From the NCBI RefSeq assembly GCF_032163395.1, contig NZ_CP119968.1, forward strand, positions 1,473,501-1,537,500: a stretch of DNA of 64,000 bases, read 5' to 3'. A model generated the notes under the pieces. It was not told where the DNA came from, did no database searches, and was given only the letters and a program-made list of their open reading frames with translations. Both the position numbers and the translations under genes were made by a program. The DNA comes from Gloeocapsopsis dulcis. Its GTDB lineage: Bacteria > Cyanobacteriota > Cyanobacteriia > Cyanobacteriales > Chroococcidiopsidaceae. Below are positions 1 to 64,000 of the stretch, piece by piece; the first letter of the stretch is position 1, and each line of letters opens with the position of its first letter.

Positions 1-547
1 ATCCTGTTTCACCCGCCACTGTCACCCGAATCGTATTGGCATCAAAGTTAGTCACAGTTATCTCAGTAATCCCATCAACAGGGTTTTGAGAACGAAATGT
101 GAACCCATCACCCCTGGGTAAACGCAATTGAGCATTGGGAATGTCAGCGATAAAGTCATTCTCAGTACTGCGATTCGTAATTTGTAGTTGTTCCCCCTGA
201 GTCGTCTGTAATATCACCTCCACACCTTGTTCAGTGGGATTAGCTTGCACTCCCGTCACCTGTATTACCTCAGAGGAAGCTGGCGACTGTACGAGTAGTT
301 CCGCACTCTGGGAAACCTGCGAAATCTGACTCAGCTGAAGAATCTTTCTGTTGCTGGAAGCCAATACCGGAGATTTACTGCTTACAAACTCTTTGTCTGT
401 AATTGCGATCGCGTCATGTAATGCAGATTTTTCGACTGTCGCAGTAGAAGATCCATCTTGAGTTTTTTCACTTCTAGCAGGAGTGCTAATCAACACCACA
501 ACTACACCTGTCAGCAACAAACTTTGAAATAACTTATCTAACTTCAT
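1..547 (-). CDS. TonB-dependent siderophore receptor, N-terminal part (cut by window edge)
   Basis: The ATG at 547 opens a frame that runs off the left edge, giving about 182 residues. Residues 1-26 form a signal peptide (KLDKLF start, hydrophobic core, cleavage near ARS-EK). A low-complexity linker follows, then an AMIN domain from about residue 95 (VTGVQANPTEQGVEVIL, then an LPRGDGF segment and DANTIRVTVAGE). In cyanobacteria this signal-linker-AMIN arrangement typically precedes the plug and barrel of TonB-dependent ferric-siderophore receptors. The plug and barrel themselves lie outside the window, so the assignment rests on the N-terminal architecture. The gene diverges from the PKS fragment at 1461, which fits a siderophore locus. 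An AMIN domain alone also occurs in AmiC and PilQ, which are less likely with this linker. Confidence 0.72.
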   Translation of the reverse strand, partial: MKLDKLFQSLLLTGVVVVLISTPARSEKTQDGSSTATVEKSALHDAIAITDKEFVSSKSPVLASSNRKILQLSQISQVSQSAELLVQSPASSEVIQVTGVQANPTEQGVEVILQTTQGEQLQITNRSTENDFIADIPNAQLRLPRGDGFTFRSQNPVDGITEITVTNFDANTIRVTVAGETG

Positions 548-1460
548 TTATCCATTCACACTCAATCACACTATTTGTTCGTGCCCAAAGACACAATGAG
601 TAGATTTGAAAAATATTGTCATTTAAATAGCGTTTAAATGGTACAACCAGGTGACATAAAACACAAGCCTATTAATAATTTCTTCTAATTAGTGTGCTAC
701 ATAACAAACAGCAACTATTCTTAAACTAAGTATTCAGTTAATATAGGTTACAAATATTACAAGTATGGTTAAATCACTTCTATTATCAAGAATTACAACC
801 TCCAAATAGTGTATCCAACCATGAATTAGCGCAAAATACAGCTAAATTGATTTAGTCCTCCGCAAACAACGTAGAGATAATAAGTCTTGAAAACAATCCT
901 AATATCTTTTTGCCATCTATCAAAAGATATAAAGTTCTGTTATTAGATTAACTAATAGATGTCCAAAATAATAATAATATTAATGGCTTAAGCTGTTGCG
1001 AATGCTACTGATTTTCGTTATTGTAGGACAAGCTAAATAAAAATAGCTGTCAATAAATCAATCAAGACTACCTAAAAGATTGCTGTTATTAGCGCATAAC
1101 TCAGTAACAAAACCATCAAGTCTGGCTGCAGTAATCATCGCACATCTGGACCTAAGTATTAGGAACTGATACAGACAACGATTTTTTCACTCAACTTACA
1201 AAGCCTCATAAGGAATACCCCTTAATTTTCTGTTTTGAAATACTAAAAGTAAGGCTGCTTTGTATAAACGTAAATATTGCAGTTTTGTTATCAAACAGAG
1301 ACATTAAAAGTTTGTTTCGATCATTGCTCAACTTCGTTACTATTCCTATCTGAAGTCAAAAATATGATTAGTGGATGGAATAGGTTCAAGGAACACTAAT
1401 ACAAAAAAGCTTTGGATAGGTTTTTCCGCTGATAAAAAGCAGTAAATAGAGTTAAATACA
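548..1460. other. AT-rich divergent intergenic region
   Basis: About 910 bases separate the divergent receptor and PKS starts. I see no convincing ORF or RNA gene. It is AT-rich and must hold both promoters. The only clear structure is a perfect inverted repeat at 621-639. Confidence 0.6.
621..639. promoter_or_regulatory. Inverted repeat upstream of the TonB receptor (possible operator)
   Basis: Perfect 7-bp arms ATTTAAA and TTTAAAT are separated by TAGCG, about 75 bases upstream of the receptor start. Position and symmetry fit a repressor site. It is not a good match to the Fur consensus I know, so the binding protein is unknown, and chance is possible in AT-rich DNA. Confidence 0.3.
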
Positions 1461-2180
1461 ATGAATAATTCAGTAACATTCAGTCAAACTGGATTAGAAG
1501 TAGCCATCATTGGCATGGTAGGTCGTTTCCCTGGCTCCCAAAATCTTGACGAGTTTTGGCAAAACCTACGTGATGGTGTAGAATCCGTAGTCTCTTTAAC
1601 AGATGAAGAACTCAAGTCTTCAGGAATAGACATTATCAATATCAACGATAATTATGTTAAAGCAGCAGCTATATTAGAAAACATAGAATTATTTGATGCT
1701 TCATTTTTTGGATTCAATCCTAGAGAAACTGAAGTTATCGATCCTCAGCAGCGTATTTTCTTGGAATGTGCTTGGGAAGCTTTGGAAAATGCTGGATACG
1801 ATCCTAAACAGTATCAAGGTTCGATTGGGGTTTATGCTGGTACAGGAATTAATAATTATTTGATTAATCTTTATTCCAATCAGAATATCAGAAATTCTAT
1901 TGATGCTCAACAGCTTGTTTTTGCAAATGACAAAGATTTCTTGACAACAAGAGTATCTTATAAATTAGAACTAGAAGGTCCTTCTGTAGATGTTCAAACA
2001 GCCTGTTCAACTTCGTTAGTTGCTGTACATTTAGCCTGCCGAAGTTTACTAGGTGGGGAATGTGATATTGCCTTAGCTGGTGGTGTTGCAATTAATGCGT
2101 CACAAAAAACTGGATATTCTTATCAAGAAGGTGGGATTCTATCTCCAGATGGTCATTGCCGTGCATTTGATGCTAAAGGG
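1461..2180 (+). pseudogene. Type I polyketide synthase, ketosynthase N-terminus truncated by an IS
   Basis: The ATG at 1461 starts a beta-ketoacyl synthase domain: VAIIGMVGRFPGS near residue 14, ETEVIDPQQRIFLECAWEALENAG around 89-112, and the nucleophile motif DVQTACSTSLVAVH with Cys182. It continues to SPDGHCRAFDAKG at residue 240. There the IS4 element begins; it adds three codons (EWH) and a stop at 2190-2192. The first KS catalytic His would normally lie further on and is missing, as are all later domains of a modular PKS of 1000 or more residues. No remainder of the PKS is found on the far side of the IS. Divergence from a TonB receptor suggests the lost enzyme took part in siderophore synthesis, which is inference. 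Confidence 0.85.
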
Positions 2181-3810
2181 GAATGGCACTAAGAAAAGCC
2201 CCAAGCTATACAGGCTAAGTGCTTAGGGTGTTTAATGCCATTGAGCAGTAATCGGATGAGTCAGGCGATCACTGTGCCTTGCAGATGCAGCGTCATAGAT
2301 GGGGGGGTGATGCAGAGGTTGTACAGGAATCTTTTTAGGTAGGAAAAGCTTATCCGTTCATGAAATACTAATCGACGATACGAATAAGCCAATACGATAA
2401 CTACTACTGTGACATTACGAGTACAAATTCTCAAGGATAAATTTAATCAAAGTTTAGGATTGCCGTTTAAAGAGCTATTACCAGAGTCTGTAATTGTGCA
2501 AGCCCTTGAAGAGCTAAAATTTAAATATAAGAGGCGACTATTTGACCCGTTTGTAACCTTATGGGCATTTTTGTCTCAGGTTTTAGACACTGATAAAAGT
2601 TGCCATAATGCTGTGAGTAGAATAATTGCTTGTTTAGCAGGAGAAGAAGTAGAAATTCCTTCAACTGATACCAATGCCTATTGTCAAGCTAGGTCTAGAT
2701 TACCAGAGAAACTGTTAGAAAAGCTGTTTGGTAAAGCTGCACAAAGTTTAGAGCAGAAAGTGACAATAGAACATTTGTGGTGTGGTCGGAATGTGAAAGT
2801 GATAGACGGTTCAAGCGTTTCAATGCCAGACACTGTTGAAAATCAAGAAGCTTACCCGCAACCAAGTAGCCAAAAGCTAGGATGTGGTTTCCCGATTGCA
2901 AAAATTGGTGTGATATTTAGTTTGGCAACAGGCGCTGCTGTTGCCCTAGCTAGCGACGTTCTGAGTACTCATGACTTGAAGCTTGCTAGAAAATTATACG
3001 GATTTCTCAATCCAAAAGATGTACTTTTAGGAGATAGAGCTTTTTGCGCTTATGCCGATTTAATTACGATTAAAAACTTGGGTTGTGATGCAGTATTTCG
3101 TAAGCATCAATCCCGAAAAACAACTACGCGAAAAGGTAAAATAATTGGCGATTGTGACAAACTCGTTACTTGGCATAAACCTAAAAAATGCCCAAAGGGG
3201 TTAAGTGAAGAGGAATTTTTGACTTTACCCTCTACCTTGACTGTGCGAGAAATTTACTATTACATTATCGTTCCTGGCTTTCGCACTCAGCGAGTGAGTT
3301 TAATCACCACTTTATTGGACACAGCAATTTATTCTAGCCTAGAAATCCTCAAACTTTATGGTGAACGTTGGAATGTTGAACTGAATTTAAAACATTTAAA
3401 AACCACTTTGGGAATGGAAATTTTACGATGTAAAACTCCTCAAATGGTACGCAAAGAGCTTTATGTTTATTTGCTTGCCTATAATCTGCTCCGTACCTTA
3501 ATGTGGACGGCAGGTACAACTTATGGTTCGCCTCCCTTACGCTTATCCTTACAAGGAACTTGCCATCATTTTAGTAATTTTATTCCCGAATTGTTGGCAC
3601 ACACTGGAGCAAAACGCCTCCAGATTTTTCAGACTTTGCTCAAAATTATTGTTCACAAATCTGTGACTGAGCGTCCAGGGCGGGCTGAACCCAGAGTTAG
3701 AAAGCGCCGTCCTAAAGCTTATCCCTTGATGAAACAACCTAGAAATCAGTTGCACAAACAATTGCAGACTGCTTGATTCATAACCGTTTCCGCTTAACTT
3801 AGTGCCATTC
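2181..3810 (+). mobile_element. IS4-family insertion sequence, complete
   Basis: The element is 1630 bp with 13-bp perfect terminal inverted repeats: GAATGGCACTAAG at 2181-2193 and its complement at 3798-3810. It contains one intact DDE transposase. The flanks belong to two unrelated truncated genes. The adjacent 10-mers (TGCTAAAGGG left, TGCTATATCC right) share only TGCTA, so there is no full target duplication of the 10-12 bp usual for this family. Confidence 0.9.
2409..3776 (+). CDS. IS4-family transposase
   Basis: A 455-residue DDE transposase with a GTG start. An N-terminal dimerisation-type region precedes the catalytic core. Motifs are VIDGSSVSMPDT (Asp133), LLGDRAFCAYAD (Asp209) and YGERWNVELNLKHLK, which matches the IS4 signature Y-2-R-3-E-6-K exactly (Tyr317, Arg320, Glu324, Lys331). 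The basic C-terminus (RVRKRRPK) is usual for IS4 proteins. Length and all three acidic residues suggest an active enzyme. It lies inside matching inverted repeats with about 230 bases of 5' untranslated IS sequence and ends 34 bases before the right end. Confidence 0.95.
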   Translation: MTLRVQILKDKFNQSLGLPFKELLPESVIVQALEELKFKYKRRLFDPFVTLWAFLSQVLDTDKSCHNAVSRIIACLAGEEVEIPSTDTNAYCQARSRLPEKLLEKLFGKAAQSLEQKVTIEHLWCGRNVKVIDGSSVSMPDTVENQEAYPQPSSQKLGCGFPIAKIGVIFSLATGAAVALASDVLSTHDLKLARKLYGFLNPKDVLLGDRAFCAYADLITIKNLGCDAVFRKHQSRKTTTRKGKIIGDCDKLVTWHKPKKCPKGLSEEEFLTLPSTLTVREIYYYIIVPGFRTQRVSLITTLLDTAIYSSLEILKLYGERWNVELNLKHLKTTLGMEILRCKTPQMVRKELYVYLLAYNLLRTLMWTAGTTYGSPPLRLSLQGTCHHFSNFIPELLAHTGAKRLQIFQTLLKIIVHKSVTERPGRAEPRVRKRRPKAYPLMKQPRNQLHKQLQTA

Positions 3811-3811
3811 T

Positions 3812-4846
3812 GCTATATCCAACAAGCCACACATTACAGGCTTAGAACTTCCTGGAGTTTATCTTCTACGTACAATGGCAGACAGCTTTGCTGTACATCA
3901 GCACTTAATAAATCATGCACCAGAATCAGCAGTGATTGTTGGTGGTGGATACATTGGTTTAGAAATGGCAGATGCTTTTATTTATCGAGGAATGTCTGTT
4001 ACTGTTGTAGAACACTCAGCGTCAGTTATGAAGACTGTCGATGCGAGTTTGGGTGAAATAATTCAAGATGAACTGCAAGCTCACGGTGTTACAGTTATTA
4101 ACAATGTCGCTATTGAAACAATTGAACAACAGGGAACAAAGTTGTTAGTTAAAGGTAAGGGCTTTGAGACTAAGACTGATATGGTATTAGTTGCTGTAGG
4201 AGTAAAGCCCTCAACAGAAGTTGCACAGACGGCTAATGTGGCGACAGGAATCAAAGGTGCAATTAAAGTCAACTCCCGCATGGAAACCAACGTTCCAGGA
4301 ATTTATGCTGCGGGAGATTGTGTTGAGACTTGGCATCGCTTACTTAACAAATACACTTATCTTCCTTTAGGAACAACTGCACATAAACAAGGTCGTGTTG
4401 CTGGTGAGAATGCTGTAGGTGGAAATCGAGAATTTACAGGTTCTTTAGGTACTCAAGTTGTCAAAGTTTTTGAGTTAGTGATCGCCCGTACAGGTTTACG
4501 CGACTCAGAATCCACAGAAATCGGGTTTGAACCTGTGACACTTGAAACACAAATGTGGGATCATAAAGCTTATTATCCTGGAGCGCGGAAGTTACATATC
4601 CGCATTACAGGCGATCGCCGAACTCAGCGTTTATTAGGCGCTCAAATTGTCGGTTATTATCAAGCAGAAGTTGCCAAGCGAATTGATATTTTTGCAACTG
4701 CCCTATTTCATAATATGCAGATCGAAGATCTCAACGACCTCGATCTGAGTTATACACCACCACTCAGCAGCCCTTGGGACCCCGTACAAATGAGTGCCCA
4801 AGCATGGTTAAAGCAACATTCTCCCTCATTACTTGTCTCGGCTTAA
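3812..4846 (+). pseudogene. CoA-disulfide-reductase-like flavoprotein, 5'-truncated
   Basis: The reading frame is open from the IS right end (AISNKPHITGLELPGVYLLRT, before the first available ATG at 3875) to the stop at 4846, about 344 residues. Visible are the NAD(P)H-binding Rossmann motif VIVGGGYIGLEMA, the second FAD motif NVPGIYAAGDCVET and the C-terminal dimerisation domain. The family (class III pyridine nucleotide-disulfide oxidoreductases: CoA-disulfide reductase, NADH oxidase) is about 450-560 residues. The missing N-terminus holds the first FAD GxGxxG site and the redox-active Cys, so the remnant cannot be a normal enzyme. The frame itself is undamaged, so truncation may be recent. 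Confidence 0.85.
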
Positions 4847-4968
4847 ACGCAGATCAGGTAGTGGAGAGTTATGAGTTCTCGGGGTTGAGTGTTGAGTTAA
4901 GAAATTCTTCAATTACAAAATTCAGAACTCAAAACTTCTTCGGCTACTTACCAAAGATTTGAGCAAAG

Positions 4969-4988
4969 CCCACTCTTTTAAGGGTGGG
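4969..4988 (+). repeat. Left-end hairpin of the TnpB element
   Basis: CCCACTCTT and AAGGGTGGG pair as a 9-bp stem (one G-T pair) around a TT loop, 17 bases inside the proposed left end. Y1 transposases of the IS200/IS605 group recognise subterminal hairpins of this kind. Confidence 0.65.
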
Positions 4989-5060
4989 ATGTAGCGGAAT
5001 ACACTTTCAAGTGCCTGTTACAAACAACATCGCCTTTTGTAGAAGTGCTATAATAGAGGT

Positions 5061-6209
5061 ATGATTAACCTCACCTACGAGTACAAAATCCAACCAACGC
5101 GGCAACAGGAACAAACGATGTTGCGGTGGCTAGAGGTCTGTCGCAAAGTGTATAACTACGCGCTGGCTGAACGGAAAGATTGGAGTAACTCGCGTAAGTG
5201 TCAGGTTGATTCATGCAGCATCAAGCACGAGTACATTATTCCGGCTGATGCGCCATACCCTAACTACGTGCGTCAGTGCCGTTCGCTGACACTAGCGAAG
5301 GAAGCTATCGCGTTCCTTCGGGAACCACCCGCGCAAGTGCTACAGCAAGCGCTAGCGACACTCGACAAGGCATACGACAGCATGAGGGTTCGCGGGTTCG
5401 GCTTCCCACGGTTCAAAAAGACGATGCACTCCTTCTTGTTCCCAAGCTTGGGCAAGAGTCCGCTAGTTGGCAACGCCCTAACGCTACCCAAGTTGGGCAC
5501 GGTAAAGATTAGGTTGTCGCGGCCGCTTCCCGATGGCTTTGTCTTAAAGCAGTGCCGGATAGTGAAGCGGGTATCAGGCTGGTATGCGATGCTTGTGCTG
5601 CAATGTGATGTCAATGTTCCTCAGCCGATGCCGCACGGCGAACTGCTCGGTATTGACTTAGGCTTGACCAGTTTTGTTGCAACCTCTAATGGTAAACTAG
5701 TCCATCGCCCGAAGTTTTATGTTGATGCCCAAAGCAAGCTGAGATTGCTGCAACGGAACCTCAAACGTAAGACCAAAGGCTCGAACAATTGGACTAAGTA
5801 CCAGACGAGAGTTGCTAAGTTACACGAATACATATCTAACTGTCGCAAAGACTATCACTTTAAAGTTGCGCATCACTTGTGCAACCAAGTTGGCATGATA
5901 TTTGCCGAGGACTTGAACCTAAAAGCGCTGGCGTCGGGAATGCTATGCAAACACACTCTCGATGCAGGGTGGGGTCAATTCTTGCAGATATTGGAGTTCG
6001 TCTGTTGGAAGCGCGGGATCTATTTTGCTCGTGTTGACGCTAGGGGAACTAGCCAGACTTGCCCAATCTGCGACACGCATACGGGCAAGAAGCCACTTAG
6101 TCAGCGAGTGCATCATTGCGACAGTTGCGGCTATCACACCGACCGAGACGTAGCCGCCGCGCAAGTGGTAGCTAAGAGAGGAATCGCAGCCCTAGGGCAT
6201 AGGGTGTAG
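5061..6209 (+). CDS. tnpB: TnpB RNA-guided nuclease (IS605 OrfB family)
   Basis: A 382-residue TnpB starting with ATG at 5061 behind an AGAGG ribosome site. The helix-turn-helix/WED-like N-terminus begins NLTYEYKIQPTRQQEQTML. The RuvC residues are present: GIDLGLTSF (Asp199), FAEDLNLKAL (Glu283) and DRDVAAAQ (Asp361/363). A zinc finger CPIC...CDSC (Cys334, 337, 353, 356) lies between the last two motifs. The length is normal for the family and no lesion is visible, so the nuclease may be active. Proteins of this family cut DNA with a guide RNA made from the element's right end and favour element retention. The C-terminus overlaps the presumed guide-RNA region. No tnpA accompanies it. Confidence 0.95.
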   Translation: MINLTYEYKIQPTRQQEQTMLRWLEVCRKVYNYALAERKDWSNSRKCQVDSCSIKHEYIIPADAPYPNYVRQCRSLTLAKEAIAFLREPPAQVLQQALATLDKAYDSMRVRGFGFPRFKKTMHSFLFPSLGKSPLVGNALTLPKLGTVKIRLSRPLPDGFVLKQCRIVKRVSGWYAMLVLQCDVNVPQPMPHGELLGIDLGLTSFVATSNGKLVHRPKFYVDAQSKLRLLQRNLKRKTKGSNNWTKYQTRVAKLHEYISNCRKDYHFKVAHHLCNQVGMIFAEDLNLKALASGMLCKHTLDAGWGQFLQILEFVCWKRGIYFARVDARGTSQTCPICDTHTGKKPLSQRVHHCDSCGYHTDRDVAAAQVVAKRGIAALGHRV

Positions 6210-6284
6210 AAGCTTGCTGAGGGGAACTGCCTGAGAGTCCCGATGATGCAAGAATCCCATCGGCTTAAGCCGTGGGAGTGTCAA
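6110..6284 (+). ncRNA. Presumed omega RNA (reRNA) from the TnpB element right end
   Basis: In characterised TnpB elements the 3' part of tnpB and the right end are transcribed as a guide-scaffold RNA that ends at the transposon boundary, with the guide read from flanking DNA. Here about 75 bases lie between the tnpB stop and the right end, ending in a hairpin (6255-6277) before TCAA. The guide would then begin at 6285, within the 3' end of the sugar dehydrogenase gene. The 5' limit is a guess. Confidence 0.4.
6255..6277 (+). repeat. Right-end hairpin of the TnpB element
   Basis: TCCCA...TGGGA enclose CGGCTTAAGCCG, giving a nearly perfect stem with one bulged T, four bases from the right end TCAA. 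It is the likely transposase recognition hairpin and the 3' fold of the guide RNA. Confidence 0.65.
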
Positions 6285-7495
6285 CGAGTAACGCGTAGTA
6301 TTTTATCTTGTCCTGCGGGACAGCCACCTCTGCCATCACAGTTACTTGTTGTGATGTAAAGCTCACCATCAGGACCCATGACAGCTTCTCGCAGCCTACC
6401 ATGTTCGCCTTGTAAGTATACCTCGTGCTGTTGAACTTGTTGAGAATTAGGGTCAAAAGCGACGCGATGCAAATGTTCAGAACGCAGTGTTGCAATCATC
6501 AAACTACCTTGCCACTCTGGAATTGCATTTCCGGTATATACGGTTGCGCCTCCTGGTGGTGCAGCTTCTCGCCAGACTAAAGATGGAGTTATTAAACCCT
6601 CTTGCGATTCACAACGGTAAATTGTAGGCCATCCTAAATTATCACCTGCTGTAGCAACACTTACTTTATCGTGACCGCTTCTACCCAATTCACCACTAGG
6701 ACCGTGATCTGTCACCCACATGGTTGATTCGTTTGCCCAATCAAAACCTTGCGTATTGCGAATACCACTGATATATACAGGATTACCTGAAAATGGATTA
6801 TCTTGAGGGGCTTCACCATCAGGTGTCACGCGCAAGATTTTACCAGCTACGCTGTTAATGTCTTGAGAAATATCTGGCTTTCTCGCATCTCCAGTGCCAA
6901 TATAAAGCATCCCGTCTGGACCAAAGCGGATACGTCCACCATTGTGATAGAGCGCAACTGGAATATCATCAACAATGACGCGATCGCTAGTAGCACTATT
7001 ACCATCTGGCGATAATTGCCAGCGTTCGACTCGATTTATTGGTGTTCCATTTCTGTCAGCAGTGTAGTACACATAAAATAGGCGGTTTTCGGCAAAGTCG
7101 GGATGGGCTGCAATACCAAGTAACCCACCTTCACCACTATCAGTAACACTAATTGTTGCAACAGGTGCAGATTGTAATTGTCCATTGCGGACTAGCCGCA
7201 CTCTTCCAGGTCTTTCTGTCACCAACATATCATTATTGGGCAGAAACGCGATTCCCCAAGGAACTTCTAAGCCAGTGACCACTTCTTCGGTTCGCACATT
7301 AACTTGTCCTTGTGGACCTGCGCCTTCGGGTACTAAAGTACAAGCTTGTTGATTTTCACTTGCTAATTGTGATTGAGGTGATTGAGCAACGTTTCCATTA
7401 CCAGAAACTTGTTCTGAGGATTGTATTCCACAAGCCGCAACACCCAATGTACTAATACCTGCTATTATGCTGGCAACAATTCTTGTCAGATGCAT
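6281..7495 (-). CDS. PQQ-dependent sugar dehydrogenase, lipoprotein (soluble glucose dehydrogenase family)
   Basis: A 404-residue protein with a lipoprotein signal (hydrophobic residues 8-20, lipobox VAAC with Cys22), so probably membrane-anchored on the periplasmic side. The six-bladed propeller of the GdhB/YliI (glucose/sorbosone dehydrogenase) family is seen in LEVPWGIAFLPNNDMLVTERPGRVRLV, GEGGLLGIAAHPDFAENRLFYVYYT, ALYHNGGRIRFGPDGMLYIGTGD and the closing QDKILRVTR. The family oxidises aldose sugars using PQQ; the cofactor supply is not evident here. The TGA stop (6281-6283) is contributed by the right end of the TnpB element; without the element the same Arg codon would be followed by a native TAA. 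The protein is therefore unaffected. Confidence 0.9.
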   Translation of the reverse strand: MHLTRIVASIIAGISTLGVAACGIQSSEQVSGNGNVAQSPQSQLASENQQACTLVPEGAGPQGQVNVRTEEVVTGLEVPWGIAFLPNNDMLVTERPGRVRLVRNGQLQSAPVATISVTDSGEGGLLGIAAHPDFAENRLFYVYYTADRNGTPINRVERWQLSPDGNSATSDRVIVDDIPVALYHNGGRIRFGPDGMLYIGTGDARKPDISQDINSVAGKILRVTPDGEAPQDNPFSGNPVYISGIRNTQGFDWANESTMWVTDHGPSGELGRSGHDKVSVATAGDNLGWPTIYRCESQEGLITPSLVWREAAPPGGATVYTGNAIPEWQGSLMIATLRSEHLHRVAFDPNSQQVQQHEVYLQGEHGRLREAVMGPDGELYITTSNCDGRGGCPAGQDKILRVTR

Positions 7496-8133
7496 TTGTA
7501 TCCTCCAATTATGTTGACTTGGAATTTGACTGTATAAACTTGCTTGTTAAGCATTCAAGCTTTGAGAAAATAGCATCATTGACATAGTTTTCTTGATGAC
7601 TATTGAATGAAATTGTTCCATTGTCTGATTGGTACTCAAGTAGAAGAATTAATCAATAGCAATAAATTGATAGATAAAAAAATATCAAATTTAAAAATTT
7701 TAACGATTAGAAAGTGCATCTATACATACACACCTTGCCTGTGCGGTTTAGTTTTATTCAGTCTATACATTTTGGAAAGCGAATTTAATTCACCGATTGT
7801 TGCTAAAATTTCACTTACAATATGATGAAATTGTTCCTTAAATCATGACTTAATATTGCCAGTTTAGACAAAATATATATTTAACTATTATAGCGTAACA
7901 ATAAACGTTAACCGCTGCCATAATGGACTTGTACTTGGTGTAAGTCTTTCTAAAGATAGAGGACACAGAATTAAGCGAGTTAAATCTAAAAAAAAATATT
8001 AAGCAAAAGTAACTCAGCAGTTGATGTGAATCATGCGATCGCTGTCCCAATTACTAGATTTTCTCAAAAATATCAATTAGGGGGCAATATTTGATACGCT
8101 GCGAAAAATCTCAACTGCAAGGAAGTCGGGCGC
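7496..8133. other. AT-rich intergenic region
   Basis: About 640 bases between divergent genes. Short open frames exist, but none has a ribosome site or recognisable sequence. One HIP1-like GCGATCGCTG is near 8035. The 3' end carries AAGGAAG at 8119-8125, the ribosome site of the next gene. Confidence 0.55.
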
Positions 8134-9207
8134 GTGTCTCAGCAGAATATTTGGGAATATCTAAAACGCTTGCTAATCGCAGTCGGAATTATTGGGCTGT
8201 TTGTTGTCCTGCTACTCTTTGCTTGGGCAATTATCGATGTCTTGTTGTTAATATTTTTAGGCTTACTCTTAGCTGTAGTCCTGCGTACCCTAGCAAAACC
8301 AATAGCTCGTTATACGCCTTTAACTGCTCAATGGTCATTAGGTGTAGTCTTACTGGTAGTTGTCGTTGTCATCGGAGTTGGCGGGTGGTTTTTTATTCCA
8401 GAAGTATTGAGCCAGTCTGAACTATTTGTGCAACAACTGGGAGTAGGTAGCAACCAAGTTCAAAAATTTTTAGCTCAGTATAGTTGGGGTCAACAATTAC
8501 TTGAGCAAGTGCCTGGTGGTGATGGACAACTACCAATATCTAATTTACTCAATCAATTCGTTGATGCTTTTACATTGACTTTAGAAGGACTAGCAAATGT
8601 GCTGTTTGTAGCCTTTATTGGCATATTTCTAGCTGTTGAACCAAATCTCTATCGCAGTGGAATTGTGAGCTTAGTTCCGCCACAAGGACGCGATCGCGCT
8701 CAAGAAGTTATTGCAGGTGTTGTCCATGTACTCCGTGCTTGGCTGTTGGGAAGAGTCATTTCCATGTTTGCGATCGGGGTTGTTGTTGCAATTGGATTGA
8801 CGATACTCAATATACCTCTTGCATTAGTTCTTGGCATTATTACCGGATTGTTAGAATTTATTCCTGTTGTTGGACCAATTCTCTCTGCAGTTCCCGCAGT
8901 TATTATTGCCGTTAGTCAAGGCTTCATGGCAGCAGTCTATGTTGCTATATTTTATCTTGTTGTTCAACAGCTAGAAGGCAATGTACTCACACCAATTGTG
9001 CAGCAGAAAACTGTCTCTTTGCCACCAGCAATTACACTAGCTGCGGTCTTAGCAATGGGTGCTTTATTCGGTGTTCTGGGAGCATTAGTTGCTACACCGC
9101 TTGCTGCGGTTATTATGGCTTTGATTAAGATGCTTTACGTGCAAGATATCCTTGGTTCTCCGAAAGGGGCGAGGGGCGTTAGCGAAGCGGGACGAAGTCC
9201 GGAGTGA
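8134..9207 (+). CDS. AI-2E family transporter (PerM/YdiK-type membrane protein)
   Basis: A 357-residue inner-membrane protein. GTG at 8134 is chosen because AAGGAAG lies nine bases upstream. N-terminal paired helices (residues 12-80), an extracytoplasmic helical domain (about 85-150) and five C-terminal helices match the UPF0118/AI-2E exporter family. Typical motifs are LEGLANVLFVAFIGIFLAVEP and GLLEFIPVVGPILSAVPAVI. Members range from quorum-signal export to Na+/H+ antiport, so the substrate is unknown. The last 16 or so residues (PKGARGVSEAGRSPE) are not family-like; they are encoded by a small dispersed repeat at 9160-9210 that has replaced or extended the natural C-terminus. Two further paralogues lie at 19172 and 20300. 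Confidence 0.9.
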   Translation: MSQQNIWEYLKRLLIAVGIIGLFVVLLLFAWAIIDVLLLIFLGLLLAVVLRTLAKPIARYTPLTAQWSLGVVLLVVVVVIGVGGWFFIPEVLSQSELFVQQLGVGSNQVQKFLAQYSWGQQLLEQVPGGDGQLPISNLLNQFVDAFTLTLEGLANVLFVAFIGIFLAVEPNLYRSGIVSLVPPQGRDRAQEVIAGVVHVLRAWLLGRVISMFAIGVVVAIGLTILNIPLALVLGIITGLLEFIPVVGPILSAVPAVIIAVSQGFMAAVYVAIFYLVVQQLEGNVLTPIVQQKTVSLPPAITLAAVLAMGALFGVLGALVATPLAAVIMALIKMLYVQDILGSPKGARGVSEAGRSPE

Positions 9208-9210
9208 GGG
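9160..9210 (+). repeat. Small dispersed repeat forming the 3' end of the AI-2E gene
   Basis: A GC-rich, purine-heavy stretch (core CGTTAGCGAAGCGGGACGAA) of the kind scattered through Nostoc-like genomes. It supplies the final codons and stop of the transporter and differs sharply in composition from the preceding coding DNA. Confidence 0.55.
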
Positions 9211-9981
9211 AGAATAGATAATTACGAAGTACGATATTGCACAATATTCTCCTTCAACCTGCCAGAACCCTTACTCCCGCTGTTGTAAAAAGAATGACGA
9301 GGATCTAGCGATCAATTAGCACTTCTGGATCGTCATCAATTGAGAGGAGAAATTGAATTAAGTCGGTTTGGTCTTTAACAGAAAAACCAGCTTGTCTGTC
9401 AACCCAGTAATTGTGACCGCTACCATCAACATTAACTCGTTGCAAGTCAGAATTGGCACGATTTGCTGCAACGACAGGTTTACGCAGATTGCGATCTACG
9501 AGTACTCGCAAACTCGCACTAGGATCGGGTTGGATATTTTGTAGTAATGTACCAGCGATTCCTAACTGATCGGGATTAGCAACTTTAAAGCCTTTTTTCT
9601 CAGGTTTGAGTGCTTCTGAACTAGCAGCAACACCACCATCGTGCAAATAAGGCGCACTGAGGTAAAGTCCAATTAAGTTAGGAACTTTAAATCCTCCTAA
9701 AGGATCGCTTTGCGCATAAGCCAATTCGATATCTTCTTGGGGTGTGATATCGGTGGGAACTGGGATGACAGGAGGATCGGGGGGTAAAGGAACAGATACA
9801 TTAGGTGGATAAGTTTCGGGTGGAACAAATAGCTTGGCAAAACCTTTTGATGCTTGGGCGCGGGATGGTTGCGTACCAATTTCGCGTTGGGGAATCACAT
9901 CATGGTTTGTAAAATAGCGTCCGCTATGACAATCAACACAACCTGCTTTGTCAAAGATTGCAGCACCATGCTTAAGAGTGT

Positions 9982-10923
9982 ATTTCTAAAAAAAAGATTA
10001 ACTGAAGGGCAGGAGTACGCTAGTTAGACCAGGATAGGTTAGTTGTGAATTCAAAGTTGGACGATGGTTCTCTCCCCGCAAACTCGCCAGTTTTATCGAG
10101 CTAAAGAACGTGCTGCCAAGCGCTATAGCAGTGATTTAACAGATCAAGAATGGGAAGTGATTCGCCCCCTGCTGCCCTCTCGTTCTCAAGGTCGAGGTCG
10201 CAAACAACAGGTCGATGAACGAGAGATCCTTAATGGTATCTTCTACCAACTTCGCAATGGTTGTATCTGGAGTGATTTGCCCAAAGACCTGCCTGCTTGG
10301 CAGACGGTGTACAAGTATTTTCGGCGTTGGCAACGCAAGGGGTATGGCAGCAGATCCATGACCAACTACGGCAATCAGTCCGGGGTGCTGCTGGAAGAAA
10401 TCCTCATGCTAGTGCAGGTTGTATCGACAGTCAAACCGTCAAAACGACGGAAAAAAGGGGAGGTCTACGGCTTCGACGGTGGCAAATTAGTGAAAGGACG
10501 CAAGCGCTTTATCCTAGTGGACACGTTGGGACTGCTGATCTCAGTACTGGTAATCAATGCCAATTGCTCAGAACAAAAAGGGGGCGTTTGTCGTGCATGA
10601 AATGGCTCAAGCAGACGCACAGACACTGCAATTGGTCTGGGTGGATCAGGGCTATCAAGGGGAGAACTTTGCGCGTGTGATTGAACAATTGTGTGGTGCG
10701 AAAGTCGAGGTAGTCAGGCGCTCTGAAGCAGGATTCGTTGTCCTACCGAAGCGGTGGGTTGTAGAGCGAACTTTTGGTTGGCTCAATCAGAATCGCCGTT
10801 TGAGCAAGGATTATGAACTGTTACCTGAAGTGAGTGAGGCAATGATTCAGGGAGCCATGATCCGATTGATGCTGCAACGTTTGGGGGAACAGTATGAAGC
10901 TACTTCATCTTTTATTTAGAAAT
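9982..10923 (+). mobile_element. IS5-family element inserted in the cytochrome gene
   Basis: A 942-bp element with terminal inverted repeats ATTTCTAAA (9982-9990) and TTTAGAAAT (10915-10923). If the ends are taken two bases further in, AT flanks both sides as a possible 2-bp duplication, but only the longer definition restores the host frame. It carries one transposase gene broken into several frames. Confidence 0.85.
10064..10919 (+). pseudogene. IS5-family transposase, frame-disrupted
   Basis: The complete protein can be followed only by changing frame. 10064 to about 10340 reads YSSDLTDQEWEVIRPLLPSR to WQRKG. A second frame carries VWQQIHDQLRQSV and CIDSQTVKTTEKRG (first catalytic Asp). 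A third segment reads EVYGFDGGKLVKGRKRFILVDTLG. From about 10570 a last frame reads GAFVVHEMAQ, LVWVDQGYQGENF (second Asp) and VVERTFGWLNQNRRLSKDYE (catalytic Glu). The changes fall at homopolymers: a G4 run at 10339, A6G4 near 10450, and A5G5 near 10570. One orfA/orfB frameshift is normal in some IS5 groups, but three suggest decay, or sequencing error at homopolymers. Confidence 0.85.
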
Positions 10924-11802
10924 GCGCTCTTAAGACTTCGCTATCATTTGTCGATTGATACGGTGGTGGCGCTAGAGTATTCTGATACGCCGACATGCCA
11001 TTAATTTGTTCTGCAACTTGATATCCTGGAGAAGCTGCCATCAACCCGTTTTGCATAAATAAGCTGCCTTTCGGGTACTCAGGCATTTTGATGACTTGAT
11101 TCAAGCCTGGTTCTCCTGGTGTAGGATCAATTTTCTCAAAGAATTCCGACGGTTTGACTTTTTCTGGCAAGCGGAATTTAGGATTAGAGGCATTTTGCAG
11201 CATCGTCCCCAGATACATTTCTTTATCAATGCCAAACAATTCACTACCTGCATCAGCCGTTGTTGCCGGATCGGCGTTAACACCAAACACAGCATTATTC
11301 AACGTTGTTAAGCCGTGGAACCAGCCAACGGAAGCAACACCACTCCAGCTATAAGGCCAAGAGCCATGGGTGTAAGATGAGGGAATTTGTGAGGGATTAT
11401 TTTTTAAGTCTCCATTCGAGGTAAAGTTACCAGGGGGCCAAGATAATAAGTCGGTATCAACCGCATCTTCCATTGCTTTGATATCTGGTAAGCGGGCTTC
11501 TTGTCCATCTTTGTTGATATAAATGCGATCGCCTGGTGGCATCTCCGTAGGATTGGCACTCGCTTGACGAAACAACGCTGCTGAGTTACTGGCAAAGGCA
11601 ATGATTAAACCTGTATCAATATCATTATTAGGCGCACCTTCTAAAACGCGACCCGTCTCAGAACTCACTGCTGCATGACACAATGCGCAAGTTACGCCCA
11701 CACGCACTTTACCTTGGTCAATAAACGAACGAATTCCCAAGGGAAACAGCGACCCTTTAGGAACATCGATACCCGTATTAAGTACAGTACCAGCCGCAAA
11801 AG

Positions 11803-11836
11803 TGCGTGAAGCGGAGCTATCCCGAAGGGAATCGCC
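11803..11836 (-). repeat. In-frame small dispersed repeat inside the cytochrome gene
   Basis: On the coding strand the segment contains GGCGATTCCCTTCGGGATAG followed by CTCCGCTTCACGC. It resembles a small dispersed repeat common in Nostoc-type genomes and encodes GDSLRDSSASR in frame. Confidence 0.5.
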
Positions 11837-12330
11837 AACTGTGAAATCTTCGTCCAAAGTTACTTGTAGATTCGTCGTCGGTTTCCCTCCCAATGCCAAA
11901 ATTGCCTTACTTAAACTACCGACGTTTAATGGTCCATCAAGAATCCCAATAACATCAGTAAACAAATACTCATTGCCAAACGTTTCTAAATAAAATGCTT
12001 TGCGACCAAGATCGACAAGTTCCTCAGTCACTTCTACTGCACCATTTTCCGGCGAAAGTTGTTGTCTTCCTTCCTCCGTTTGCAACAATTGGTCAGCTTC
12101 CGCTTTACTCACCGTATGACCTAACACATCATACGAGCCAATTTCTTGCGGTGTAGCCTTTGTCATTGGTGTATAAGTGTTGTAAAGACTTGGTGGTGTT
12201 CCAGGAAGTGCAAGTTCAATGCGAAAGGCAATGAACCCAACAAGAACAACCAAAGAAATCACAATAATTAATGGACGTAATCGCATACGTACCTCAGACT
12301 AGTTCGTAATTCGTAATTGTTTATTCTCCT

Positions 12331-12388
12331 GTACACCTTTGCGTCCTCTGCGCCTATCCTGCGGGAAGGCTATGCCTATGTGGTTCGT
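12331..12388. repeat. Dispersed repeat upstream of the cytochrome gene
   Basis: The sequence CACCTTTGCGTCCTCTGCGC continues into TATCCTGCGGGAAGGCTATG and then TGGTTCGTTAA. The flanking parts look like the common cyanobacterial CTTTGCGTC...TGGTTCGT repeat, with a second small repeat nested in the middle. Confidence 0.45.
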
Positions 12389-14556
12389 TAATCAATCTCA
12401 ACGTCCCAAGGTTGCCAAGACTTCTCCTTAACCTCAATCTCGCCCTTTTGGGGAGACGCATCCCAGCGAGTTACTCCATTTTCTTGCCAAAACCGCAACT
12501 CAACGCAAGCGTCACCAACTTCCAAACGACTGAGTGTAATATCCGGTATCCAATGTGGTAGACAAGGATCGACATAAAGACGTTTATTAGGCGCATCAGC
12601 CTGCAAACCTAAAATTGCTTGCAACATATGGAAGATTGAACCAGCTGCCCAAGCTTGGGGGACGTTGGCTTCAATGTAGGGTACGGGAAAAGCACCAGGT
12701 TCTCTAGCTACACCAGAGTAAAGTTCTGGGAGACGGTAGTTAGCAAAATAGCTTGTTGCCTCAAAAAGGTCGCGCGCCAGCCGCGATGCTTCTTCTTTGA
12801 AGCCGTAGCGCTTGAACCCTAACGCAATCATGCCATTGTCATGGGGCCAGATACTCCCCCGATGGTAAGAGAAAGGATTAAACCCAGGATTATTAGCCGA
12901 TAAAGTACGAATACCCCAGCCACTATACATATCTGGTGCAAGTAATTTTTGCACAACCTGCGCTGCACGTTTAGGAGAAACGATCCCACTCCATAAGCAA
13001 TGTCCTGGATTTGACGTAATAGTACGCACTGGCTGTTTATCAGGATCGAGTGCCAAGGCATAAAAACCAATGTCTTCGCACCAAAAAACTTCTTCAAACT
13101 GTGCTTGGAGTTTAGCGGCTTTGGTGCGTAAATGAGTAGCGCGATCGCAATCATCTAAATAATCAAAAATTTCTGCCATGCGCATCCACGCATCAAAAAC
13201 ATAACCTTGTAGTTCACACAAGGCTTTTGGTGATTTTACCTGGCTACCGTCAGGGTAAACAATCGCATCTCCTGAATCTTTCCAACCTTGGTTTTCGATA
13301 CCGTTGGGCGATCGCGTTTGATATTCTTGAAATCCATCACCATCCAAATCACCATAGCGATCAATCCACTCCAAGCATCCTAGTATCACATCGCGATAGT
13401 TATGCAACAGTGAGTCATCGCCTGTCCATTTCCAAGCGTCGTGCAGCACAATCAGATACAAAGCTGTGGCATCTGCTGTGCCGTAATAAGGCGTATGCGG
13501 AATCTTTTGAAAATGTGCGAGTTCTCCTTTGCGGATCTCGTGTAAGATTTTACCTGGTTGCGCATCGCGCCAATCGTCCATTTCCGTAGCTTGCAATTGC
13601 GCGAGTTTCTTTAACGTTCCGCGAGCAAAACCAGGGTGAGTAATCATGTTTTGCAGCGTGACAATTAAGCTATCACGTCCAAATAACGTAACAAACTTGG
13701 GTACCCCCGCCGCCGGAAGCCATACATCAGGACCAAAGTCGTAATCATACAACCGTAATGCCCCTGTATCGCTGACAGATTGACGATATGCCCGATAGAC
13801 TTCCTCGTTAGCAACTGTAACTTCCGTAACTGTGTCTAACCAGCGGCGATACAGTTCTTCTAACTCGGTGTTAATTTCCTCATCAACCGCTTTGTAGTAG
13901 CAAATATGAATTGGTTCGCGTCTCCGGTCATTTTCTACCAAAATATAGTTACAACAGGCGTGCCAGCTTTCACCTGGTTCTAACGTAATTTCAAAGTTAA
14001 TGCGACCATTCGCATAGTGAGGTTGTGAGTCATAGTTACGCGGCTGGTAAATCAGACTGCGGAAAAAATCTTTATTTTTATAAATTGTATGGAGTTCTTT
14101 TTCCTCATTATCCCAGTTTGTTTCCAAGCAACCCCGACGTACTAACTGACCAGAGTCTACTTCAAAAATATCTGCAAAGTCAGATCGCAGCGCAATTTCT
14201 AGGGTAAAGTTTGCTGGTTGGAGTCCGTAGTTTGTCAGGTCTAAATCTTCATGAATTCCATATTCAACTGTGCGACTAATGATTAAAGATAAAGAGTTTT
14301 GTTCAATTGTTCTATCTTCAGTAATAATTTTGGGATTAGTTAAGTAAACTCGTGATGCATAGTATGTCGTTGTGGTTGACCGCAAGCGAACCCAAGAACT
14401 ACCGTTAGCGTAGCAGGCGTAGTAACTCAAAAAACGAGTATCTTCAGCAAAAATTCCCAGAAAACCATCTTGCTGAATCTGACCATCAAGGTCAGTAACC
14501 ATAAAGGTACCGCCATGATTGATGGTTAAAATTGGTGGACCGACGGTGATGCGCAT
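12388..14556 (-). CDS. Glycogen-debranching-type amylo-alpha-1,6-glucosidase
   Basis: A 722-residue cytoplasmic protein without a signal. Residues 1-200 are the N-terminal beta-sandwich typical of bacterial GDE_N_bis proteins (GGTFMVTDLDGQIQQDGFLG, EDTRFLSYY). Residues 270-690 form the (alpha/alpha)6 glycosidase barrel: PKFVTLFGRDSLIVTLQNM, DLDGDGFQEYQTRSPNGIENQGWKDS, and NPFSYHRGSIWPHDNGMIALG. The family removes alpha-1,6 branches or acts on trehalose or glucan ends; exact specificity cannot be told. It lies 29 bases downstream of the LLM oxidoreductase gene on the same strand, so the two probably share a transcript. Confidence 0.88.
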   Translation of the reverse strand: MRITVGPPILTINHGGTFMVTDLDGQIQQDGFLGIFAEDTRFLSYYACYANGSSWVRLRSTTTTYYASRVYLTNPKIITEDRTIEQNSLSLIISRTVEYGIHEDLDLTNYGLQPANFTLEIALRSDFADIFEVDSGQLVRRGCLETNWDNEEKELHTIYKNKDFFRSLIYQPRNYDSQPHYANGRINFEITLEPGESWHACCNYILVENDRRREPIHICYYKAVDEEINTELEELYRRWLDTVTEVTVANEEVYRAYRQSVSDTGALRLYDYDFGPDVWLPAAGVPKFVTLFGRDSLIVTLQNMITHPGFARGTLKKLAQLQATEMDDWRDAQPGKILHEIRKGELAHFQKIPHTPYYGTADATALYLIVLHDAWKWTGDDSLLHNYRDVILGCLEWIDRYGDLDGDGFQEYQTRSPNGIENQGWKDSGDAIVYPDGSQVKSPKALCELQGYVFDAWMRMAEIFDYLDDCDRATHLRTKAAKLQAQFEEVFWCEDIGFYALALDPDKQPVRTITSNPGHCLWSGIVSPKRAAQVVQKLLAPDMYSGWGIRTLSANNPGFNPFSYHRGSIWPHDNGMIALGFKRYGFKEEASRLARDLFEATSYFANYRLPELYSGVAREPGAFPVPYIEANVPQAWAAGSIFHMLQAILGLQADAPNKRLYVDPCLPHWIPDITLSRLEVGDACVELRFWQENGVTRWDASPQKGEIEVKEKSWQPWDVEID

Positions 14557-14585
14557 AGTTACTCCTTCAGTGTTCCCCTGATCAA

Positions 14586-15548
14586 TTAACTCGTGAGTGC
14601 TGGTAGAACTTTTTCGCCAAAGTCTTCAATAAACCCTTGCTGTTCGCGGTTGACGTTGTGGAGTGTGATTTCCTCAAAGCCAAGGTCGATATCTTTTTGC
14701 AACCACTCGATATGCTGCTGCGGATCGGGTGAAATGCGGACGTATTCGTACATCTTTTCTGGCTTGACAAAATTAGCGATCGCATCAAATTGTTGGGGAC
14801 TGCGCAAATCTGATAACACTGGACTGGGAAAAATGTTTGTCCGCCACTGATCGTAAGCACCCTCAAGCGCTGTTGCTTCATCTGCTGCGTAAGAAAGCTG
14901 TACTTTAAGATACATCGGCTTACCTGCACCGCCACCACGTCGAAACGCTTCTACAACTTCTTTTAACTTATCGTGGGGGTGCGATATCGTAATCATCCCG
15001 TCTGCCCATCCTGCTAACCACTCAGCAGTTTGTGGTGTAATTGCTGCACCAATAATTTTCGGAGGAACTTGAGCGCGAGTATAAAGTTTTGCTTCTTCTA
15101 CACGCACTAGACCGTAATGAGTTACGGTTTCACCTCGCCATAAAGCCCGCATAATCTCAGCACATTCTTGCAAACGAGCGTTACGCTTGTCTTTGGCAGG
15201 CCAGCGATCGCCTGTAATTTTTTCATTTAAAGCTTGACCACTACCCAGGGCTAGCCAAAATCGTTCGGGAAACATTTCTGCTAAGGTTGCTGCGGCTTGG
15301 GCAATAATTGCTGGATGATAGCGCTGTCCTGGAGCACAAACAACGCCAAAAGTCAAGGGTACAGCTTGCATTGCTGCCCCTAGCCAAGACCAGGCATAAC
15401 CACTTTCTCCCTGGCGATCGCTCCAAGGATGAAAATGATCCGAACATGATATCTGCTGAAATCCTGCGCTGTAGGCTGCTTGAGCATATTGTAGCAAAGT
15501 ACTCGGTTTAAACTGTTCGTGCGAGCAATGGTAGCCAAACTTAACCAT
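14586..15548 (-). CDS. LLM-class flavin-dependent oxidoreductase (TIGR03885-like)
   Basis: A 320-residue luciferase-like TIM barrel. It starts KFGYHCSHEQFKPSTLLQYA and has CSDHFHPWSDRQGESGYAW (the DHF...G..W pattern of the family), GVVCAPGQRYHPAIIAQAAA and FPERFWLALGSGQALNE. This combination matches the 'probable non-F420 flavinoid oxidoreductase' subfamily known in cyanobacteria, which is thought to use FMN rather than F420. The substrate is unknown. It is probably the first gene of a two-gene operon with the debranching enzyme. Confidence 0.85.
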   Translation of the reverse strand: MVKFGYHCSHEQFKPSTLLQYAQAAYSAGFQQISCSDHFHPWSDRQGESGYAWSWLGAAMQAVPLTFGVVCAPGQRYHPAIIAQAAATLAEMFPERFWLALGSGQALNEKITGDRWPAKDKRNARLQECAEIMRALWRGETVTHYGLVRVEEAKLYTRAQVPPKIIGAAITPQTAEWLAGWADGMITISHPHDKLKEVVEAFRRGGGAGKPMYLKVQLSYAADEATALEGAYDQWRTNIFPSPVLSDLRSPQQFDAIANFVKPEKMYEYVRISPDPQQHIEWLQKDIDLGFEEITLHNVNREQQGFIEDFGEKVLPALTS

Positions 15549-15613
15549 AAGTAATTAGATAGAATGAATGACACACATTGATACCTATTCTCTGACCCCT
15601 TTTTCAGAAGGCT

Positions 15614-16174
15614 TTAGAGAAGCGATCGCAAAAACATCTGCGTGATGTAGTACTGATTTCCTTCGCGCCAAACACCAACACCTGTTTCGGCAAAGACGGA
15701 ACGTAAAATATTTTTACGGTGTCCAGGACTATCCATCCATCCTTGAACTGCGGCTGATACAGGATCGGAGATATTCGTACCCCGAAATAGATTTTCACCC
15801 ACCATGAGATAAATGATGCCGCCATCACGCACCCGCTGCGCTGGAGTATCACCATCTGGTCCTGTGTGACTAAAAAAGTTTTCCTGCGCCATTCTCTGGC
15901 TATATTGTCGTGCAACTTGGGCTAATCTTTCGTTATTTTCTAACGGTTGCAAGTTGTTTTCCAAGCGAATTTCATTAATTTGTTGGTGAATCGCCGCTTC
16001 CATTTCGGCGATGTTTGGTGTTTGTGCAGGGAAGGAAGGTAATGGTTGATTGATGAATTGATCGGCACCTGGTATCAAGGAGATAAAATCTCTTGCGGGT
16101 TCACATCCTCCTAACAGCAGGGCAATAGGCGTACCAAAGACAAATAATTTCCATGAGAATTTTCGATTGTTCAT
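15614..16174 (-). CDS. CAP-domain (SCP/PR1-like) lipoprotein
   Basis: A 186-residue protein with a lipoprotein signal (SWKLFVFGTPIALLLGGC, Cys24 the lipidated residue) and a CAP domain from about residue 60. The conserved CAP pocket residues are present: FFSHTGPDG, GENLFRG and MDSPGHRKNIL (His, Glu and His). A GVGVWREGNQYYITQMF strand closes the fold. Bacterial CAP lipoproteins sit at the cell surface; a general enzymatic role is not established. It stands alone between the LLM gene and the rhodopsin gene, with 248 bases upstream. Confidence 0.9.
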   Translation of the reverse strand: MNNRKFSWKLFVFGTPIALLLGGCEPARDFISLIPGADQFINQPLPSFPAQTPNIAEMEAAIHQQINEIRLENNLQPLENNERLAQVARQYSQRMAQENFFSHTGPDGDTPAQRVRDGGIIYLMVGENLFRGTNISDPVSAAVQGWMDSPGHRKNILRSVFAETGVGVWREGNQYYITQMFLRSLL

Positions 16175-16422
16175 GCGGATGCTGTACTAGCTAAAGCTCT
16201 AACACGCGTAGATTCGCTTACTCTTCTACCCTAAGCTGGAAGTTCAAGAAATGGCATCTTACCCTATTTGTGCAATTCACCTTTGGCTGAAATGCGATCG
16301 CACGTTTTATGCTGGTTAATGGTTGCTCTACTGACCATTGACCGATAGCCCTTAAGTTACGTTGATTTTCACCTACTGACTAATACTTGCGATCGCGCTA
16401 TTTCTCAAACTCTTAAAGAGCG

Positions 16423-17223
16423 TTAGTAGCTTCTTCTGCGCATTGATAACCGATTGCGCCTGGGTGTCCTTAAGAAAAACTGCATGATGTTTCCTATAGC
16501 ACTATCTGTGCCACTTGCGGCAACACCACCACTAATACTGCGCAATCCATGTAAATCTAAAAAGCTAAATCCAACTTTGGAGAAGAAGGGAATCAAACAA
16601 AATAAGAAAGTATCAACTGTTTGATCGAAAACTCGAAATCCGGAAGGTCCCAGAATCCACACGATGGGATAGCAAATCCACAGCACTGTGAAATATGTTG
16701 TCAGGCGATCGTAAAAACTTGATAACTCGCCTCCTTGGCTGCGCGTTTTGGCACGTAGTGGTCCCCAAATTCCCCACAAAACAACTAAAAAGGCAACAAC
16801 ACCGTTGAAATACCACAAATATCGCACCCAAGGTATAACTGATAAGTCAGCAACTAAGCCACACACGACAACAATCACCTGAGTTATCATCAATGCAACT
16901 ATAAGCGGCCAGTCTTTTTTTGGCAGACGATGCATTCCTGTCCAAGACAAGGCTAATAGCAATAAAGGTGTTGTGACAACCCAATCTATATAGCGTGCAA
17001 AGTGAGTAATTTGACCAGCAACTTCAACTTTTCCTTGCTCTAATTCCCCATGTGGTAAAACCATCGAAAGATAAGCTAGTCCTGACCAAATAGGAATAAA
17101 AGCCGCAACTAAATACTCGTATCTAGGAACACCACGCGGATTTCTGCTAAGCCAAATAAAGTAAATCGCACCAACAGCCATTCCCAAAATGTACAGTAAA
17201 TGAAATAAATCTTGTAGATCCAT
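16423..17223 (-). CDS. Sensory rhodopsin, Anabaena sensory rhodopsin (ASR) type
   Basis: A 266-residue seven-helix microbial rhodopsin, closely similar along its length to ASR (SRNPRGVPRYEYLVAAFIPI, ARYIDWVVTTPLLLLALSW, FFSKVGFSFLDLHGLR). The retinal Schiff-base lysine is Lys216. The counter-ion is Asp80 (ASR Asp75), Thr84 matches Thr79, and Pro212 keeps the ASR-specific proline where pumps have Asp. The residue equal to ASR Ser86 is Ala91, giving a D-T-A rather than D-T-S motif. The B-C loop is five residues longer (PHGELEQGK), and the tail is Arg-rich (TPRRNRLSMRRRSY). ASR signals through a small soluble transducer encoded beside it; no such gene is visible here. A light-sensing role is inferred from homology. 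Confidence 0.95.
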   Translation of the reverse strand: MDLQDLFHLLYILGMAVGAIYFIWLSRNPRGVPRYEYLVAAFIPIWSGLAYLSMVLPHGELEQGKVEVAGQITHFARYIDWVVTTPLLLLALSWTGMHRLPKKDWPLIVALMITQVIVVVCGLVADLSVIPWVRYLWYFNGVVAFLVVLWGIWGPLRAKTRSQGGELSSFYDRLTTYFTVLWICYPIVWILGPSGFRVFDQTVDTFLFCLIPFFSKVGFSFLDLHGLRSISGGVAASGTDSAIGNIMQFFLRTPRRNRLSMRRRSY

Positions 17224-17511
17224 TGCTCCTCCAGCGAATTAATGAGGAAAAGTGTATTAAAATCAACAAAAAAGGTATTTTACAACATTTTCTTGACGAT
17301 TAATACTCTTTATAAAGAGAGAACGTTATGGTTTATTTAACTTCTACCTAAAGGATGAATAAAAATTAAAATTGAGTATTTTTTTTTAGCTCATATATTG
17401 TATTCTTATTAACATTAAGCGAATAACTATTGCGCACAGTCGTGAATTATGGATTGAGTTAATTCAAAGCTCAAAATTAAAAATTAAAATATAATAAAAC
17501 TCAAGTTACTA

Positions 17512-18303
17512 CTACGTACTTCTCGTCTCTTGCTGTCGATTAGTACGCAGAATTTGCAGAAATTTATTTAGGTTAAAACTGCGCGGATCAATTCGCGTAC
17601 CTGAGCGATCAACTGCACGATGTGTTGTAATCCGATTATCTGGAACGCTACTTTGGGCTATTAACCAAGCAAGCGAACGATATTGTTCTTCTGTGTAACC
17701 ACTATGTCTTCTCGCATTGTTTCTTCCATTTGGTGGTGTTTCTAGTGCTACATGATAAGCAAAGTTATTCACAGAAGGAGGAAAATTAGGATGAGTTTTT
17801 ACGGCTTCTGAACCAGAAGCACCATCAAAGATAGAATTACCCGCCCCAAACGCCCGATATTCTGGTGGAACAAGATAAACAACTGTTCCATCTAATTTAA
17901 TTAATGCATGATAGCTTGCTTGCTGCCTTTCATCATAGTGGGGTGTTTGAAAAAAATTAATTGTACTAGCAGCAGAACTGACTGTTTCATGTAAAACAAT
18001 AATTGGTTGATTGGTAACAGGAACGCCATTGACATCGATACTCAGTCTTACGCCATAATTTGTCGGGTGTACCGGAACAACTTCATAATTTGGTTGATAT
18101 GCGCTTTGGGAGTTACTGAACGATCGTGCTGCGATAGGAGTTGCGATCGCTTGTGAATTGGTTGTTTGTTTCTCTATATTTACAACTAAGTTTGACATTG
18201 ATTCTATTTCAGGTTGTGATTCGTGCCAAATAGCTAAACTAAAAGTAAAAAAGCAAATTAATACAGCACTGACAAGTGTGCTAATCCAAATAAAACGCTT
18301 CAT
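17512..18303 (-). CDS. N-acetylmuramoyl-L-alanine amidase (Amidase_2/PGRP)
   Basis: A 263-residue envelope protein. Residues 5-27 form a signal peptide or anchor. The amidase fold begins near residue 85 (YGVRLSIDVNGVPVTNQPIIVLHETVSSA) with the zinc ligand His in VLHET. Further family motifs are DERQQASYHALIKLDGTVVYLVP, NFAYHVALETPPNGRNN and DNRITTHRAVDRSGTRIDPR (second His and the acidic ligand region). The enzyme should cut the amide between MurNAc and the stem peptide in the periplasm. It lies 22 bases downstream of the small cysteine-motif membrane protein gene, probably co-transcribed. Confidence 0.9.
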   Translation of the reverse strand: MKRFIWISTLVSAVLICFFTFSLAIWHESQPEIESMSNLVVNIEKQTTNSQAIATPIAARSFSNSQSAYQPNYEVVPVHPTNYGVRLSIDVNGVPVTNQPIIVLHETVSSAASTINFFQTPHYDERQQASYHALIKLDGTVVYLVPPEYRAFGAGNSIFDGASGSEAVKTHPNFPPSVNNFAYHVALETPPNGRNNARRHSGYTEEQYRSLAWLIAQSSVPDNRITTHRAVDRSGTRIDPRSFNLNKFLQILRTNRQQETRST

Positions 18304-18325
18304 ATTGTTTTTATTTAAATGCAGC

Positions 18326-18700
18326 TTAGTGAAATATTTTTTTAGCTTGAGGGCAATAATCTGTGCAATTAATCGCTTCCTCTGTTAAAGCAATTGTAGG
18401 ATTAACAGCACACTTGAGATAAGGATTGCTAGAAAAAAAGCGACAGTTGCTACAAGGAATCTTATTTAGTTGCTGTAGATTAATAACAATATCACTTTGT
18501 TTTTGTTTACGCAGCTTAGACAACATACTGAGAAAGATGACTCCACCAGTAAGTAAGCCTAAAGAACCCCAAAAAGCACTTGTATTAGGTATATTTACTT
18601 GATTAGGTGGTGCTGTATTCTGATTAATTTCTGTATAAGTCAGGTTACTAAAGTTCCTTTCTGCAAGTAAAGAGTTGTGATTAAGCTTGTGCCCCTGCAT
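18326..18700 (-). CDS. Small membrane protein with a conserved cysteine motif, function unknown
   Basis: A 124-residue protein. A polar N-terminus (about 40 residues) precedes one transmembrane segment (SAFWGSLGLLTGGVIFLSML, about 41-60). The C-terminal domain has a four-cysteine pattern: PCSNCRFF, LKCAVNPTIALTEEA and INCTDYCPQ. This motif recurs in short cyanobacterial proteins I recognise but cannot name. The cysteines could bind a metal or form disulfides. It is probably the first gene of the transcript with the amidase. Confidence 0.75.
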   Translation of the reverse strand: MQGHKLNHNSLLAERNFSNLTYTEINQNTAPPNQVNIPNTSAFWGSLGLLTGGVIFLSMLSKLRKQKQSDIVINLQQLNKIPCSNCRFFSSNPYLKCAVNPTIALTEEAINCTDYCPQAKKIFH

Positions 18701-19171
18701 ACTATTTACCTCAAATTACAGTCACTTGTCAGGATTTTGATGACATTGAATATGGAGTGCACGTTTTTCTGGCAAGGCTTGCATAACGGCAATACCAAGT
18801 TGGTCAAGTACCATGTAAAATCATATTTTTTACATCGATGGCAGTGAGGGATTACTACTAATAATCAGTATTTGGAACAATTGTGACGAGAGAGTGACAG
18901 ATGTTAGAAAAGTAAATGCAGTATAATTTCTAAGTTTAAAATCATCAAATAATATCATCGCAATGAATGAGAAACACAAATAATGTTCTTTTCTGTTCCT
19001 TTGCTGTCTATTTATATCAACCGCAAAGTAGAAGCTGTATAAGCTGATGGTATTTACTGCTGGTGTTCACCACAACAACCTGAAATAGGGCATAGTATTA
19101 TTAAGATCTATAATTGTCTAGTTATTCAAAAGTAGCCACAAAATCTTTAAATCAGAGGAGTAAGGTCTGCT
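18701..19171. other. Intergenic region between divergent genes
   Basis: About 470 AT-rich bases with no supported gene. GAGGAGTAAGG at 19156-19166 is the ribosome site of the AI-2E gene at 19172. Confidence 0.55.
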
Positions 19172-20290
19172 GTGAATTTTGGTCGATGGATTGGCTTAAT
19201 TGTTCTGCTGGTTTCTTTATATATCCTTTGGCAGATTCGGCAGCTGCTTTTACTCTTACTTACGGCAGTTGTATTAGCAACAGCTTTGAATAGGTTAGTT
19301 TTACAAGTACAAAGATTGAACGTCAAACGCGGTTGGGCGGTTTTAATTACTTTAACGAGTCTGTTGGCACTTCTCATTGGTTTTTTCGTGCTCATCGTAC
19401 CCGCGTTTATTGAGCAATTTCAACAACTAATTGCCTTACTTCCTACAGGTTTGGTGAGAATTCAAACTTGGCTGAGTTGGTTAGAGCAACAGATCGTCGA
19501 ACGATTTCCTAATTTACCAGGTAACTTACCCGACATTAGCAGCTTAATTCAGCAAATCCAGCCGATTGTTACTCAGTTATTAGGTCAATCTGTTAACTTT
19601 TTCTCAACTTCGATTACCGCACTGCTACAGTTTCTCTTAGTACTGGTGTTAACACTGATGTTGTTGGCACAGCCTCAGCCGTATCGTCAATCATTTATAC
19701 GACTTTTTCCTTCGTTCTATCGCCGTCGAGTCGATGATATTCTAACGCGGTGTGATGTTGCTTTGGGAAGTTGGGCAGTTGGGGCGTTGATTGAAGCGGT
19801 GTTTATTGCAGTTTTGAGTGGACTAGGTTTGTGGATTATTGGAGTACCCTTAGCCTTAGCTCATGCAATGCTTGCAGGTTTACTCAACTTTATTCCTAAT
19901 ATTGGGCCTACACTGAGTGCAGTGTTTCCACTTGCGATCGCACTTCTTGATGCTCCTTGGAAATCAGTAGCGGTTCTCATACTGTACATAGTTATTCAAA
20001 ATATCGAAAGTTACTGGTTAACTCCGTTGGTGATGGCACATCAAGTAGCCCTGTTACCGGCCATTACACTAACAGCGCAGTTGTTATTTGCAGGCTTTTT
20101 TGGTGCATTAGGCTTACTCATGGCGTTACCACTAACTGTTATTGCTAAAACATGGTTAGAGGAAGTTTTGTTTATAGATATTTTAGATAAGTGGCGCCAT
20201 CCCCACACTAAAGTGATGCATGAGGAAGTAATTTATGAGGCTAGTACGGATTACGATCCAGAAATTAGTGAGGAATGGAAAGAAGTATAA
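19172..20290 (+). CDS. AI-2E family transporter, second copy
   Basis: A 372-residue membrane protein starting at GTG behind a strong GAGGAGTAAGG site. N-terminal helices (residues 5-80), a periplasmic-type helical stretch (LVRIQTWLSWLEQQIVERF) and C-terminal helices with GLLNFIPNIGPTLSAVFPLAIALL match the UPF0118 exporter family. The acidic C-terminal tail (DYDPEISEEWKEV) is cytoplasmic. It converges on another AI-2E gene with only nine bases between the stops. Substrate unknown; the family includes both signal exporters and Na+/H+ antiporters. Confidence 0.9.
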   Translation: MNFGRWIGLIVLLVSLYILWQIRQLLLLLLTAVVLATALNRLVLQVQRLNVKRGWAVLITLTSLLALLIGFFVLIVPAFIEQFQQLIALLPTGLVRIQTWLSWLEQQIVERFPNLPGNLPDISSLIQQIQPIVTQLLGQSVNFFSTSITALLQFLLVLVLTLMLLAQPQPYRQSFIRLFPSFYRRRVDDILTRCDVALGSWAVGALIEAVFIAVLSGLGLWIIGVPLALAHAMLAGLLNFIPNIGPTLSAVFPLAIALLDAPWKSVAVLILYIVIQNIESYWLTPLVMAHQVALLPAITLTAQLLFAGFFGALGLLMALPLTVIAKTWLEEVLFIDILDKWRHPHTKVMHEEVIYEASTDYDPEISEEWKEV

Positions 20291-20299
20291 GCTCAATTG

Positions 20300-21349
20300 T
20301 TAACTATCCTCCTTCTGCCCTGCTTGAAGTTGATTTAATTCAAATAAACTAATTATTACGCCTGCGATCGGAACGGATAGAAAAACACCAACTAAACCTG
20401 CAATTCTTGCACCCACTAGCAAGGCAAAAAACATCACAACCGGATTGATATTCAGCGAACCTTGCATGATTTTTGGCATGAGAATATTTTCTTCGACTTG
20501 TTGTAGTAAAACGCAACCGACCAAGACTTGCAGGCTAAGCCAAATTCCTTGGGGTAATAAGATGATGGACACTAAACCAACTCCGATTGTTGCACCAATA
20601 CCAGGAATCAAGTCAAATACTCCGGCGATCGCCGCTAGTAATAAAGCAAAGGGCGCTTGTAATAGTAACAAGACGACGTAAACTGACACGCCAAAAAAGA
20701 GTGACAATAGGAACCGTCCCCAGAAAAAACCGAGAAAGTTATGTTGAATTGCCTGAGTTAATTTATCGCGCCAATGAGAGGGAAAAACTTGTAAAAGAAA
20801 ATACCACAGTCGCTTACCATCAAGTAGCATAAACAATGCAATGACGGCAATAATAATTAAATCTAGAACATTAGTAATAATTGCTTGTAACGTAGCTAAG
20901 CCAAATCCTAATCCAGCTAAAGCTTGATCGCGAATTTGCTCTTCAATAGCCTCAAGATCTACTTGAAAGTTAAATCGCTGTAAGGCTTGTTCTATTTGTT
21001 CTATGACAGGTAAAACACTATTTAATAATTCTGGGGCTTGATTGATAAGTTGTTCGCCTTGTGATAAAATCGCTAAACCGATTGTAAAAACTATAGCTAG
21101 CAAAAGAAAAATACTTAAGAGAAAAACGATAACGACTGCTATAGCATGAGGTAAAAAACGCTCTACCCAACGTACTGGATAGCTGAGAAGAAAAGCAAAA
21201 ACAGCAGCAAAAATAAAAGTGACAATGACATGTTCAAAATAAGCTAGTATTTGAGCTATTGCCCAACCTAAGGCAATCAGTAATAGATACCGGACTAAGG
21301 TTGAATTATTTAGTCGCTGCCATAGAGGCTTAATCGGTGACTCACTCAT
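20300..21349 (-). CDS. AI-2E family transporter, third copy
   Basis: A 349-residue polytopic membrane protein of the UPF0118/AI-2E family with the diagnostic FDLIPGIGATIGVGLVSIIL segment and EENILMPKIMQGSLNINPVVM in the C-terminal bundle. Helices occupy about residues 18-85, 150-175, 205-260 and 270-335. It lies 60 bases downstream of the YihY-family gene on the same strand, so the two are probably co-transcribed. Sequence differs clearly from the copies at 8134 and 19172, so these are old paralogues rather than recent duplicates. Confidence 0.9.
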   Translation of the reverse strand: MSESPIKPLWQRLNNSTLVRYLLLIALGWAIAQILAYFEHVIVTFIFAAVFAFLLSYPVRWVERFLPHAIAVVIVFLLSIFLLLAIVFTIGLAILSQGEQLINQAPELLNSVLPVIEQIEQALQRFNFQVDLEAIEEQIRDQALAGLGFGLATLQAIITNVLDLIIIAVIALFMLLDGKRLWYFLLQVFPSHWRDKLTQAIQHNFLGFFWGRFLLSLFFGVSVYVVLLLLQAPFALLLAAIAGVFDLIPGIGATIGVGLVSIILLPQGIWLSLQVLVGCVLLQQVEENILMPKIMQGSLNINPVVMFFALLVGARIAGLVGVFLSVPIAGVIISLFELNQLQAGQKEDS

Positions 21350-21409
21350 AAACGAGGGCTTAAGGAAGTTGTACGAAAATTCTTTAATTCATTGCAGTAG
21401 TGACTACTC

Positions 21410-22390
21410 CTATCTTCTCCCAATGAGGCTATGCCATGTACGCATACACTGACGACGAAAATTAGTTAGTAAACCAGGCGATCGCTTCTGCTTTGCTTGG
21501 GGCACATCTTCGGAAATAGGTATTGCATATTCTTCTGGTACGATGGGAGAGCCATGTTGTTTGGCATACACTTTAGTAAACTCTGCACCCAAAAAGAGAA
21601 TATGGGCAGCGTAGTAAATCCAGGTGATAATGATTAGAAATGAACCAGCAACACCATAAGCTGAAGCAAAATTTGTTTGACCTAAGAATAAACCAAAAAA
21701 GTATTGACCTAGCATAAATAATATTGTGGTAAACATAGAGCCGACCAAGGCATCACGCCATCTTACCTTGGCATCAGGTAGCACAGTATACATTGCAGCA
21801 AATAAAACTGTAATCATACTAAAAGAGACTAAAAAGCTGAGAATTTGCCACCAATAACCGCGTCCAGGGGTCAAATCATTTAAAACATCAACAATTGATG
21901 CTAATACTGCATTAGCCAGAAAAGAAACGAGAAGTAAAAAAGCAATCACTAAGACCATTGCAAACGATAATAATCGTTTGCGGAGAAAGTGTGTCATATG
22001 CCTTCCAGGTTCTGGTTTAACTTCCCAGATTTTGTCGAGTGCATTTTGAATTTGGGCAAAAACTCCAGAAGCACCAAATGCAAAAAAAGCCAAGTTAAAG
22101 ATTAGCTGGAATGTACCTTCTGTAGCATCTTGTCGCATATTGGCGATCGCTGTTGCAATCACCTGTGCACTCTCAATTCCGACAATACCTTGAATTTGAT
22201 TGACAAGTTGCTGTTTTGCTATTGCTTCGCCATAAATTGCCCCTACCATCATAATCACAAGGATCATGAGTGGTACAAGCGAAAAAACTGTGTAATATGC
22301 CAAAGACGAAGCTAATAACGAAACTTGATTAAATTGCCACTCGGAAATAGTCTCCTTGAGTAGTCGCCATAGATTTCTGAGATATTTCAT
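21410..22390 (-). CDS. YihY/BrkB family inner-membrane protein
   Basis: A 326-residue polytopic protein. Family features are SLLASSLAYYTVFSLVPLMI after an amphipathic N-terminus, FGASGVFAQIQNALDKIWEV, and GSFLIIITWIYYAAHILFLGAEFTKVYA in the last helices. Six membrane segments are visible. The family, once thought to be RNase BN, has no firm biochemical role. The basic C-terminal tail (RRQCMRTWHSLIGRR) is cytoplasmic. It lies 40 bases downstream of the antiporter gene and 60 upstream of the AI-2E gene, suggesting a three-gene membrane-transport operon read leftwards. Confidence 0.9.
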   Translation of the reverse strand: MKYLRNLWRLLKETISEWQFNQVSLLASSLAYYTVFSLVPLMILVIMMVGAIYGEAIAKQQLVNQIQGIVGIESAQVIATAIANMRQDATEGTFQLIFNLAFFAFGASGVFAQIQNALDKIWEVKPEPGRHMTHFLRKRLLSFAMVLVIAFLLLVSFLANAVLASIVDVLNDLTPGRGYWWQILSFLVSFSMITVLFAAMYTVLPDAKVRWRDALVGSMFTTILFMLGQYFFGLFLGQTNFASAYGVAGSFLIIITWIYYAAHILFLGAEFTKVYAKQHGSPIVPEEYAIPISEDVPQAKQKRSPGLLTNFRRQCMRTWHSLIGRR

Positions 22391-22430
22391 GATTACTCAA
22401 TTATTTTGCTCCTTAGTTTTATATTTATAC

Positions 22431-24563
22431 CTATCGCGGAAAATGGAGCACAACGATCGAAGTTTCTCGGTGGGTGCGCGCAATCACTTCTGGTTCTGTT
22501 CCTAACATCCGCATACTTAAAATATCAGGGTGATTTCCCGAAGTCAGGATGAGTAAATCGTTAGGTTGAATCATTTTGGCAACACGGCTGACAAAATTGC
22601 CCCGCACATACTCAATTGTTGCTTCAGTTTGGACTGGAGGAACTTTAGGTGCCTTGCGACGAGAACTTCTGGTGACGTGCAACACTTGTAACGTTGCTTT
22701 AAGTTCGTCGGCTAAGGTTTCTGCTAAAGTAATTGTTTTTTGAAATTTAGATGAGGCGAAATCTAAATCAGTTAATGCTAGTATGATACGTTCAGTATTT
22801 CTAATTGGCTGCGCAAATCGTGCCACTAATACAGGTACGGTTGCTTGCCGGATGACATTGTCAATGACACTGCCAAAAAAATTATCGCGATAGCTAGAGT
22901 AACCTTTCCAACCACAAACAATCAAATTGGCATCTCGTTCTTGTGCTGCTCTGAGAATTCCTTTTTCAATTGAATCATCGACACGTCCAATTGTTTCAAC
23001 TGACGTTACTGCTGCATGGGCAATTGTTTCGGCTGTTGCTAAGAGTTGTTGTTGCTGTATTTTTTTCTCGCCGGTGATAGGTCCACTACTGTCGCTCAGA
23101 ATGTGTAAGGGTAGTAACGTACCGTCACTTTTTTTTGCTAAGATTAACGCCAGATTTAAGAGATGATCTTCAGTACTAGGGTTAGCAACGGGGACTAAAA
23201 TGCGATCAGCTAGTTTCTGTGTTGTCTCTGTTGTGGGAGTTGTGACATCAGGTTTTACTCCGCTTCCCCAACGTGTTGTCACCCACGGAGACGCAATACA
23301 CGTTACTAAGATCATGGCGATCGTGCCGTTTACCGTTAACTGATCGACTAAATCAATTTCAAATGCAACTGTAATTGCGGCTAAAGTTGATGCAGCTTGT
23401 GCAACAGAAAGACCAAACATCAACATCACACTAGGAAACTGCAAGCCAAAAACCTTACCAGAACCCCAAGCCGGTAAAAATTTAGCAAGAATAGCAACAA
23501 AAGTCATTACTCCTGCTACTAATAAAGAGCGTGGTTCGCTAATCAAAATTGCAGGATTAATTAGCATCCCTACAGAAATAAGAAAAAATGGAATGAATAA
23601 AGTATTGCCAATAAATTGAATGCGGTTCATTAAAGGACTCAATTGAGGAATCAATTGAGTAATTGCAATTCCAGCTAAAAAAGCTCCAATAATTGGTTCA
23701 ACTTCAATTAATTCAGCTACGTAAGATACGATAAATAACGTAGCAACAACAAATGTAAATTCCGCACTTTCGTCGTGTCCAAAACGCCGAAAAAACCAAC
23801 GACCAACTTTAGGAACTCCCCATAAAGTTGCAAAAGTATAAATAGTTAAAGCTGGAATAAGAAATAACCAAAAACCTAAAGTAAGACTTCCTTGATGAGC
23901 GCGAACAACAACAGCTAAAACAAGAAGTGCTAAGACATTAGTAATCAAAGTTCCTCCCAAAACTGTTGTTACAGCTTGGGTACGCATCACTCCCAGCCTC
24001 ATCACAATGGGTAGCGCAACAAGTGTATGCGAAGCGAAACAGGAAGCAACAAGAATGGAAGCAAGTAATCCGTAACCTAACAGCAACATACTGCCAGTTC
24101 CTAAAAGCATAGGAATACCGAAAGTTGCTAGTCCAAAAATGACTGCTTTATCGGCGTTGTACTTTAAGTCATCAAGGCTTGTTTCTAAACCAGCCATGAA
24201 CATCAAAAATAGCAATCCTACAGTACCGAGTAAGACGATTGTGCTATCACGCTCTAATAGTCCAAAACCATAGGGACCTACGGCTAATCCTGCTAAAATT
24301 AAACCGACAATACCTGGTAGTTTTATCCGCTCGAATAATAGCGGCGCAACTAGCATAATTGCCATGATAATCAGAAATACAGGTACAGGATCGGTAATTG
24401 GACCAGCTAAGACTGATGGACGAAAAAACTCAACAAGCGATCGCCCAGTATTTTGCGTACACAACCAACTCGTTTGCACGAATGTTATAAAAGTTACTTG
24501 ATAGAAATTTATGATTGCCATTGTGCTCTGAGTGTAAAGATTGCTGATAGGTAAGGTATACAT
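22431..24563 (-). CDS. CPA2 cation:proton antiporter with C-terminal universal stress domain
   Basis: A 710-residue protein. Residues about 60-430 are the Na+/H+ exchanger domain with 12-13 helices (ERIKLPGIVGLILAGLAVGP, FLMFMAGLETSLDDLK, PIIGAFLAGIAITQLIP). Residues 445-710 form a cytoplasmic universal-stress-protein-like domain (LADRILVPVANPSTEDHLLNLAL, ANLIVCGWKGYSSYRDNFFGSVIDNVI). This fusion is common in cyanobacteria and suggests ligand-controlled Na+ or K+/H+ exchange. The first 14 residues may be untranslated; MAIINFYQVTF (Met15) is an alternative start. It is the likely first gene of the leftward membrane operon with the YihY and AI-2E genes. Confidence 0.9.
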   Translation of the reverse strand: MYTLPISNLYTQSTMAIINFYQVTFITFVQTSWLCTQNTGRSLVEFFRPSVLAGPITDPVPVFLIIMAIMLVAPLLFERIKLPGIVGLILAGLAVGPYGFGLLERDSTIVLLGTVGLLFLMFMAGLETSLDDLKYNADKAVIFGLATFGIPMLLGTGSMLLLGYGLLASILVASCFASHTLVALPIVMRLGVMRTQAVTTVLGGTLITNVLALLVLAVVVRAHQGSLTLGFWLFLIPALTIYTFATLWGVPKVGRWFFRRFGHDESAEFTFVVATLFIVSYVAELIEVEPIIGAFLAGIAITQLIPQLSPLMNRIQFIGNTLFIPFFLISVGMLINPAILISEPRSLLVAGVMTFVAILAKFLPAWGSGKVFGLQFPSVMLMFGLSVAQAASTLAAITVAFEIDLVDQLTVNGTIAMILVTCIASPWVTTRWGSGVKPDVTTPTTETTQKLADRILVPVANPSTEDHLLNLALILAKKSDGTLLPLHILSDSSGPITGEKKIQQQQLLATAETIAHAAVTSVETIGRVDDSIEKGILRAAQERDANLIVCGWKGYSSYRDNFFGSVIDNVIRQATVPVLVARFAQPIRNTERIILALTDLDFASSKFQKTITLAETLADELKATLQVLHVTRSSRRKAPKVPPVQTEATIEYVRGNFVSRVAKMIQPNDLLILTSGNHPDILSMRMLGTEPEVIARTHRETSIVVLHFPR

Positions 24564-24847
24564 ATCAATTTTTGACTCTAAAAATATCTATACTTAGTTA
24601 CTTTTTTTAGTAAATAAAACTTGTATGTCAAAATATTTGCTCGATTTAGCACAAAGTACAAAATAGTTACAAGTTATTGACTACAAGCAGGGAACCATCA
24701 TCTTTAATGTCTTGAAAATTGTCATTTTTCCATCATATATATTTAATACAGTAATGAAGATAACGGTTTTTACAAACATGTAATGGCTTGTGGTGTAACT
24801 TTAATCTATAACCTAACTGCCAGTAACAGTGTCGGGGGGCAAATCAC

Positions 24848-27631
24848 ATGACAGCAACAGCAGAAAAATTGCTGGAACATCATTGGCATAATCTACCACC
24901 ACAAGAGATTGCTCAAAGTTTAGATAGCGATCTTAAAAATGGTTTATCTGCTGCTGAAGTGTCGCAACGACAGCAGAAATACGGTCCAAATGAGTTAAAA
25001 GCCAAGCCAGGGAAAAGCCCGATAGTCAGATTTTTGTTGCAGTTTAATCAACCTCTGCTATATATCTTATTGATTGCAGGCGCGATTAAAGCATTACTCG
25101 GATCGTGGGCAAATGCTTGGGTAATCTGGGGTGTAACTGTCATTAATGCAATTATCGGCTATGTTCAAGAAGCAAAAGCCGAAAGTGCGATCGCTGCGCT
25201 GGCTTCGGTAGTAAAAACTGAAGCTACGGTATTGCATGATGGACAAAAAGTGCGCGTATCTTCAACAGAAATTGTGCCTGGTGACATTGTATTACTCGCT
25301 TCTGGCGATAAAGTCCCTGCAGATTTACGGTTAATTGATGTCCGCAACTTGCAAGTCAACGAATCAGCGCTTACCGGCGAATCAGTTGCTGTAGAAAAGA
25401 CAACACAACAAGTGGATGTTGATGCACCCTTAGCCGAACGTACCAATATGGCGTATGCAGGTAGCTTTGTCACGTTTGGTACAGCTAGAGGAGTTGTGGT
25501 GGCGATCGGTCAAAGTACTGAAACCGGACGCATTTCGCAATTAATTGATCGCGGGACAAACCTCACAACACCTCTGACACGCAAGTTTGATCGCTTCAGC
25601 CGTACGCTGTTGTACATTATTTTGGGTGTTGCGGCGTTAACCTTTGCGGTGGGTATTGGTTACGGGAACTCCTTAGCCGAGATGTTTGAAGCTGCTGTTG
25701 CTTTAGCCGTGAGTGCAATTCCCGAAGGATTACCTGCGGTAGTAACAATCACATTGGCAATTGGTGTTTCGCGGATGGCGCGGCGTCATGCGATCGTTCG
25801 CAAGCTACCTGCGGTAGAAACCCTCGGTGGTGCTACAGTGATCTGTTCTGACAAAACTGGAACACTCACCGAAAACCAAATGACAGTACAGGCAATTTAT
25901 GCCGGAGAGCGGCAATATAAAGTTACGGGTAGTGGGTATAATCCAGAAGGGGAAATTATTGTTGATGCAGACATACCTGATGGTACTGCCGCACAGCAGA
26001 GTGCAGATCTAAACTCAAACGTCGCTTTACATGAATGCTTAATTGCGGGCTTACTCTGTAATGACTCGCGCATAGAAGTCAAAGACGGGCAAAATGCCGT
26101 AATTGGCGATCCCACTGAAGGAGCTTTGATTATTGCCGCAAATAAAGCGGGACTGAGTGACTCTTGCGAAGAAGAAATGCCCAGAGTGGATGTAATTCCC
26201 TTCGAGTCAGAGTTTCAGTACATGGCAACGTTGTATAAGAAGGGCCGAGGAGTCCGAGGCGAGGAGCGAGGGGTTGTTTACGTTAAGGGTTCGGTGGAGG
26301 CACTTCTCAAGCGCTGCGATCAAATGCTGGATGCGCACGGAGAACTCCAGCCTATTGATGTGGAGACAATTCAAGAACAAGTTGATGCGATGGCTCATCA
26401 AGGATTGCGAGTACTAGCGTTTGCTAAAAAAACAGTTGCCGTAGAGCAAAATTCGCTCGATCACGATGATATTGCCGCAGGGTTGATCTTCACGGGATTA
26501 CAAGGCATGATTGATCCGCCGCGTCAAGAAGCAATTGGGGCAGTGCAAGCGTGTCAAGAAGCAGGAATTCAAGTCAAGATGATTACTGGCGATCATGCTG
26601 TCACTGCAAAGGCGATCGCCCAACGGATGGGGTTTAATCGCAACGGAGAGGTGCTTGCATTTACCGGACAACAATTGTTGCAGATGGACGATCGCGAACT
26701 GGCTAACGCGGTAGAAAATGGTGCAGTGTTTGCCCGTGTTGCCCCTGAGCAGAAACTCCGTCTAGTGGAAGCTTTACAATCTAAAGGTGAAGTTGTCGCA
26801 ATGACAGGCGATGGCGTGAATGATGCTCCTGCCTTAAAACAAGCTGATATTGGGATTGCAATGGGCGGTGCAGGAACCGAAGTCGCCAAAGAAGCCTCCG
26901 ACATGATTTTGACAGATGATAACTTCGCCTCGATTGAAGCCGCAGTTGAAGAAGGACGTACAGTTTATCGTAATTTATTGAAAGCGATCGCATTTATTCT
27001 CCCTGTCAATGGTGGCGAATCAATGACGATTTTAATTAGCGTGTTGCTAGCGCGAGTCCTCCCGATCCTCTCATTACAAGTTCTTTGGCTGAATATGGTG
27101 AATTCAATTGCGATGACTGTACCACTTGCTTTTGAACCCAAATCAGAAATTGTGATGCAGCAGGAACCGCGTAACCCAAATGAACCACTCCTTTCCCGCA
27201 GGCTACTGTATCGCATCATCCTGATCTCTGTGTTTAACTGGATTCTGATTTTCGGTATGTTTGAATGGATACTCCGCGATACTGGAAATGTTGCTTTAGC
27301 CCGTACAATGGCAGTTCAATCTCTTGTTTCTGGTAGGATCTTTTATCTGCTGAGTTTGAGTCAACTGGGAACTGCGATCGCTACTCGACTTCGTGGTCAC
27401 AGAAGAGAATCATTCAGCGATGCCCGTGCTATTGCAATTGGAATTATTGGTGCAGTCATTCTCCAAGTTATTTTCAGTCAAGTGAGTTTCATGAATACCT
27501 TATTCGCTACAGCACCACTCAACTGGAATCAATGGCTAATTTGTCTTCTTGTCGGTTTACCAATGATTCCCACTGCGATTATTGCTAATCGTATTGATCC
27601 GATTGAAAAGCCTTCTTCTAGAAAGAGATGA
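24848..27631 (+). CDS. P-type cation ATPase, type II (PacL/PMA-like)
   Basis: A 927-residue pump. An N-terminal cation-ATPase domain (residues 10-75) is followed by the actuator motif TGES (about 176), the membrane motif PEGLPAV, the phosphorylation site SDKTGTLTENQ with Asp335, and the hinge motif TGDGVNDAPALKQADIGIAMG near 655. Ten membrane helices are expected. PEGLP is typical of type II pumps (Ca2+, or Na+/K+ in cyanobacteria); the ion is uncertain. Residues about 465-476 (GRGVRGEERGVV) are encoded by a purine-rich repeat inserted in frame in the nucleotide-binding domain. The gene diverges from the antiporter operon, consistent with shared ion-stress regulation. Confidence 0.92.
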   Translation: MTATAEKLLEHHWHNLPPQEIAQSLDSDLKNGLSAAEVSQRQQKYGPNELKAKPGKSPIVRFLLQFNQPLLYILLIAGAIKALLGSWANAWVIWGVTVINAIIGYVQEAKAESAIAALASVVKTEATVLHDGQKVRVSSTEIVPGDIVLLASGDKVPADLRLIDVRNLQVNESALTGESVAVEKTTQQVDVDAPLAERTNMAYAGSFVTFGTARGVVVAIGQSTETGRISQLIDRGTNLTTPLTRKFDRFSRTLLYIILGVAALTFAVGIGYGNSLAEMFEAAVALAVSAIPEGLPAVVTITLAIGVSRMARRHAIVRKLPAVETLGGATVICSDKTGTLTENQMTVQAIYAGERQYKVTGSGYNPEGEIIVDADIPDGTAAQQSADLNSNVALHECLIAGLLCNDSRIEVKDGQNAVIGDPTEGALIIAANKAGLSDSCEEEMPRVDVIPFESEFQYMATLYKKGRGVRGEERGVVYVKGSVEALLKRCDQMLDAHGELQPIDVETIQEQVDAMAHQGLRVLAFAKKTVAVEQNSLDHDDIAAGLIFTGLQGMIDPPRQEAIGAVQACQEAGIQVKMITGDHAVTAKAIAQRMGFNRNGEVLAFTGQQLLQMDDRELANAVENGAVFARVAPEQKLRLVEALQSKGEVVAMTGDGVNDAPALKQADIGIAMGGAGTEVAKEASDMILTDDNFASIEAAVEEGRTVYRNLLKAIAFILPVNGGESMTILISVLLARVLPILSLQVLWLNMVNSIAMTVPLAFEPKSEIVMQQEPRNPNEPLLSRRLLYRIILISVFNWILIFGMFEWILRDTGNVALARTMAVQSLVSGRIFYLLSLSQLGTAIATRLRGHRRESFSDARAIAIGIIGAVILQVIFSQVSFMNTLFATAPLNWNQWLICLLVGLPMIPTAIIANRIDPIEKPSSRKR
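26241..26273 (+). repeat. In-frame GC-rich repeat in the P-type ATPase gene
   Basis: The segment beginning AGGGCCGAGGAGTCCGAGGC is purine-rich and unlike the surrounding coding DNA. It resembles the repeat at the end of the AI-2E gene (9160). It encodes GRGVRGEERG where relatives usually have a short turn before the VYVKG strand. Confidence 0.45.
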
Positions 27632-27632
27632 A

Positions 27633-27769
27633 GATGCCCTCCGACTAAAGTCGGGGCTACTCAAGCAAAGTGTACCTTCGTACACTAAAACAAGATTTTT
27701 ATGAGTAAGTCCACCTCCGTGGACTTTGTTTATTTAGCAGCGAATTCATTCGCACTCGCATTCATGCAG
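27633..27769 (+). repeat. Multi-hairpin intergenic repeat, copy A
   Basis: Four hairpins follow one another: CCGACT-AA-AGTCGG (27641-27654), GTGTAC-CTTC-GTACAC (27670-27685), GTCCAC-CTCC-GTGGAC (27709-27724) and GCGAAT-TC-ATTCGC (27740-27753), then ACTCGCATTCATGC. The remaining bases to 28020 show no gene. A second copy at 32463 has three of the four stems with compensatory changes. It starts two bases after the ATPase stop and may be transcribed with it. Confidence 0.8.
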
Positions 27770-28020
27770 GAGGTCTATTAGTTAGCATCTCTTTGCTGAG
27801 CTAGAATATCCCAAGATTGATCGACCTCTTGGGCTTAAACATTTTATTGTAACAAGACTTATCTTCTCAAGATGTATTTAAGCTTACTTAAATTTACAGA
27901 AAGAATACCCAAAAGCTCACTACCAATTCTGCAACGCAGCCGATTGCACTCCATCTTCACAAGATTCTCAAGTTTCCTTCCTAAAGTTAACTAAGGAAAT
28001 GAGATGCAGAGGCTATTAAT

Positions 28021-28446
28021 GTGACTGTCAGCTATCAGGAAAAAATCATTGCGCTTTGGACTATTTTTTTGCTGGGTACACTCTTTCATACTCAACTTGG
28101 CTTAATGCCACTATTTCACGGTCAAGATATTGGGTTCGCATATGTTCACAACAACTTCAATATTGCTTATATTCTTTGGGGCATGCTCGGCTTTTTTGTT
28201 TTGCCGATGTATGCGATCGTTGTCATGGTATTCAATGACTCTAAACGTTATCGAGTCATTCATTTAGGTTTAACAATCTTTTATACCGTTTTGAATTTTC
28301 TGCATGTTGTACTTTACTTAGAAGTTACAGCAGTTGTTTGGTATCAAATTGCGTTAATGATCGTTTTATTTTTTATTGGTTTGTTACTTAATTTAGTTTC
28401 ACTGCAATGGCTAAAAGCATACAACCACTATAAAAAAATGGCTTAA
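28021..28446 (+). CDS. Four-helix membrane protein, function unknown
   Basis: A 141-residue hydrophobic protein with a GTG start preceded by AAGGAAATGAGA. Four transmembrane segments are visible at about residues 8-28, 44-66, 78-98 and 104-128, with a conserved-looking HTQLGLMPLFHGQDIGFAYVH between the first two. The two His-containing stretches (LFHTQLG, LNFLHVVLYLE) could bind a metal or heme, but this is speculation. It ends 17 bases before the adenosine-specific kinase gene, so the pair is probably one operon. I do not recognise the family. Confidence 0.7.
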   Translation: MTVSYQEKIIALWTIFLLGTLFHTQLGLMPLFHGQDIGFAYVHNNFNIAYILWGMLGFFVLPMYAIVVMVFNDSKRYRVIHLGLTIFYTVLNFLHVVLYLEVTAVVWYQIALMIVLFFIGLLLNLVSLQWLKAYNHYKKMA

Positions 28447-28463
28447 TAAATAACGAGGTAAAA

Positions 28464-28946
28464 ATGCAACTGCAATCGATTCCAGTTCAAATTCCTGAAG
28501 GAAGTAATGTCATTTTAGGACAATCACACTTCATTAAAACAGTCGAAGACCTTTATGAAATCATGACTGCGAGTTCATCTCATATCAAATTTGGTATTGC
28601 GTTTTGTGAGGCATCGGAACCATGTTTGATTCGTGCTGCTGGTAACGAACAAGCACTACAAGCTGCTGCTATAAACAATGCAAAAGCGATCGCGGCTGGA
28701 CACAGTTTTATTATTGTCATGCAAAATGCATACCCAATTAGTGTTTTGAACATGATTAAGCAATGTCCAGAAGTCTGCAATATTTATTGTGCTACTGCGA
28801 ATTCAGTTGAAGCAATTATCGCTGAAACCGACCAAGGAAGAGGGATTTTAGGTGTTATCGATGGTTCGGCACCAAAAGCTGTCGAAACCGATGAAGATGT
28901 TAAAGTACGCTATCAATTCTTACGTCAAGTAGGCTATAAGCTCTGA
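28464..28946 (+). CDS. Adenosine-specific kinase family protein
   Basis: A 160-residue protein matching the adenosine-specific kinase fold over its whole length: NVILGQSHFIKTVEDLYEIM, FGIAFCEASEPCLIRAAGNE, AAGHSFIIVMQNAYPISVLN and the Gly-rich GRGILGVIDGSAPKAVE near the C-terminus. The family was defined from an archaeal structure with nucleotide bound; its bacterial role is unclear. The ribosome site is ACGAGGTAAAA at 28451. It lies directly behind the four-helix membrane protein. Confidence 0.88.
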   Translation: MQLQSIPVQIPEGSNVILGQSHFIKTVEDLYEIMTASSSHIKFGIAFCEASEPCLIRAAGNEQALQAAAINNAKAIAAGHSFIIVMQNAYPISVLNMIKQCPEVCNIYCATANSVEAIIAETDQGRGILGVIDGSAPKAVETDEDVKVRYQFLRQVGYKL

Positions 28947-28990
28947 TTCTATAACATGGGGCACAAAATATGAGGTAGTTATAGATGAGC

Positions 28991-29807
28991 CTATCCCACT
29001 AACTTCGGAAACCAGATGTAGGATGTAGCGAGGAGGAGGAAAGCATCAAAACAGACTTTCAGGCGTTCCCATCGAACAACGAGCCGTCTATACTTGCGTT
29101 GAAACCAGGAGAAAGAGCGCTCCTGCTGATAGCGAGGCACAATTACCTTGATTGGTCTGCCCTTGGGCTTTTTGCCTCTGATTTGCCGTTTTTTGATTTG
29201 CGGTCGAATACCCTGAGTACGGAGTTTCTTACGCAACCATATGGCATCGTAACCTTTGTCAGCAGCAAGAGTTTTAGGGCGACGCTTAGGATTACCCCGT
29301 TTACCTGTCGCCAATCGGATTTGAGCTAGCATTGGCAGGACTTGCTGCCTCTCATCACCGTTAGCAGGAGTAGTAATGGTTACTACTGGCATACCGTTGG
29401 CATCTGTAATACTGTGAATTAGTACACCTTTGCCTTTGTAGCCATAAGCTACACCTTCACCGCCACCTTTCCCAGGGGGAAAAAGAGCCATCAACGGCCC
29501 CGTACTTCCAGTCGATTATTCCTTTTTCCTCTGCCACTGCCAAAATCCGCCTTTTTAGTTGTTCCAGCGTTCCGTCTTCATACCATCGCTTGAGCCATCG
29601 GTGGGCTGAACTTTTTGCTGCCCATTGCTCCCCTCGTGGTATGTCGCACCATCGGCAACCAGTAATCAGCACCTATAGTTGGGTATTCAATACCTTACGG
29701 AACGGCGTGTGTGGCATTCCACGCCCTCTTTTCTCTGGAGATTGAGGTAGTAAGTCTTCAAACAATTTCCATTCGAGATCGCTCAATCCCTCAAACCTAC
29801 CTACCAT
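28991..29807 (-). pseudogene. IS5-family transposase with internal stop and frameshift
   Basis: The frame opens at ATG 29807 (MVGRFEGLSDLEWKLFEDLL), then meets TAG at 29673-29675 inside NTQL*VLITGCRWCDIPRG, where relatives have Tyr. It continues to YGAVDGSFSP (catalytic Asp) and changes frame at a T5C5 run near 29490. The second frame reads PPGKGGGEGVAYGYKGKGV, TLAADKGYDAIWLRKKL (second Asp) and RYQQERSFSWFQRKYRRLVVRWE (catalytic Glu region). The T5C5 shift could be the programmed orfA/orfB shift of this group, but the stop codon probably inactivates the gene. Confidence 0.88.
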
Positions 29808-29872
29808 TTTGTCTTTTTTTGTTCTATTTCAGCTTTATGCTGATTCTAGCTCATCTTTTTATATTAGTGGGA
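28994..29872 (-). mobile_element. IS5-family element, decayed, with TA target duplication
   Basis: An 879-bp element bounded by TCCCACTAA (28994) and TTAGTGGGA (ending 29872), with TA directly repeated on both sides. It sits between the adenosine-specific kinase and SDR genes without interrupting either. Confidence 0.8.
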
Positions 29873-29919
29873 TAAGTTCATGATACACTTTGAAGTTATG
29901 ACAGCAGACATAGTAAATA

Positions 29920-30699
29920 CTACAACCCACCTCTCGAACGCATAATTTGTCCAGTAATCCACTGTGCTTGCGCAGAAACAAGAAATAAAATAATCCGCGC
30001 CGCGTCTTCTGGAGTACCAACATGACCAAAAGGCGATCGCATTGCAAGTTGAGTACGGAATTCTGCACTCATCCAACCAGTATCTGTTGCACCAGGATCT
30101 ACCGCATTGACTGTAATACCTTTATCCGCCAAGCTAGCACTTAAACTAATAGTCAGTGCTTCAATTGCTCCTTTAGTAATTGCATAGGGGAGATTCTCTG
30201 GCATTGGTGCCAAACTCTGACCCGAAGTTAGATTAATAATTCTTCCCCCTGGGCGTCCATCGTGGCGATGCGCAAATTCTTGACACAGTAGTGTAGTTCC
30301 CCGCACATTAACTGCATAGTGCGTATCAAGCAAATCAGCAGATAACGAGTAGATATCCACTTGTTCGTCATACGCTGCATTATTCACCAAAATATCCACT
30401 GAACCCAGCGAATTCTCTACTCGATCAAATAGTTGTTTTGGTACTTGTGATTCAGCAAGATTCGCCTCAAAACCAGCAGCTTTTACTCCATAAGATTGCA
30501 GTAAACTAATAATTTCTTCTGCCTCATTATGATGACTTCCCCAAGGCATTAACGCATCATAAGGACGATAATAAGTCGTAAAAACATTTGCCCCAGCTTC
30601 AGCTAAAGCACGAGCGATCGCAAACCCAATTCCCTGAGTTCGACTCACCCCCGTCACTAAAGCAACCTTACCAGATAAACCGTAATCTTTGTAGATCAT
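29920..30699 (-). CDS. SDR-family oxidoreductase
   Basis: A 259-residue classical short-chain dehydrogenase. The NAD(P)-binding motif VTGVSRTQGIGFAIA (an SRTQGIG variant of TGxxxGIG), the NNAA motif (DILVNNAAYD), catalytic Ser in INLTSGQS and Tyr-Lys in YAITKGA (PYAITKGAIEAL) are all present, as is the C-terminal WITGQIMRSRGG. These proteins reduce or oxidise carbonyl or hydroxyl groups; the substrate is unknown. The gene starts six bases after the stop of the acetyltransferase gene, so they form one transcript. Confidence 0.9.
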   Translation of the reverse strand: MIYKDYGLSGKVALVTGVSRTQGIGFAIARALAEAGANVFTTYYRPYDALMPWGSHHNEAEEIISLLQSYGVKAAGFEANLAESQVPKQLFDRVENSLGSVDILVNNAAYDEQVDIYSLSADLLDTHYAVNVRGTTLLCQEFAHRHDGRPGGRIINLTSGQSLAPMPENLPYAITKGAIEALTISLSASLADKGITVNAVDPGATDTGWMSAEFRTQLAMRSPFGHVGTPEDAARIILFLVSAQAQWITGQIMRSRGGL

Positions 30700-30705
30700 T
30701 TTTAA

Positions 30706-31869
30706 TCAAAAGAAATCCGACATCCAAGGTGAAGAACCTGCAAAAATCTGCGTTGCGCTTAATAAAGCTGTTTCTGTAGCTTCTAAATGTCCTACAAGTT
30801 GCAGTTGTTGTGGTGTAAATAGTCCGGTATACAGTGGCGATAATCCACTAACATTTAGTTTTAATTCTCCCCTTCCTCCCCTAGTGATTTCACCACGTCC
30901 TTGCGCTACTTTTAAAGTAAATTTATCATTATTTTCTACTATCAAACTATCGCGAACTTCTAAATGTAATTCAGTCACTAATTCTTGTGGATAACCGCGG
31001 TTTTTCAAAGCTGCGATTACATCAACAATTCGCACCATCCAACGTCCTAAATCTACTATTTTAGCAGTCTGTTCTGGCAGCATTAATGTAAAAAAAACAT
31101 TCAGTGAATGTTTCCACCTGACTTTTTCAATTTGCGAACGATGATCGCCAATAAATGTCCAAAAACGCCGCACTGCGCCTGGAGTTAGTAATACCAAATC
31201 TCTCACAACAATACAATCACTATCTTTCACCTTCTGTTGTTTAAACATTAAATAACCTTCCGGTTGATCTTCACCAATCAGATAAGCATAAGTAGATGAT
31301 TCAACTATCTCTTGCCAAATCACTTGATGACGTTGCAAATATCCATTTGTTAATTTTGCTTGCTGCTGATAAAGATTGTGCAACTGATGATGATCGAGAT
31401 TTACAGCTTGCATTGGGAGTGTGCGATCGCGCATCATAATACTCTGAGTCGGCATTTCCCAACTGCAAAGACTTCCTCCTTGTTCGTATCCTGCTTGGCG
31501 ATACAATCGTTGCGTTGCAGCGTATAGCGTAGAAAGTGGTATACCCCGTCTATAGAGTTCTCGAATCGTTTGTCGCATTAATTCCAATGCTGCACCGGAA
31601 CCGCGATATTCTGGTGCTATACCCACCGCTGCAATTCCTCCCATCGGGATACACTTACCACCAAACCACTGTCCTTGCGGAATAATCGCTAAACCGCCGA
31701 TCATTTGATTTGAATCGTGGATGCTGCGGAAGTTTTCTCTACCAATACGTTGAAAGTAAGTCTGGATGCTTTCGTCGGGTGGAGAGTTGAAGCACTGCTG
31801 TAAGATTTTTCCTAATCGTTTCTCGTCTTCAGCGTTAGAGATCGTGTTGTATTCAAACTGAGACGTCAT
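30706..31869 (-). CDS. Eis-like GNAT N-acetyltransferase with C-terminal SCP2 domain
   Basis: A 387-residue protein. Residues 1-150 are a GNAT domain with the acetyl-CoA loop GIAPEYRGSGAALELM (R/Q-x-x-G-x-G/A pattern) and IPLSTLYAATQRLYRQAGYEQ. A second GNAT-like domain spans 150-285. Residues 290-387 are an SCP2-like sterol-carrier fold ending in SPWMSDFF, the free C-terminal carboxylate that acts as general base in Eis proteins. Mycobacterial Eis acetylates aminoglycosides and protein amines; the role here is unknown. It is first in a two-gene operon with the SDR. Confidence 0.88.
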   Translation of the reverse strand: MTSQFEYNTISNAEDEKRLGKILQQCFNSPPDESIQTYFQRIGRENFRSIHDSNQMIGGLAIIPQGQWFGGKCIPMGGIAAVGIAPEYRGSGAALELMRQTIRELYRRGIPLSTLYAATQRLYRQAGYEQGGSLCSWEMPTQSIMMRDRTLPMQAVNLDHHQLHNLYQQQAKLTNGYLQRHQVIWQEIVESSTYAYLIGEDQPEGYLMFKQQKVKDSDCIVVRDLVLLTPGAVRRFWTFIGDHRSQIEKVRWKHSLNVFFTLMLPEQTAKIVDLGRWMVRIVDVIAALKNRGYPQELVTELHLEVRDSLIVENNDKFTLKVAQGRGEITRGGRGELKLNVSGLSPLYTGLFTPQQLQLVGHLEATETALLSATQIFAGSSPWMSDFF

Positions 31870-31911
31870 AGCGATTGCACTTGTTATACTACAAATATAA
31901 ATATATCTGTA

Positions 31912-32427
31912 TTATGAATGCGAGACAAGCGATCGCGCTTGATTAATCCATCCTTGTATTTCACTTCGAGAAGGACACAAATCGCGGCGTTGGAATGTTG
32001 CAACTTGCAATCGCAAAATCTGTTGATGCAACCGATGCAGTGGAGTTTGCGCGAGTTGTGCAACTGATATAATTCCTGTGTGCAGTAATACCCCACAATA
32101 TTGACAGCCTACACTGGGAATCCGCGCTAAATCTGCTAAAGCCACCCATTTGTTGACATTTTCAACTCTGACTCGTAACCGCGTTGCTAAGGCTTGTTTT
32201 TGAGTGGTAGTCCGACATTGTTGTAGCAGTTGCAGTGTTGTAGAGATACCAAGTTGGGCAAGTTGGGCTTGTTCTTGGGAGTTTAATCCTGGTAATTCAC
32301 CGATTTGCCAATTTTTAGAAAGAATTTTAGTTTGAGGAGAACGGTCTAAGTTTTGCATATTTTGGGAGTAATACCATCTTACTTTATTATTCCATCTCAG
32401 CAGATTGACAATTTTTGGTGTTGCCAA
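31912..32427 (-). CDS. DUF4332 (helix-hairpin-helix) protein
   Basis: Up to 171 residues. The body matches DUF4332: WQIGELPGLNSQEQAQLAQLGISTTLQLLQQ, then WVALADLARIPSVGCQYCGVLLHTGIISVAQLAQ. This consists of two tandem helix-hairpin-helix units of the type that bind DNA or act as scaffolds. The first 23 residues are not family-like, so translation may begin at Met24 (position 32358, MQNLDRS); neither start has a clear ribosome site. It is monocistronic, just upstream of the acetyltransferase pair and separated from it by 42 bases. Confidence 0.82.
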   Translation of the reverse strand: MATPKIVNLLRWNNKVRWYYSQNMQNLDRSPQTKILSKNWQIGELPGLNSQEQAQLAQLGISTTLQLLQQCRTTTQKQALATRLRVRVENVNKWVALADLARIPSVGCQYCGVLLHTGIISVAQLAQTPLHRLHQQILRLQVATFQRRDLCPSRSEIQGWINQARSLVSHS

Positions 32428-32981
32428 AGCTAGTTCTAGAGAATATATCAGCGTCAGCGTAGAAAGATGCCCTTCAACTGAAGTTGGGGGCTACTTAAAT
32501 AAAGTGTGCCGCCGCACACTCAAAAGTTTGCATTTTGTTTATCTGGTAGCGAATTTGTTCGCACTCGCATTCATGCTTAGCTGATGCACTGCGCAATTCT
32601 TAATTTATATTGCAAATTGTTACAGTGTTGTGATACGCTTACAGCACATATAAGGACTTTTGTTATTGTTCACCAGTAAGCGGGTTCAGATAATGTTGCA
32701 GGTATCAATCTCATCGGTAGCTTCAAATAGTTGGGATTGTCCACCTTAATGTGGGGTTTGAGCTTTGTAACGATGCAAAATATTTAAAGCTAGCGATCAG
32801 AAAGCTAAGCTGACTAGCTTCAACTCTACGCGATCGCGTCCAACGAGTAGATATCCTTCTAAATATTACCTGAGTCATTTGCCAGGAGATATTGTTCGAT
32901 GCAAAGTGTGGTGTCTTCTCGCGATCTACGTGAAGTTATTGTTTGATTTCATCAACTTTTAATCACCTCACTTGTTGACAG
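32428..32981. other. Intergenic region upstream of the SulP operon
   Basis: About 550 bases between divergent genes. The left part holds hairpin-repeat copy B. The right part (about 32600-32980) must hold the SulP operon promoter; I find no recognisable riboswitch or operator. Confidence 0.6.
32463..32577 (+). repeat. Multi-hairpin intergenic repeat, copy B
   Basis: Three hairpins in the same order as copy A: CAACT-GA-AGTTG (32475-32486), GTGTGC-CGCC-GCACAC (32504-32519) and GCGAA-TTTG-TTCGC (32549-32562), then the same ACTCGCATTCATGC. Copy A's third hairpin is absent. Stem bases differ from copy A in paired fashion (G-C to A-T in stem 1, A-T to G-C in stem 2). Confidence 0.8.
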
Positions 32982-34517
32982 GTGGGCTGTTTGGTGTGTG
33001 AATTACGCACTGACAATTTTTATGGGATGGAGTCTTTAGGAGGAAACTTGAACGGAACACTTTTCAAGCGAGAGTGGTTTTTTAACACTCGGCAAGACAT
33101 TATGGCAGGGGCAGTTGTGGGGCTTGCCCTGATTCCAGAAGCGATCGCCTTTTCGATCATTGCTGGAGTCGATCCCAAAGTTGGACTTTATGCCTCATTT
33201 ATTATTGCGGTCATGACAGCGTTTTTAGGAGGTAGACCTGGATCGATTTCTGCTGCTACAGGGGCTATGGCGCTGCTAATGATTGATCTTGTTAGAGATC
33301 ATGGCTTGCAGTATTTATTTGCTGCCACCTTGTTAACAGGAGTCTTGCAAGTTTTGTTTGGTGTGTTCAAGCTAGGTCGCCAAATGAGATATATTCCTAG
33401 AGCAGTGATGATTGGCTATATCAATGCGCTAGCAGTATTAATTTTTCTCGCCCAGTTGCCCCAACTGACAAATGTTCCGCCGACTGTATATGTATTGACT
33501 ATCCTTTCGCTGGCAATTATTTATATTCTGCCGCGCTTCACCAAGGCAGTTCCCTCTCCACTTGTCGCTTTAGCAGTGATGACTTTAGCAGCGATCGCCC
33601 TAAAACTAAATGTTCCCACTGTCGGAGATATGGGAGAGTTGCCCACTACTCTACCCTTGTTTTCTCTGCCTCAAGTTCCGTTGACTTTAGAAACATTAAG
33701 GATTACCCTGCCATATTCTCTGACCTTGGCGATCGTTGGTTTATTGGCTTCGTTCTTAACTGCTTCCCTAGTAGATGAACTCACTGATACTCCCAGTGAT
33801 AAAAACCAAGAAGCCAGAGGACAAGGCATTGCTAATATCGTGACTGCATTTTTTGGAGGGATGGCTGGGTGTGGCATGATTGGTCAATCGGTGATTAATG
33901 TGCAGTCTGGGGGACGGGGAAGACTGTCAACTCTTGCATCTGGCATTTTTCTGTTGTTTGCCATTTTGTTTTTGCAAGATTGGGTTAAACAAATGCCAAT
34001 GGCGACGCTAGTAGCCGTAATGATTATGGTATCAATTGGTACATTTCGCTGGTCATCTTTCAAAAATATCCCGCGCATTCCTCGCAGCGAAACGGCTGTC
34101 ATGTTAACGACAATGCTAGTCACAATTTTCACTCGTAATTTTGCCCTTGGCGTAGTAACAGGCATTGTTATGAGTACAGTATTTTTTTCGCGCAAGATTG
34201 CTCAGTTGGTATTTGTAGACAAAGTGCTGAGTAACGATGGATCGCATCGCATCTACAAGGTTGCCGGACAAATTTTCTTTTTATCGAGAGATGAGTTTCT
34301 AGAATCTTTTGATTTTGCAGAACTGGTCGATCGCGTCACTATCGATCTAACTTATGCTCACTTGTGGGATCAAGGAGCAGTCGAAGTACTTGATAAAGCG
34401 GCACTTAAATTTCGCCGTAATGGAGCAGAAGTAGAGCTAATTGGACTGAATGAAGCTAGTGCTACGTTGCTCAATAAATTGGCAATTTATCAACAATTCA
34501 ATGCCGTAAAAAAGTAG
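32982..34517 (+). CDS. SulP-family anion transporter with STAS domain
   Basis: Up to 511 residues from GTG 32982; ATG 33027 (MESLGG) is a more natural start. The SulP membrane domain begins at [20 protein letters not shown] and includes [34 protein letters not shown] and [25 protein letters not shown] (about 12-14 helices). Residues 420-505 are a cytoplasmic STAS domain. The family carries sulfate, bicarbonate or other anions. It differs strongly from the neighbouring bicA; the Gln-Ser in GMIGQS and the shared locus suggest anion uptake under carbon or salt control, which is inference. USP and bicA genes follow within 50 bases each. Confidence 0.9.
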
Positions 34518-34565
34518 TAGAATATTTGCCTTTTAATCCATTGCTTAGCAGCAGCTAAAACTACT

Positions 34566-35426
34566 ATGAAAAATATTTTACTGTGTACTGATGGTTCTTC
34601 TTTTGCTGAAGGTGTTTATAGATATGGAGCTTGGTTTGCGATTCAATTTAAGGCACAGATAAATGTTTTATCTGTTACAGATATTCGCAGTCAAAAAGTA
34701 TCTTCAACTGGCAATTTAAGCGGTAGTATTGGACTTGGTGCTTCAGAGCAATTGCTTAATGAATTAGTGAACTTGGAACATAAAAAAGCCAAGCTGAACA
34801 ACCAACGAGCTAAATTGATTTTACAAAATGCTGCTGAAGTTCTCGAAACTGAGGGTGTAGAAAAGTATAGCTTAACTAATAAAACAGGATTTTTAGTAGA
34901 TGTTTTTCATGAGTTTGAAGAGAATTCAGACCTGATTGTATTGGGTAAACAGGGACAATCAGCATTTGCGTCTGGTCATTTAGGTTCAAATGTAGATCGA
35001 ATTATTCGCAGTAGTGGCAAGCCGTGCTTAGTTACTCCCCTTAAATTTAAACCAATTGACCGCATTTTAGTTGCTTATGATGGGAGTTTAACTAGCAAAG
35101 AGATATTGCAATTTTTAAGAGATTTTCCTTGTTTTCAGCGTTTAGAAATACATATATTAACGGTAGATAAAAATACTACAGATCCAACAGCGATCGCCAG
35201 AATTAATGAAGCCCAAAAATGGTTGCAAAGCGCAGGATTTGAGTCAGTTTGTAGCATTTTAGCAGGCGAAGCCGAAAAAGCGCTCACTCACTATATTAGC
35301 CAGCACAACATCAGTCTTCTGTTAATGGGAGCTTACGGACATAGCCGTATTCGCCATCTAGCGATCGGTAGTACCACTACCCAAATATTACAAAGTAGCA
35401 GTATTCCTATATTGCTATTCCGTTAA
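34566..35426 (+). CDS. Tandem universal stress protein
   Basis: A 286-residue cytoplasmic protein with two UspA domains, residues 1-155 and 160-286. Each ends in an ATP-binding type motif: GKQGQSAFASGHLGSN and GAYGHSRIRHLAIGSTT (G-x2-G-x9-G-S/N). Domain starts read NILLCTDGSSFAEGVYRYG and DRILVAYDGSLTSKEIL. Its position between two SulP transporters, 48 bases from each, implies co-transcription and suggests it regulates transport through nucleotide binding. That link is inference from gene order. Confidence 0.9.
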   Translation: MKNILLCTDGSSFAEGVYRYGAWFAIQFKAQINVLSVTDIRSQKVSSTGNLSGSIGLGASEQLLNELVNLEHKKAKLNNQRAKLILQNAAEVLETEGVEKYSLTNKTGFLVDVFHEFEENSDLIVLGKQGQSAFASGHLGSNVDRIIRSSGKPCLVTPLKFKPIDRILVAYDGSLTSKEILQFLRDFPCFQRLEIHILTVDKNTTDPTAIARINEAQKWLQSAGFESVCSILAGEAEKALTHYISQHNISLLLMGAYGHSRIRHLAIGSTTTQILQSSSIPILLFR

Positions 35427-35475
35427 CTCAATTTATATGAATCAAACTTGATTTTTCGATGAAGGAAAACTTTTC

Positions 35476-37179
35476 ATGCAAATAACAAATCAAATTCATT
35501 TCCGTAACTTACAAGGAGATATTCTTGGAGGGTTAACGGCGGCAGTTGTTGCCTTACCAATGGCATTAGCTTTTGGTATTGCTTCGGGTGCGGGTGCTTC
35601 TGCTGGTTTATGGGGTGCCATATTAGTCGGCTTTTTTGCCGCTTTGTTTGGCGGTACACCTAGCCTAATTTCTGAGCCAACAGGTCCAATGACGGTGATT
35701 GTCACCGCAGTCATTGCCGGACTAACAGCCAATAATCCTGAAAATGGTCTGGCAATGGCATTTACTGTCGTAATGATGGCAGGAGTATTTCAAATCATCT
35801 TTGGAGTATTGCGATTGGGGCGGTATATTACGATGTTGCCCTACAACGTAATTTCTGGATTTATGACAGGAATCGGTGTAATTTTGATTTTTATCCAAAT
35901 CGCACCTTTTATCGGACAAGAAACACCCCAGGGTGGAGTGATTGGTGTCATTCAGAATTTACCAACTCTAGTGGCTAATATCAATCCTTGGGAAACTATG
36001 TTAGGGGTAATAACCTTAGCAATTCTGTTCTTTTACCCTACGCAATTTAAAAAAGTTGTTCCACCACAACTAGTTGCTTTAATAATTGGTACGGCAATTT
36101 CTTTAATTTTCTTTAGTGGTGTTGAGATTCGCACAATTGCCACGATTGGAGAAATTACCCCAGGATTACCTCAACTACAAATACCCACATTTAGCTCTGA
36201 AAATTTACGGTTAATGTTTGTGAATGCAGTTGTATTGGGCATGGTAGGTTCGATTGATTGTCTCTTAACGTGTCTAGTATCTGACAGTCTTACCCGTACT
36301 GAACACAAATCTAATAAGGAACTTATCGGTCAAGGAGTTGCTAATTTAATTACAGGTTTATGTGGCGGAATTGCTGGTTCTGGAGCAACAACAGCGACTG
36401 TTGTTAATATTCAAGCGGGTGGACGCACTGCATTATCAGGTATTAGCCGAGCTTTAGTTCTTTTAGTCGTTGTTTTATGGGCAGCTCCTTTAACGTCTGT
36501 TATTCCGCTGGCAGTCTTAGCTGGAATTGTCCTAAAAGTAGGAATCAATATTATAGATTGGGGCTTTCTTAAGCGAGTTCATAAAATCTCTTGGAAGGCA
36601 GCTGGAATTGTTTATAGTGTGGTATTGCTAACAGTATTTGTTGATTTGATGGTAGCTGTAGCCGTTGGGGTGTTTATTGCTAATATCTTGACGATTGAGC
36701 GCCTCGACCAACTGCAATCTCAGTCTGTAAAAGCGATTACTGACGCTGACGATCAAATTGTCCTTACTGCCGAAGAAAAGCAACTATTGGATTTAGCGAA
36801 CGGGCGCGTGTTACTGTTCCATCTAAGTGGACCGATGATTTTTGGTGTTGCCAAAGCGATTGCACGAGAACATAGTGCGATCGCAAATTACGACGTTTTA
36901 ATTGTCGATTTAGGTGAAGTTCCTATCCTTGGTGTCACTTCTTCTTTGGCGATCGAAAATGCAATTCAAGAGGCTCTCGATCAAGGACGGGAAGTGATAG
37001 TTGTTGGAGCAACAGGCAAAGTTAAACGTCGCTTAGAGAAGTTGGGTATTGTTGGTTTAATTCCAGGACAGTACTGGATGGGCGATCGCTTGACTGCACT
37101 TCAAGAAGGATTGGCTCTAGTTAGGGAAAAACAAAGCTATCACTATGATGAAGCCGATAAGCCTTTTTCTGTTTCTTAA
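35476..37179 (+). CDS. bicA: BicA-type Na+-dependent bicarbonate transporter (SulP)
   Basis: A 567-residue SulP protein very close in sequence to BicA of Synechococcus PCC 7002: ITNQIHFRNLQGDILGGLTA, FGGTPSLISEPTGPMTVI, ADS-type segment DSLTRTEHKSNKELIGQG, and GGRTALSGISRALVLL. Fourteen membrane helices are expected in residues 15-410. A STAS domain (about 430-550) has GRVLLFHLSGPMIFGVAKAI. BicA brings bicarbonate into the cell as part of the CO2-concentrating mechanism, matching the carboxysome genes 3.5 kb downstream. It is the last gene of the SulP-USP-bicA operon. Confidence 0.93.
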   Translation: MQITNQIHFRNLQGDILGGLTAAVVALPMALAFGIASGAGASAGLWGAILVGFFAALFGGTPSLISEPTGPMTVIVTAVIAGLTANNPENGLAMAFTVVMMAGVFQIIFGVLRLGRYITMLPYNVISGFMTGIGVILIFIQIAPFIGQETPQGGVIGVIQNLPTLVANINPWETMLGVITLAILFFYPTQFKKVVPPQLVALIIGTAISLIFFSGVEIRTIATIGEITPGLPQLQIPTFSSENLRLMFVNAVVLGMVGSIDCLLTCLVSDSLTRTEHKSNKELIGQGVANLITGLCGGIAGSGATTATVVNIQAGGRTALSGISRALVLLVVVLWAAPLTSVIPLAVLAGIVLKVGINIIDWGFLKRVHKISWKAAGIVYSVVLLTVFVDLMVAVAVGVFIANILTIERLDQLQSQSVKAITDADDQIVLTAEEKQLLDLANGRVLLFHLSGPMIFGVAKAIAREHSAIANYDVLIVDLGEVPILGVTSSLAIENAIQEALDQGREVIVVGATGKVKRRLEKLGIVGLIPGQYWMGDRLTALQEGLALVREKQSYHYDEADKPFSVS

Positions 37180-37647
37180 TTCAATCTTGACTTGATGTTT
37201 AATCCTTTATGCAGCGCCATAATTAACGATTTGACGCTGCAATTCATATATTTATAACTTTCGCGACGACCGAGATTAAGAGTATTGGTGGCATTGTGTT
37301 TCCTTTTTGTTAATGCCTCCTCTCATCTTGCCCGTCAAGAGAAGCAGTGTAGTAGTGATTTCTAAACCTAATTGATGCTCGAAGTCACTTTAAGGTTGTC
37401 AATTTGCACAAATGCTGTTACTAATAGAGATAGTACTGTAAATTTATTCTAAGCTGTGAGCTACTGTTCCTCTACAAATCGCCAATTTATTATTCCTATC
37501 GGCGGTCAGTGCCCACCATAAATTTGTTGCATTAACTCTCTTCAGATTTGTTCTTAAAGCTTCGATGCTTTTTGAGCTTCTAGATCAATTCATGGATAGT
37601 CCTGAGTATTGTGACTACAAAATACAGTAATATTAGAAACCAAGATT
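37180..37647. other. Intergenic region before prfC
   Basis: About 470 bases with no supported gene. A short imperfect hairpin (GCAGCG at 37211, CGCTGC ending 37240) may end the bicA transcript, but it lacks a T run. Confidence 0.5.
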
Positions 37648-39294
37648 ATGCAATTAAAAGTGCAGCCTGCATCTGTGCAGGACAACTCACTTTCTGAGAA
37701 ACTCGTTTGGGAAGTCAGTCGCCGTCGTAATTTTGCCATCATTTCTCACCCAGACGCAGGTAAAACGACGCTAACCGAAAAACTTTTGTTGTACGGTGGT
37801 GCTATTCAAGAAGCTGGAGCCGTTAAAGCAAAGCGGGCGCAGCGTAGTGCTACCTCTGACTGGATGGCAATGGAGCAACAACGGGGAATTTCTATCACAT
37901 CCACTGTGTTGCAATTTGAGTATCAAGAACACTTACTAAATTTGTTGGATACTCCAGGACACCAGGATTTCAGTGAAGATACTTATCGCACGCTTGCCGC
38001 AGCCGATAATGCTGTGATGCTAATTGATGCAGCAAAAGGTTTAGAAACACAGACACGCAAGCTGTTTGAAGTATGCAGAATGCGTCAACTACCTATTTTC
38101 ACCTTCATCAATAAGCTTGATCGCCCCAGCTTAACACCACTGGAACTCATCGATGAAATTGAGCAGGAATTAGGGCTAACCACCTACGTTATTAACTGGC
38201 CCATTGGTACAGGCGATCAGTTTAGAGGTGTCTTTGATCGGCGTCAACAGCGCATCCATTTGTTTGCCAAAACAGCTGCACATGGTAGTAAAAAAGCTAC
38301 TGATACCATAATTTCTCTGGGCGATCCTCGGCTCGAATCGCTGCTGGAACCAGAGTTGTATCACCAACTCAAAGAAGACTTAGAACTACTCGATGGTATT
38401 GGTCCTGAACTGGATATAGACGCGATCCATCAAGGCAAGCTGACACCTGTATTTTTTGGCAGTGCCATGAATAACTTTGGTGTGGAGTTGTTTCTAGAGG
38501 CATTTTTAGACTATGCCCTTGAACCGACTGCCCATGAAAGTAATCGAGGTGAAATTGCGCCTACGTATCCGGAATTTTCGGGATTTGTCTTTAAGTTACA
38601 GGCAAACATGGACCCTAAACACCGCGATCGTGTTGCCTTTTTGCGAGTTTGTTCTGGCAAGTTTGAAAAAGATATGGTGGTGACTCATGCCCGCACGGGT
38701 AAAACTATTCGCCTATCGCATCCTCAGAAGCTATTTGCTCAAGACCGAGAAACTGTTGAAGTTGCCTATGCTGGAGATGTAGTAGGTTTGAATAACCCTG
38801 GCAGTTTTGTCATTGGCGACACTGTTTGTGTAAACGAACGAGTACGGTATCCTGATATTCCTTCCTTCTCACCAGAAATGTTTGCTTTCCTCAGAAACGC
38901 CGATCCAACGAAGTATAAGAACTTCAACAAAGGCGTATCAGAACTCCAAGAAGAAGGCGCGATTCAAATTCTCAACTCTACTGATGAGAGTAAGCGCGAT
39001 CCAATTTTGGCAGCGATTGGACAACTTCAGTTTGAGGTCGTGCAGTTTCGGTTGCTTAATGAATATAGCGTGGAAACTCGGCTAGAGGTTTTGCCGTATG
39101 CAGTGGCGCGATGGGTTGTGGATGGTTGGGAAGCTTTAGAGAAAGTAGGTCGTTTGTTTAACACTTTTATAGCGAAAGACCGTTGGAACCGCCCTGTGCT
39201 GTTGTTTAAAAATCAGTGGAATTTAGAGCAGGTAATCGCAGATCATCCCCATTTGGAATTGAGTCCAATTGCCTTACCTCCAGTTACAAGCTAG
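37648..39294 (+). CDS. prfC: Peptide chain release factor 3
   Basis: A 548-residue translational GTPase, normal length for RF3. G motifs are present: [19 protein letters not shown] (P-loop), [12 protein letters not shown] (switch I), [16 protein letters not shown] (switch II) and TFINKLDRP (NKxD). Beta-barrel and C-terminal domains follow ([37 protein letters not shown]). RF3 uses GTP to release RF1 and RF2 from the ribosome after termination. It appears monocistronic, with a 150-base gap on the 3' side. Confidence 0.96.
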
Positions 39295-39464
39295 TTATAA
39301 GATGTAGCAATGCCAGAATCCAGCTGATCTAACATGAAAAATCAAGATGAGCAATGGAATAGAGTGTCGTTATATCGAGACTCGTAAATCTATAGTAGGC
39401 GTCCACCCAGCTAACACCGAGTTACTAGAAACCGGAAGTAGCAGCTTTGTACAGCAATTATAAA

Positions 39465-40352
39465 ATGACTACAACACCTTTGTTTTTGAGAAATACTTGG
39501 TACTATGCCCTACCAGGTGAGCAGCTTAAACCTGGACAGCTACTTTCAAAAATCCTCTTGAATGAGCCAATCGTTTTTAGTCGGGATCTTTCAGGCACAG
39601 TCTTTGCTAAGCAAGGCGAAACAAGAAGTTATCCAACTTGCGAAGTGCAAGGAAATATTTGGATTTATATGTCAAATGATGACACTTCCCCACCGTCAGG
39701 ATCAGTTCCACAAGTTCCTGGATTTGGCAACCAATCTTACCAAGCTGTCCAAACGATCCGTTTTCCCTGTGATATCAATCATGCTGTAGTGGGACTGATC
39801 GATCCTGCGCATATTGCGTTTGTTCACCAAGCATGGTGGTGGCGATCGCCTAAAACACTCAATGAGGTAGTCAAAACCTTCGAGCCATCATTGTATGGCT
39901 TTACTATGAAACGACATCCGCTAGAACAACAAACTTTTTTCTATCGCTTGATTGGACGCAATCCCCACATCGAAATTTCATTCCAGCTACCAGGAGTTCG
40001 GATTGAGCAAGTATCTACCGAAAAACATATGGTTTGCAACTTAACTGCAATTACTCCGATTTCAGAAACTGAAACTGAGGAAACAACTATTTTCTATACA
40101 ACCTTACCGTGGTTTCCTGTTCTCAAACCATTGTTGCTATGGTTTACTCGTAGTTTTCTCAATCAAGATCGAGAAATTTTGATCAAACAACAAATGGGTT
40201 TAAAACATAATCCGCCGTTGACCTTGGTTGGAGATGCCGATGCTCAATCTCGTTGGTATTACAGATTAAAGGCGGAATTTGCTCGCTCTCAAATGCAGGG
40301 GCGTCCTTTTGTTAACCCCATTCAAGAGCAGACACTTCGCTGGCGGAGTTAG
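39465..40352 (+). pseudogene. Pheophorbide-oxygenase-like Rieske oxygenase lacking its Rieske domain
   Basis: About 295 residues from ATG 39465 (a TTG at 39447 is also possible). The N-terminus (LFLRNTWYYALPGEQLKPGQ, EPIVFSRDLSGTVFA) is that of Rieske-type oxygenases related to PaO/ACD1 and Tic55. Where relatives have about 60-70 residues with the C-x-H and C-x2-H ligands of the [2Fe-2S] cluster, this frame goes directly from GTVFA to KQGETRSYPTCEVQGNIWIYM (around 39606-39626). The mononuclear iron motif DPAHIAFVH is intact, and the rest continues normally. The protein cannot receive electrons in the usual way. It is listed as a pseudogene, although the frame is undamaged. Confidence 0.75.
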
Positions 40353-40472
40353 ACTGCTGTTGAGTTATCAAGAAAGATAATAATCCAGCAAAATTTACAC
40401 TAGAGACAAACTGTTGAAAGATGCGATCGAGAAATTAAAATTAGGCGATCGCTTTTACTAGTCATTTTAAAC

Positions 40473-40510
40473 CCCAGCTAGAAATGCTTTATGCAGTCTT
40501 ACTAGCTGGG
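40473..40510 (-). terminator. Hairpin terminator after ccmK
   Basis: CCCAGCTAG (40473-40481) and CTAGCTGGG (40502-40510) form a perfect 9-bp stem 14 bases beyond the ccmK stop. Read leftwards it is followed by GTTTAAAAT, a weak T tract. It lies between convergent genes. Confidence 0.6.
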
Positions 40511-40523
40511 TTCACTTGATTAT

Positions 40524-40835
40524 TTAATCTGTCCGAAACTGTTCAACTTCTTCGCTGTAACGAATGGGTAGAACGTACTCCAAATTTTCGTGAGGACGGG
40601 CAATAACGTGGGTAGAGATGACTTGTCCGCCATTGACGCGATTAGCTGTATCAACCCCAGCGGCAATAGAAGCTTGCACTTCAGCAACATCACCTCGGAC
40701 AATAACTGTTACGCGACCACTACCAATCTTTTCGTAACCTACCAACGTAACCCGTGCAGATTTTACCATTGCATCTGCTGCTTCCACTACTGCAGGAAAG
40801 CCCACTGTTTCAATCATTCCAACTGCAATTGACAT
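40524..40835 (-). CDS. ccmK: Carboxysome shell protein CcmK (BMC-H)
   Basis: A 103-residue single BMC domain: [40 protein letters not shown] and [20 protein letters not shown]. It is close to CcmK1/CcmK2 in length and sequence and keeps the KIGSGR pore loop. Hexamers of such proteins tile the beta-carboxysome facets and gate metabolites. It lies 43 bases downstream of rca on the same strand and away from any ccmLMN genes in this window, as is usual for satellite ccmK loci. Paralogue number cannot be assigned. Confidence 0.95.
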
Positions 40836-40878
40836 ATATTTCCTTGGTTAATTAAGTTTGCATAGTGTTACGAACTAC

Positions 40879-42174
40879 TCAACGACTAGGACGCTGAATA
40901 ATTGTTTCCATCACTCGCTGTCTATCCCCAGGCTGAATCCCAAACACGCGAACATATTCGTTTTCATGATCAGCCAAGCAAGATTCCAAAGTTGCGATCG
41001 CCTCGGATTTATCCTGGGCTTGAATTACAGTAGCACTTTGCCAAGAACCTGTACGGAAGCGGCGCTGATCGACGTATTCCACACCGATGCGATATCCTTG
41101 CGCGAGTAAAGTTTGTACTTGCTGAACAACTTCTGAATCTATTGTAGTTGCTTGCGGTTTACTATAATTGTGTCCATTACTCGTTTGACGCGGTGGATCA
41201 ACCTCAGCATTTCTCCTAGTAGAACCATTTCCCCGTTCATACTGAGTAGTAGGTGCAGGTGCAGAATCTTGGCTGCTATTTGGTTGTGAGTTTGATGCAC
41301 CAATATTATAAGCAGCTGCTAATCGTAACTCCTGTAATCGCCGTTGCTCATTTACTATGAGCTTACCCTGTTCGATTAAATGGGAAAGGCTAAAGTCTGG
41401 CTTTTTAAAACTGGGTGGTTTTTCAGCACTGTTGACAACTTGTTTACCGACACGAGCAAATCCTACACTTTCGATAAAGCCTAGAATTTGCTCATCATAG
41501 ATGCGCGATCGCAACGCCCCATAAAAGTCAATTGATTGTTCTAAAAACGTATCTACTAATGTTTCAACATCAGATTTAGACAATTCATCAGGTTCAAAAA
41601 TTCCGCCAACAATGCCAATTTTATCTTCCCGATTGGGTTCCCAGTAAAACTTCTCCATTCTGCCATCACGCACGAGTGGAGCGTAAAGGGTAGTCAAATC
41701 GTTACCCGTGACAATAATGGGGACACGGGGTAGTGGCTTATCGTCATAACTACCAGGAAGTTGTACGTTAGTTGGATTGTCAGCAATATTCATCAACGTA
41801 CCATTAACTAGCTGAGTATTAACGGTATATTGAGTTGCTTGGTCAAATCTACCAGCGCCAGCATCTAAATCATTAATCATTAATATTGCCATTTTGCCGC
41901 GAGTCCGAATTAAATCTGCGGCTTCTCGATATCGCAGGCGAATTAATCGGGCTGGATCGCCAGCGTCTGGGCTTTCTAATTCTCCACCAGAAATATGAAC
42001 CGCTTCAACGCCCATGAGATCGAACACCAGTTCGCACTGAAAAGTTTTTCCCTCTCCTTTATGTCCGTGAATACCTAAAATGAGTGGGACGCGAACACCA
42101 GGTAGATTGAGAAAGTTCTTTGTAATATGAACAGCAAGCTTGTTAAGGAAACGAGGAGCAATGTAATATCCCAT
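40879..42174 (-). CDS. rca: Rubisco activase with C-terminal SSUL domain
   Basis: A 431-residue protein. The AAA+ domain (residues 1-285) starts MGYYIAPRFLNKLAVHITKN. It contains Walker A GIHGHKGEGKTFQCE, Walker B AILMINDLDAG and the DGRMEKFYWEP arginine-finger region. A low-complexity linker (about 290-350, rich in Asn, Ser and Pro) joins a small-subunit-like domain (residues 355-431: VVQQVQTLLAQGYRIGVEYV, RRFRTGSWQS, VRVFGIQPGDRQRVMETII). In cyanobacteria this SSUL domain links the activase to Rubisco in carboxysomes. The downstream ccmK is probably co-transcribed. The gene is isolated from rbcL/rbcS here. Confidence 0.95.
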   Translation of the reverse strand: MGYYIAPRFLNKLAVHITKNFLNLPGVRVPLILGIHGHKGEGKTFQCELVFDLMGVEAVHISGGELESPDAGDPARLIRLRYREAADLIRTRGKMAILMINDLDAGAGRFDQATQYTVNTQLVNGTLMNIADNPTNVQLPGSYDDKPLPRVPIIVTGNDLTTLYAPLVRDGRMEKFYWEPNREDKIGIVGGIFEPDELSKSDVETLVDTFLEQSIDFYGALRSRIYDEQILGFIESVGFARVGKQVVNSAEKPPSFKKPDFSLSHLIEQGKLIVNEQRRLQELRLAAAYNIGASNSQPNSSQDSAPAPTTQYERGNGSTRRNAEVDPPRQTSNGHNYSKPQATTIDSEVVQQVQTLLAQGYRIGVEYVDQRRFRTGSWQSATVIQAQDKSEAIATLESCLADHENEYVRVFGIQPGDRQRVMETIIQRPSR

Positions 42175-42735
42175 AGTATTAGTTACAGTTGTGTGATTGC
42201 TGCTATTCGAGTTGAAAACTTAGTAAAATTGTGGAGTAGGCAGCTTGCCTGCTGATGCCCTGCTAAAGTCTATAGAAATAGCACTCTACAAAGCTTCTAG
42301 CACAGTTCTACATCAGGTAAAGATTTGATTAAAGTAGATATTATTCTTATGGTGGAGATGCAGCAGTACTAAAATCTTGGTTACAAATCTGCTGCGCAGC
42401 TAAAGCTAATAAATTTGTAATGTAGCAGTAATATCTTTCAAGCTGCATCAGCTAGCACCTGCATCGTGAAAACGCTTAGGTTTAATTTTTGAACCTGATT
42501 ACTTAACAACTTACCATATTTTTGAATATGTATGATGCAATCGCTTCTCCTTTAAGCTATCTAGATTTGCGAGCAACTCTTCTACTCTTCTACTAAATAA
42601 AGACTCACATCTATCTAGAGTTAGATCTATTAGCTCAAATTATGATTAATTCCGGTTATTCATAAAAAATAAACCATTTGTATAAAAATAAAGAATAGAC
42701 ATTAAAAATATTTTTAAGTAACTTGCTTCAGCAAT
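42175..42735. other. Intergenic region upstream of rca
   Basis: About 560 AT-rich bases between the divergent rca gene and the serine-hydrolase remnant. No ORF, RNA or repeat stands out. Confidence 0.5.
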
Positions 42736-43603
42736 ATGGTTAAGTGGCTACCTGGAAACGATAAGAGTAACTTACGGTTGTTCATCTTTCAAATTCAATC
42801 ACTGCTTTGTTCTCGTTTAGGAAGGCAGATCGTTAAGGTAACTCTATACTTTTTACTCGGTATCTTACTCCTGTTCATACCCAGCTTTCACCTACAGCTA
42901 GCAGCAAACGTGCCATCACAAGCACTCGTACAACAAAACACAGATGCAACTCAGCAAGGAATTTCCAGCCGCCAAGAACTTGAAAGCTTCATGGATAAAT
43001 TCTTTGCAGAACAAATGGAGGAACTTCACGTTCCTGGTGCAGCGATCGCATTAGTCAAAGATGGTTAAGTCTTTTTTACGAAGCGATCGCGGAAATATTA
43101 CCTATATGTATCACCCACTCGATCTTGGTCCTGCTGGGTTTGAGAAGTTACCTTGGTATGAAACGACTTATTTTCACATACCACTCGCAATTTTCTTTCT
43201 TATTGCCTTTCTCTCAGCAACTTGGGTGGGAATTATCCGTAATATAGTTCGTTATCACTCTAAATCTTCGCAACAGCATAAACCTATCGCCAGGTTAGCA
43301 TGGCTAGTTGCTGGCATAGTTAGTTTACTTTATTTAGTATTTCCTATTGGTATGGGTTTGGCGCTGTTACTTAACGATCCGATCGAGTTGATTTACGGAG
43401 TGCCTTCAGTGATGGTTGCATTACTATGGATTCCGATAGTAGCAGCTTTAATATCGATTTTATTGCCCATGTTTGCAGTTCTAGCTTGGCAGAAAAAATA
43501 TTGGTCATCGTGGGGCAAACTGCATTACTCTATCGTCACCATAGCTACTTTAGGATTTATCCCCTTTTTGGATTACTGGAATTTACTTGGTTTTCGATTT
43601 TAA
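42736..43603 (+). pseudogene. Serine hydrolase (class C beta-lactamase family) with catalytic core deleted
   Basis: The first frame (42736-43068) has a signal/anchor (residues 38-54) and the start of a beta-lactamase/CubicO domain: SRQELESFMDKFFAEQMEEL, VPGAAIALVKDG, then TAA. The second frame (from about 43061) encodes only the C-terminal membrane domain seen in long relatives: HPLDLGPAGFEKLPWYETTY followed by four or five helices to the stop at 43603. The central part with the SxxK and YxN motifs (roughly 300-400 residues) is absent, and the halves are out of frame. GCGATCGC octamers lie on both sides of the join (near 43040 and 43083). Confidence 0.8.
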
Positions 43604-43812
43604 CTCACAATACTACTTATAGGTTTCATTTAAGGTATGAACATCCAGTTGGGGTTGCTAATTGTTCATTGCTAATAGAAGATAAAGGTTGTAAATTTTA
43701 GCATCTTTATCCCACCATTTATCAGCATTTAGATCGTAAATTTTTCAGTCATTTTTCATATCTATTTCTGGCGGTAGCGGTTTCCACTTTTGTTAGTATG
43801 AGTACGATTTAC

Positions 43813-45171
43813 TTATTCCTCTGCTTGTCCATTGTGCTGTTTTGTTAATGTATTTTGATGTTGTCTTTGATGCAAAATCGGTAAAGAATTACGAAATTCT
43901 AGAGTATAAATATCTGTTGGTAACTCTATTCCCGCATTCATCAATGACTCTTTAATGACTTGTGCAACCTGCGACGTTGCTTCTAAAAAAGCCATACGCC
44001 GCGAATTTACCCAAAAGCGAACTTCAATATTTACAGTACTTGGCGCGAGTTCGCGAATCAAGATTTCTAGCGGTTGACTAACTTCTACACCATTGATTGT
44101 CAAAACAGCATCTCTAATAATCTGTTTTGCTGTATTAATATCCGCAGCATAATCAATACCAACGATCACTGAACTCCGGCGAACTGAGGAAGCTGTATTA
44201 TTAGTAATGCTAGCTTGAAAGACTTCTTGATTAGGAACATATACCATGCGTCCATCATAAGTTTGAATAGTAGTCGCACGGAGTTGAATTTGAGTAATTG
44301 TGCCTTCAAATTCTTTAATAACTACTTGATCGCCGAGCCGAAATGGCCGCGCTGCAAGTAAAATGACACCAGAAATATAATTACCGAGAATATCTCTCAA
44401 GCTAAAACCAATTGCAACTGTGGTTAGTCCTAAAGTTCCAAGTAGCGCAGTAAAATCGAGACCTAAAACTCCCAGGGCAATGATAGAACCACCTACCCAC
44501 ACTCCACCATATCCTAATTTAGCAATGAGGATTTCAGTACTGCGATCGCCTTCAGTGCGTTGCGCCCAGCTGTAAGCAACTTGTCGTACTCCACGGGCAA
44601 TCGTCCATGTCAATACCACAATAATTAAACCACCAATAATCGAGGGCAAATTATCAATAATATCGCGGACTAATTCCCGCATCGTTATTTCAACGCGCTG
44701 GACAACATCAATTGCTAATGGTGGCTGATCAAAGGCTTGATTAAGTGCGATCGCCCACTGTTGCGCCAATTCTTCAACAGAGACACCAAAATCTTCTGCA
44801 TCTTGCTGCGTTACTGTCATCAATACGCGGTTATTCACCTGTAGTGTCGCGATATTGCGTTGGGGACTCGTTTGTACAGTAACAGTTCCTATCGCTTGCG
44901 ATCGCGCTAAAACACTGGCAATGCGGCGATTGATAATTTGGGCACGTTCTGTCGCGCTGAGTTCTGGTAAGCTACCTACTTGAAATATTGGTCTACCGCG
45001 TACTAAAACATCTGCAAAAAATAATCCATCTATAGAAGTTTCTGTCGGTGCAGGAGGAGTTTCAATTATAGGAATGTCTTGGGCTAAACCAATATGACTT
45101 CTGACTAATATCAAGCTAGTTACAAACACGAAAATGTGTATTCGCCTATCAGCTTGTTTGCGTTTGCCCAT
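43813..45171 (-). CDS. Mechanosensitive channel, MscS family
   Basis: A 452-residue protein. A signal peptide (residues 10-30) precedes a periplasmic domain (about 31-165) and three helices (178-200, 220-245, 255-275). The third is the pore-lining TM3 ALLGTLGLTTVAIGFSLRDILGNYISG. The beta domain (RPFRLGDQVVIKEFEGTITQI, TYDGRMVYVPNQEVFQ) and alpha/beta C-terminal domain follow. MscS channels release solutes on hypo-osmotic shock. It lies 63 bases downstream of the baeRF gene, separated by a small palindrome. Confidence 0.92.
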   Translation of the reverse strand: MGKRKQADRRIHIFVFVTSLILVRSHIGLAQDIPIIETPPAPTETSIDGLFFADVLVRGRPIFQVGSLPELSATERAQIINRRIASVLARSQAIGTVTVQTSPQRNIATLQVNNRVLMTVTQQDAEDFGVSVEELAQQWAIALNQAFDQPPLAIDVVQRVEITMRELVRDIIDNLPSIIGGLIIVVLTWTIARGVRQVAYSWAQRTEGDRSTEILIAKLGYGGVWVGGSIIALGVLGLDFTALLGTLGLTTVAIGFSLRDILGNYISGVILLAARPFRLGDQVVIKEFEGTITQIQLRATTIQTYDGRMVYVPNQEVFQASITNNTASSVRRSSVIVGIDYAADINTAKQIIRDAVLTINGVEVSQPLEILIRELAPSTVNIEVRFWVNSRRMAFLEATSQVAQVIKESLMNAGIELPTDIYTLEFRNSLPILHQRQHQNTLTKQHNGQAEE

Positions 45172-45210
45172 TCCTTACTCTCTACTGAAAAATGCCGCAT
45201 TGATGAGTTA

Positions 45211-45225
45211 GTGGGCATTGCCCAC
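45211..45225. repeat. Short palindrome between baeRF and MscS genes
   Basis: GTGGGC-ATT-GCCCAC is a perfect 6-bp stem, common as a small intergenic repeat in cyanobacteria. It lacks a T run, so it is not clearly a terminator. Confidence 0.4.
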
Positions 45226-45234
45226 CATACTACA

Positions 45235-46386
45235 TTAATAACGGAAAATTGCTGCTGCTGGTGAATTTCCTGGTACAGATTCAGGCTCAACTGCATATAC
45301 TGTACCACTATTCATCAGAGTATGAATCGCGGCTAAATCCATCAAATCTTCATCACCTGTTTGCTGTTCGTCATGAACTTCAAGTTGATTATTTTCTGCA
45401 TCAAAGCTACCCCACTTCTGTATACCAATTCCTACGAATAAAGAATCAACTCGTTGAAAATAGGCTGCGGAAACAACTTCTGATATATTATCGCTTGTTT
45501 GTCCTGTTCCTGCTAATTCTTGATAGCGTTCAATGAGTTCTTGTTGATTTTTTTCAAAGTGAGGTTGAATAACTTCCCAAGCTTGTGCGTGTAATTCTTC
45601 GGGTTTTGAAATATCAGGATTACCTGTTACACCTTCATCGATTAAATTAGGGTAGTTATTTGCTTCTTTGTAAATCGGAAATAAGTACTCTACTCCTGCT
45701 AAAATAAGCGGACATTGTTGATTTTTGAGTAATTCTTCAATACCAGAATCTACCTTACGGAAGTAGCGCAAAATGTTTTCTTTTTGATCGTCTTCGCCTG
45801 CACCTTGTCCGTGGAATATTGCCGCGCGGTCGCCGCCACCACCTTGCGCAGTACCAGTATGAAACTGCAGTTGCTTTTCAGGATCGTCGTAACGTAATGC
45901 TTCCGCAATACTTTGTGGTACATCTTCCAAGTCAATTTCACTGACACTGTAGCGCGTACCTTGGAAGAGTCGAATTTGATTTTGACTGAGTGCGAGTAAA
46001 TAGAATTTACCATCATTTGTAAGTAGCTGAAGCATCGGCTTAAGGTGAAAGCGATCTGTTATGACCACTAATTCATCGAAGTTTAGTGGAACTTGGTAGT
46101 AGCTAAAGAAATTATCAGCGATAAAAATTGCAAGTCCATCACTTTGATGTTGCCAAAATTGATAGTCATCGAGTTCATGCGCCCGCGCTAACATATCTCT
46201 TGCATCTTGCGGACGCATTCCTCCTTCAATTAAATTGTCTTCTGCTTCTTTGATTAAATTTTTGAAACGAATTGGATCTTGCTGTGTTTGAGTTCCTAAT
46301 TTATGCGTGGGCATATAAATGGAAATACAGGTGCCTTTGGGTTGTTCAATTAATATTTTTGCTTCGTCAATTGAAAACAATTTCAT
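45235..46386 (-). CDS. baeRF-family protein (bacterial eRF1-like, probably baeRF7)
   Basis: A 383-residue soluble protein. Conserved stretches include PKGTCISIYMPTHKLGTQTQ, QFWQHQSDGLAIFIADNFFS, PLNFDELVVITDRFHLKPML, YLLALSQNQIRLFQG and ADERL-type VSAAYFQRVDSLFVGIG near the C-terminus. This order is that of the bacterial archaeo-eukaryotic release-factor-like families, which resemble eRF1 domains 2 and 3. No GGQ loop is visible; HTGTAQGGGGDRAAIFHGQG occupies the region where such families have Gly-rich loops. A role in ribosome rescue or RNA binding is proposed for the family but unproven. The subfamily number is tentative. Confidence 0.75.
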   Translation of the reverse strand: MKLFSIDEAKILIEQPKGTCISIYMPTHKLGTQTQQDPIRFKNLIKEAEDNLIEGGMRPQDARDMLARAHELDDYQFWQHQSDGLAIFIADNFFSYYQVPLNFDELVVITDRFHLKPMLQLLTNDGKFYLLALSQNQIRLFQGTRYSVSEIDLEDVPQSIAEALRYDDPEKQLQFHTGTAQGGGGDRAAIFHGQGAGEDDQKENILRYFRKVDSGIEELLKNQQCPLILAGVEYLFPIYKEANNYPNLIDEGVTGNPDISKPEELHAQAWEVIQPHFEKNQQELIERYQELAGTGQTSDNISEVVSAAYFQRVDSLFVGIGIQKWGSFDAENNQLEVHDEQQTGDEDLMDLAAIHTLMNSGTVYAVEPESVPGNSPAAAIFRY

Positions 46387-46549
46387 GTAAGCTTCTCCGA
46401 TTTGGTTAAAAGATTAGTATAACAATCTTGTTTGGGGGATAATTTTTTTAACAAAACACAAAGGGTATAAAGTACGCAAAGAAAAGAGAATAAAAGGTTA
46501 TCTTGAATTCTTCAAGTCTACATATAAGTGTTTAATTTTTGTACAGTAA

Positions 46550-49296
46550 GTTATTTTTTATTTTGATGCGAATGGAGTTTTACTTCCTGATAGTATTGAT
46601 CCGCTAGTTAGCGGTGCTTACGCGACAGATGAACAAGGAGTAAATTTACGTGATGTTATTGCTAATCCTGATGCTGTCGCACCTAATCCTCAAGTTGCAG
46701 ACATTGTTACGGCTGTCGGTGCAGTTTTAACAGAAAAAGACGGTAATATTTTTGGTCGTACTGATGTGTTTCTGAATGGACAAAGAGAAGATGTCCGTAC
46801 GCAAGAAACAAATTTAGGCAATCTCTCTGCTGATGCCAATTTAGCGACTGCACGAGAAATTGATGACACGGTTGTTATTTCTATCAAAAATGGTGGTGGA
46901 ATTCGTGCTTCTATTGGTGCTATCGGTTCAGAAGAAGGCGATCGCGTACCACCACCTGCAAATGAATTAACGGGTAAGGAAGCAGGAGAAATTTCCCAAT
47001 TAGATATTGAGAATGCCTTACGCTTTAATAATGAACTCAGTTTATTGACTTTAACGGCTGAACAACTTGTTGAGGTTATTGAATACGGAGTTGCTGCAAG
47101 TGAACCAGGCGCTACTCCTGGTAGATTTCCGCAAGTCGCAGGAGTGAGTTTCAGTTTTGACTCTGATTTAGAACTAGGAAGTCGCGTGCAATCGCTGGTT
47201 GTGGAAACTGCTGAAACACCTACAATCATCGTTCAAGATGGTGAGTTAGTCGCTGACCCTGAACAAACTTTCCGTATTGTCACGCTCAACTTCCTCGCCG
47301 ACGGTAGCGATGGCTACCCCTTTGATGAATTCACTAGTCAAAATCCTGAATTAGCAAATCGAGTTGATCTCACTGATTTAAATTTAGCTTCAGGAACTGC
47401 AACTTTCGCCGATCCTGGTACTGAACAAGATGCTTTAGCCGAATATCTCCTCGCCAATTTTGGAGAAGAACCCTATGATGTTGCAGATGTAGATCCTGGA
47501 CAAGATAGCCGAATTCAGAACCTCAACGAACGCAGCGATACAGTTATTACACCCTTAATTGATGCTTCTGATGCGATTAGTTTAGCTCCCATCGGCACCT
47601 ACGAAACAGGTATTTTCGATGAAAGCGCAGCCGAAATTGTCCAGTACGATCCTGGGACACAACGTCTGTTTGTTGTCAATGCTAATCAAGCTACAGTAGA
47701 TGTTTTAGATATTAGCGATCCGACTAATATTCAAGCCCTTGATTCAATTTCTTCGACTGCTTTCGGTGGTATTGCTAACAGTGTGACGATTTTTAATGGA
47801 GTCATCGCAATAGCTGTAGAAGATGAGAACACACAACTACCTGGTAAGGCAGTTTTCTTTGATGTTGACGGTAACTTTTTAAGTTCTGTGGAAGTTGGGG
47901 CGTTACCTGACATGATTACCTTTACTCCTGATGGTAGTAAGGTATTAGTTGCGAATGAAGGGGAACCGAATGACGATTACACAATTGATCCTGAAGGTTC
48001 GGTAAGTATTATTGATGTCTCAGGTGGTTTTGAAAACCTCACACAAGATAACGTCACAACGGCTGATTTCAGGGCTTATAACGATCGCTGCGCAGAACTG
48101 ATCGCTGCTGGCGTGCGCATTTTTGGACCTAATGCAACTGTCGCCCAAGATTTAGAACCTGAGTATATTCAAGTTTCAGCGGATTCTACAACCGCGTGGA
48201 TTGCGCTGCAAGAAAACAATGCGCTAGGAGTACTTGATATTGCTTCTGGGGAAATTACCGATATTTTACCTTTGGGTTTCAAAGATCATAGTCTACCAGG
48301 CAATGGTTTAGATGTTAGCGATCGCGATGGTGCAATTAATATTGCTAACTGGTCGATCTACGGTATGTATCAGCCCGATGGTTTTGCAACGTATGAAGTT
48401 AACGGTGAAACTTACATTGTCACTGCAAATGAAGGTGACGCCCGCGATTACGATGGTTATAGCGAAGAAGCACGAATCAAAGATTTAGTTCTCGATCCTG
48501 TTGCTTTTCCTATGCCTTTATTGGTTTAGAACGGATTGGTGGCATTATGACTTACGATATTACCGATCCGACATCCCCAGAATTTGTCCAGTACATCAAT
48601 AACCGCGATTTCAGTGGCGATCCAGCAGAGGGTACCGCAGGCGATCTTGGTGCAGAGGGGATCATCTTTATTTCTGCTGAAGATAGTCCGAATGGTAAGC
48701 CTTTAGTTGTCACGGCCAACGAAGTGAGTGGAACAACGACTGTTTTTGAAATTACAGTCAAAGGTGACGGTACTCCTGAACCTACTGGAGAACTCTTTTT
48801 TGGTACAGAAGCCGATGATGAGTTGTTTGCAAATATCAGCGATACCGTCTTTGCTGGTGCAGGTAATGATATCGTTGACGCTTCCAGTGGTGGCGGTGGT
48901 AATCGATTGTATGGCGATGAGGGTAACGATACTTTAATTAGCGGTACAGGCGATTATGCTTCGCGTAGCGCCAGAGGCGATCGCTTATTCGGTGGTGATG
49001 GAGATGATGTTTTATTTGCGGTACAAGGCGATAATCTCTTGAATGGTGGTGCAGGTATCGATCAGTTTTGGATTGCTTACAATGGATTACCTAAGAGCGT
49101 CAACACGATTACTGATTTTCAAGTTAGTACAGATATCATCGGTATCGGTGGACTATCGGAAGTAAGACGCTTCAGCGACCTCATCCTGACTCAAGACGGT
49201 GCTGATACACTAATTAATGCTACAGATACAAACTTAGCTGTACTTAGAGGCATTCAAGCAACTTCGCTTGACAGCAATAGTTTTGTGTTTGCTTAG
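46550..49296 (+). pseudogene. Extracellular 5'-nucleotidase/choice-of-anchor I/RTX protein, broken
   Basis: The frame is open from 46550 (VIFYFDANGVLLPDS) without a start or signal peptide, so the N-terminal metallophosphatase part is missing. What remains of the 5'-nucleotidase C-terminal domain (LGNLSADANLATAREID, ISIKNGGGIRASIG, RFNNELSLLTLTAEQL) is followed by a choice-of-anchor I beta-propeller (47540 onward). Near 48510 the frame jumps from LDPVAFP to [20 protein letters not shown] in another frame, losing roughly 150-200 residues. The 3' part (48547-49296) ends in RTX-like calcium repeats ([30 protein letters not shown]). At least two lesions exist, so no functional protein is expected. 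Confidence 0.85.
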
Positions 49297-49316
49297 TTGT
49301 CCCCTTTAAAGTAACA

Positions 49317-49348
49317 AATTGCACCTCTTGTTTGTAGGAGGTGCAATT
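49317..49348 (+). terminator. Rho-independent-type terminator after the RTX gene
   Basis: AATTGCACCTC (49317-49327) and GAGGTGCAATT (49338-49348) form a perfect 11-bp stem with a 10-base loop, followed by ATTTTA. It lies 21 bases after the stop of the RTX remnant. The rest of the gap to 49743 shows no gene. Confidence 0.75.
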
Positions 49349-49743
49349 ATTTTATGTTCAGAGTCAGAAACGACACACTTGGTTTAACTTATGCCGATAA
49401 GTTTGATGAGCTATTGCTGAGCAGCTAGCAACCATTGATGTTGAAGCAGCAACCCGCCAAATAAGTACATGTGTTGTTAATGTCCGCTAATAGTAACTAC
49501 CTTAAGACTTACTGCATTAAATTCGCGAGCAATAGACCTTTCCTCGAATTATCTTTTTGACAATAAGTTAGTTTATATACAATCATCATACTTAGTTTCC
49601 CTGCGTATATAAAAATTTAAGAAAACTCTGTATTTTAATTTGGAAAATAAGGTGATTATATACAAAAGTATTACAATTAATTTTTCTTGTTCAGGTGAGA
49701 GCATAAGCACTATTCAAAAGCTCAAAGGAATTCTCAAGCAATA

Positions 49744-52095
49744 ATGAATCGTTATCGAATAAATAGACGCTCATTTCTTAAATATGCGACTGCTGGATTT
49801 GCAGTTTCAAGTATTGTCTCCTTAAGAAGGGCAAGTTCTTCCTTAAAAAGGGCAAATGCTGCGGTTAACTTGCAGCCAGTGCAAGTGCTACCAAACAATG
49901 TCACACGAACCTGGATTGGACAAGCCTTTTGGGCAAATCGTTTGCAAGACTGGCGATTGCATCAAGGTTTGATCGAATGTCTGGCTGGAGAGTCTGGAGA
50001 TGAGATCCGAACAGTTTCTCTTCTTACCCGCGAGTTAATTCCTGGTGCAACCTCAGCACAAATGAGCGTTGTTGCCAGACTATTAGCAAAGCGAGGCGGC
50101 GGCTTTTGTGGGTTTCTCATTGGAGGTGGTGGCGGGCAGCTTGACTACCGTGCGGCGGCGCTTGTACAGAAAGCATCTGGTATTGGCGGTGGTTTGCTTT
50201 GTACGTATGAAACTGACGGTCGCGTTCGGTTTCGCGAACACACTAGCGAGCAGCAACCCCTGCAGTTTACTGAGCTACCATCAGAAGTAGGAGCTACAAA
50301 TCCACCAGCCGATCTCAATGAAGACGTCTTACTACAACTAGATATATCTCCTCAGCCTAATGGAAAATTCCACTTGCAACTGACCGCCTCGCACCAAAAA
50401 ACAGGTCAGATCCTGGGACGAGGTACGTTAAAAAATGTTGCAGACTCTAGTATTTGTGGCAGCATCTTGCTCGTTTCTTCTCCTTACACTAAACAAGCAG
50501 GAGCAAGATATGGATTTCGCGATCCTCGCACGGGTGGAAGCAAGATAGCTGTACGTCCTCAAAATGCAGTTGGTCCGATTCTCGGAACGATGTATTCACT
50601 CAACGGTAAAGTTCTCAAAGTATCAGCTCAGTTTATGCCCGTCGGTGATACGCAGCCAAGGGTAGCACAATTTCAGTATCGCAGCGCCAACGGAACTTGG
50701 CAAAATGGTTCTCAAGCTAATATTGGACCAGGATACACGGCTCTGTTTCGCTTAACCAACTGGGACTCTACGAAAGATTGGGAATATCGAATTGTTTATA
50801 AGTATCAAACATTAACGGCATACTACAACGGTATTATCCGGAAAGATCCCGTAAATAAAAAATCGTTGACTATTGGGCTGGTTAGCTGCATGATCGCTAC
50901 TGCACGTTCACTCGAAGGTGGTGTAGGTAAACCTGAACTACCAAATGCAGAACTTCTAGGGCGCTATACCGCGAAAAACATCTACTTCCCGCACACTCAG
51001 CTTGTACAAAATATTCGTCGCCATCAACCTGATTTATTGCTATTCGTTGGCGATCAGCTTTACGAAACACGTCCAACGCTAAAAGATGCGGGTAAGGCTC
51101 CCGTACTCGATTACTTGTACAAGTGGTATCTCTGGTATTGGTCTTTCCGCGATCTTACGCGTAATACACCTACAATCGTTTTAGTAGACGATCACGATGT
51201 TTTCCAAGGCAATATCTGGGGAGAAAGTGGTAAACCTGCTCCGAATAATAATGAAAATCGCGGCGGCTATGTCCACACAAGTTCTTTTGTCAATCTAGCA
51301 CAGCGAACGCAATGCGGTCACAACCCAGATGCTTACGATCCGACGCCAGTGTTACAGAATATCAGTGTTTACTATGGTGCTTTTCGTTATGGTGGCGTTA
51401 GTTTTGCAATTTTAGAGGATCGCAAGTTTAAGACGGCAAGTACAACACAACCACCGGTACTCCTAGGAGAACGACAAGAAAAATTTTTAGCAGCTTGGGC
51501 GCAGGACAAACAAGGGGGACGGGCAAAGGTATGTATCACGCAGACTGTTTTCGGTTGCCTTTTAACTAATACAAATCGCAATCCTGAAATCAACTACGAT
51601 TGTAACGGCTTTCCGCAAGCTGACAGGAATCGAGCGATCGCTCTTTTGCGCAATGCAGGTGCTTTAGTTGTCTCTGGCGATCAGCACCTAGCTAGCTTAG
51701 TACGACACGGAATCAATAATTTTACTGATGGTGTCGTGCAATTTTCTGGACCTGCAGGAGGTGCACTTTGGCAACGGTGGTTTCAACCTACTGGACTTTT
51801 AGCCAATGGTGGTTCTACTCCATACACAGGAGATTTTGTCGATGGATTTGGTAACAAAATGCGCGTCTTAGCCGTAGCGAATCCAAAAATTACCCAAAAA
51901 TATCACGTAGATAATTCCTCTAGTAAGAGCCGCAACGTTGGTGACAGAAAGCTTAAAAGCGAAGGATATGGCATTATTCGCGTAAATGCAAACGAATATG
52001 TAATCGAGTGCTGGCCGTGGAATGTCGATCCTACCTCGAAGAATGCAAAGCAGTTTCCTGGCTGGCCATATCGTTTACCTTTCACTCAAGTTTAA
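49744..52095 (+). CDS. PhoD-like alkaline phosphatase, Tat-exported
   Basis: A 783-residue protein. The N-terminus has a twin-arginine signal (NRRSFLKYATAGFAVSSIVS, residues 7-26). Residues 60-370 form an unassigned beta-rich region. The PhoD-like metallophosphatase domain begins near 375: LTIGLVSCMIATARS, HQPDLLLFVGDQLYETRP, TIVLVDDHDVFQGNIWGESG and ALVVSGDQHLASLVRHGI, which hold the expected Asp, Asn and His metal ligands. PhoD enzymes hydrolyse phosphodiesters with Ca2+ and Fe3+ in the periplasm or medium. No Pho box could be recognised upstream. It is monocistronic. Confidence 0.88.
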   Translation: MNRYRINRRSFLKYATAGFAVSSIVSLRRASSSLKRANAAVNLQPVQVLPNNVTRTWIGQAFWANRLQDWRLHQGLIECLAGESGDEIRTVSLLTRELIPGATSAQMSVVARLLAKRGGGFCGFLIGGGGGQLDYRAAALVQKASGIGGGLLCTYETDGRVRFREHTSEQQPLQFTELPSEVGATNPPADLNEDVLLQLDISPQPNGKFHLQLTASHQKTGQILGRGTLKNVADSSICGSILLVSSPYTKQAGARYGFRDPRTGGSKIAVRPQNAVGPILGTMYSLNGKVLKVSAQFMPVGDTQPRVAQFQYRSANGTWQNGSQANIGPGYTALFRLTNWDSTKDWEYRIVYKYQTLTAYYNGIIRKDPVNKKSLTIGLVSCMIATARSLEGGVGKPELPNAELLGRYTAKNIYFPHTQLVQNIRRHQPDLLLFVGDQLYETRPTLKDAGKAPVLDYLYKWYLWYWSFRDLTRNTPTIVLVDDHDVFQGNIWGESGKPAPNNNENRGGYVHTSSFVNLAQRTQCGHNPDAYDPTPVLQNISVYYGAFRYGGVSFAILEDRKFKTASTTQPPVLLGERQEKFLAAWAQDKQGGRAKVCITQTVFGCLLTNTNRNPEINYDCNGFPQADRNRAIALLRNAGALVVSGDQHLASLVRHGINNFTDGVVQFSGPAGGALWQRWFQPTGLLANGGSTPYTGDFVDGFGNKMRVLAVANPKITQKYHVDNSSSKSRNVGDRKLKSEGYGIIRVNANEYVIECWPWNVDPTSKNAKQFPGWPYRLPFTQV

Positions 52096-52181
52096 AGCTG
52101 TTAGCTTTTGGTTCAGGAAGCAAGCACAATCAAAAATGACGTTTTTTGAGGTTAATTCACTCTTGAGCGAGGGATTAGTGA

Positions 52182-52201
52182 CCCACATTTTTAAATGTGG
52201 G
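52182..52201 (+). repeat. Hairpin resembling the TnpB-element left end
   Basis: CCCACATTT-TT-AAATGTGGG is a perfect 9-bp stem with a TT loop, the same shape and outer CCCAC/GTGGG as the left-end hairpin at 4969. No transposase lies nearby. It may be a solo IS end or a terminator of the phosphatase gene, but no T run follows. Confidence 0.4.
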
Positions 52202-52338
52202 ATTGGAGTAATTAGTCTATCGTAAGGCTGATTTCTGATAACAACTTATAATTGACAAACCTCTGTCTACAGCACGATTTGACTGATAAACTAAATGAAG
52301 TAAAAATAGGATGCTAAATCTGATGTAGATTGTATTCT

Positions 52339-52761
52339 ATGAAACTAAATCATTTAACACGCTTTTCGAGGGTGAAACGTTGGATTGCAGCAATGCTGTT
52401 ATGTCTATCAGCGATCGCCTTTTTCCCAACATACTCTGCAATGGCTGCTCCTAATGCAACCTTAATTGCAGCAGATCTAGGAGATCAGATTCAAGAGAAA
52501 ACCAGTGAAGACGCTGGACGCGCGAAAAACTTCATCCGCGACACTGCAGATAGCGTTAAGGAAACTGCAAATAAAAATGCCAAGCGAGTTGACCAAGCAA
52601 CCGATGACGGTAGTTTCGTTGAGGGCAAAGCTAAGCGAGATGCAGATCGAATTGAGAAAAGAGCAGAAGAAGACACAGCACGGACTCAAAAAGCTGTAGA
52701 CAATACAAAGAATGTTATTGAACGTACTGTTGATAGTATCAAGGATGTTTTTAGCAACTAA
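52339..52761 (+). CDS. Small exported coiled-coil protein, function unknown
   Basis: About 140 residues from ATG 52339 (a TTG at 52330 would add three). Residues 1-37 are a signal peptide (WIAAMLLCLSAIAFFPTYSAMAA, cut after AMA or AA). The mature part is hydrophilic, rich in Lys, Asp, Ala and Glu, with repeated heptad-like segments: GRAKNFIRDTADSVKETANK, AKRDADRIEKRAEEDTARTQ, KAVDNTKNVIERTVDSIKD. It resembles LEA-like or low-temperature-induced small proteins of cyanobacteria; that name is tentative. A terminator follows at 52824. Confidence 0.75.
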   Translation: MKLNHLTRFSRVKRWIAAMLLCLSAIAFFPTYSAMAAPNATLIAADLGDQIQEKTSEDAGRAKNFIRDTADSVKETANKNAKRVDQATDDGSFVEGKAKRDADRIEKRAEEDTARTQKAVDNTKNVIERTVDSIKDVFSN

Positions 52762-52823
52762 ACACTAAACCATAGCTGAAAAGATCAATGTGCATTGTTT
52801 CATTATTGCATCTACTCAAGACG

Positions 52824-52849
52824 AAAGAAGCAATGTACATTGCTTCTTT
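52824..52849. terminator. Perfect palindromic bidirectional terminator
   Basis: AAAGAAGCAATGT and its exact complement ACATTGCTTCTTT form a 26-base palindrome, with A and T runs at the two edges, between convergent genes ending at 52761 and 52858. It can end transcription in both directions. Confidence 0.75.
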
Positions 52850-52857
52850 ATAGTAGA

Positions 52858-54147
52858 TTACAGCAAGGGTTTAAAAATGAGTCCCAGCTGCCCCATGATT
52901 CTTTCGGTAACAGGTCGTTGCTGCCACTCTGAGTAAGTTAAGCATTGACTATCATTGAACGAATTTTCTAAAAAGGTTGCAGTATTCTCAATCACTTCTT
53001 GCTTACTAGTGGAAATATTTAACTCATCATTGTGAAAGTAGCTACGTGGATCAAAATTGGCGCTACCAGTACTTACCCAACTATTATCAATCAGTGCTAA
53101 CTTAGCGTGCATCATACTGGGTTGGTATTCACAAACTTGTATACCTGCTGCTAACAAATCTTCGTAGTTTTCCCGCGCTGCATAACGAACTATGGGTTTG
53201 TCATTTCTGCCACTCATTGTAATGACTCGCACATCTACACCTTTTTGTCTTGCTTGAATCAATGCAGCACGAGTATTCCCTTCTGGTAAAAAGTAAGGAC
53301 TACCAATCCAAATTCGCTCTTTAGCTCCTAAAAAGCTCATCTGAAAGAGCATTCTCATGGTAGATTCACTTAAAGTAGAGGTATCATTAGTTACATATAA
53401 AGGCTCGCCTTCACTGGGGTTAGCAGGAATCGTACCCGATCCAAGGTTAAGATCGCCACCCATGTATGCCCAGTTTTGAAAAAAGTTACCTTCTAGTAAA
53501 CTGGCAATTTGACCTTCGTAGCTTATCTCAAACTCTAACCAAGACGCAGTATCATCAATATCAGGATCGCCATCCCAATCATCTGAGACTCCTGCACCAC
53601 CAATTAAGACTTGTTGACTGTCAATAATCAATAATTTACGATGAGTTCGAGAATTATACTCTAATGGCGCTCGCCAATCGAAGGGACGGAAAAATAGTAC
53701 TTGTACGCCAGCATTGCGTAGTTGTTGCCAATACTCATCAGGTAGCGTGTCAGTACCATAGTCATCAATTAGCATTTGAACTTCTACACCTGCTTGTGCC
53801 CGTTCAATCAGTGCCGCAGCGAATTCATCCGCGCGGCGACCAGGAGTCATAAAATAGGTTTCAAAACGAATTGAGCGTTGAGCGCTACTAATTGCAGCAT
53901 TACGTGCAGCATAGATATCATCTACATTGTTCCAAAACCCCGTCATGCGACCGTAGGTAGGTAAAGCATTTGTTAAACTGACAACGGCAAGCGGGAAACG
54001 CGGATCTTCAATCGTTGGACTCGCTGTAATATTGTATTCAGGTTCTTGGCGAAAAGCCCCACGCAGATAAAGAAAAAGGAATGTCAATAAAGTTACTCCA
54101 GCAACGCCTCCAGCAAGCCATACGAGTAAATTTCTTTTAGCCATCAC
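52858..54147 (-). CDS. Phospholipase D family protein, cardiolipin synthase-like
   Basis: A 429-residue protein with an N-terminal membrane anchor (residues 7-28). The two HKD motifs are present: NSRTHRKLLIIDSQQVLIGG and SMMHAKLALIDNSWVSTGSANFD. RSIRFETYFMTPGRRADEFA and RIWIGSPYFLPEGNTRAAL are also typical. Bacterial cardiolipin synthases join two phosphatidylglycerol molecules at the inner membrane; other PLD-type transferases cannot be excluded. It seems monocistronic. Confidence 0.88.
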   Translation of the reverse strand: MMAKRNLLVWLAGGVAGVTLLTFLFLYLRGAFRQEPEYNITASPTIEDPRFPLAVVSLTNALPTYGRMTGFWNNVDDIYAARNAAISSAQRSIRFETYFMTPGRRADEFAAALIERAQAGVEVQMLIDDYGTDTLPDEYWQQLRNAGVQVLFFRPFDWRAPLEYNSRTHRKLLIIDSQQVLIGGAGVSDDWDGDPDIDDTASWLEFEISYEGQIASLLEGNFFQNWAYMGGDLNLGSGTIPANPSEGEPLYVTNDTSTLSESTMRMLFQMSFLGAKERIWIGSPYFLPEGNTRAALIQARQKGVDVRVITMSGRNDKPIVRYAARENYEDLLAAGIQVCEYQPSMMHAKLALIDNSWVSTGSANFDPRSYFHNDELNISTSKQEVIENTATFLENSFNDSQCLTYSEWQQRPVTERIMGQLGLIFKPLL

Positions 54148-54333
54148 TGTCCTCCCGCTTCCCTGATTTCACTAGCAGTGTTGCAACAACGTATGTTTTT
54201 ATCAGGTTAGGTGTATAAATATACCTTGAATTGATTGAAGGCAACACCTGTTCTTTGATATAGGGTGATATAGGGAAAGTAGGAGTCAAGGATAGGGGCA
54301 GGTAAGATGCATACTCCACAATTAAATCTCTTT

Positions 54334-57027
54334 CTACGTATCAATTACTGATGCTTTGAGCGATTTTTGCGATCGCTTAGTTGGAGATGAGCCTTGTTGA
54401 TATGCTTGATGAATTAAGTCAGCAACTAAACCGGTCCACCCTGTTTGGTGATTAGCCCCAAGTCCAGCACCATTATCTCCATTAAAGTATTCATGGAATA
54501 AAATCCAGTTTTGCCAATGCGGATCATTTTGAAACTTCTCTATACCGCCAAAAACAGGTCTACGCTGTGATGAATTTTGGAGGAAAATTTGCATTAACCG
54601 TTGAGATAATTCGGTTGTAATCTCTTCAAGGTTCATACTATTACCTGAACCTGTGGGATACTCGACGGTGAATTCATCTCCTAAATAATTGTGATATTTT
54701 TGTAGCGACTCGATAATTAAAAAATTCATGGGAAACCAAATAGGGCCGCGCCAATTAGAATTTCCCCCAAACATCCCGCTAGTAGACTCCGCAGCTTCGT
54801 AATCTACGCGATGTTGAGAACCTTCTACTTCAAAAATGTAGGGATTTTCTGCATGGAACTTAGAAAGAGAACGAATACCGTAATCACTCAAAAACTCGGT
54901 TTCATCCAACATTTTTTGCAGAATTAATTGTAATTTACCCCGATTAACAATTGCCAGTAATCGCCTTTCCCCGATTCCTTCAGCTTCCATACAAGCAATA
55001 TTTCCTGTCAGCTTGGAACGATTATTAATAAACCATTCAAATCGCTTTTTGAAGCCAGGAAAAGCATTTAACGTTGCTTGTTCTAGAACTTCTACAGCAA
55101 AGATAGGTACAAGTCCAACCATAGAGCGTACTTTAAGATGTACTCGCTCATTATGAGGAAATTGGAGGACATCGTAGTAGAAATTATCGGTGTCATCCCA
55201 CAAATGTACATCAGTACCACCAACATTATTCATTGCATCAGCAATGTAGAGAAAGTGTTCAAAAAACTTACTAGCAATATCTTCATAGGGGGGATTATCT
55301 TTGGCTAATTCAAGGGCGATCGCCAACATATTTAAACAATACATCCCCATCCAACTTGTACCATCAGATTGATCGAGTTGTCCCCCTGTAGGTAGTTCTG
55401 AACTTCGATCAAAAATCCCGATGTTATCTAATCCTAAAAAACCACCTTGAAAAACATTGTTGCCTTCTTCGTCTTTACGGTTTACCCACCAGGTAAAATT
55501 TAACAGTAATTTCTGAAAAACACGCTCTAGAAAATCTCTGTCTGCACGTCCATAAATTTGTTTCTCGATTTGATAGACGCGCCAAGTACCCCATGCATGA
55601 ACAGGCGGATTCACATCACTAAAATGCCATTCATAAGCTGGCATTTGTCCGTTAGGGTGTAGATACCATTCGCGTGTGAGTCGATCCATTTGACGCTTGG
55701 CAAAATCCGGATCGATCATTGCTAGTGGTAAGACATGAAAAGCTAAATCCCAAGCGGCAAACCAAGGAAATTCCCACTTGTCAGGCATCGAAAGAATGTC
55801 ATCATTAAATAGATGCAGCCATTCTTTGTTTCTTTCGTAAGTTCTATTTGGCGTAGGCTGTGTTTCATCACCTTTTAACCAGTCCTCAACAACGTAGTGA
55901 TAAAACTGCTTTGTCCAAAGTAAACCAGCAAAAGCTTGACGTTGTACGCTCTGCGCATCTGGATCGGTAACATTGGGAGAAATACGCTGATAAAAATCAT
56001 CAGCTTCTTGTTGGCGTGTTTCAAAAATCTGATCGAATTCTTCGCCAAAAGGTGCTGTTAAATCAGGAGTATTACAGAGTCGTAAATAGACAACTTCTTC
56101 TTGTCCTGGCTCAATATTTAAGATGTAGTAAGGGGAAACTTTTGTACCTACTTCATCGGGGTTGACGGCTTCTTTTTTACCATGAACAACATAATTATTT
56201 ATGCCATCTTTTACATAAGGTGATGTATTAGGTTCACCAAATAATCTTTCATAATTAGTTTCATTTTCAGTAAATAAAAGTTCGGTTGCTCCTGTACAAT
56301 ACAGCCATCTCTCACCTAATGTTGGATGCGCTGCTTCAATTACATCAAAAGATTCTGATTCAACTTTCTTTAAAATTGGTTTTTGACTGTCTTCTTCCCA
56401 CGACCAAGTGTTACGAAACCATAGGGTTGGAAGTAAGTGGAGATTTTTTTCTTCCGAACCACGGTTGATAACTTTGATTTTAATTAAGATATCTTCATCA
56501 GTATTCTTTGCATATTCTACAAAGACATCAAAATAGCGATTGCCATCAAATATTCCTGTATCAAGTAACTCAAATTCAGGATCGTGATACCCACGGCGCT
56601 GGTTTTCTTGTACTAATTCGGCATAAGGAAAAGCCTGCTGTGGATATTTGTACAAACACTTCATATAAGCATGAGAGGGAGTATTATCAAGGTAAAAGTA
56701 ATACTCTTTAACATCCTCACCGTGATTGCCTTCAGATCCTGTTAAACCAAAAATGCGTTCTTTAAGGATCGCGTCATTGCCATTCCATAGTGCGATCGCA
56801 AAACACAACCGCTGGTGATTATCCGAAATTCCGGCAATACCATCTTCACCCCAACGGTAAGCACGGGAGCGAGCATGATCGTGGGGAAAATAGTCCCAAG
56901 CTGAACCAGTAGAGCTGTAATCTTCACGCACTGTTCCCCACTGCCGTTCGCTTAAGTACGGTCCCCAACGTCTCCAGTAAGCTTTACGAGTGCGGTTTTC
57001 TTCCAGTCTGATTTCTTCTTGAGTCAT
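54334..57027 (-). CDS. Large GH63-like (MGH1-like) glycoside hydrolase
   Basis: An 897-residue soluble protein. The N-terminus ([40 protein letters not shown]) is typical of cyanobacterial MGH1-like glucosidases. Residues 60-330 form a beta-sandwich. The (alpha/alpha)6 barrel spans about 380-880: [71 protein letters not shown] and [23 protein letters not shown], with acidic residues in the WD and GLDN motifs that may be catalytic. Related enzymes cut glucosylglycerate, mannosylglycerate or alpha-glucosides; compatible-solute turnover is plausible but unproven. It lies between the cardiolipin-synthase-like and pentapeptide genes. Confidence 0.87.
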
Positions 57028-57055
57028 CAGTGTCGCTCCCTTAATGCTTACTTAT

Positions 57056-57628
57056 CTATCTTCTATTTTCCAGAATCGTTCCTTCTAAGTCGGCTCCTTG
57101 AAGATTTGCTCCATCAAAGTTAGCTCCTTGTAGACGAGCATCTTCTAGATCTGCATTTTGTAAGTTGGCATTCTGGAAATTGGCATTTTGGAGATTAGCC
57201 TCTTCCAAGTCAGCACCTTGAAGATTAGCTCCTTGGAGATTAGCTCCCTGTAAATCTGCTTCTTCTAGATCTGCATCTCTTAGGTTAGCTTGTTGTAGAT
57301 TTGCCTGCCGAAGATTTGCTTTATCTAAGTCAGCACTTTGAAGATTAGCTCCTTGTAAATTTGCTTCTTCTAAATTTGCTTCTTCTAAATTTGCATCTCG
57401 CAAGTCAGCACCATTGAGGTTACATCCAGGGCATTGTTTGGTATTTAGTAACTGCTGCACCTCAGCCGATTGTGACTGTGTTGACGATTGAGCGACAACT
57501 TGAGGTTGTTGTAGATATCCTGCAACAAGTCCTAAAAAACCTAATGTTATAGGTGCAATAAAACTTTTGGTAGCTAGCATAGTGACTTGGTTTCTCTTCG
57601 ATGTAATTATTTTTACTAATTTTGCCAA
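57056..57628 (-). CDS. Exported pentapeptide-repeat protein
   Basis: Up to 190 residues; Met17 (MLATKSFIAPITLGFLG) may be the real start. A signal peptide precedes a short Gln/Ser-rich segment (VVAQSSTQSQSAEVQQL) and a CPGC motif (LNTKQCPGCNLNGADLRDAN). From about residue 72, over twenty A(N/D)Lxx pentapeptides form a right-handed quadrilateral helix. The repeats (NLQGANLQSADLDKANLRQA) are nearly identical, giving near-repetitive DNA. Such helices can mimic DNA or act as scaffolds; no function is assigned. Confidence 0.9.
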   Translation of the reverse strand: MAKLVKIITSKRNQVTMLATKSFIAPITLGFLGLVAGYLQQPQVVAQSSTQSQSAEVQQLLNTKQCPGCNLNGADLRDANLEEANLEEANLQGANLQSADLDKANLRQANLQQANLRDADLEEADLQGANLQGANLQGADLEEANLQNANFQNANLQNADLEDARLQGANFDGANLQGADLEGTILENRR

Positions 57629-57652
57629 AAGACCTGTTTCTCAGTTCTATCT

Positions 57653-58462
57653 TTAAGCTGACCATGCTTCGCGAAAATCTGCATAGAGTGTGAGTCCACC
57701 ATCAATAAATAGTGTCTGTCCTGTGATATACGCAGCTTCATCAGATGCTAAAAAAGCGACAGCAGCAGCCATTTCTTCAGAAGTACCCGCACGTCCCATC
57801 GGGATATGACTTTCTACTTCGGCTTTCTTTTGAGGGTCTTCTGTCCAAGCTTCGTTAATGGGAGTAATTGTCGCTCCTGGTGCTATAGCATTAACGCGAA
57901 TACCTCGATCTGCATATTCTAAAGCTAAAGTTTTTGTCAGGTTTTCCATACCACCTTTGCTAATAGAATAGCTGACATACATCGGTCGAGGAATAATCTC
58001 ATGGACGCTAGAGATATTAATAATTACTCCTTGACGATTTTGGGAAAGCAGATGTTTGAGTGTTTCCCGCGCACACAAATAAGCACCACGCAGATTAACT
58101 GATATTACCTGGTCAAAATCATCAGTAGCCACCTCATGTGATGGACACTCAGTTTGAATTCCGGCATTGTTGATCAGAACATCTAAACTGCCAAATTGTT
58201 CAACGACAGTATTAACCATTTGGATGATGTCTTCTTCTTTCGAGACATCGCCTTGAACTAGTAGTGACTTAACACCGCAACTCTCCACATCACCGCAGGC
58301 TTTTTGCATTGCCTGTTCTTCAGTTTTTTCTGCACCTTCAGGACTTGAACGGTAGTTGATTGCAACATTAACGCCTTCTTGCGCTAGACGAATTGCGATC
58401 GCTTGACCAATCCCAGAAGAACCACCAGTAATTAAAGCATTTTTTCCTTTAAGACCTTGCAT
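57653..58462 (-). CDS. SDR-family oxidoreductase (glucose 1-dehydrogenase-like)
   Basis: About 269 residues from ATG 58462, preferred because MQGLKGKNALITGGSSGIGQ is the normal family start; an upstream ATG at 58522 adds 20 unrelated residues. The motifs are TGGSSGIG (cofactor), NNAG (DVLINNAGIQTE), Ser in INISSVHE, and YSISKGG (catalytic Tyr and Lys), with the C-terminal YITGQTLFIDGG. Substrates in this subgroup include glucose, sugars and aldehydes. The gene is on the same strand as, and just upstream of, the pentapeptide gene (24-base gap). Confidence 0.9.
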   Translation of the reverse strand: MQGLKGKNALITGGSSGIGQAIAIRLAQEGVNVAINYRSSPEGAEKTEEQAMQKACGDVESCGVKSLLVQGDVSKEEDIIQMVNTVVEQFGSLDVLINNAGIQTECPSHEVATDDFDQVISVNLRGAYLCARETLKHLLSQNRQGVIINISSVHEIIPRPMYVSYSISKGGMENLTKTLALEYADRGIRVNAIAPGATITPINEAWTEDPQKKAEVESHIPMGRAGTSEEMAAAVAFLASDEAAYITGQTLFIDGGLTLYADFREAWSA

Positions 58463-58530
58463 ACGCACCAACCTTTTTTCAGTAAAACGACAATGCGGGC
58501 GTACCGCAGTACGCCCTTTCACTATGTCAT

Positions 58531-59169
58531 CTATAGGTTAAGGTTTGGAGGCAGAATAACGCTATCAATTCCATGAATCACGCCATTGCTTGCTTGGATA
58601 TCAGGTTGGGTGACAGTAGCATCATTGACTCTTACTTCATTAGCTGCAGCATCTACCTGAACGTTGACAGGATTACCTTCAGCTGTAGCAACTTCTCCTG
58701 ATTGTAGTTGATCGGAAGTCACCTCTCCAGGAACGACGTGGTATTGCAGGATTCTTCTTAAGGTTTCGCGATTTTCTGGTTGCAACAACTCTTGACGAGT
58801 AGATTCAGATAATCCAGCAAAAGCTTCGTTTGTAGGAGCAAATACAGTATATGGTCCCTCACCTTCTAGGGTGTCGGTTAAACCTGCCGTAGCAATCAAT
58901 TCATTCAAAGTACTAAATGATGGATCTCCAGCCGCAACATTAACAATCGAGTCTGTCGCCCCTGTAGTTGGAGTTGTTGGAGTTGTTTGGTCAGCGGGTG
59001 TTTCACCAGGTGCAGGAGTAATCGTAGGAGTGGCTTCAGGTGCTGGCGATGTCTGTGTTGTTGTTGTCGTTGTTTCTGGACCACATGCTGCTAGTACAGG
59101 TAGAATTGCCAATCCGCCTAAGAATCCAGCAAGCTTTTTGATTGTGTGTTTACGATTATTCGTTTTCAT
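58531..59169 (-). CDS. Fasciclin-domain lipoprotein
   Basis: A 212-residue protein. The lipoprotein signal ends in LAACG (Cys29). A Thr/Pro-rich spacer (about 30-75) leads to one FAS1 domain: STLNELIATAGLTDTLEGEG, YTVFAPTNEAFAGL, LRRILQYHVVPGEV and NGVIHGIDSVILPP. FAS1 proteins are extracellular adhesion or binding modules; the bacterial role is unclear. It lies 69 bases upstream of the SDR gene start, with the same orientation. Confidence 0.93.
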   Translation of the reverse strand: MKTNNRKHTIKKLAGFLGGLAILPVLAACGPETTTTTTQTSPAPEATPTITPAPGETPADQTTPTTPTTGATDSIVNVAAGDPSFSTLNELIATAGLTDTLEGEGPYTVFAPTNEAFAGLSESTRQELLQPENRETLRRILQYHVVPGEVTSDQLQSGEVATAEGNPVNVQVDAAANEVRVNDATVTQPDIQASNGVIHGIDSVILPPNLNL

Positions 59170-59239
59170 GAGATGCTCCTAATTGTTTTCTCGATTTGAT
59201 CGTGTTAGTTGCTAGTTACTGATCGCTAGTCATTAACTG

Positions 59240-59896
59240 CTATTGCAGATTTGCGGGCACGTTTTCTGGTACAGTCCATACATAAAGCGTATGTTGCCGA
59301 CTGGGTCCTTGCACTTGAACTACATTTTCAGGTTGCCACTCTCCCATATCAAAGTCGTGGGAAACAATGCGAGTACCAGGTCTTAACTCTTGTAGTAGCT
59401 TTGGACGTAGCTTGATGTTGATATCTGGCAAGAGATAAAGTGTGACTACAGTAGCTTCACTCAAGTTTGTTTGAAACAAGTCTTGTTGGACAAATTGCAC
59501 GCGATCGCCCACATTAGCTGTTTCTGCATTTTGGCGCGCGCGTTGTACTAATTCGGGGTTAATTTCAATTCCATAAGCCTGACTTGCATCAAATCTTTGC
59601 ACAGCGGTAATAGGAATTCTACCGTCACCGCTACCTAGATCGTACAATACATCATTACTTGTGACATTTGCCAACTGCAGCATTTGGTCTACGACTTCTT
59701 GCGGAGTAGGCACATAAGGCACATCTGGTGAGCGTTCTTGCGGTTGAGTAGGCTCAGTCGCCGGAGTAGGTGCTTGCGTTTGAACTGCTGGTGATTGCGC
59801 TTCTGCTTCAAATTGACGTTGTTGGTTGCATCCTGCAACGAGCAAGCTACCTGCACTTAAACTAACAACTAGTAAGCTCTTGATTTTTAGATGCAT
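59240..59896 (-). CDS. Lipoprotein with class I SAM methyltransferase fold
   Basis: About 218 residues from ATG 59896 (59917 is possible). A lipobox LLVAGC places the lipidated Cys near residue 23. A Gln/Pro/Thr-rich spacer follows. The methyltransferase domain starts YVPTPQEVVDQMLQLANV, with the SAM-binding motif LYDLGSGDGRIPI, GIEINPELVQRARQNAE, and VQFVQQDLFQTNLSEAT. This resembles cytosolic class I methyltransferases of the FkbM or PrmA fold. An exported, lipid-anchored methyltransferase would lack SAM in the periplasm, so its activity is uncertain. Confidence 0.85.
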   Translation of the reverse strand: MHLKIKSLLVVSLSAGSLLVAGCNQQRQFEAEAQSPAVQTQAPTPATEPTQPQERSPDVPYVPTPQEVVDQMLQLANVTSNDVLYDLGSGDGRIPITAVQRFDASQAYGIEINPELVQRARQNAETANVGDRVQFVQQDLFQTNLSEATVVTLYLLPDINIKLRPKLLQELRPGTRIVSHDFDMGEWQPENVVQVQGPSRQHTLYVWTVPENVPANLQ

Positions 59897-60015
59897 ATGC
59901 TCATCCTTTGCTACCAATTGGATATATGTTTGTTACCCACGCATGTCTAATTGTCCTTATTCCCTCGCTGTCAATTTCAGTTTCAAAACTGAAATGAGAT
60001 GCTTTCTCTTCTAGC

Positions 60016-61368
60016 TCAAGCTTGTGAGTTACGATTCCAAAATAAAAGTGGTATGCCTGAAATCACGACCAATAAACCCAAGAGCGCGCCAACTCCTGTG
60101 TAGGTCACACTAGAGTAAAGCAAATAAAGACAAATAAGACAAAACAACAGCGGAGTTAGAGGATAAAACGGAACCTGAAAAGGTCGCGGTGTGTGTGGTT
60201 CGCGCTGTCGTAAGACAAATAATGCGATCGCAGACAGTAAAAAGAAGAACCAAAATACAGGCGCAGTATAGTCTACCATTGCTTCAAAACCATTACGAGG
60301 CGCAATAGTTCCTCCTAAAACTAATACTAAGGAAATAGCGCCTTGAGCTAATAATGCACCTATCGGAGTATTGCCGTTGTTTCTCCACTTGCTGAGAAAC
60401 TTGAATCGTGCAAAGTCTTGCCCTAATGCATAATTGGTTCGCGCACCTGTAAAAATTGTGGCATTAGTTGCACCTAGAGTGGAAATAGCAATGAGCAAGC
60501 TGATAAATACAGCACCAGGTGTCCCAAAGGCACGACGCATTAAATCTGCTGCAACAGCTTCTGAACCAGCAGTTCCAGAAAGACCTAAGCCGCGAAGATA
60601 AGCCATGTTAATCAGCACATAAATCGCGGAGATGATGCCGATACTCCACACCAGCGATCGCGCCATATCGCGGCGGACATTGCGGATCTCTGCAGAAATA
60701 TACGCGGCTTCGTTCCACCCCCCGTAAGACAGCAAGACAAAAACCATCACTAAACCCAAGCTGCTTTCAGTTGTCGGAGTGATTTGTTGTGGAGGACTTG
60801 TTGTGATTAGTAAACCAACACCCACCACAAGCAGCAAACCTAATACCTTAGCCGCCGTTAACCAATTTTGCGCGATTTTGCTTTGTTGTACGCCAAGAAT
60901 ATTCAAACTTGTTAGTAGAGCGATCGCTAAAGCAGCATAGACAGATGGTGAATAAGTACCCAAGCGCCACAACTGTGAAGCATAATCACCAAACACAAAT
61001 GCCAATAAAGCAATCGAACCAGTTTGAATTACTGTCATGCGTGCCCAAGCAAATAAAAAAGCAACTGGTTTACCGAATGCACGTAGTAAGTAGTAATAGT
61101 TACCACCTGTATGCGGATAGGTTGTGGCTAATTCGCCGTAACATAATGCACCCAGCAAAGAGACTATACCCCCCAAAACCCAAGCAACCAGAGCAACAGC
61201 ACCATTACCACTATTTGCTGCAACGAGTGCTGGTGTCTCAAAAATTCCTGCCCCGATAACAATTCCGACGATAATTGCGATCGCATCTCTAAAAGCCAAT
61301 GCAGGTTTGGGTACTGCAACGTTGTTAGCTACTCCCTCTCGATTCAAGTTGTGTTCCCGTTGACTCAC
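60016..61368 (-). CDS. APC-family amino acid permease
   Basis: A 450-residue membrane protein with 12 expected helices. Typical motifs are AIAIIVGIVIGAGIFETPALVA (helix 1, substrate-binding GAGIF), GALCYGELATTYPHTGGNYYYL, and SYGGWNEAAYISAEIRNVRR. These are amino acid/polyamine antiporters or symporters; the substrate is not evident. The basic N-terminus is short. The gene stands alone; its 5' flank is a long intergenic region. Confidence 0.9.
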   Translation of the reverse strand: MSQREHNLNREGVANNVAVPKPALAFRDAIAIIVGIVIGAGIFETPALVAANSGNGAVALVAWVLGGIVSLLGALCYGELATTYPHTGGNYYYLLRAFGKPVAFLFAWARMTVIQTGSIALLAFVFGDYASQLWRLGTYSPSVYAALAIALLTSLNILGVQQSKIAQNWLTAAKVLGLLLVVGVGLLITTSPPQQITPTTESSLGLVMVFVLLSYGGWNEAAYISAEIRNVRRDMARSLVWSIGIISAIYVLINMAYLRGLGLSGTAGSEAVAADLMRRAFGTPGAVFISLLIAISTLGATNATIFTGARTNYALGQDFARFKFLSKWRNNGNTPIGALLAQGAISLVLVLGGTIAPRNGFEAMVDYTAPVFWFFFLLSAIALFVLRQREPHTPRPFQVPFYPLTPLLFCLICLYLLYSSVTYTGVGALLGLLVVISGIPLLFWNRNSQA

Positions 61369-61774
61369 TACGGTTTTTTCCCAGCCCTTTCTTGTACGCA
61401 GCGCGATCTAACAAGTGACATAAGTTCAATGTAGATACTATTGAGGGGAAGCTAAAGCTTGCTTGCTTTTTGCCTCCCCTTTCATTCAGTGGGGTCATAC
61501 TGTTGTAAATCGCCAATTCTTGTTTGCGATCGCGCTATAGCAGGTATTCTGATTGTAGAAATTGAGGCTGCTATGGTTAAACTAAGTAATAGCTGCTTGT
61601 TCATATGCTGATCTCTTCATATTCCTACTTGATAGTTTTAAAAGTAAATATGACTATAGAGTGACAGCAATATGAACATTAGGTGACACTATTGCATCTT
61701 TAGGCAATCCCTAAGTGTACGATATTATCGTACTCAATAGCTAATGCCAACTTAGGGATATTACCTAGCTTAAT
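61369..61774. other. Intergenic region
   Basis: About 405 bases between genes of the same strand. One GCGATCGC site is near 61527. A short frame antisense of 61325-61516 lacks support. Nothing else is seen. Confidence 0.5.
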
Positions 61775-62929
61775 TTAGAAGTTGTAACCAACTCCAACTA
61801 GTAGTCCAACATCAGTACCATCAACGAAACCAATGTTGACACCTGCAGTTGCTGTAAACTGCTCTGTTAGTGGTACGTCAACTCCACCAGTTATTAATGC
61901 ACCTACTGTGCTATCTTGACCTGTAGAAATTGCTACTCCAGCACCAATGTAAGGAGCTACGTTGAGCTGTGCCGCTGCTACTCCTGTTTCTGCAGGTGGG
62001 AAATCTACAGTGATTGGCACTGCAATTAATGTATTATCTCCAAAGAAAACTGCAGGTCTGATCGAAAAGGTCTCAGTTAAACCTATTTTACTGTAAACAG
62101 AAAAAGCACCTTCACTCAGAGTCGTATTTCCACCAAAACCAATATTACCGCCAACTCCAATATAGCTAGCACCACCACGAGTGGCTGTACCAGGGACAAT
62201 AGCAGGTTCTACAGTTGTGTCTGGAGGTATCGTATCGGGTACTTGCTGTGGAGTAGGACTTGGGAAGGTTGGATCTGGTGTTCCAGGTATTGGTTGAGTT
62301 TGAGTAGGTCCTGGGAAAGGAGCACCTGGCTGAGTTTGAGTAGGTCCTGGGAAAGGAGCACCTGGTTGAGTTTGAGTAGGTCCTGGGAAAGGAGCACCTG
62401 GCTGAGTTTGAGTAGGTCCTGGGAAAGGAACACCTGGCTGAGTTTGAGTAGGTCCTGGGAAAGGAGCACCTGGCTGAGTTTGAGTAGGTCCTGGGAAAGG
62501 AGCACCTGGTGTTGTTCCAGTTCCTGGCTGAGGTTGTATGAGATTTGGGCTAGTACCTGGTTGAGTTGTGCCACCTTCTGGTGTTGTTTGATTTAATGGG
62601 TCAGGAGGACTTGATTCAATACGGTCATCAATGTCGCCTTCTGTTGGTCCTAAGTTATCAAGGTCAGCTTGACCTAATATGATGGAAGCATTGCCATCTG
62701 TCCCAGGCGCATTTCCATCCACCACCAAATTGCTCTCCGCTTGAGCCACTCCAGATGCTGATCCAATTACAAGCGCAGATGCTGAAGTGGAAACATTGTT
62801 ATTTACATCTGCAGTTGTTTGCACATCATTGTTAACGGTTTGAGCTTGAGCCGATACTGCACTAGCAACAACTCCCACCGCAGTGAAACTTGCTATTAGT
62901 GAAGCACGCCTGAACAAAATGGTTTTCAT
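61775..62929 (-). CDS. Outer-membrane-like protein with proline-rich tandem repeats
   Basis: A 384-residue protein. A signal peptide (residues 1-29, cut after AQA) precedes an Asn/Thr/Ser-rich segment (to about 120). Residues about 137-212 contain six copies of a 12-residue unit close to PGAPFPGPTQTQ. A Pro-rich spacer leads to a beta-rich C-terminal domain (250-384: ASYIGVGGNIGFGGNTTLSE, VAPYIGAGVAISTGQDSTVG, VGLLVGVGYNF). The terminal aromatic residue fits outer-membrane barrels, but about six or eight strands would be a small barrel. The repeat number is likely variable between strains. Confidence 0.8.
   Translation of the reverse strand: MKTILFRRASLIASFTAVGVVASAVSAQAQTVNNDVQTTADVNNNVSTSASALVIGSASGVAQAESNLVVDGNAPGTDGNASIILGQADLDNLGPTEGDIDDRIESSPPDPLNQTTPEGGTTQPGTSPNLIQPQPGTGTTPGAPFPGPTQTQPGAPFPGPTQTQPGVPFPGPTQTQPGAPFPGPTQTQPGAPFPGPTQTQPGAPFPGPTQTQPIPGTPDPTFPSPTPQQVPDTIPPDTTVEPAIVPGTATRGGASYIGVGGNIGFGGNTTLSEGAFSVYSKIGLTETFSIRPAVFFGDNTLIAVPITVDFPPAETGVAAAQLNVAPYIGAGVAISTGQDSTVGALITGGVDVPLTEQFTATAGVNIGFVDGTDVGLLVGVGYNF
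62295..62510 (-). repeat. Six tandem 36-bp repeats encoding PGAPFPGPTQTQ
   Basis: Six units start at 62295, 62331, 62367, 62403, 62439 and 62475. Differences are few: the fourth unit has AACACC for AGCACC (Ala to Val), and the last base of the Gly codon varies C/T. The high identity implies recent expansion or gene conversion. Confidence 0.95.
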
Positions 62930-63602
62930 ACGTTATTATTCCTTGTATTCCTTACATTGACCTCGGTGATTCAGGGTGATAGACTGGATTGATTATCTCT
63001 AGTCTTCCTGAAAAATGTGACGCAAATGTGACAAAGCGTCGGTAGTAAAAAGATTTCTGCCAAAAGTAATAGTCCCGTTTCTTGGAGAAATCGTGGTTTC
63101 TACCAAAAAGAATAGGCACAAGGTTGTATAAAAACTGCTTTAGCTTTCATATTCTGCTCCTCACTCTTCATATCGTCTACAATCGAGTACTGATTGTTAA
63201 CTGGATTTAACATTAATTCTGATATTATTGCAACATTTTATTACTTTTTATATCTAAAGCGCGGTGTCTAATTTAAATATTAAATATGTTTATTTGGTAT
63301 CATTATGATTCCATAAAGATATATTAGTTGATTATAGATTTATAATTTCCGTTTTTGTATCTCTTATGTGTCTCTGCTGGCAGTTCTATGAGCCATGAGA
63401 TAATAAAGGAACGTAGAGTCATATTAAATCAGTTGCGTACTAGCAATAGCATAATTAATATGTTCCTAGTTAGAGCAACATATTTGGTTACTCCACAAAG
63501 TGGAACAAATGCAATTACCGTTTCCCAGCTTCAGAACAGCTTTTTCATACGTATTAACGTTAAAGCAAAACGGTATAGCTTGAAGTGAGGGTTAAAACCC
63601 AA
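62930..63602. other. AT-rich intergenic region
   Basis: About 670 bases between divergent genes with no supported gene. A 77-codon frame at 63355-63588 has no ribosome site or recognisable features. Promoters of both flanking genes must be here. Confidence 0.55.
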
Positions 63603-64000
63603 ATGGGTTGGTTATTGCAAGTCATTGGAACAGGATTAGTTATTTTAGCCATTGCAGATATCTATTTAACAGTGTTGTATCCCAGAGGTGACAAAGGTAT
63701 TATTAGCGTTCCTCTCGCGCGAGGATTATGGCATTTTTTTCGCTTCAGTGCTAAGACAATACGCAGACAGCATGATCGCATACTCTCATACATGGGTCCT
63801 ACATTGTTAGTTGCGACTGTTGCAGTCTGGATATTACTACTTGTGATTGGATTTGCTTTAATCTGTTGGGCTGCATTAGGTAATGAAATCCAAATGCAAG
63901 GTCAGGATACTCCTACAGATTTTGCTACAGCTATCTACTACAGTGGTTACTCATTGGCAACTTTAGGTACAGGTGATATTACACCTCAAACTAATACTTA
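63603..64000 (+). CDS. Two-helix ion channel (K+ channel-like), 5' part only
   Basis: The ATG at 63603 opens 132 codons to the window edge. Residues 5-27 (VIGTGLVILAIADIYLTVLY) and about 60-88 (PTLLVATVAVWILLLVIGFA) are transmembrane. A pore helix and filter follow: FATAIYYSGYSLATLGTGDITP. The filter reads T-L-G-T-G-D rather than the T-V-G-Y-G of K+ channels, so selectivity is uncertain. The second pore-flanking helix and any cytoplasmic domain are outside the window. Confidence 0.8.
   Translation, partial: MGWLLQVIGTGLVILAIADIYLTVLYPRGDKGIISVPLARGLWHFFRFSAKTIRRQHDRILSYMGPTLLVATVAVWILLLVIGFALICWAALGNEIQMQGQDTPTDFATAIYYSGYSLATLGTGDITPQTNT

Follow-up and report, generated by a model that had tools for sequence, protein, structure and literature searches.

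Do two hairpin-rich repeats whose stems differ by compensatory changes betray a folded RNA under selection? When both partners of a base pair change together, this counts as the strongest sign of a functional RNA. On finding such changes between two repeats, here copies A and B, in a 64,000-nt stretch of Gloeocapsopsis dulcis DNA (the window), an earlier note had read them as implying selection on folded RNA or DNA, for example as a transcript-end stabiliser, a transposase substrate or a small RNA. The copies and their parts are located as follows.

Copy A, 27632–27776, + strand: four-hairpin core (27632–27753) followed by the right terminal inverted repeat, which is intact
Copy A hairpin 1 (outer), 27639–27656, + strand: CTCCGAC-TAAA-GTCGGGG
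Copy A hairpin 2 (inner), 27669–27686, + strand: AGTGTAC-CTTC-GTACACT
Copy A hairpin 3 (inner), 27707–27726, + strand: AAGTCCAC-CTCC-GTGGACTT, then TGTTTATTTA; terminator-like
Copy A hairpin 4 (outer), 27740–27753, + strand: GCGAA-TTCA-TTCGC
Copy A right terminal inverted repeat, 27759–27776, + strand: CATTCATGCAGGAGGTCT
Copy B, 32465–32576, + strand: worn copy, core 32465–32562, without most of hairpin 3 and without both outer ends
Copy B hairpin 1 (outer), 32472–32490, + strand
Copy B hairpin 2 (inner), 32503–32520, + strand: AGTGTGC-CGCC-GCACACT
Copy B hairpin 4 (outer), 32549–32562, + strand: GCGAA-TTTG-TTCGC
Copy B shared 3′ motif ACTCGCATTCATGC, 32563–32576, + strand: made up of the linker and the inner portion of the right terminal repeat

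Both copies were indeed present, within 1–2 nt of the positions first given, with the same hairpin order and the common 3′ motif (at 27754–27767 in A). The compensatory changes were also as described: a G-C pair of copy A corresponds to A-T in copy B in stem 1, and an A-T pair to G-C in stem 2. B has no counterpart of the additional hairpin of copy A (hairpin 3), the stretch that would contain it being absent; since 173 of the 202 family copies described below have this hairpin with at least 6 of its 8 pairs, copy B is the exception. The core of copy A begins immediately 3′ of the stop codon of a P-type ATPase gene (24848–27631). Its left terminal repeat is absent; its right end matches that of an IS5-type element (G000:C1:1286443-1287389) at every one of 18 bases and is directly followed by ATT (27777–27779), a typical target triplet of the family.

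Copy A alone folded better than all of 200 shuffles (z = –4.37). For copy B, 11 of 200 shuffles folded as well on the + strand (z = –1.48), which is unremarkable, whereas 1 of 200 did so on the – strand (z = –2.83), where the fold stands out somewhat. Within the window, a model of the repeat, R1, matched at A and B only (E ≤ 0.001).

Two copies alone, with only two compensatory pairs, constitute weak evidence of covariation, and the proposed search of this and related genomes for more copies was carried out. A first look, with 40 of 124 candidates scored, gave 56 matching rows, which fall at roughly 40 sites, and a wider search, with 150 of 2019 candidates scored, gave at least 141 matches at E ≤ 1, many of them the two strands of one site. 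We ultimately had 202 non-overlapping copies from three genomes, namely 95 from the genome of the window and 44 and 63 from two congeners. Neither of the results that the note had named as refuting it, further copies without compensatory changes or no copies in related genomes, occurred. A neighbouring-protein search of contigs returned Gloeocapsopsis crepidinum LEGE 06123 as the best named relative (82%), and in the 18 named loci from this search R1 gave four matches, in two loci. At L277, in genome G024, inspection by eye showed a related layout whose stems are quite different.

In this family, covariation was strong. For 29 copies from the genome of the window, six pairs showed two-sided change versus 2.8 upon shuffling (13 of 500 shuffles reached six), and the covariation score was 0.130 versus 0.104, a value attained in none of 500 shuffles. 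Across all 202 copies, two-sided change affected 25 of 27 pairs (shuffled mean 16.4, maximum 22) and 260 cells (mean 62, maximum 80; 300 shuffles in both cases), with the proviso that shuffles overstate the significance because the copies are related.

The further step, from covariation to selection on a folded molecule, proved unsafe here, because in orthologous copies the loops flip in place and the stems diverge at nearly the rate of the flanks. A partial sample yielded 28 ortholog pairs. Between orthologs, stems differed at 45 of 807 sites (5.6%), versus 7.2% for the near flanks and 6.2% for all flanks, and the T-rich linker 2 diverged faster (23 of 186 sites, 12.4%). When the orthologs of two relatives (G001 and G002) were compared, 7 of 29 inner loops were exactly reverse-complemented, in 5 of 15 pairs, and three further inner loops were flipped with one additional difference; none of 19,190 control windows in the flanks behaved in this way. 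For six of the seven exact inversions, the stem pairs were all standard in both orthologs, the remaining case being hairpin 3 of L231/L227, whose stems are imperfect.

Such a combination of loop inversion and arm homogenisation matches a published mechanism, template switching at short inverted repeats, for which both signatures are reported (PMC8604942, PMC8794818). What is different here is the setting: a dispersed bacterial repeat family, in which the events are repeated and are seen between orthologous copies. During replication, the polymerase would change template inside the palindrome, copying one arm onto the other and thus yielding compensatory-looking changes; the same switch would reverse-complement the loop, and in-place inversion is what the orthologs display. 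The same events probably cause most of the two-sided stem changes as well. Clean two-sided changes amounted to six cells in 27 ortholog comparisons (nine more were two-sided, but unpaired on one side), and the G001–G002 set held one, in L303/L351, in a hairpin whose loop was inverted too; given these small numbers, the link between template switching and covariation rests mainly on the loops. The flipping and matching of the hairpins may therefore arise as a by-product of the way DNA is copied, and need not prove a working RNA.

How the repeat spread is indicated by its complete form, clearest in the congeners and about 160 bp long, in which terminal inverted repeats of about 18 bp, of IS5 type, and a 3-bp target duplication surround a quasi-symmetric interior of four hairpins. 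Complete elements (about 163 bp) carry no transposase gene of their own. Ends of the AGACCTCCTGCATGAAT type are common to the repeat and to a 947-bp IS5-family element of the same genome, which is flanked by AAT/AAT, contains the domains HTH_Tnp_4 and DDE_Tnp_4/DDE_Tnp_1 and has IS5_4 as its best NCBIfam model, each of its two frames scoring under the model cut-off; the transposase is split over frames in both IS copies of this genome for which frames were listed. An ANT target triplet is typical of the ISL2 subgroup. The end pattern occurred 12 times forward and 17 times in reverse in the genome of the window, versus once each for a backwards-read control, which gave no occurrence in five relatives. 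The left end (≤5 mismatches) was found in 64 of the 202 copies, versus a mean of 0.0 with 20 scrambled versions, and 25 of the 32 copies possessing both ends had identical 3-bp flanks (permutation mean 7.5, maximum 15 in 5000).

For one congener insertion, L212, there was a clean empty site in G001 and G000, where the two flank matches overlap (by 5 and 3 bases, respectively); in two further genomes they are separated by other DNA, 19 bp long in G014 and 190 bp in G010. R1 found no match at this locus in any of the four. At two L211 sites, the flanks were not contiguous in relatives. Terminal repeats that recur on an IS5-family element from the same genome, a short duplication, the lack of a transposase gene, high copy number and an empty site are all features of IS5-family MITEs, and the two-ended form is a non-autonomous IS5-type MITE. 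The family differs from them in its quasi-symmetric four-hairpin interior and in the absence of one or both ends from the majority of its copies. An IS5-type transposase would move the AGACCTCC-ended element in trans. Accordingly, the suggestion of a transposase substrate holds in substance, except that the signature is the terminal inverted repeat with its 3-bp duplication, and not the hairpins.

Because 58 copies have one end only and 112 have neither, we claim MITE membership for the two-ended form. The end-less copies represent either decay or a separate form ending in CAAGCT, at which 35 of the 202 copies stop sharply; a mobiliser of the CAAGCT-ended form was not found. For the end-less copy L020, the left flank match stopped at or before the element in five of five relatives, and the right flank lay at a distance of over 1 kb in G001 and G014 and elsewhere in G002, with none for G010 and G004 among the matches listed. 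We regard copies A and B as decayed representatives of this dispersed cyanobacterial element. At the site of A, all five relatives have 840–861 bp without an R1 match, containing an ABC transporter gene, identified by Pfam (ABC_tran) in G002 and by reading, as it looks alike, in the other four. Copy B is absent from G010, the single relative keeping both flanks, where 5 bases separate the two flank matches; G000 also has extra bases beside the repeat. A clean target duplication at A and B was ruled out, since neither copy is two-ended.

Taken as a whole, the data are probably best explained by a decayed family of IS5-type MITEs with template-switched hairpins, and we weighed this explanation against three others. 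That the hairpins act in the transcript, as a terminator or 3′-end stabiliser, so that covariation reflects selected pairing, is possible but somewhat doubtful. The covariation it predicts is there, far above shuffles, yet template switching can explain it. Of the 202 copies, 141 had a terminator-like hairpin followed by a T-tract on the + strand, 90 on the – strand and 64 on both (shuffled expectation 13.0, 9.8 and 0.6, respectively; 21 of 403 flank windows). With neighbouring genes assigned by a simple ORF heuristic in place of gene models, 143 of 226 gene 3′ ends lay within 30 bp, versus 117.6 expected from uniform placement (maximum 131 in 400 simulations). A putative role as terminator or transcript-end stabiliser fits this layout and the position, which is often immediately past a stop codon and between convergent genes. 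The bias toward 3′ ends, however, exceeded simulation in the end-less copies alone (83 vs 67.8, maximum 77); it stayed within simulation for the one-ended copies (44 vs 37.5, maximum 45) and for the two-ended, presumably younger ones (16 vs 12.0, maximum 17; 26 classifiable), so that purging may explain it. Also, family-wide stems had more G-T than A-C (161 to 85 in 137 copies, leaving out one pair where T-G is the norm), an excess that selection on RNA predicts but that model bias and shared descent can also yield; between orthologs, changes between Watson–Crick and G-T pairs and those between Watson–Crick and A-C pairs were about equal in number (15 to 11; 15 to 13). Given the flipped loops, these ortholog counts, the nearly flank-like divergence of the stems and the faster linker 2, RNA selection is not the best reading of the strong covariation. 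In the window itself, copy A contained one terminator-like hit versus 0.5 expected from shuffles of its 700-bp region, whereas copy B gave no such hit. Nothing spoke for a small RNA: the ORF heuristic classified 176 copies (71 convergent, 84 tandem and 21 divergent, with 26 unclassified), those between tandem genes lay in both orientations (37 and 47 of 84), and Rfam gave no match at gathering score in the window.

The other two explanations concern DNA. Small mobile repeats of cyanobacteria were reportedly treated by Elhai et al. in 2008. The core could consist of two GTAG-type REPs joined tail to tail, with a RAYT (Y1) transposase as its mobiliser and with IS5-type ends that are secondary, and indeed the left hairpin reads on the other strand as GTAG plus a palindrome (GTAGCCCCGACTTCAGTCGG), while the sharp CAAGCT terminus also favours such a unit. 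According to PMC3733652, cyanobacteria have GTAG-tagged REP families (GTAG-12, -15 and -16), whose hairpins with an inward GTAG-like tag resemble ours, and many Anabaena variabilis GTAG-15 dimers sit, comparably, within long palindromic sequences. As described there, those repeats are set apart from ours by our two extra inner hairpins, IS5-type ends and degenerate right tag, and by the lack of a strong RAYT association among the loci that we covered. Considering the commonest strings only, the outer-hairpin tags were GTAG and ATAG on the left but mostly TTAG, ATAG or CTAG on the right. Examination of 30 loci out of 94 Y1_Tnp matches in 20 genomes yielded no strong R1 match, but three weak ones (22–23 bits, E 0.0075–0.014) at two loci, which belong to other families of the order; five Y1_Tnp loci of the own genus, covering two of the five matches in the genome of the window, had none, and in G010, which is rich in copies, the sole Y1_Tnp match is a fragment. 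As R1 derives from this genus, remote forms could have escaped it. We regard this origin as unlikely. Even less probable is ectopic gene conversion among copies, which would swap whole hairpins and so produce both the apparent loop inversions and the two-sided stem changes. Both loop orientations do exist family-wide (for hairpin 3, GGAG in 74 and CTCC in 34 of 202), so conversion donors are available. However, the hairpin-2 loop GAAG occurs in 3 of 202 copies, and two of these carriers, L227 and L344, have CTTC in the orthologous copy (L231 and L037, respectively), which favours inversion in place over conversion from another copy. Likewise, L250/L229 have both inner loops inverted with stems differing at 1 of 27 pairs.

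Returning to the decayed MITE family with template-switched hairpins, the survivors often lie 3′ of stop codons, where a hairpin and T-tract on both strands may provide a weak, putative bidirectional terminator or 3′-end stabiliser, although this position could reflect mere tolerance. Considerably more speculative is the idea, proposed from sequence features, that mobile cassettes acting as bidirectional terminators form a class spread across the cyanobacteria, with stems rewritten and flipped by template switching. The two inner hairpins would each have a T-rich linker outward, so that a symmetric element between genes would end transcription on both sides, and the pairing would persist while the sequence is free to change. 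If this were true, the L277-type layout would belong to the same class, and the textbook covariation in this repeat family would be largely a mutational product.

To our knowledge, cyanobacteria are a phylum without Rho, and if the terminator-like layout works, mobile DNA could supply transcript ends in bacteria that lack this factor. Irrespective of that, the family joins strong covariation with direct signs of a DNA-copying process able to create it, and is a caution for covariation-based RNA discovery. Its 202 mapped copies are many small natural test sites, which could be used to gauge how often bacterial hairpins flip and re-match.

The two copies of a multi-hairpin repeat described in the earlier note were both found where it had placed them, and its reading of the changes in stems 1 and 2 as compensatory was borne out when both copies were checked. 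The stretch concerned contains the following features:

27632-27776, copy A, with four hairpins
28985-29881, element resembling an insertion sequence, located between copies A and B, with 18-nt inverted ends 89% complementary
28991-29494, - strand, ORF with a DDE_Tnp_1 domain, in that element
32465-32576, copy B, with three hairpins, as it lacks the stretch containing the left arm of hairpin 3

Copy A folded better than all its shuffles; copy B, on the + strand, did not. The core of copy A begins directly after the stop codon of a P-type ATPase gene, and its right terminal inverted repeat (hereafter "end") is present, followed by ATT, while the left end is gone. At this site, five relatives have instead 840-861 bp that carry, on the opposite strand, an ABC transporter gene (identified as Pfam ABC_tran in the congener G002, by reading in the other four), and none of the five gives a match to R1, our covariance model of the family, from which we infer that copy A came in by insertion. 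At 27632-27950 the relatives' transporter gene is missing and copy A lies at the junction. A deletion adjoining copy A probably took the left end together with this gene.

Searching the G. dulcis genome (5.62 Mb, three contigs) with copy A, with 40 of 124 first-look candidates scored, returned 56 rows at about 40 places, and the copies are spread over the chromosome. R1, built from 29 copies, gave at least 141 matches there at E ≤ 1 (a lower bound, 150 of 2019 candidates being scored); the element being almost symmetrical, many of these matches are a single site hit on both strands. Among retrieved sources, non-overlapping copies at E ≤ 0.001 numbered 95 in G. dulcis, 44 in G001 and 63 in G002, the two congeners; the 202-copy set analyzed here comprises the copies in retrieved loci and covers part of the listed matches. 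R1 matches occurred at E ≤ 0.01 in 20 of 40 genomes (G. dulcis included), with per-genome counts up to at least 89, and, under stricter filters, at E ≤ 1e-4 in 29 of 194 genomes of the phylum (G. dulcis and G001 included). Another cyanobacterium carries at least five copies in one orientation, mostly about 165 bp apart (G095:C1:4144244-4145191, near locus L359). Loci L013, L017 and L033 have an extra hairpin of the GGTAAGGCATGCCTTACC type in the spacer.

Complete copies in the congeners begin with the left end AGACCTCCTGCATGAATC and finish with its inverse, and outside these ends a triplet is repeated (ATT, AAT, ATA, ACT, AGT, TTT or TAT). Allowing 5 mismatches, 32 of the 202 copies have both ends (three of them in G. 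dulcis), 58 have one and 112 none; the left end occurs in 64 copies, versus 0.0 on average with scrambled left ends, and the flanking triplets are identical in 25 of the 32 two-ended copies, versus a permutation mean of 7.5. The same ends, with one mismatch at the outermost base, bound a 947-bp G. dulcis element flanked by AAT/AAT, which codes for HTH_Tnp_4 and DDE_Tnp_4/DDE_Tnp_1 domains in separate frames; its best NCBIfam model is IS5_4, each half falling below the whole-protein cut-off. An insertion in G002 (L212) corresponds to an empty site in G001 and G. dulcis, where the two flanks match stretches that overlap by 5 and 3 bases, respectively, and to 19 bp and 190 bp of other DNA in G014 and G010; none of these four genomes has an R1 copy at the site.

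A second form, with a CAAGCT end after hairpin 4, accounts for 35 of the 202 copies, and the IS5-type right end was absent from those inspected by reading. Also by reading, L358 and L359, from other cyanobacteria, resemble this form more, and their outer hairpins (1 and 4) bear a GTAG or ATAG tag on the inward-facing side. L277, in G024, has by eye a four-hairpin layout with similar linkers and different stems near a Y1 transposase gene, and R1 matches it at E 0.008-0.014. At 650-1350 of L277, near the Y1_Tnp gene, lie three tandem-like units of that layout.

Across the 202 copies, two-sided changes were seen at 25 of 27 pairs (shuffles: mean 16.4 and at most 22). The share of paired cells was 91.3%, versus 85.8% after shuffling. 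We compared 28 orthologous pairs, each consisting of copies at one site in two genomes, as judged by matches in both flanks. One site, L046 517-660 (G. dulcis)/L311 756-878 (G001), was excluded from the counts, the whole element being in opposite orientations, which reflects either an inversion in place or two independent insertions.

Of the 29 inner 4-nt loops (hairpins 2 and 3) in the 15 G001-G002 pairs, 7, from five pairs, were exact reverse complements, each differing at all four positions when unflipped. Three further inner loops were closer when flipped; one outer loop was exact when flipped, but is only a two-difference case. None of the 19,190 four-base windows in the flanking sequence of these pairs was flipped in this way, although 59 differed at three or more positions. 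Our conclusion is that strand switching templated by the hairpins is active in the family. The process itself is already known: PMC8604942 describes switching between inverted-repeat arms as homogenizing the arms and inverting the spacer, and PMC8794818 argues that it maintains RNA stems.

Such switching can explain the covariation, and selection may also contribute. G001-G002 divergence was 5.6% in stems (45/807 sites), versus 7.2% in near flanks and 6.2% in all flanks; linker 1, linker 2 and spacer gave 5.0%, 12.4% and 13.6%. One-sided transitions leaving G-T versus A-C numbered 15 versus 11 in these pairs and 15 versus 13 in the 12 pairs with G. dulcis, some loci belonging to more than one pair. 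The family-wide count, 161 G-T versus 85 A-C over 137 copies, points the other way.

A terminator-like hairpin and T-tract occurs on the + strand in 141 of the 202 copies, on the - strand in 90 and on both in 64, far exceeding shuffles and flanks. With neighbors called by a simple ORF heuristic (176 copies classifiable, 26 not), the genes on either side are convergent for 71 copies, tandem for 84 and divergent for 21; of 226 neighboring 3' gene ends, 143 fall no more than 30 bp away, versus 117.6 expected, and orientations between tandem genes are split 37 versus 47. According to a cyanobacterial 3'-end study (PMC13289151), canonical terminators account for a minority of operon ends, Rho is absent from cyanobacteria, and REP-like stabilizing structures are largely absent in the species studied. 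Layout, gene context and this report make a putative terminator role worth testing; against strong selection for it, linker 2 diverges faster, and copies with ends show no clear 3' bias.

In the literature surveyed, which did not include Elhai et al. (2008) or REP consensus figures, we found no description of the family, every ingredient of which is already known. Its value lies mainly in providing a test case from nature for covariation in the absence of RNA function.
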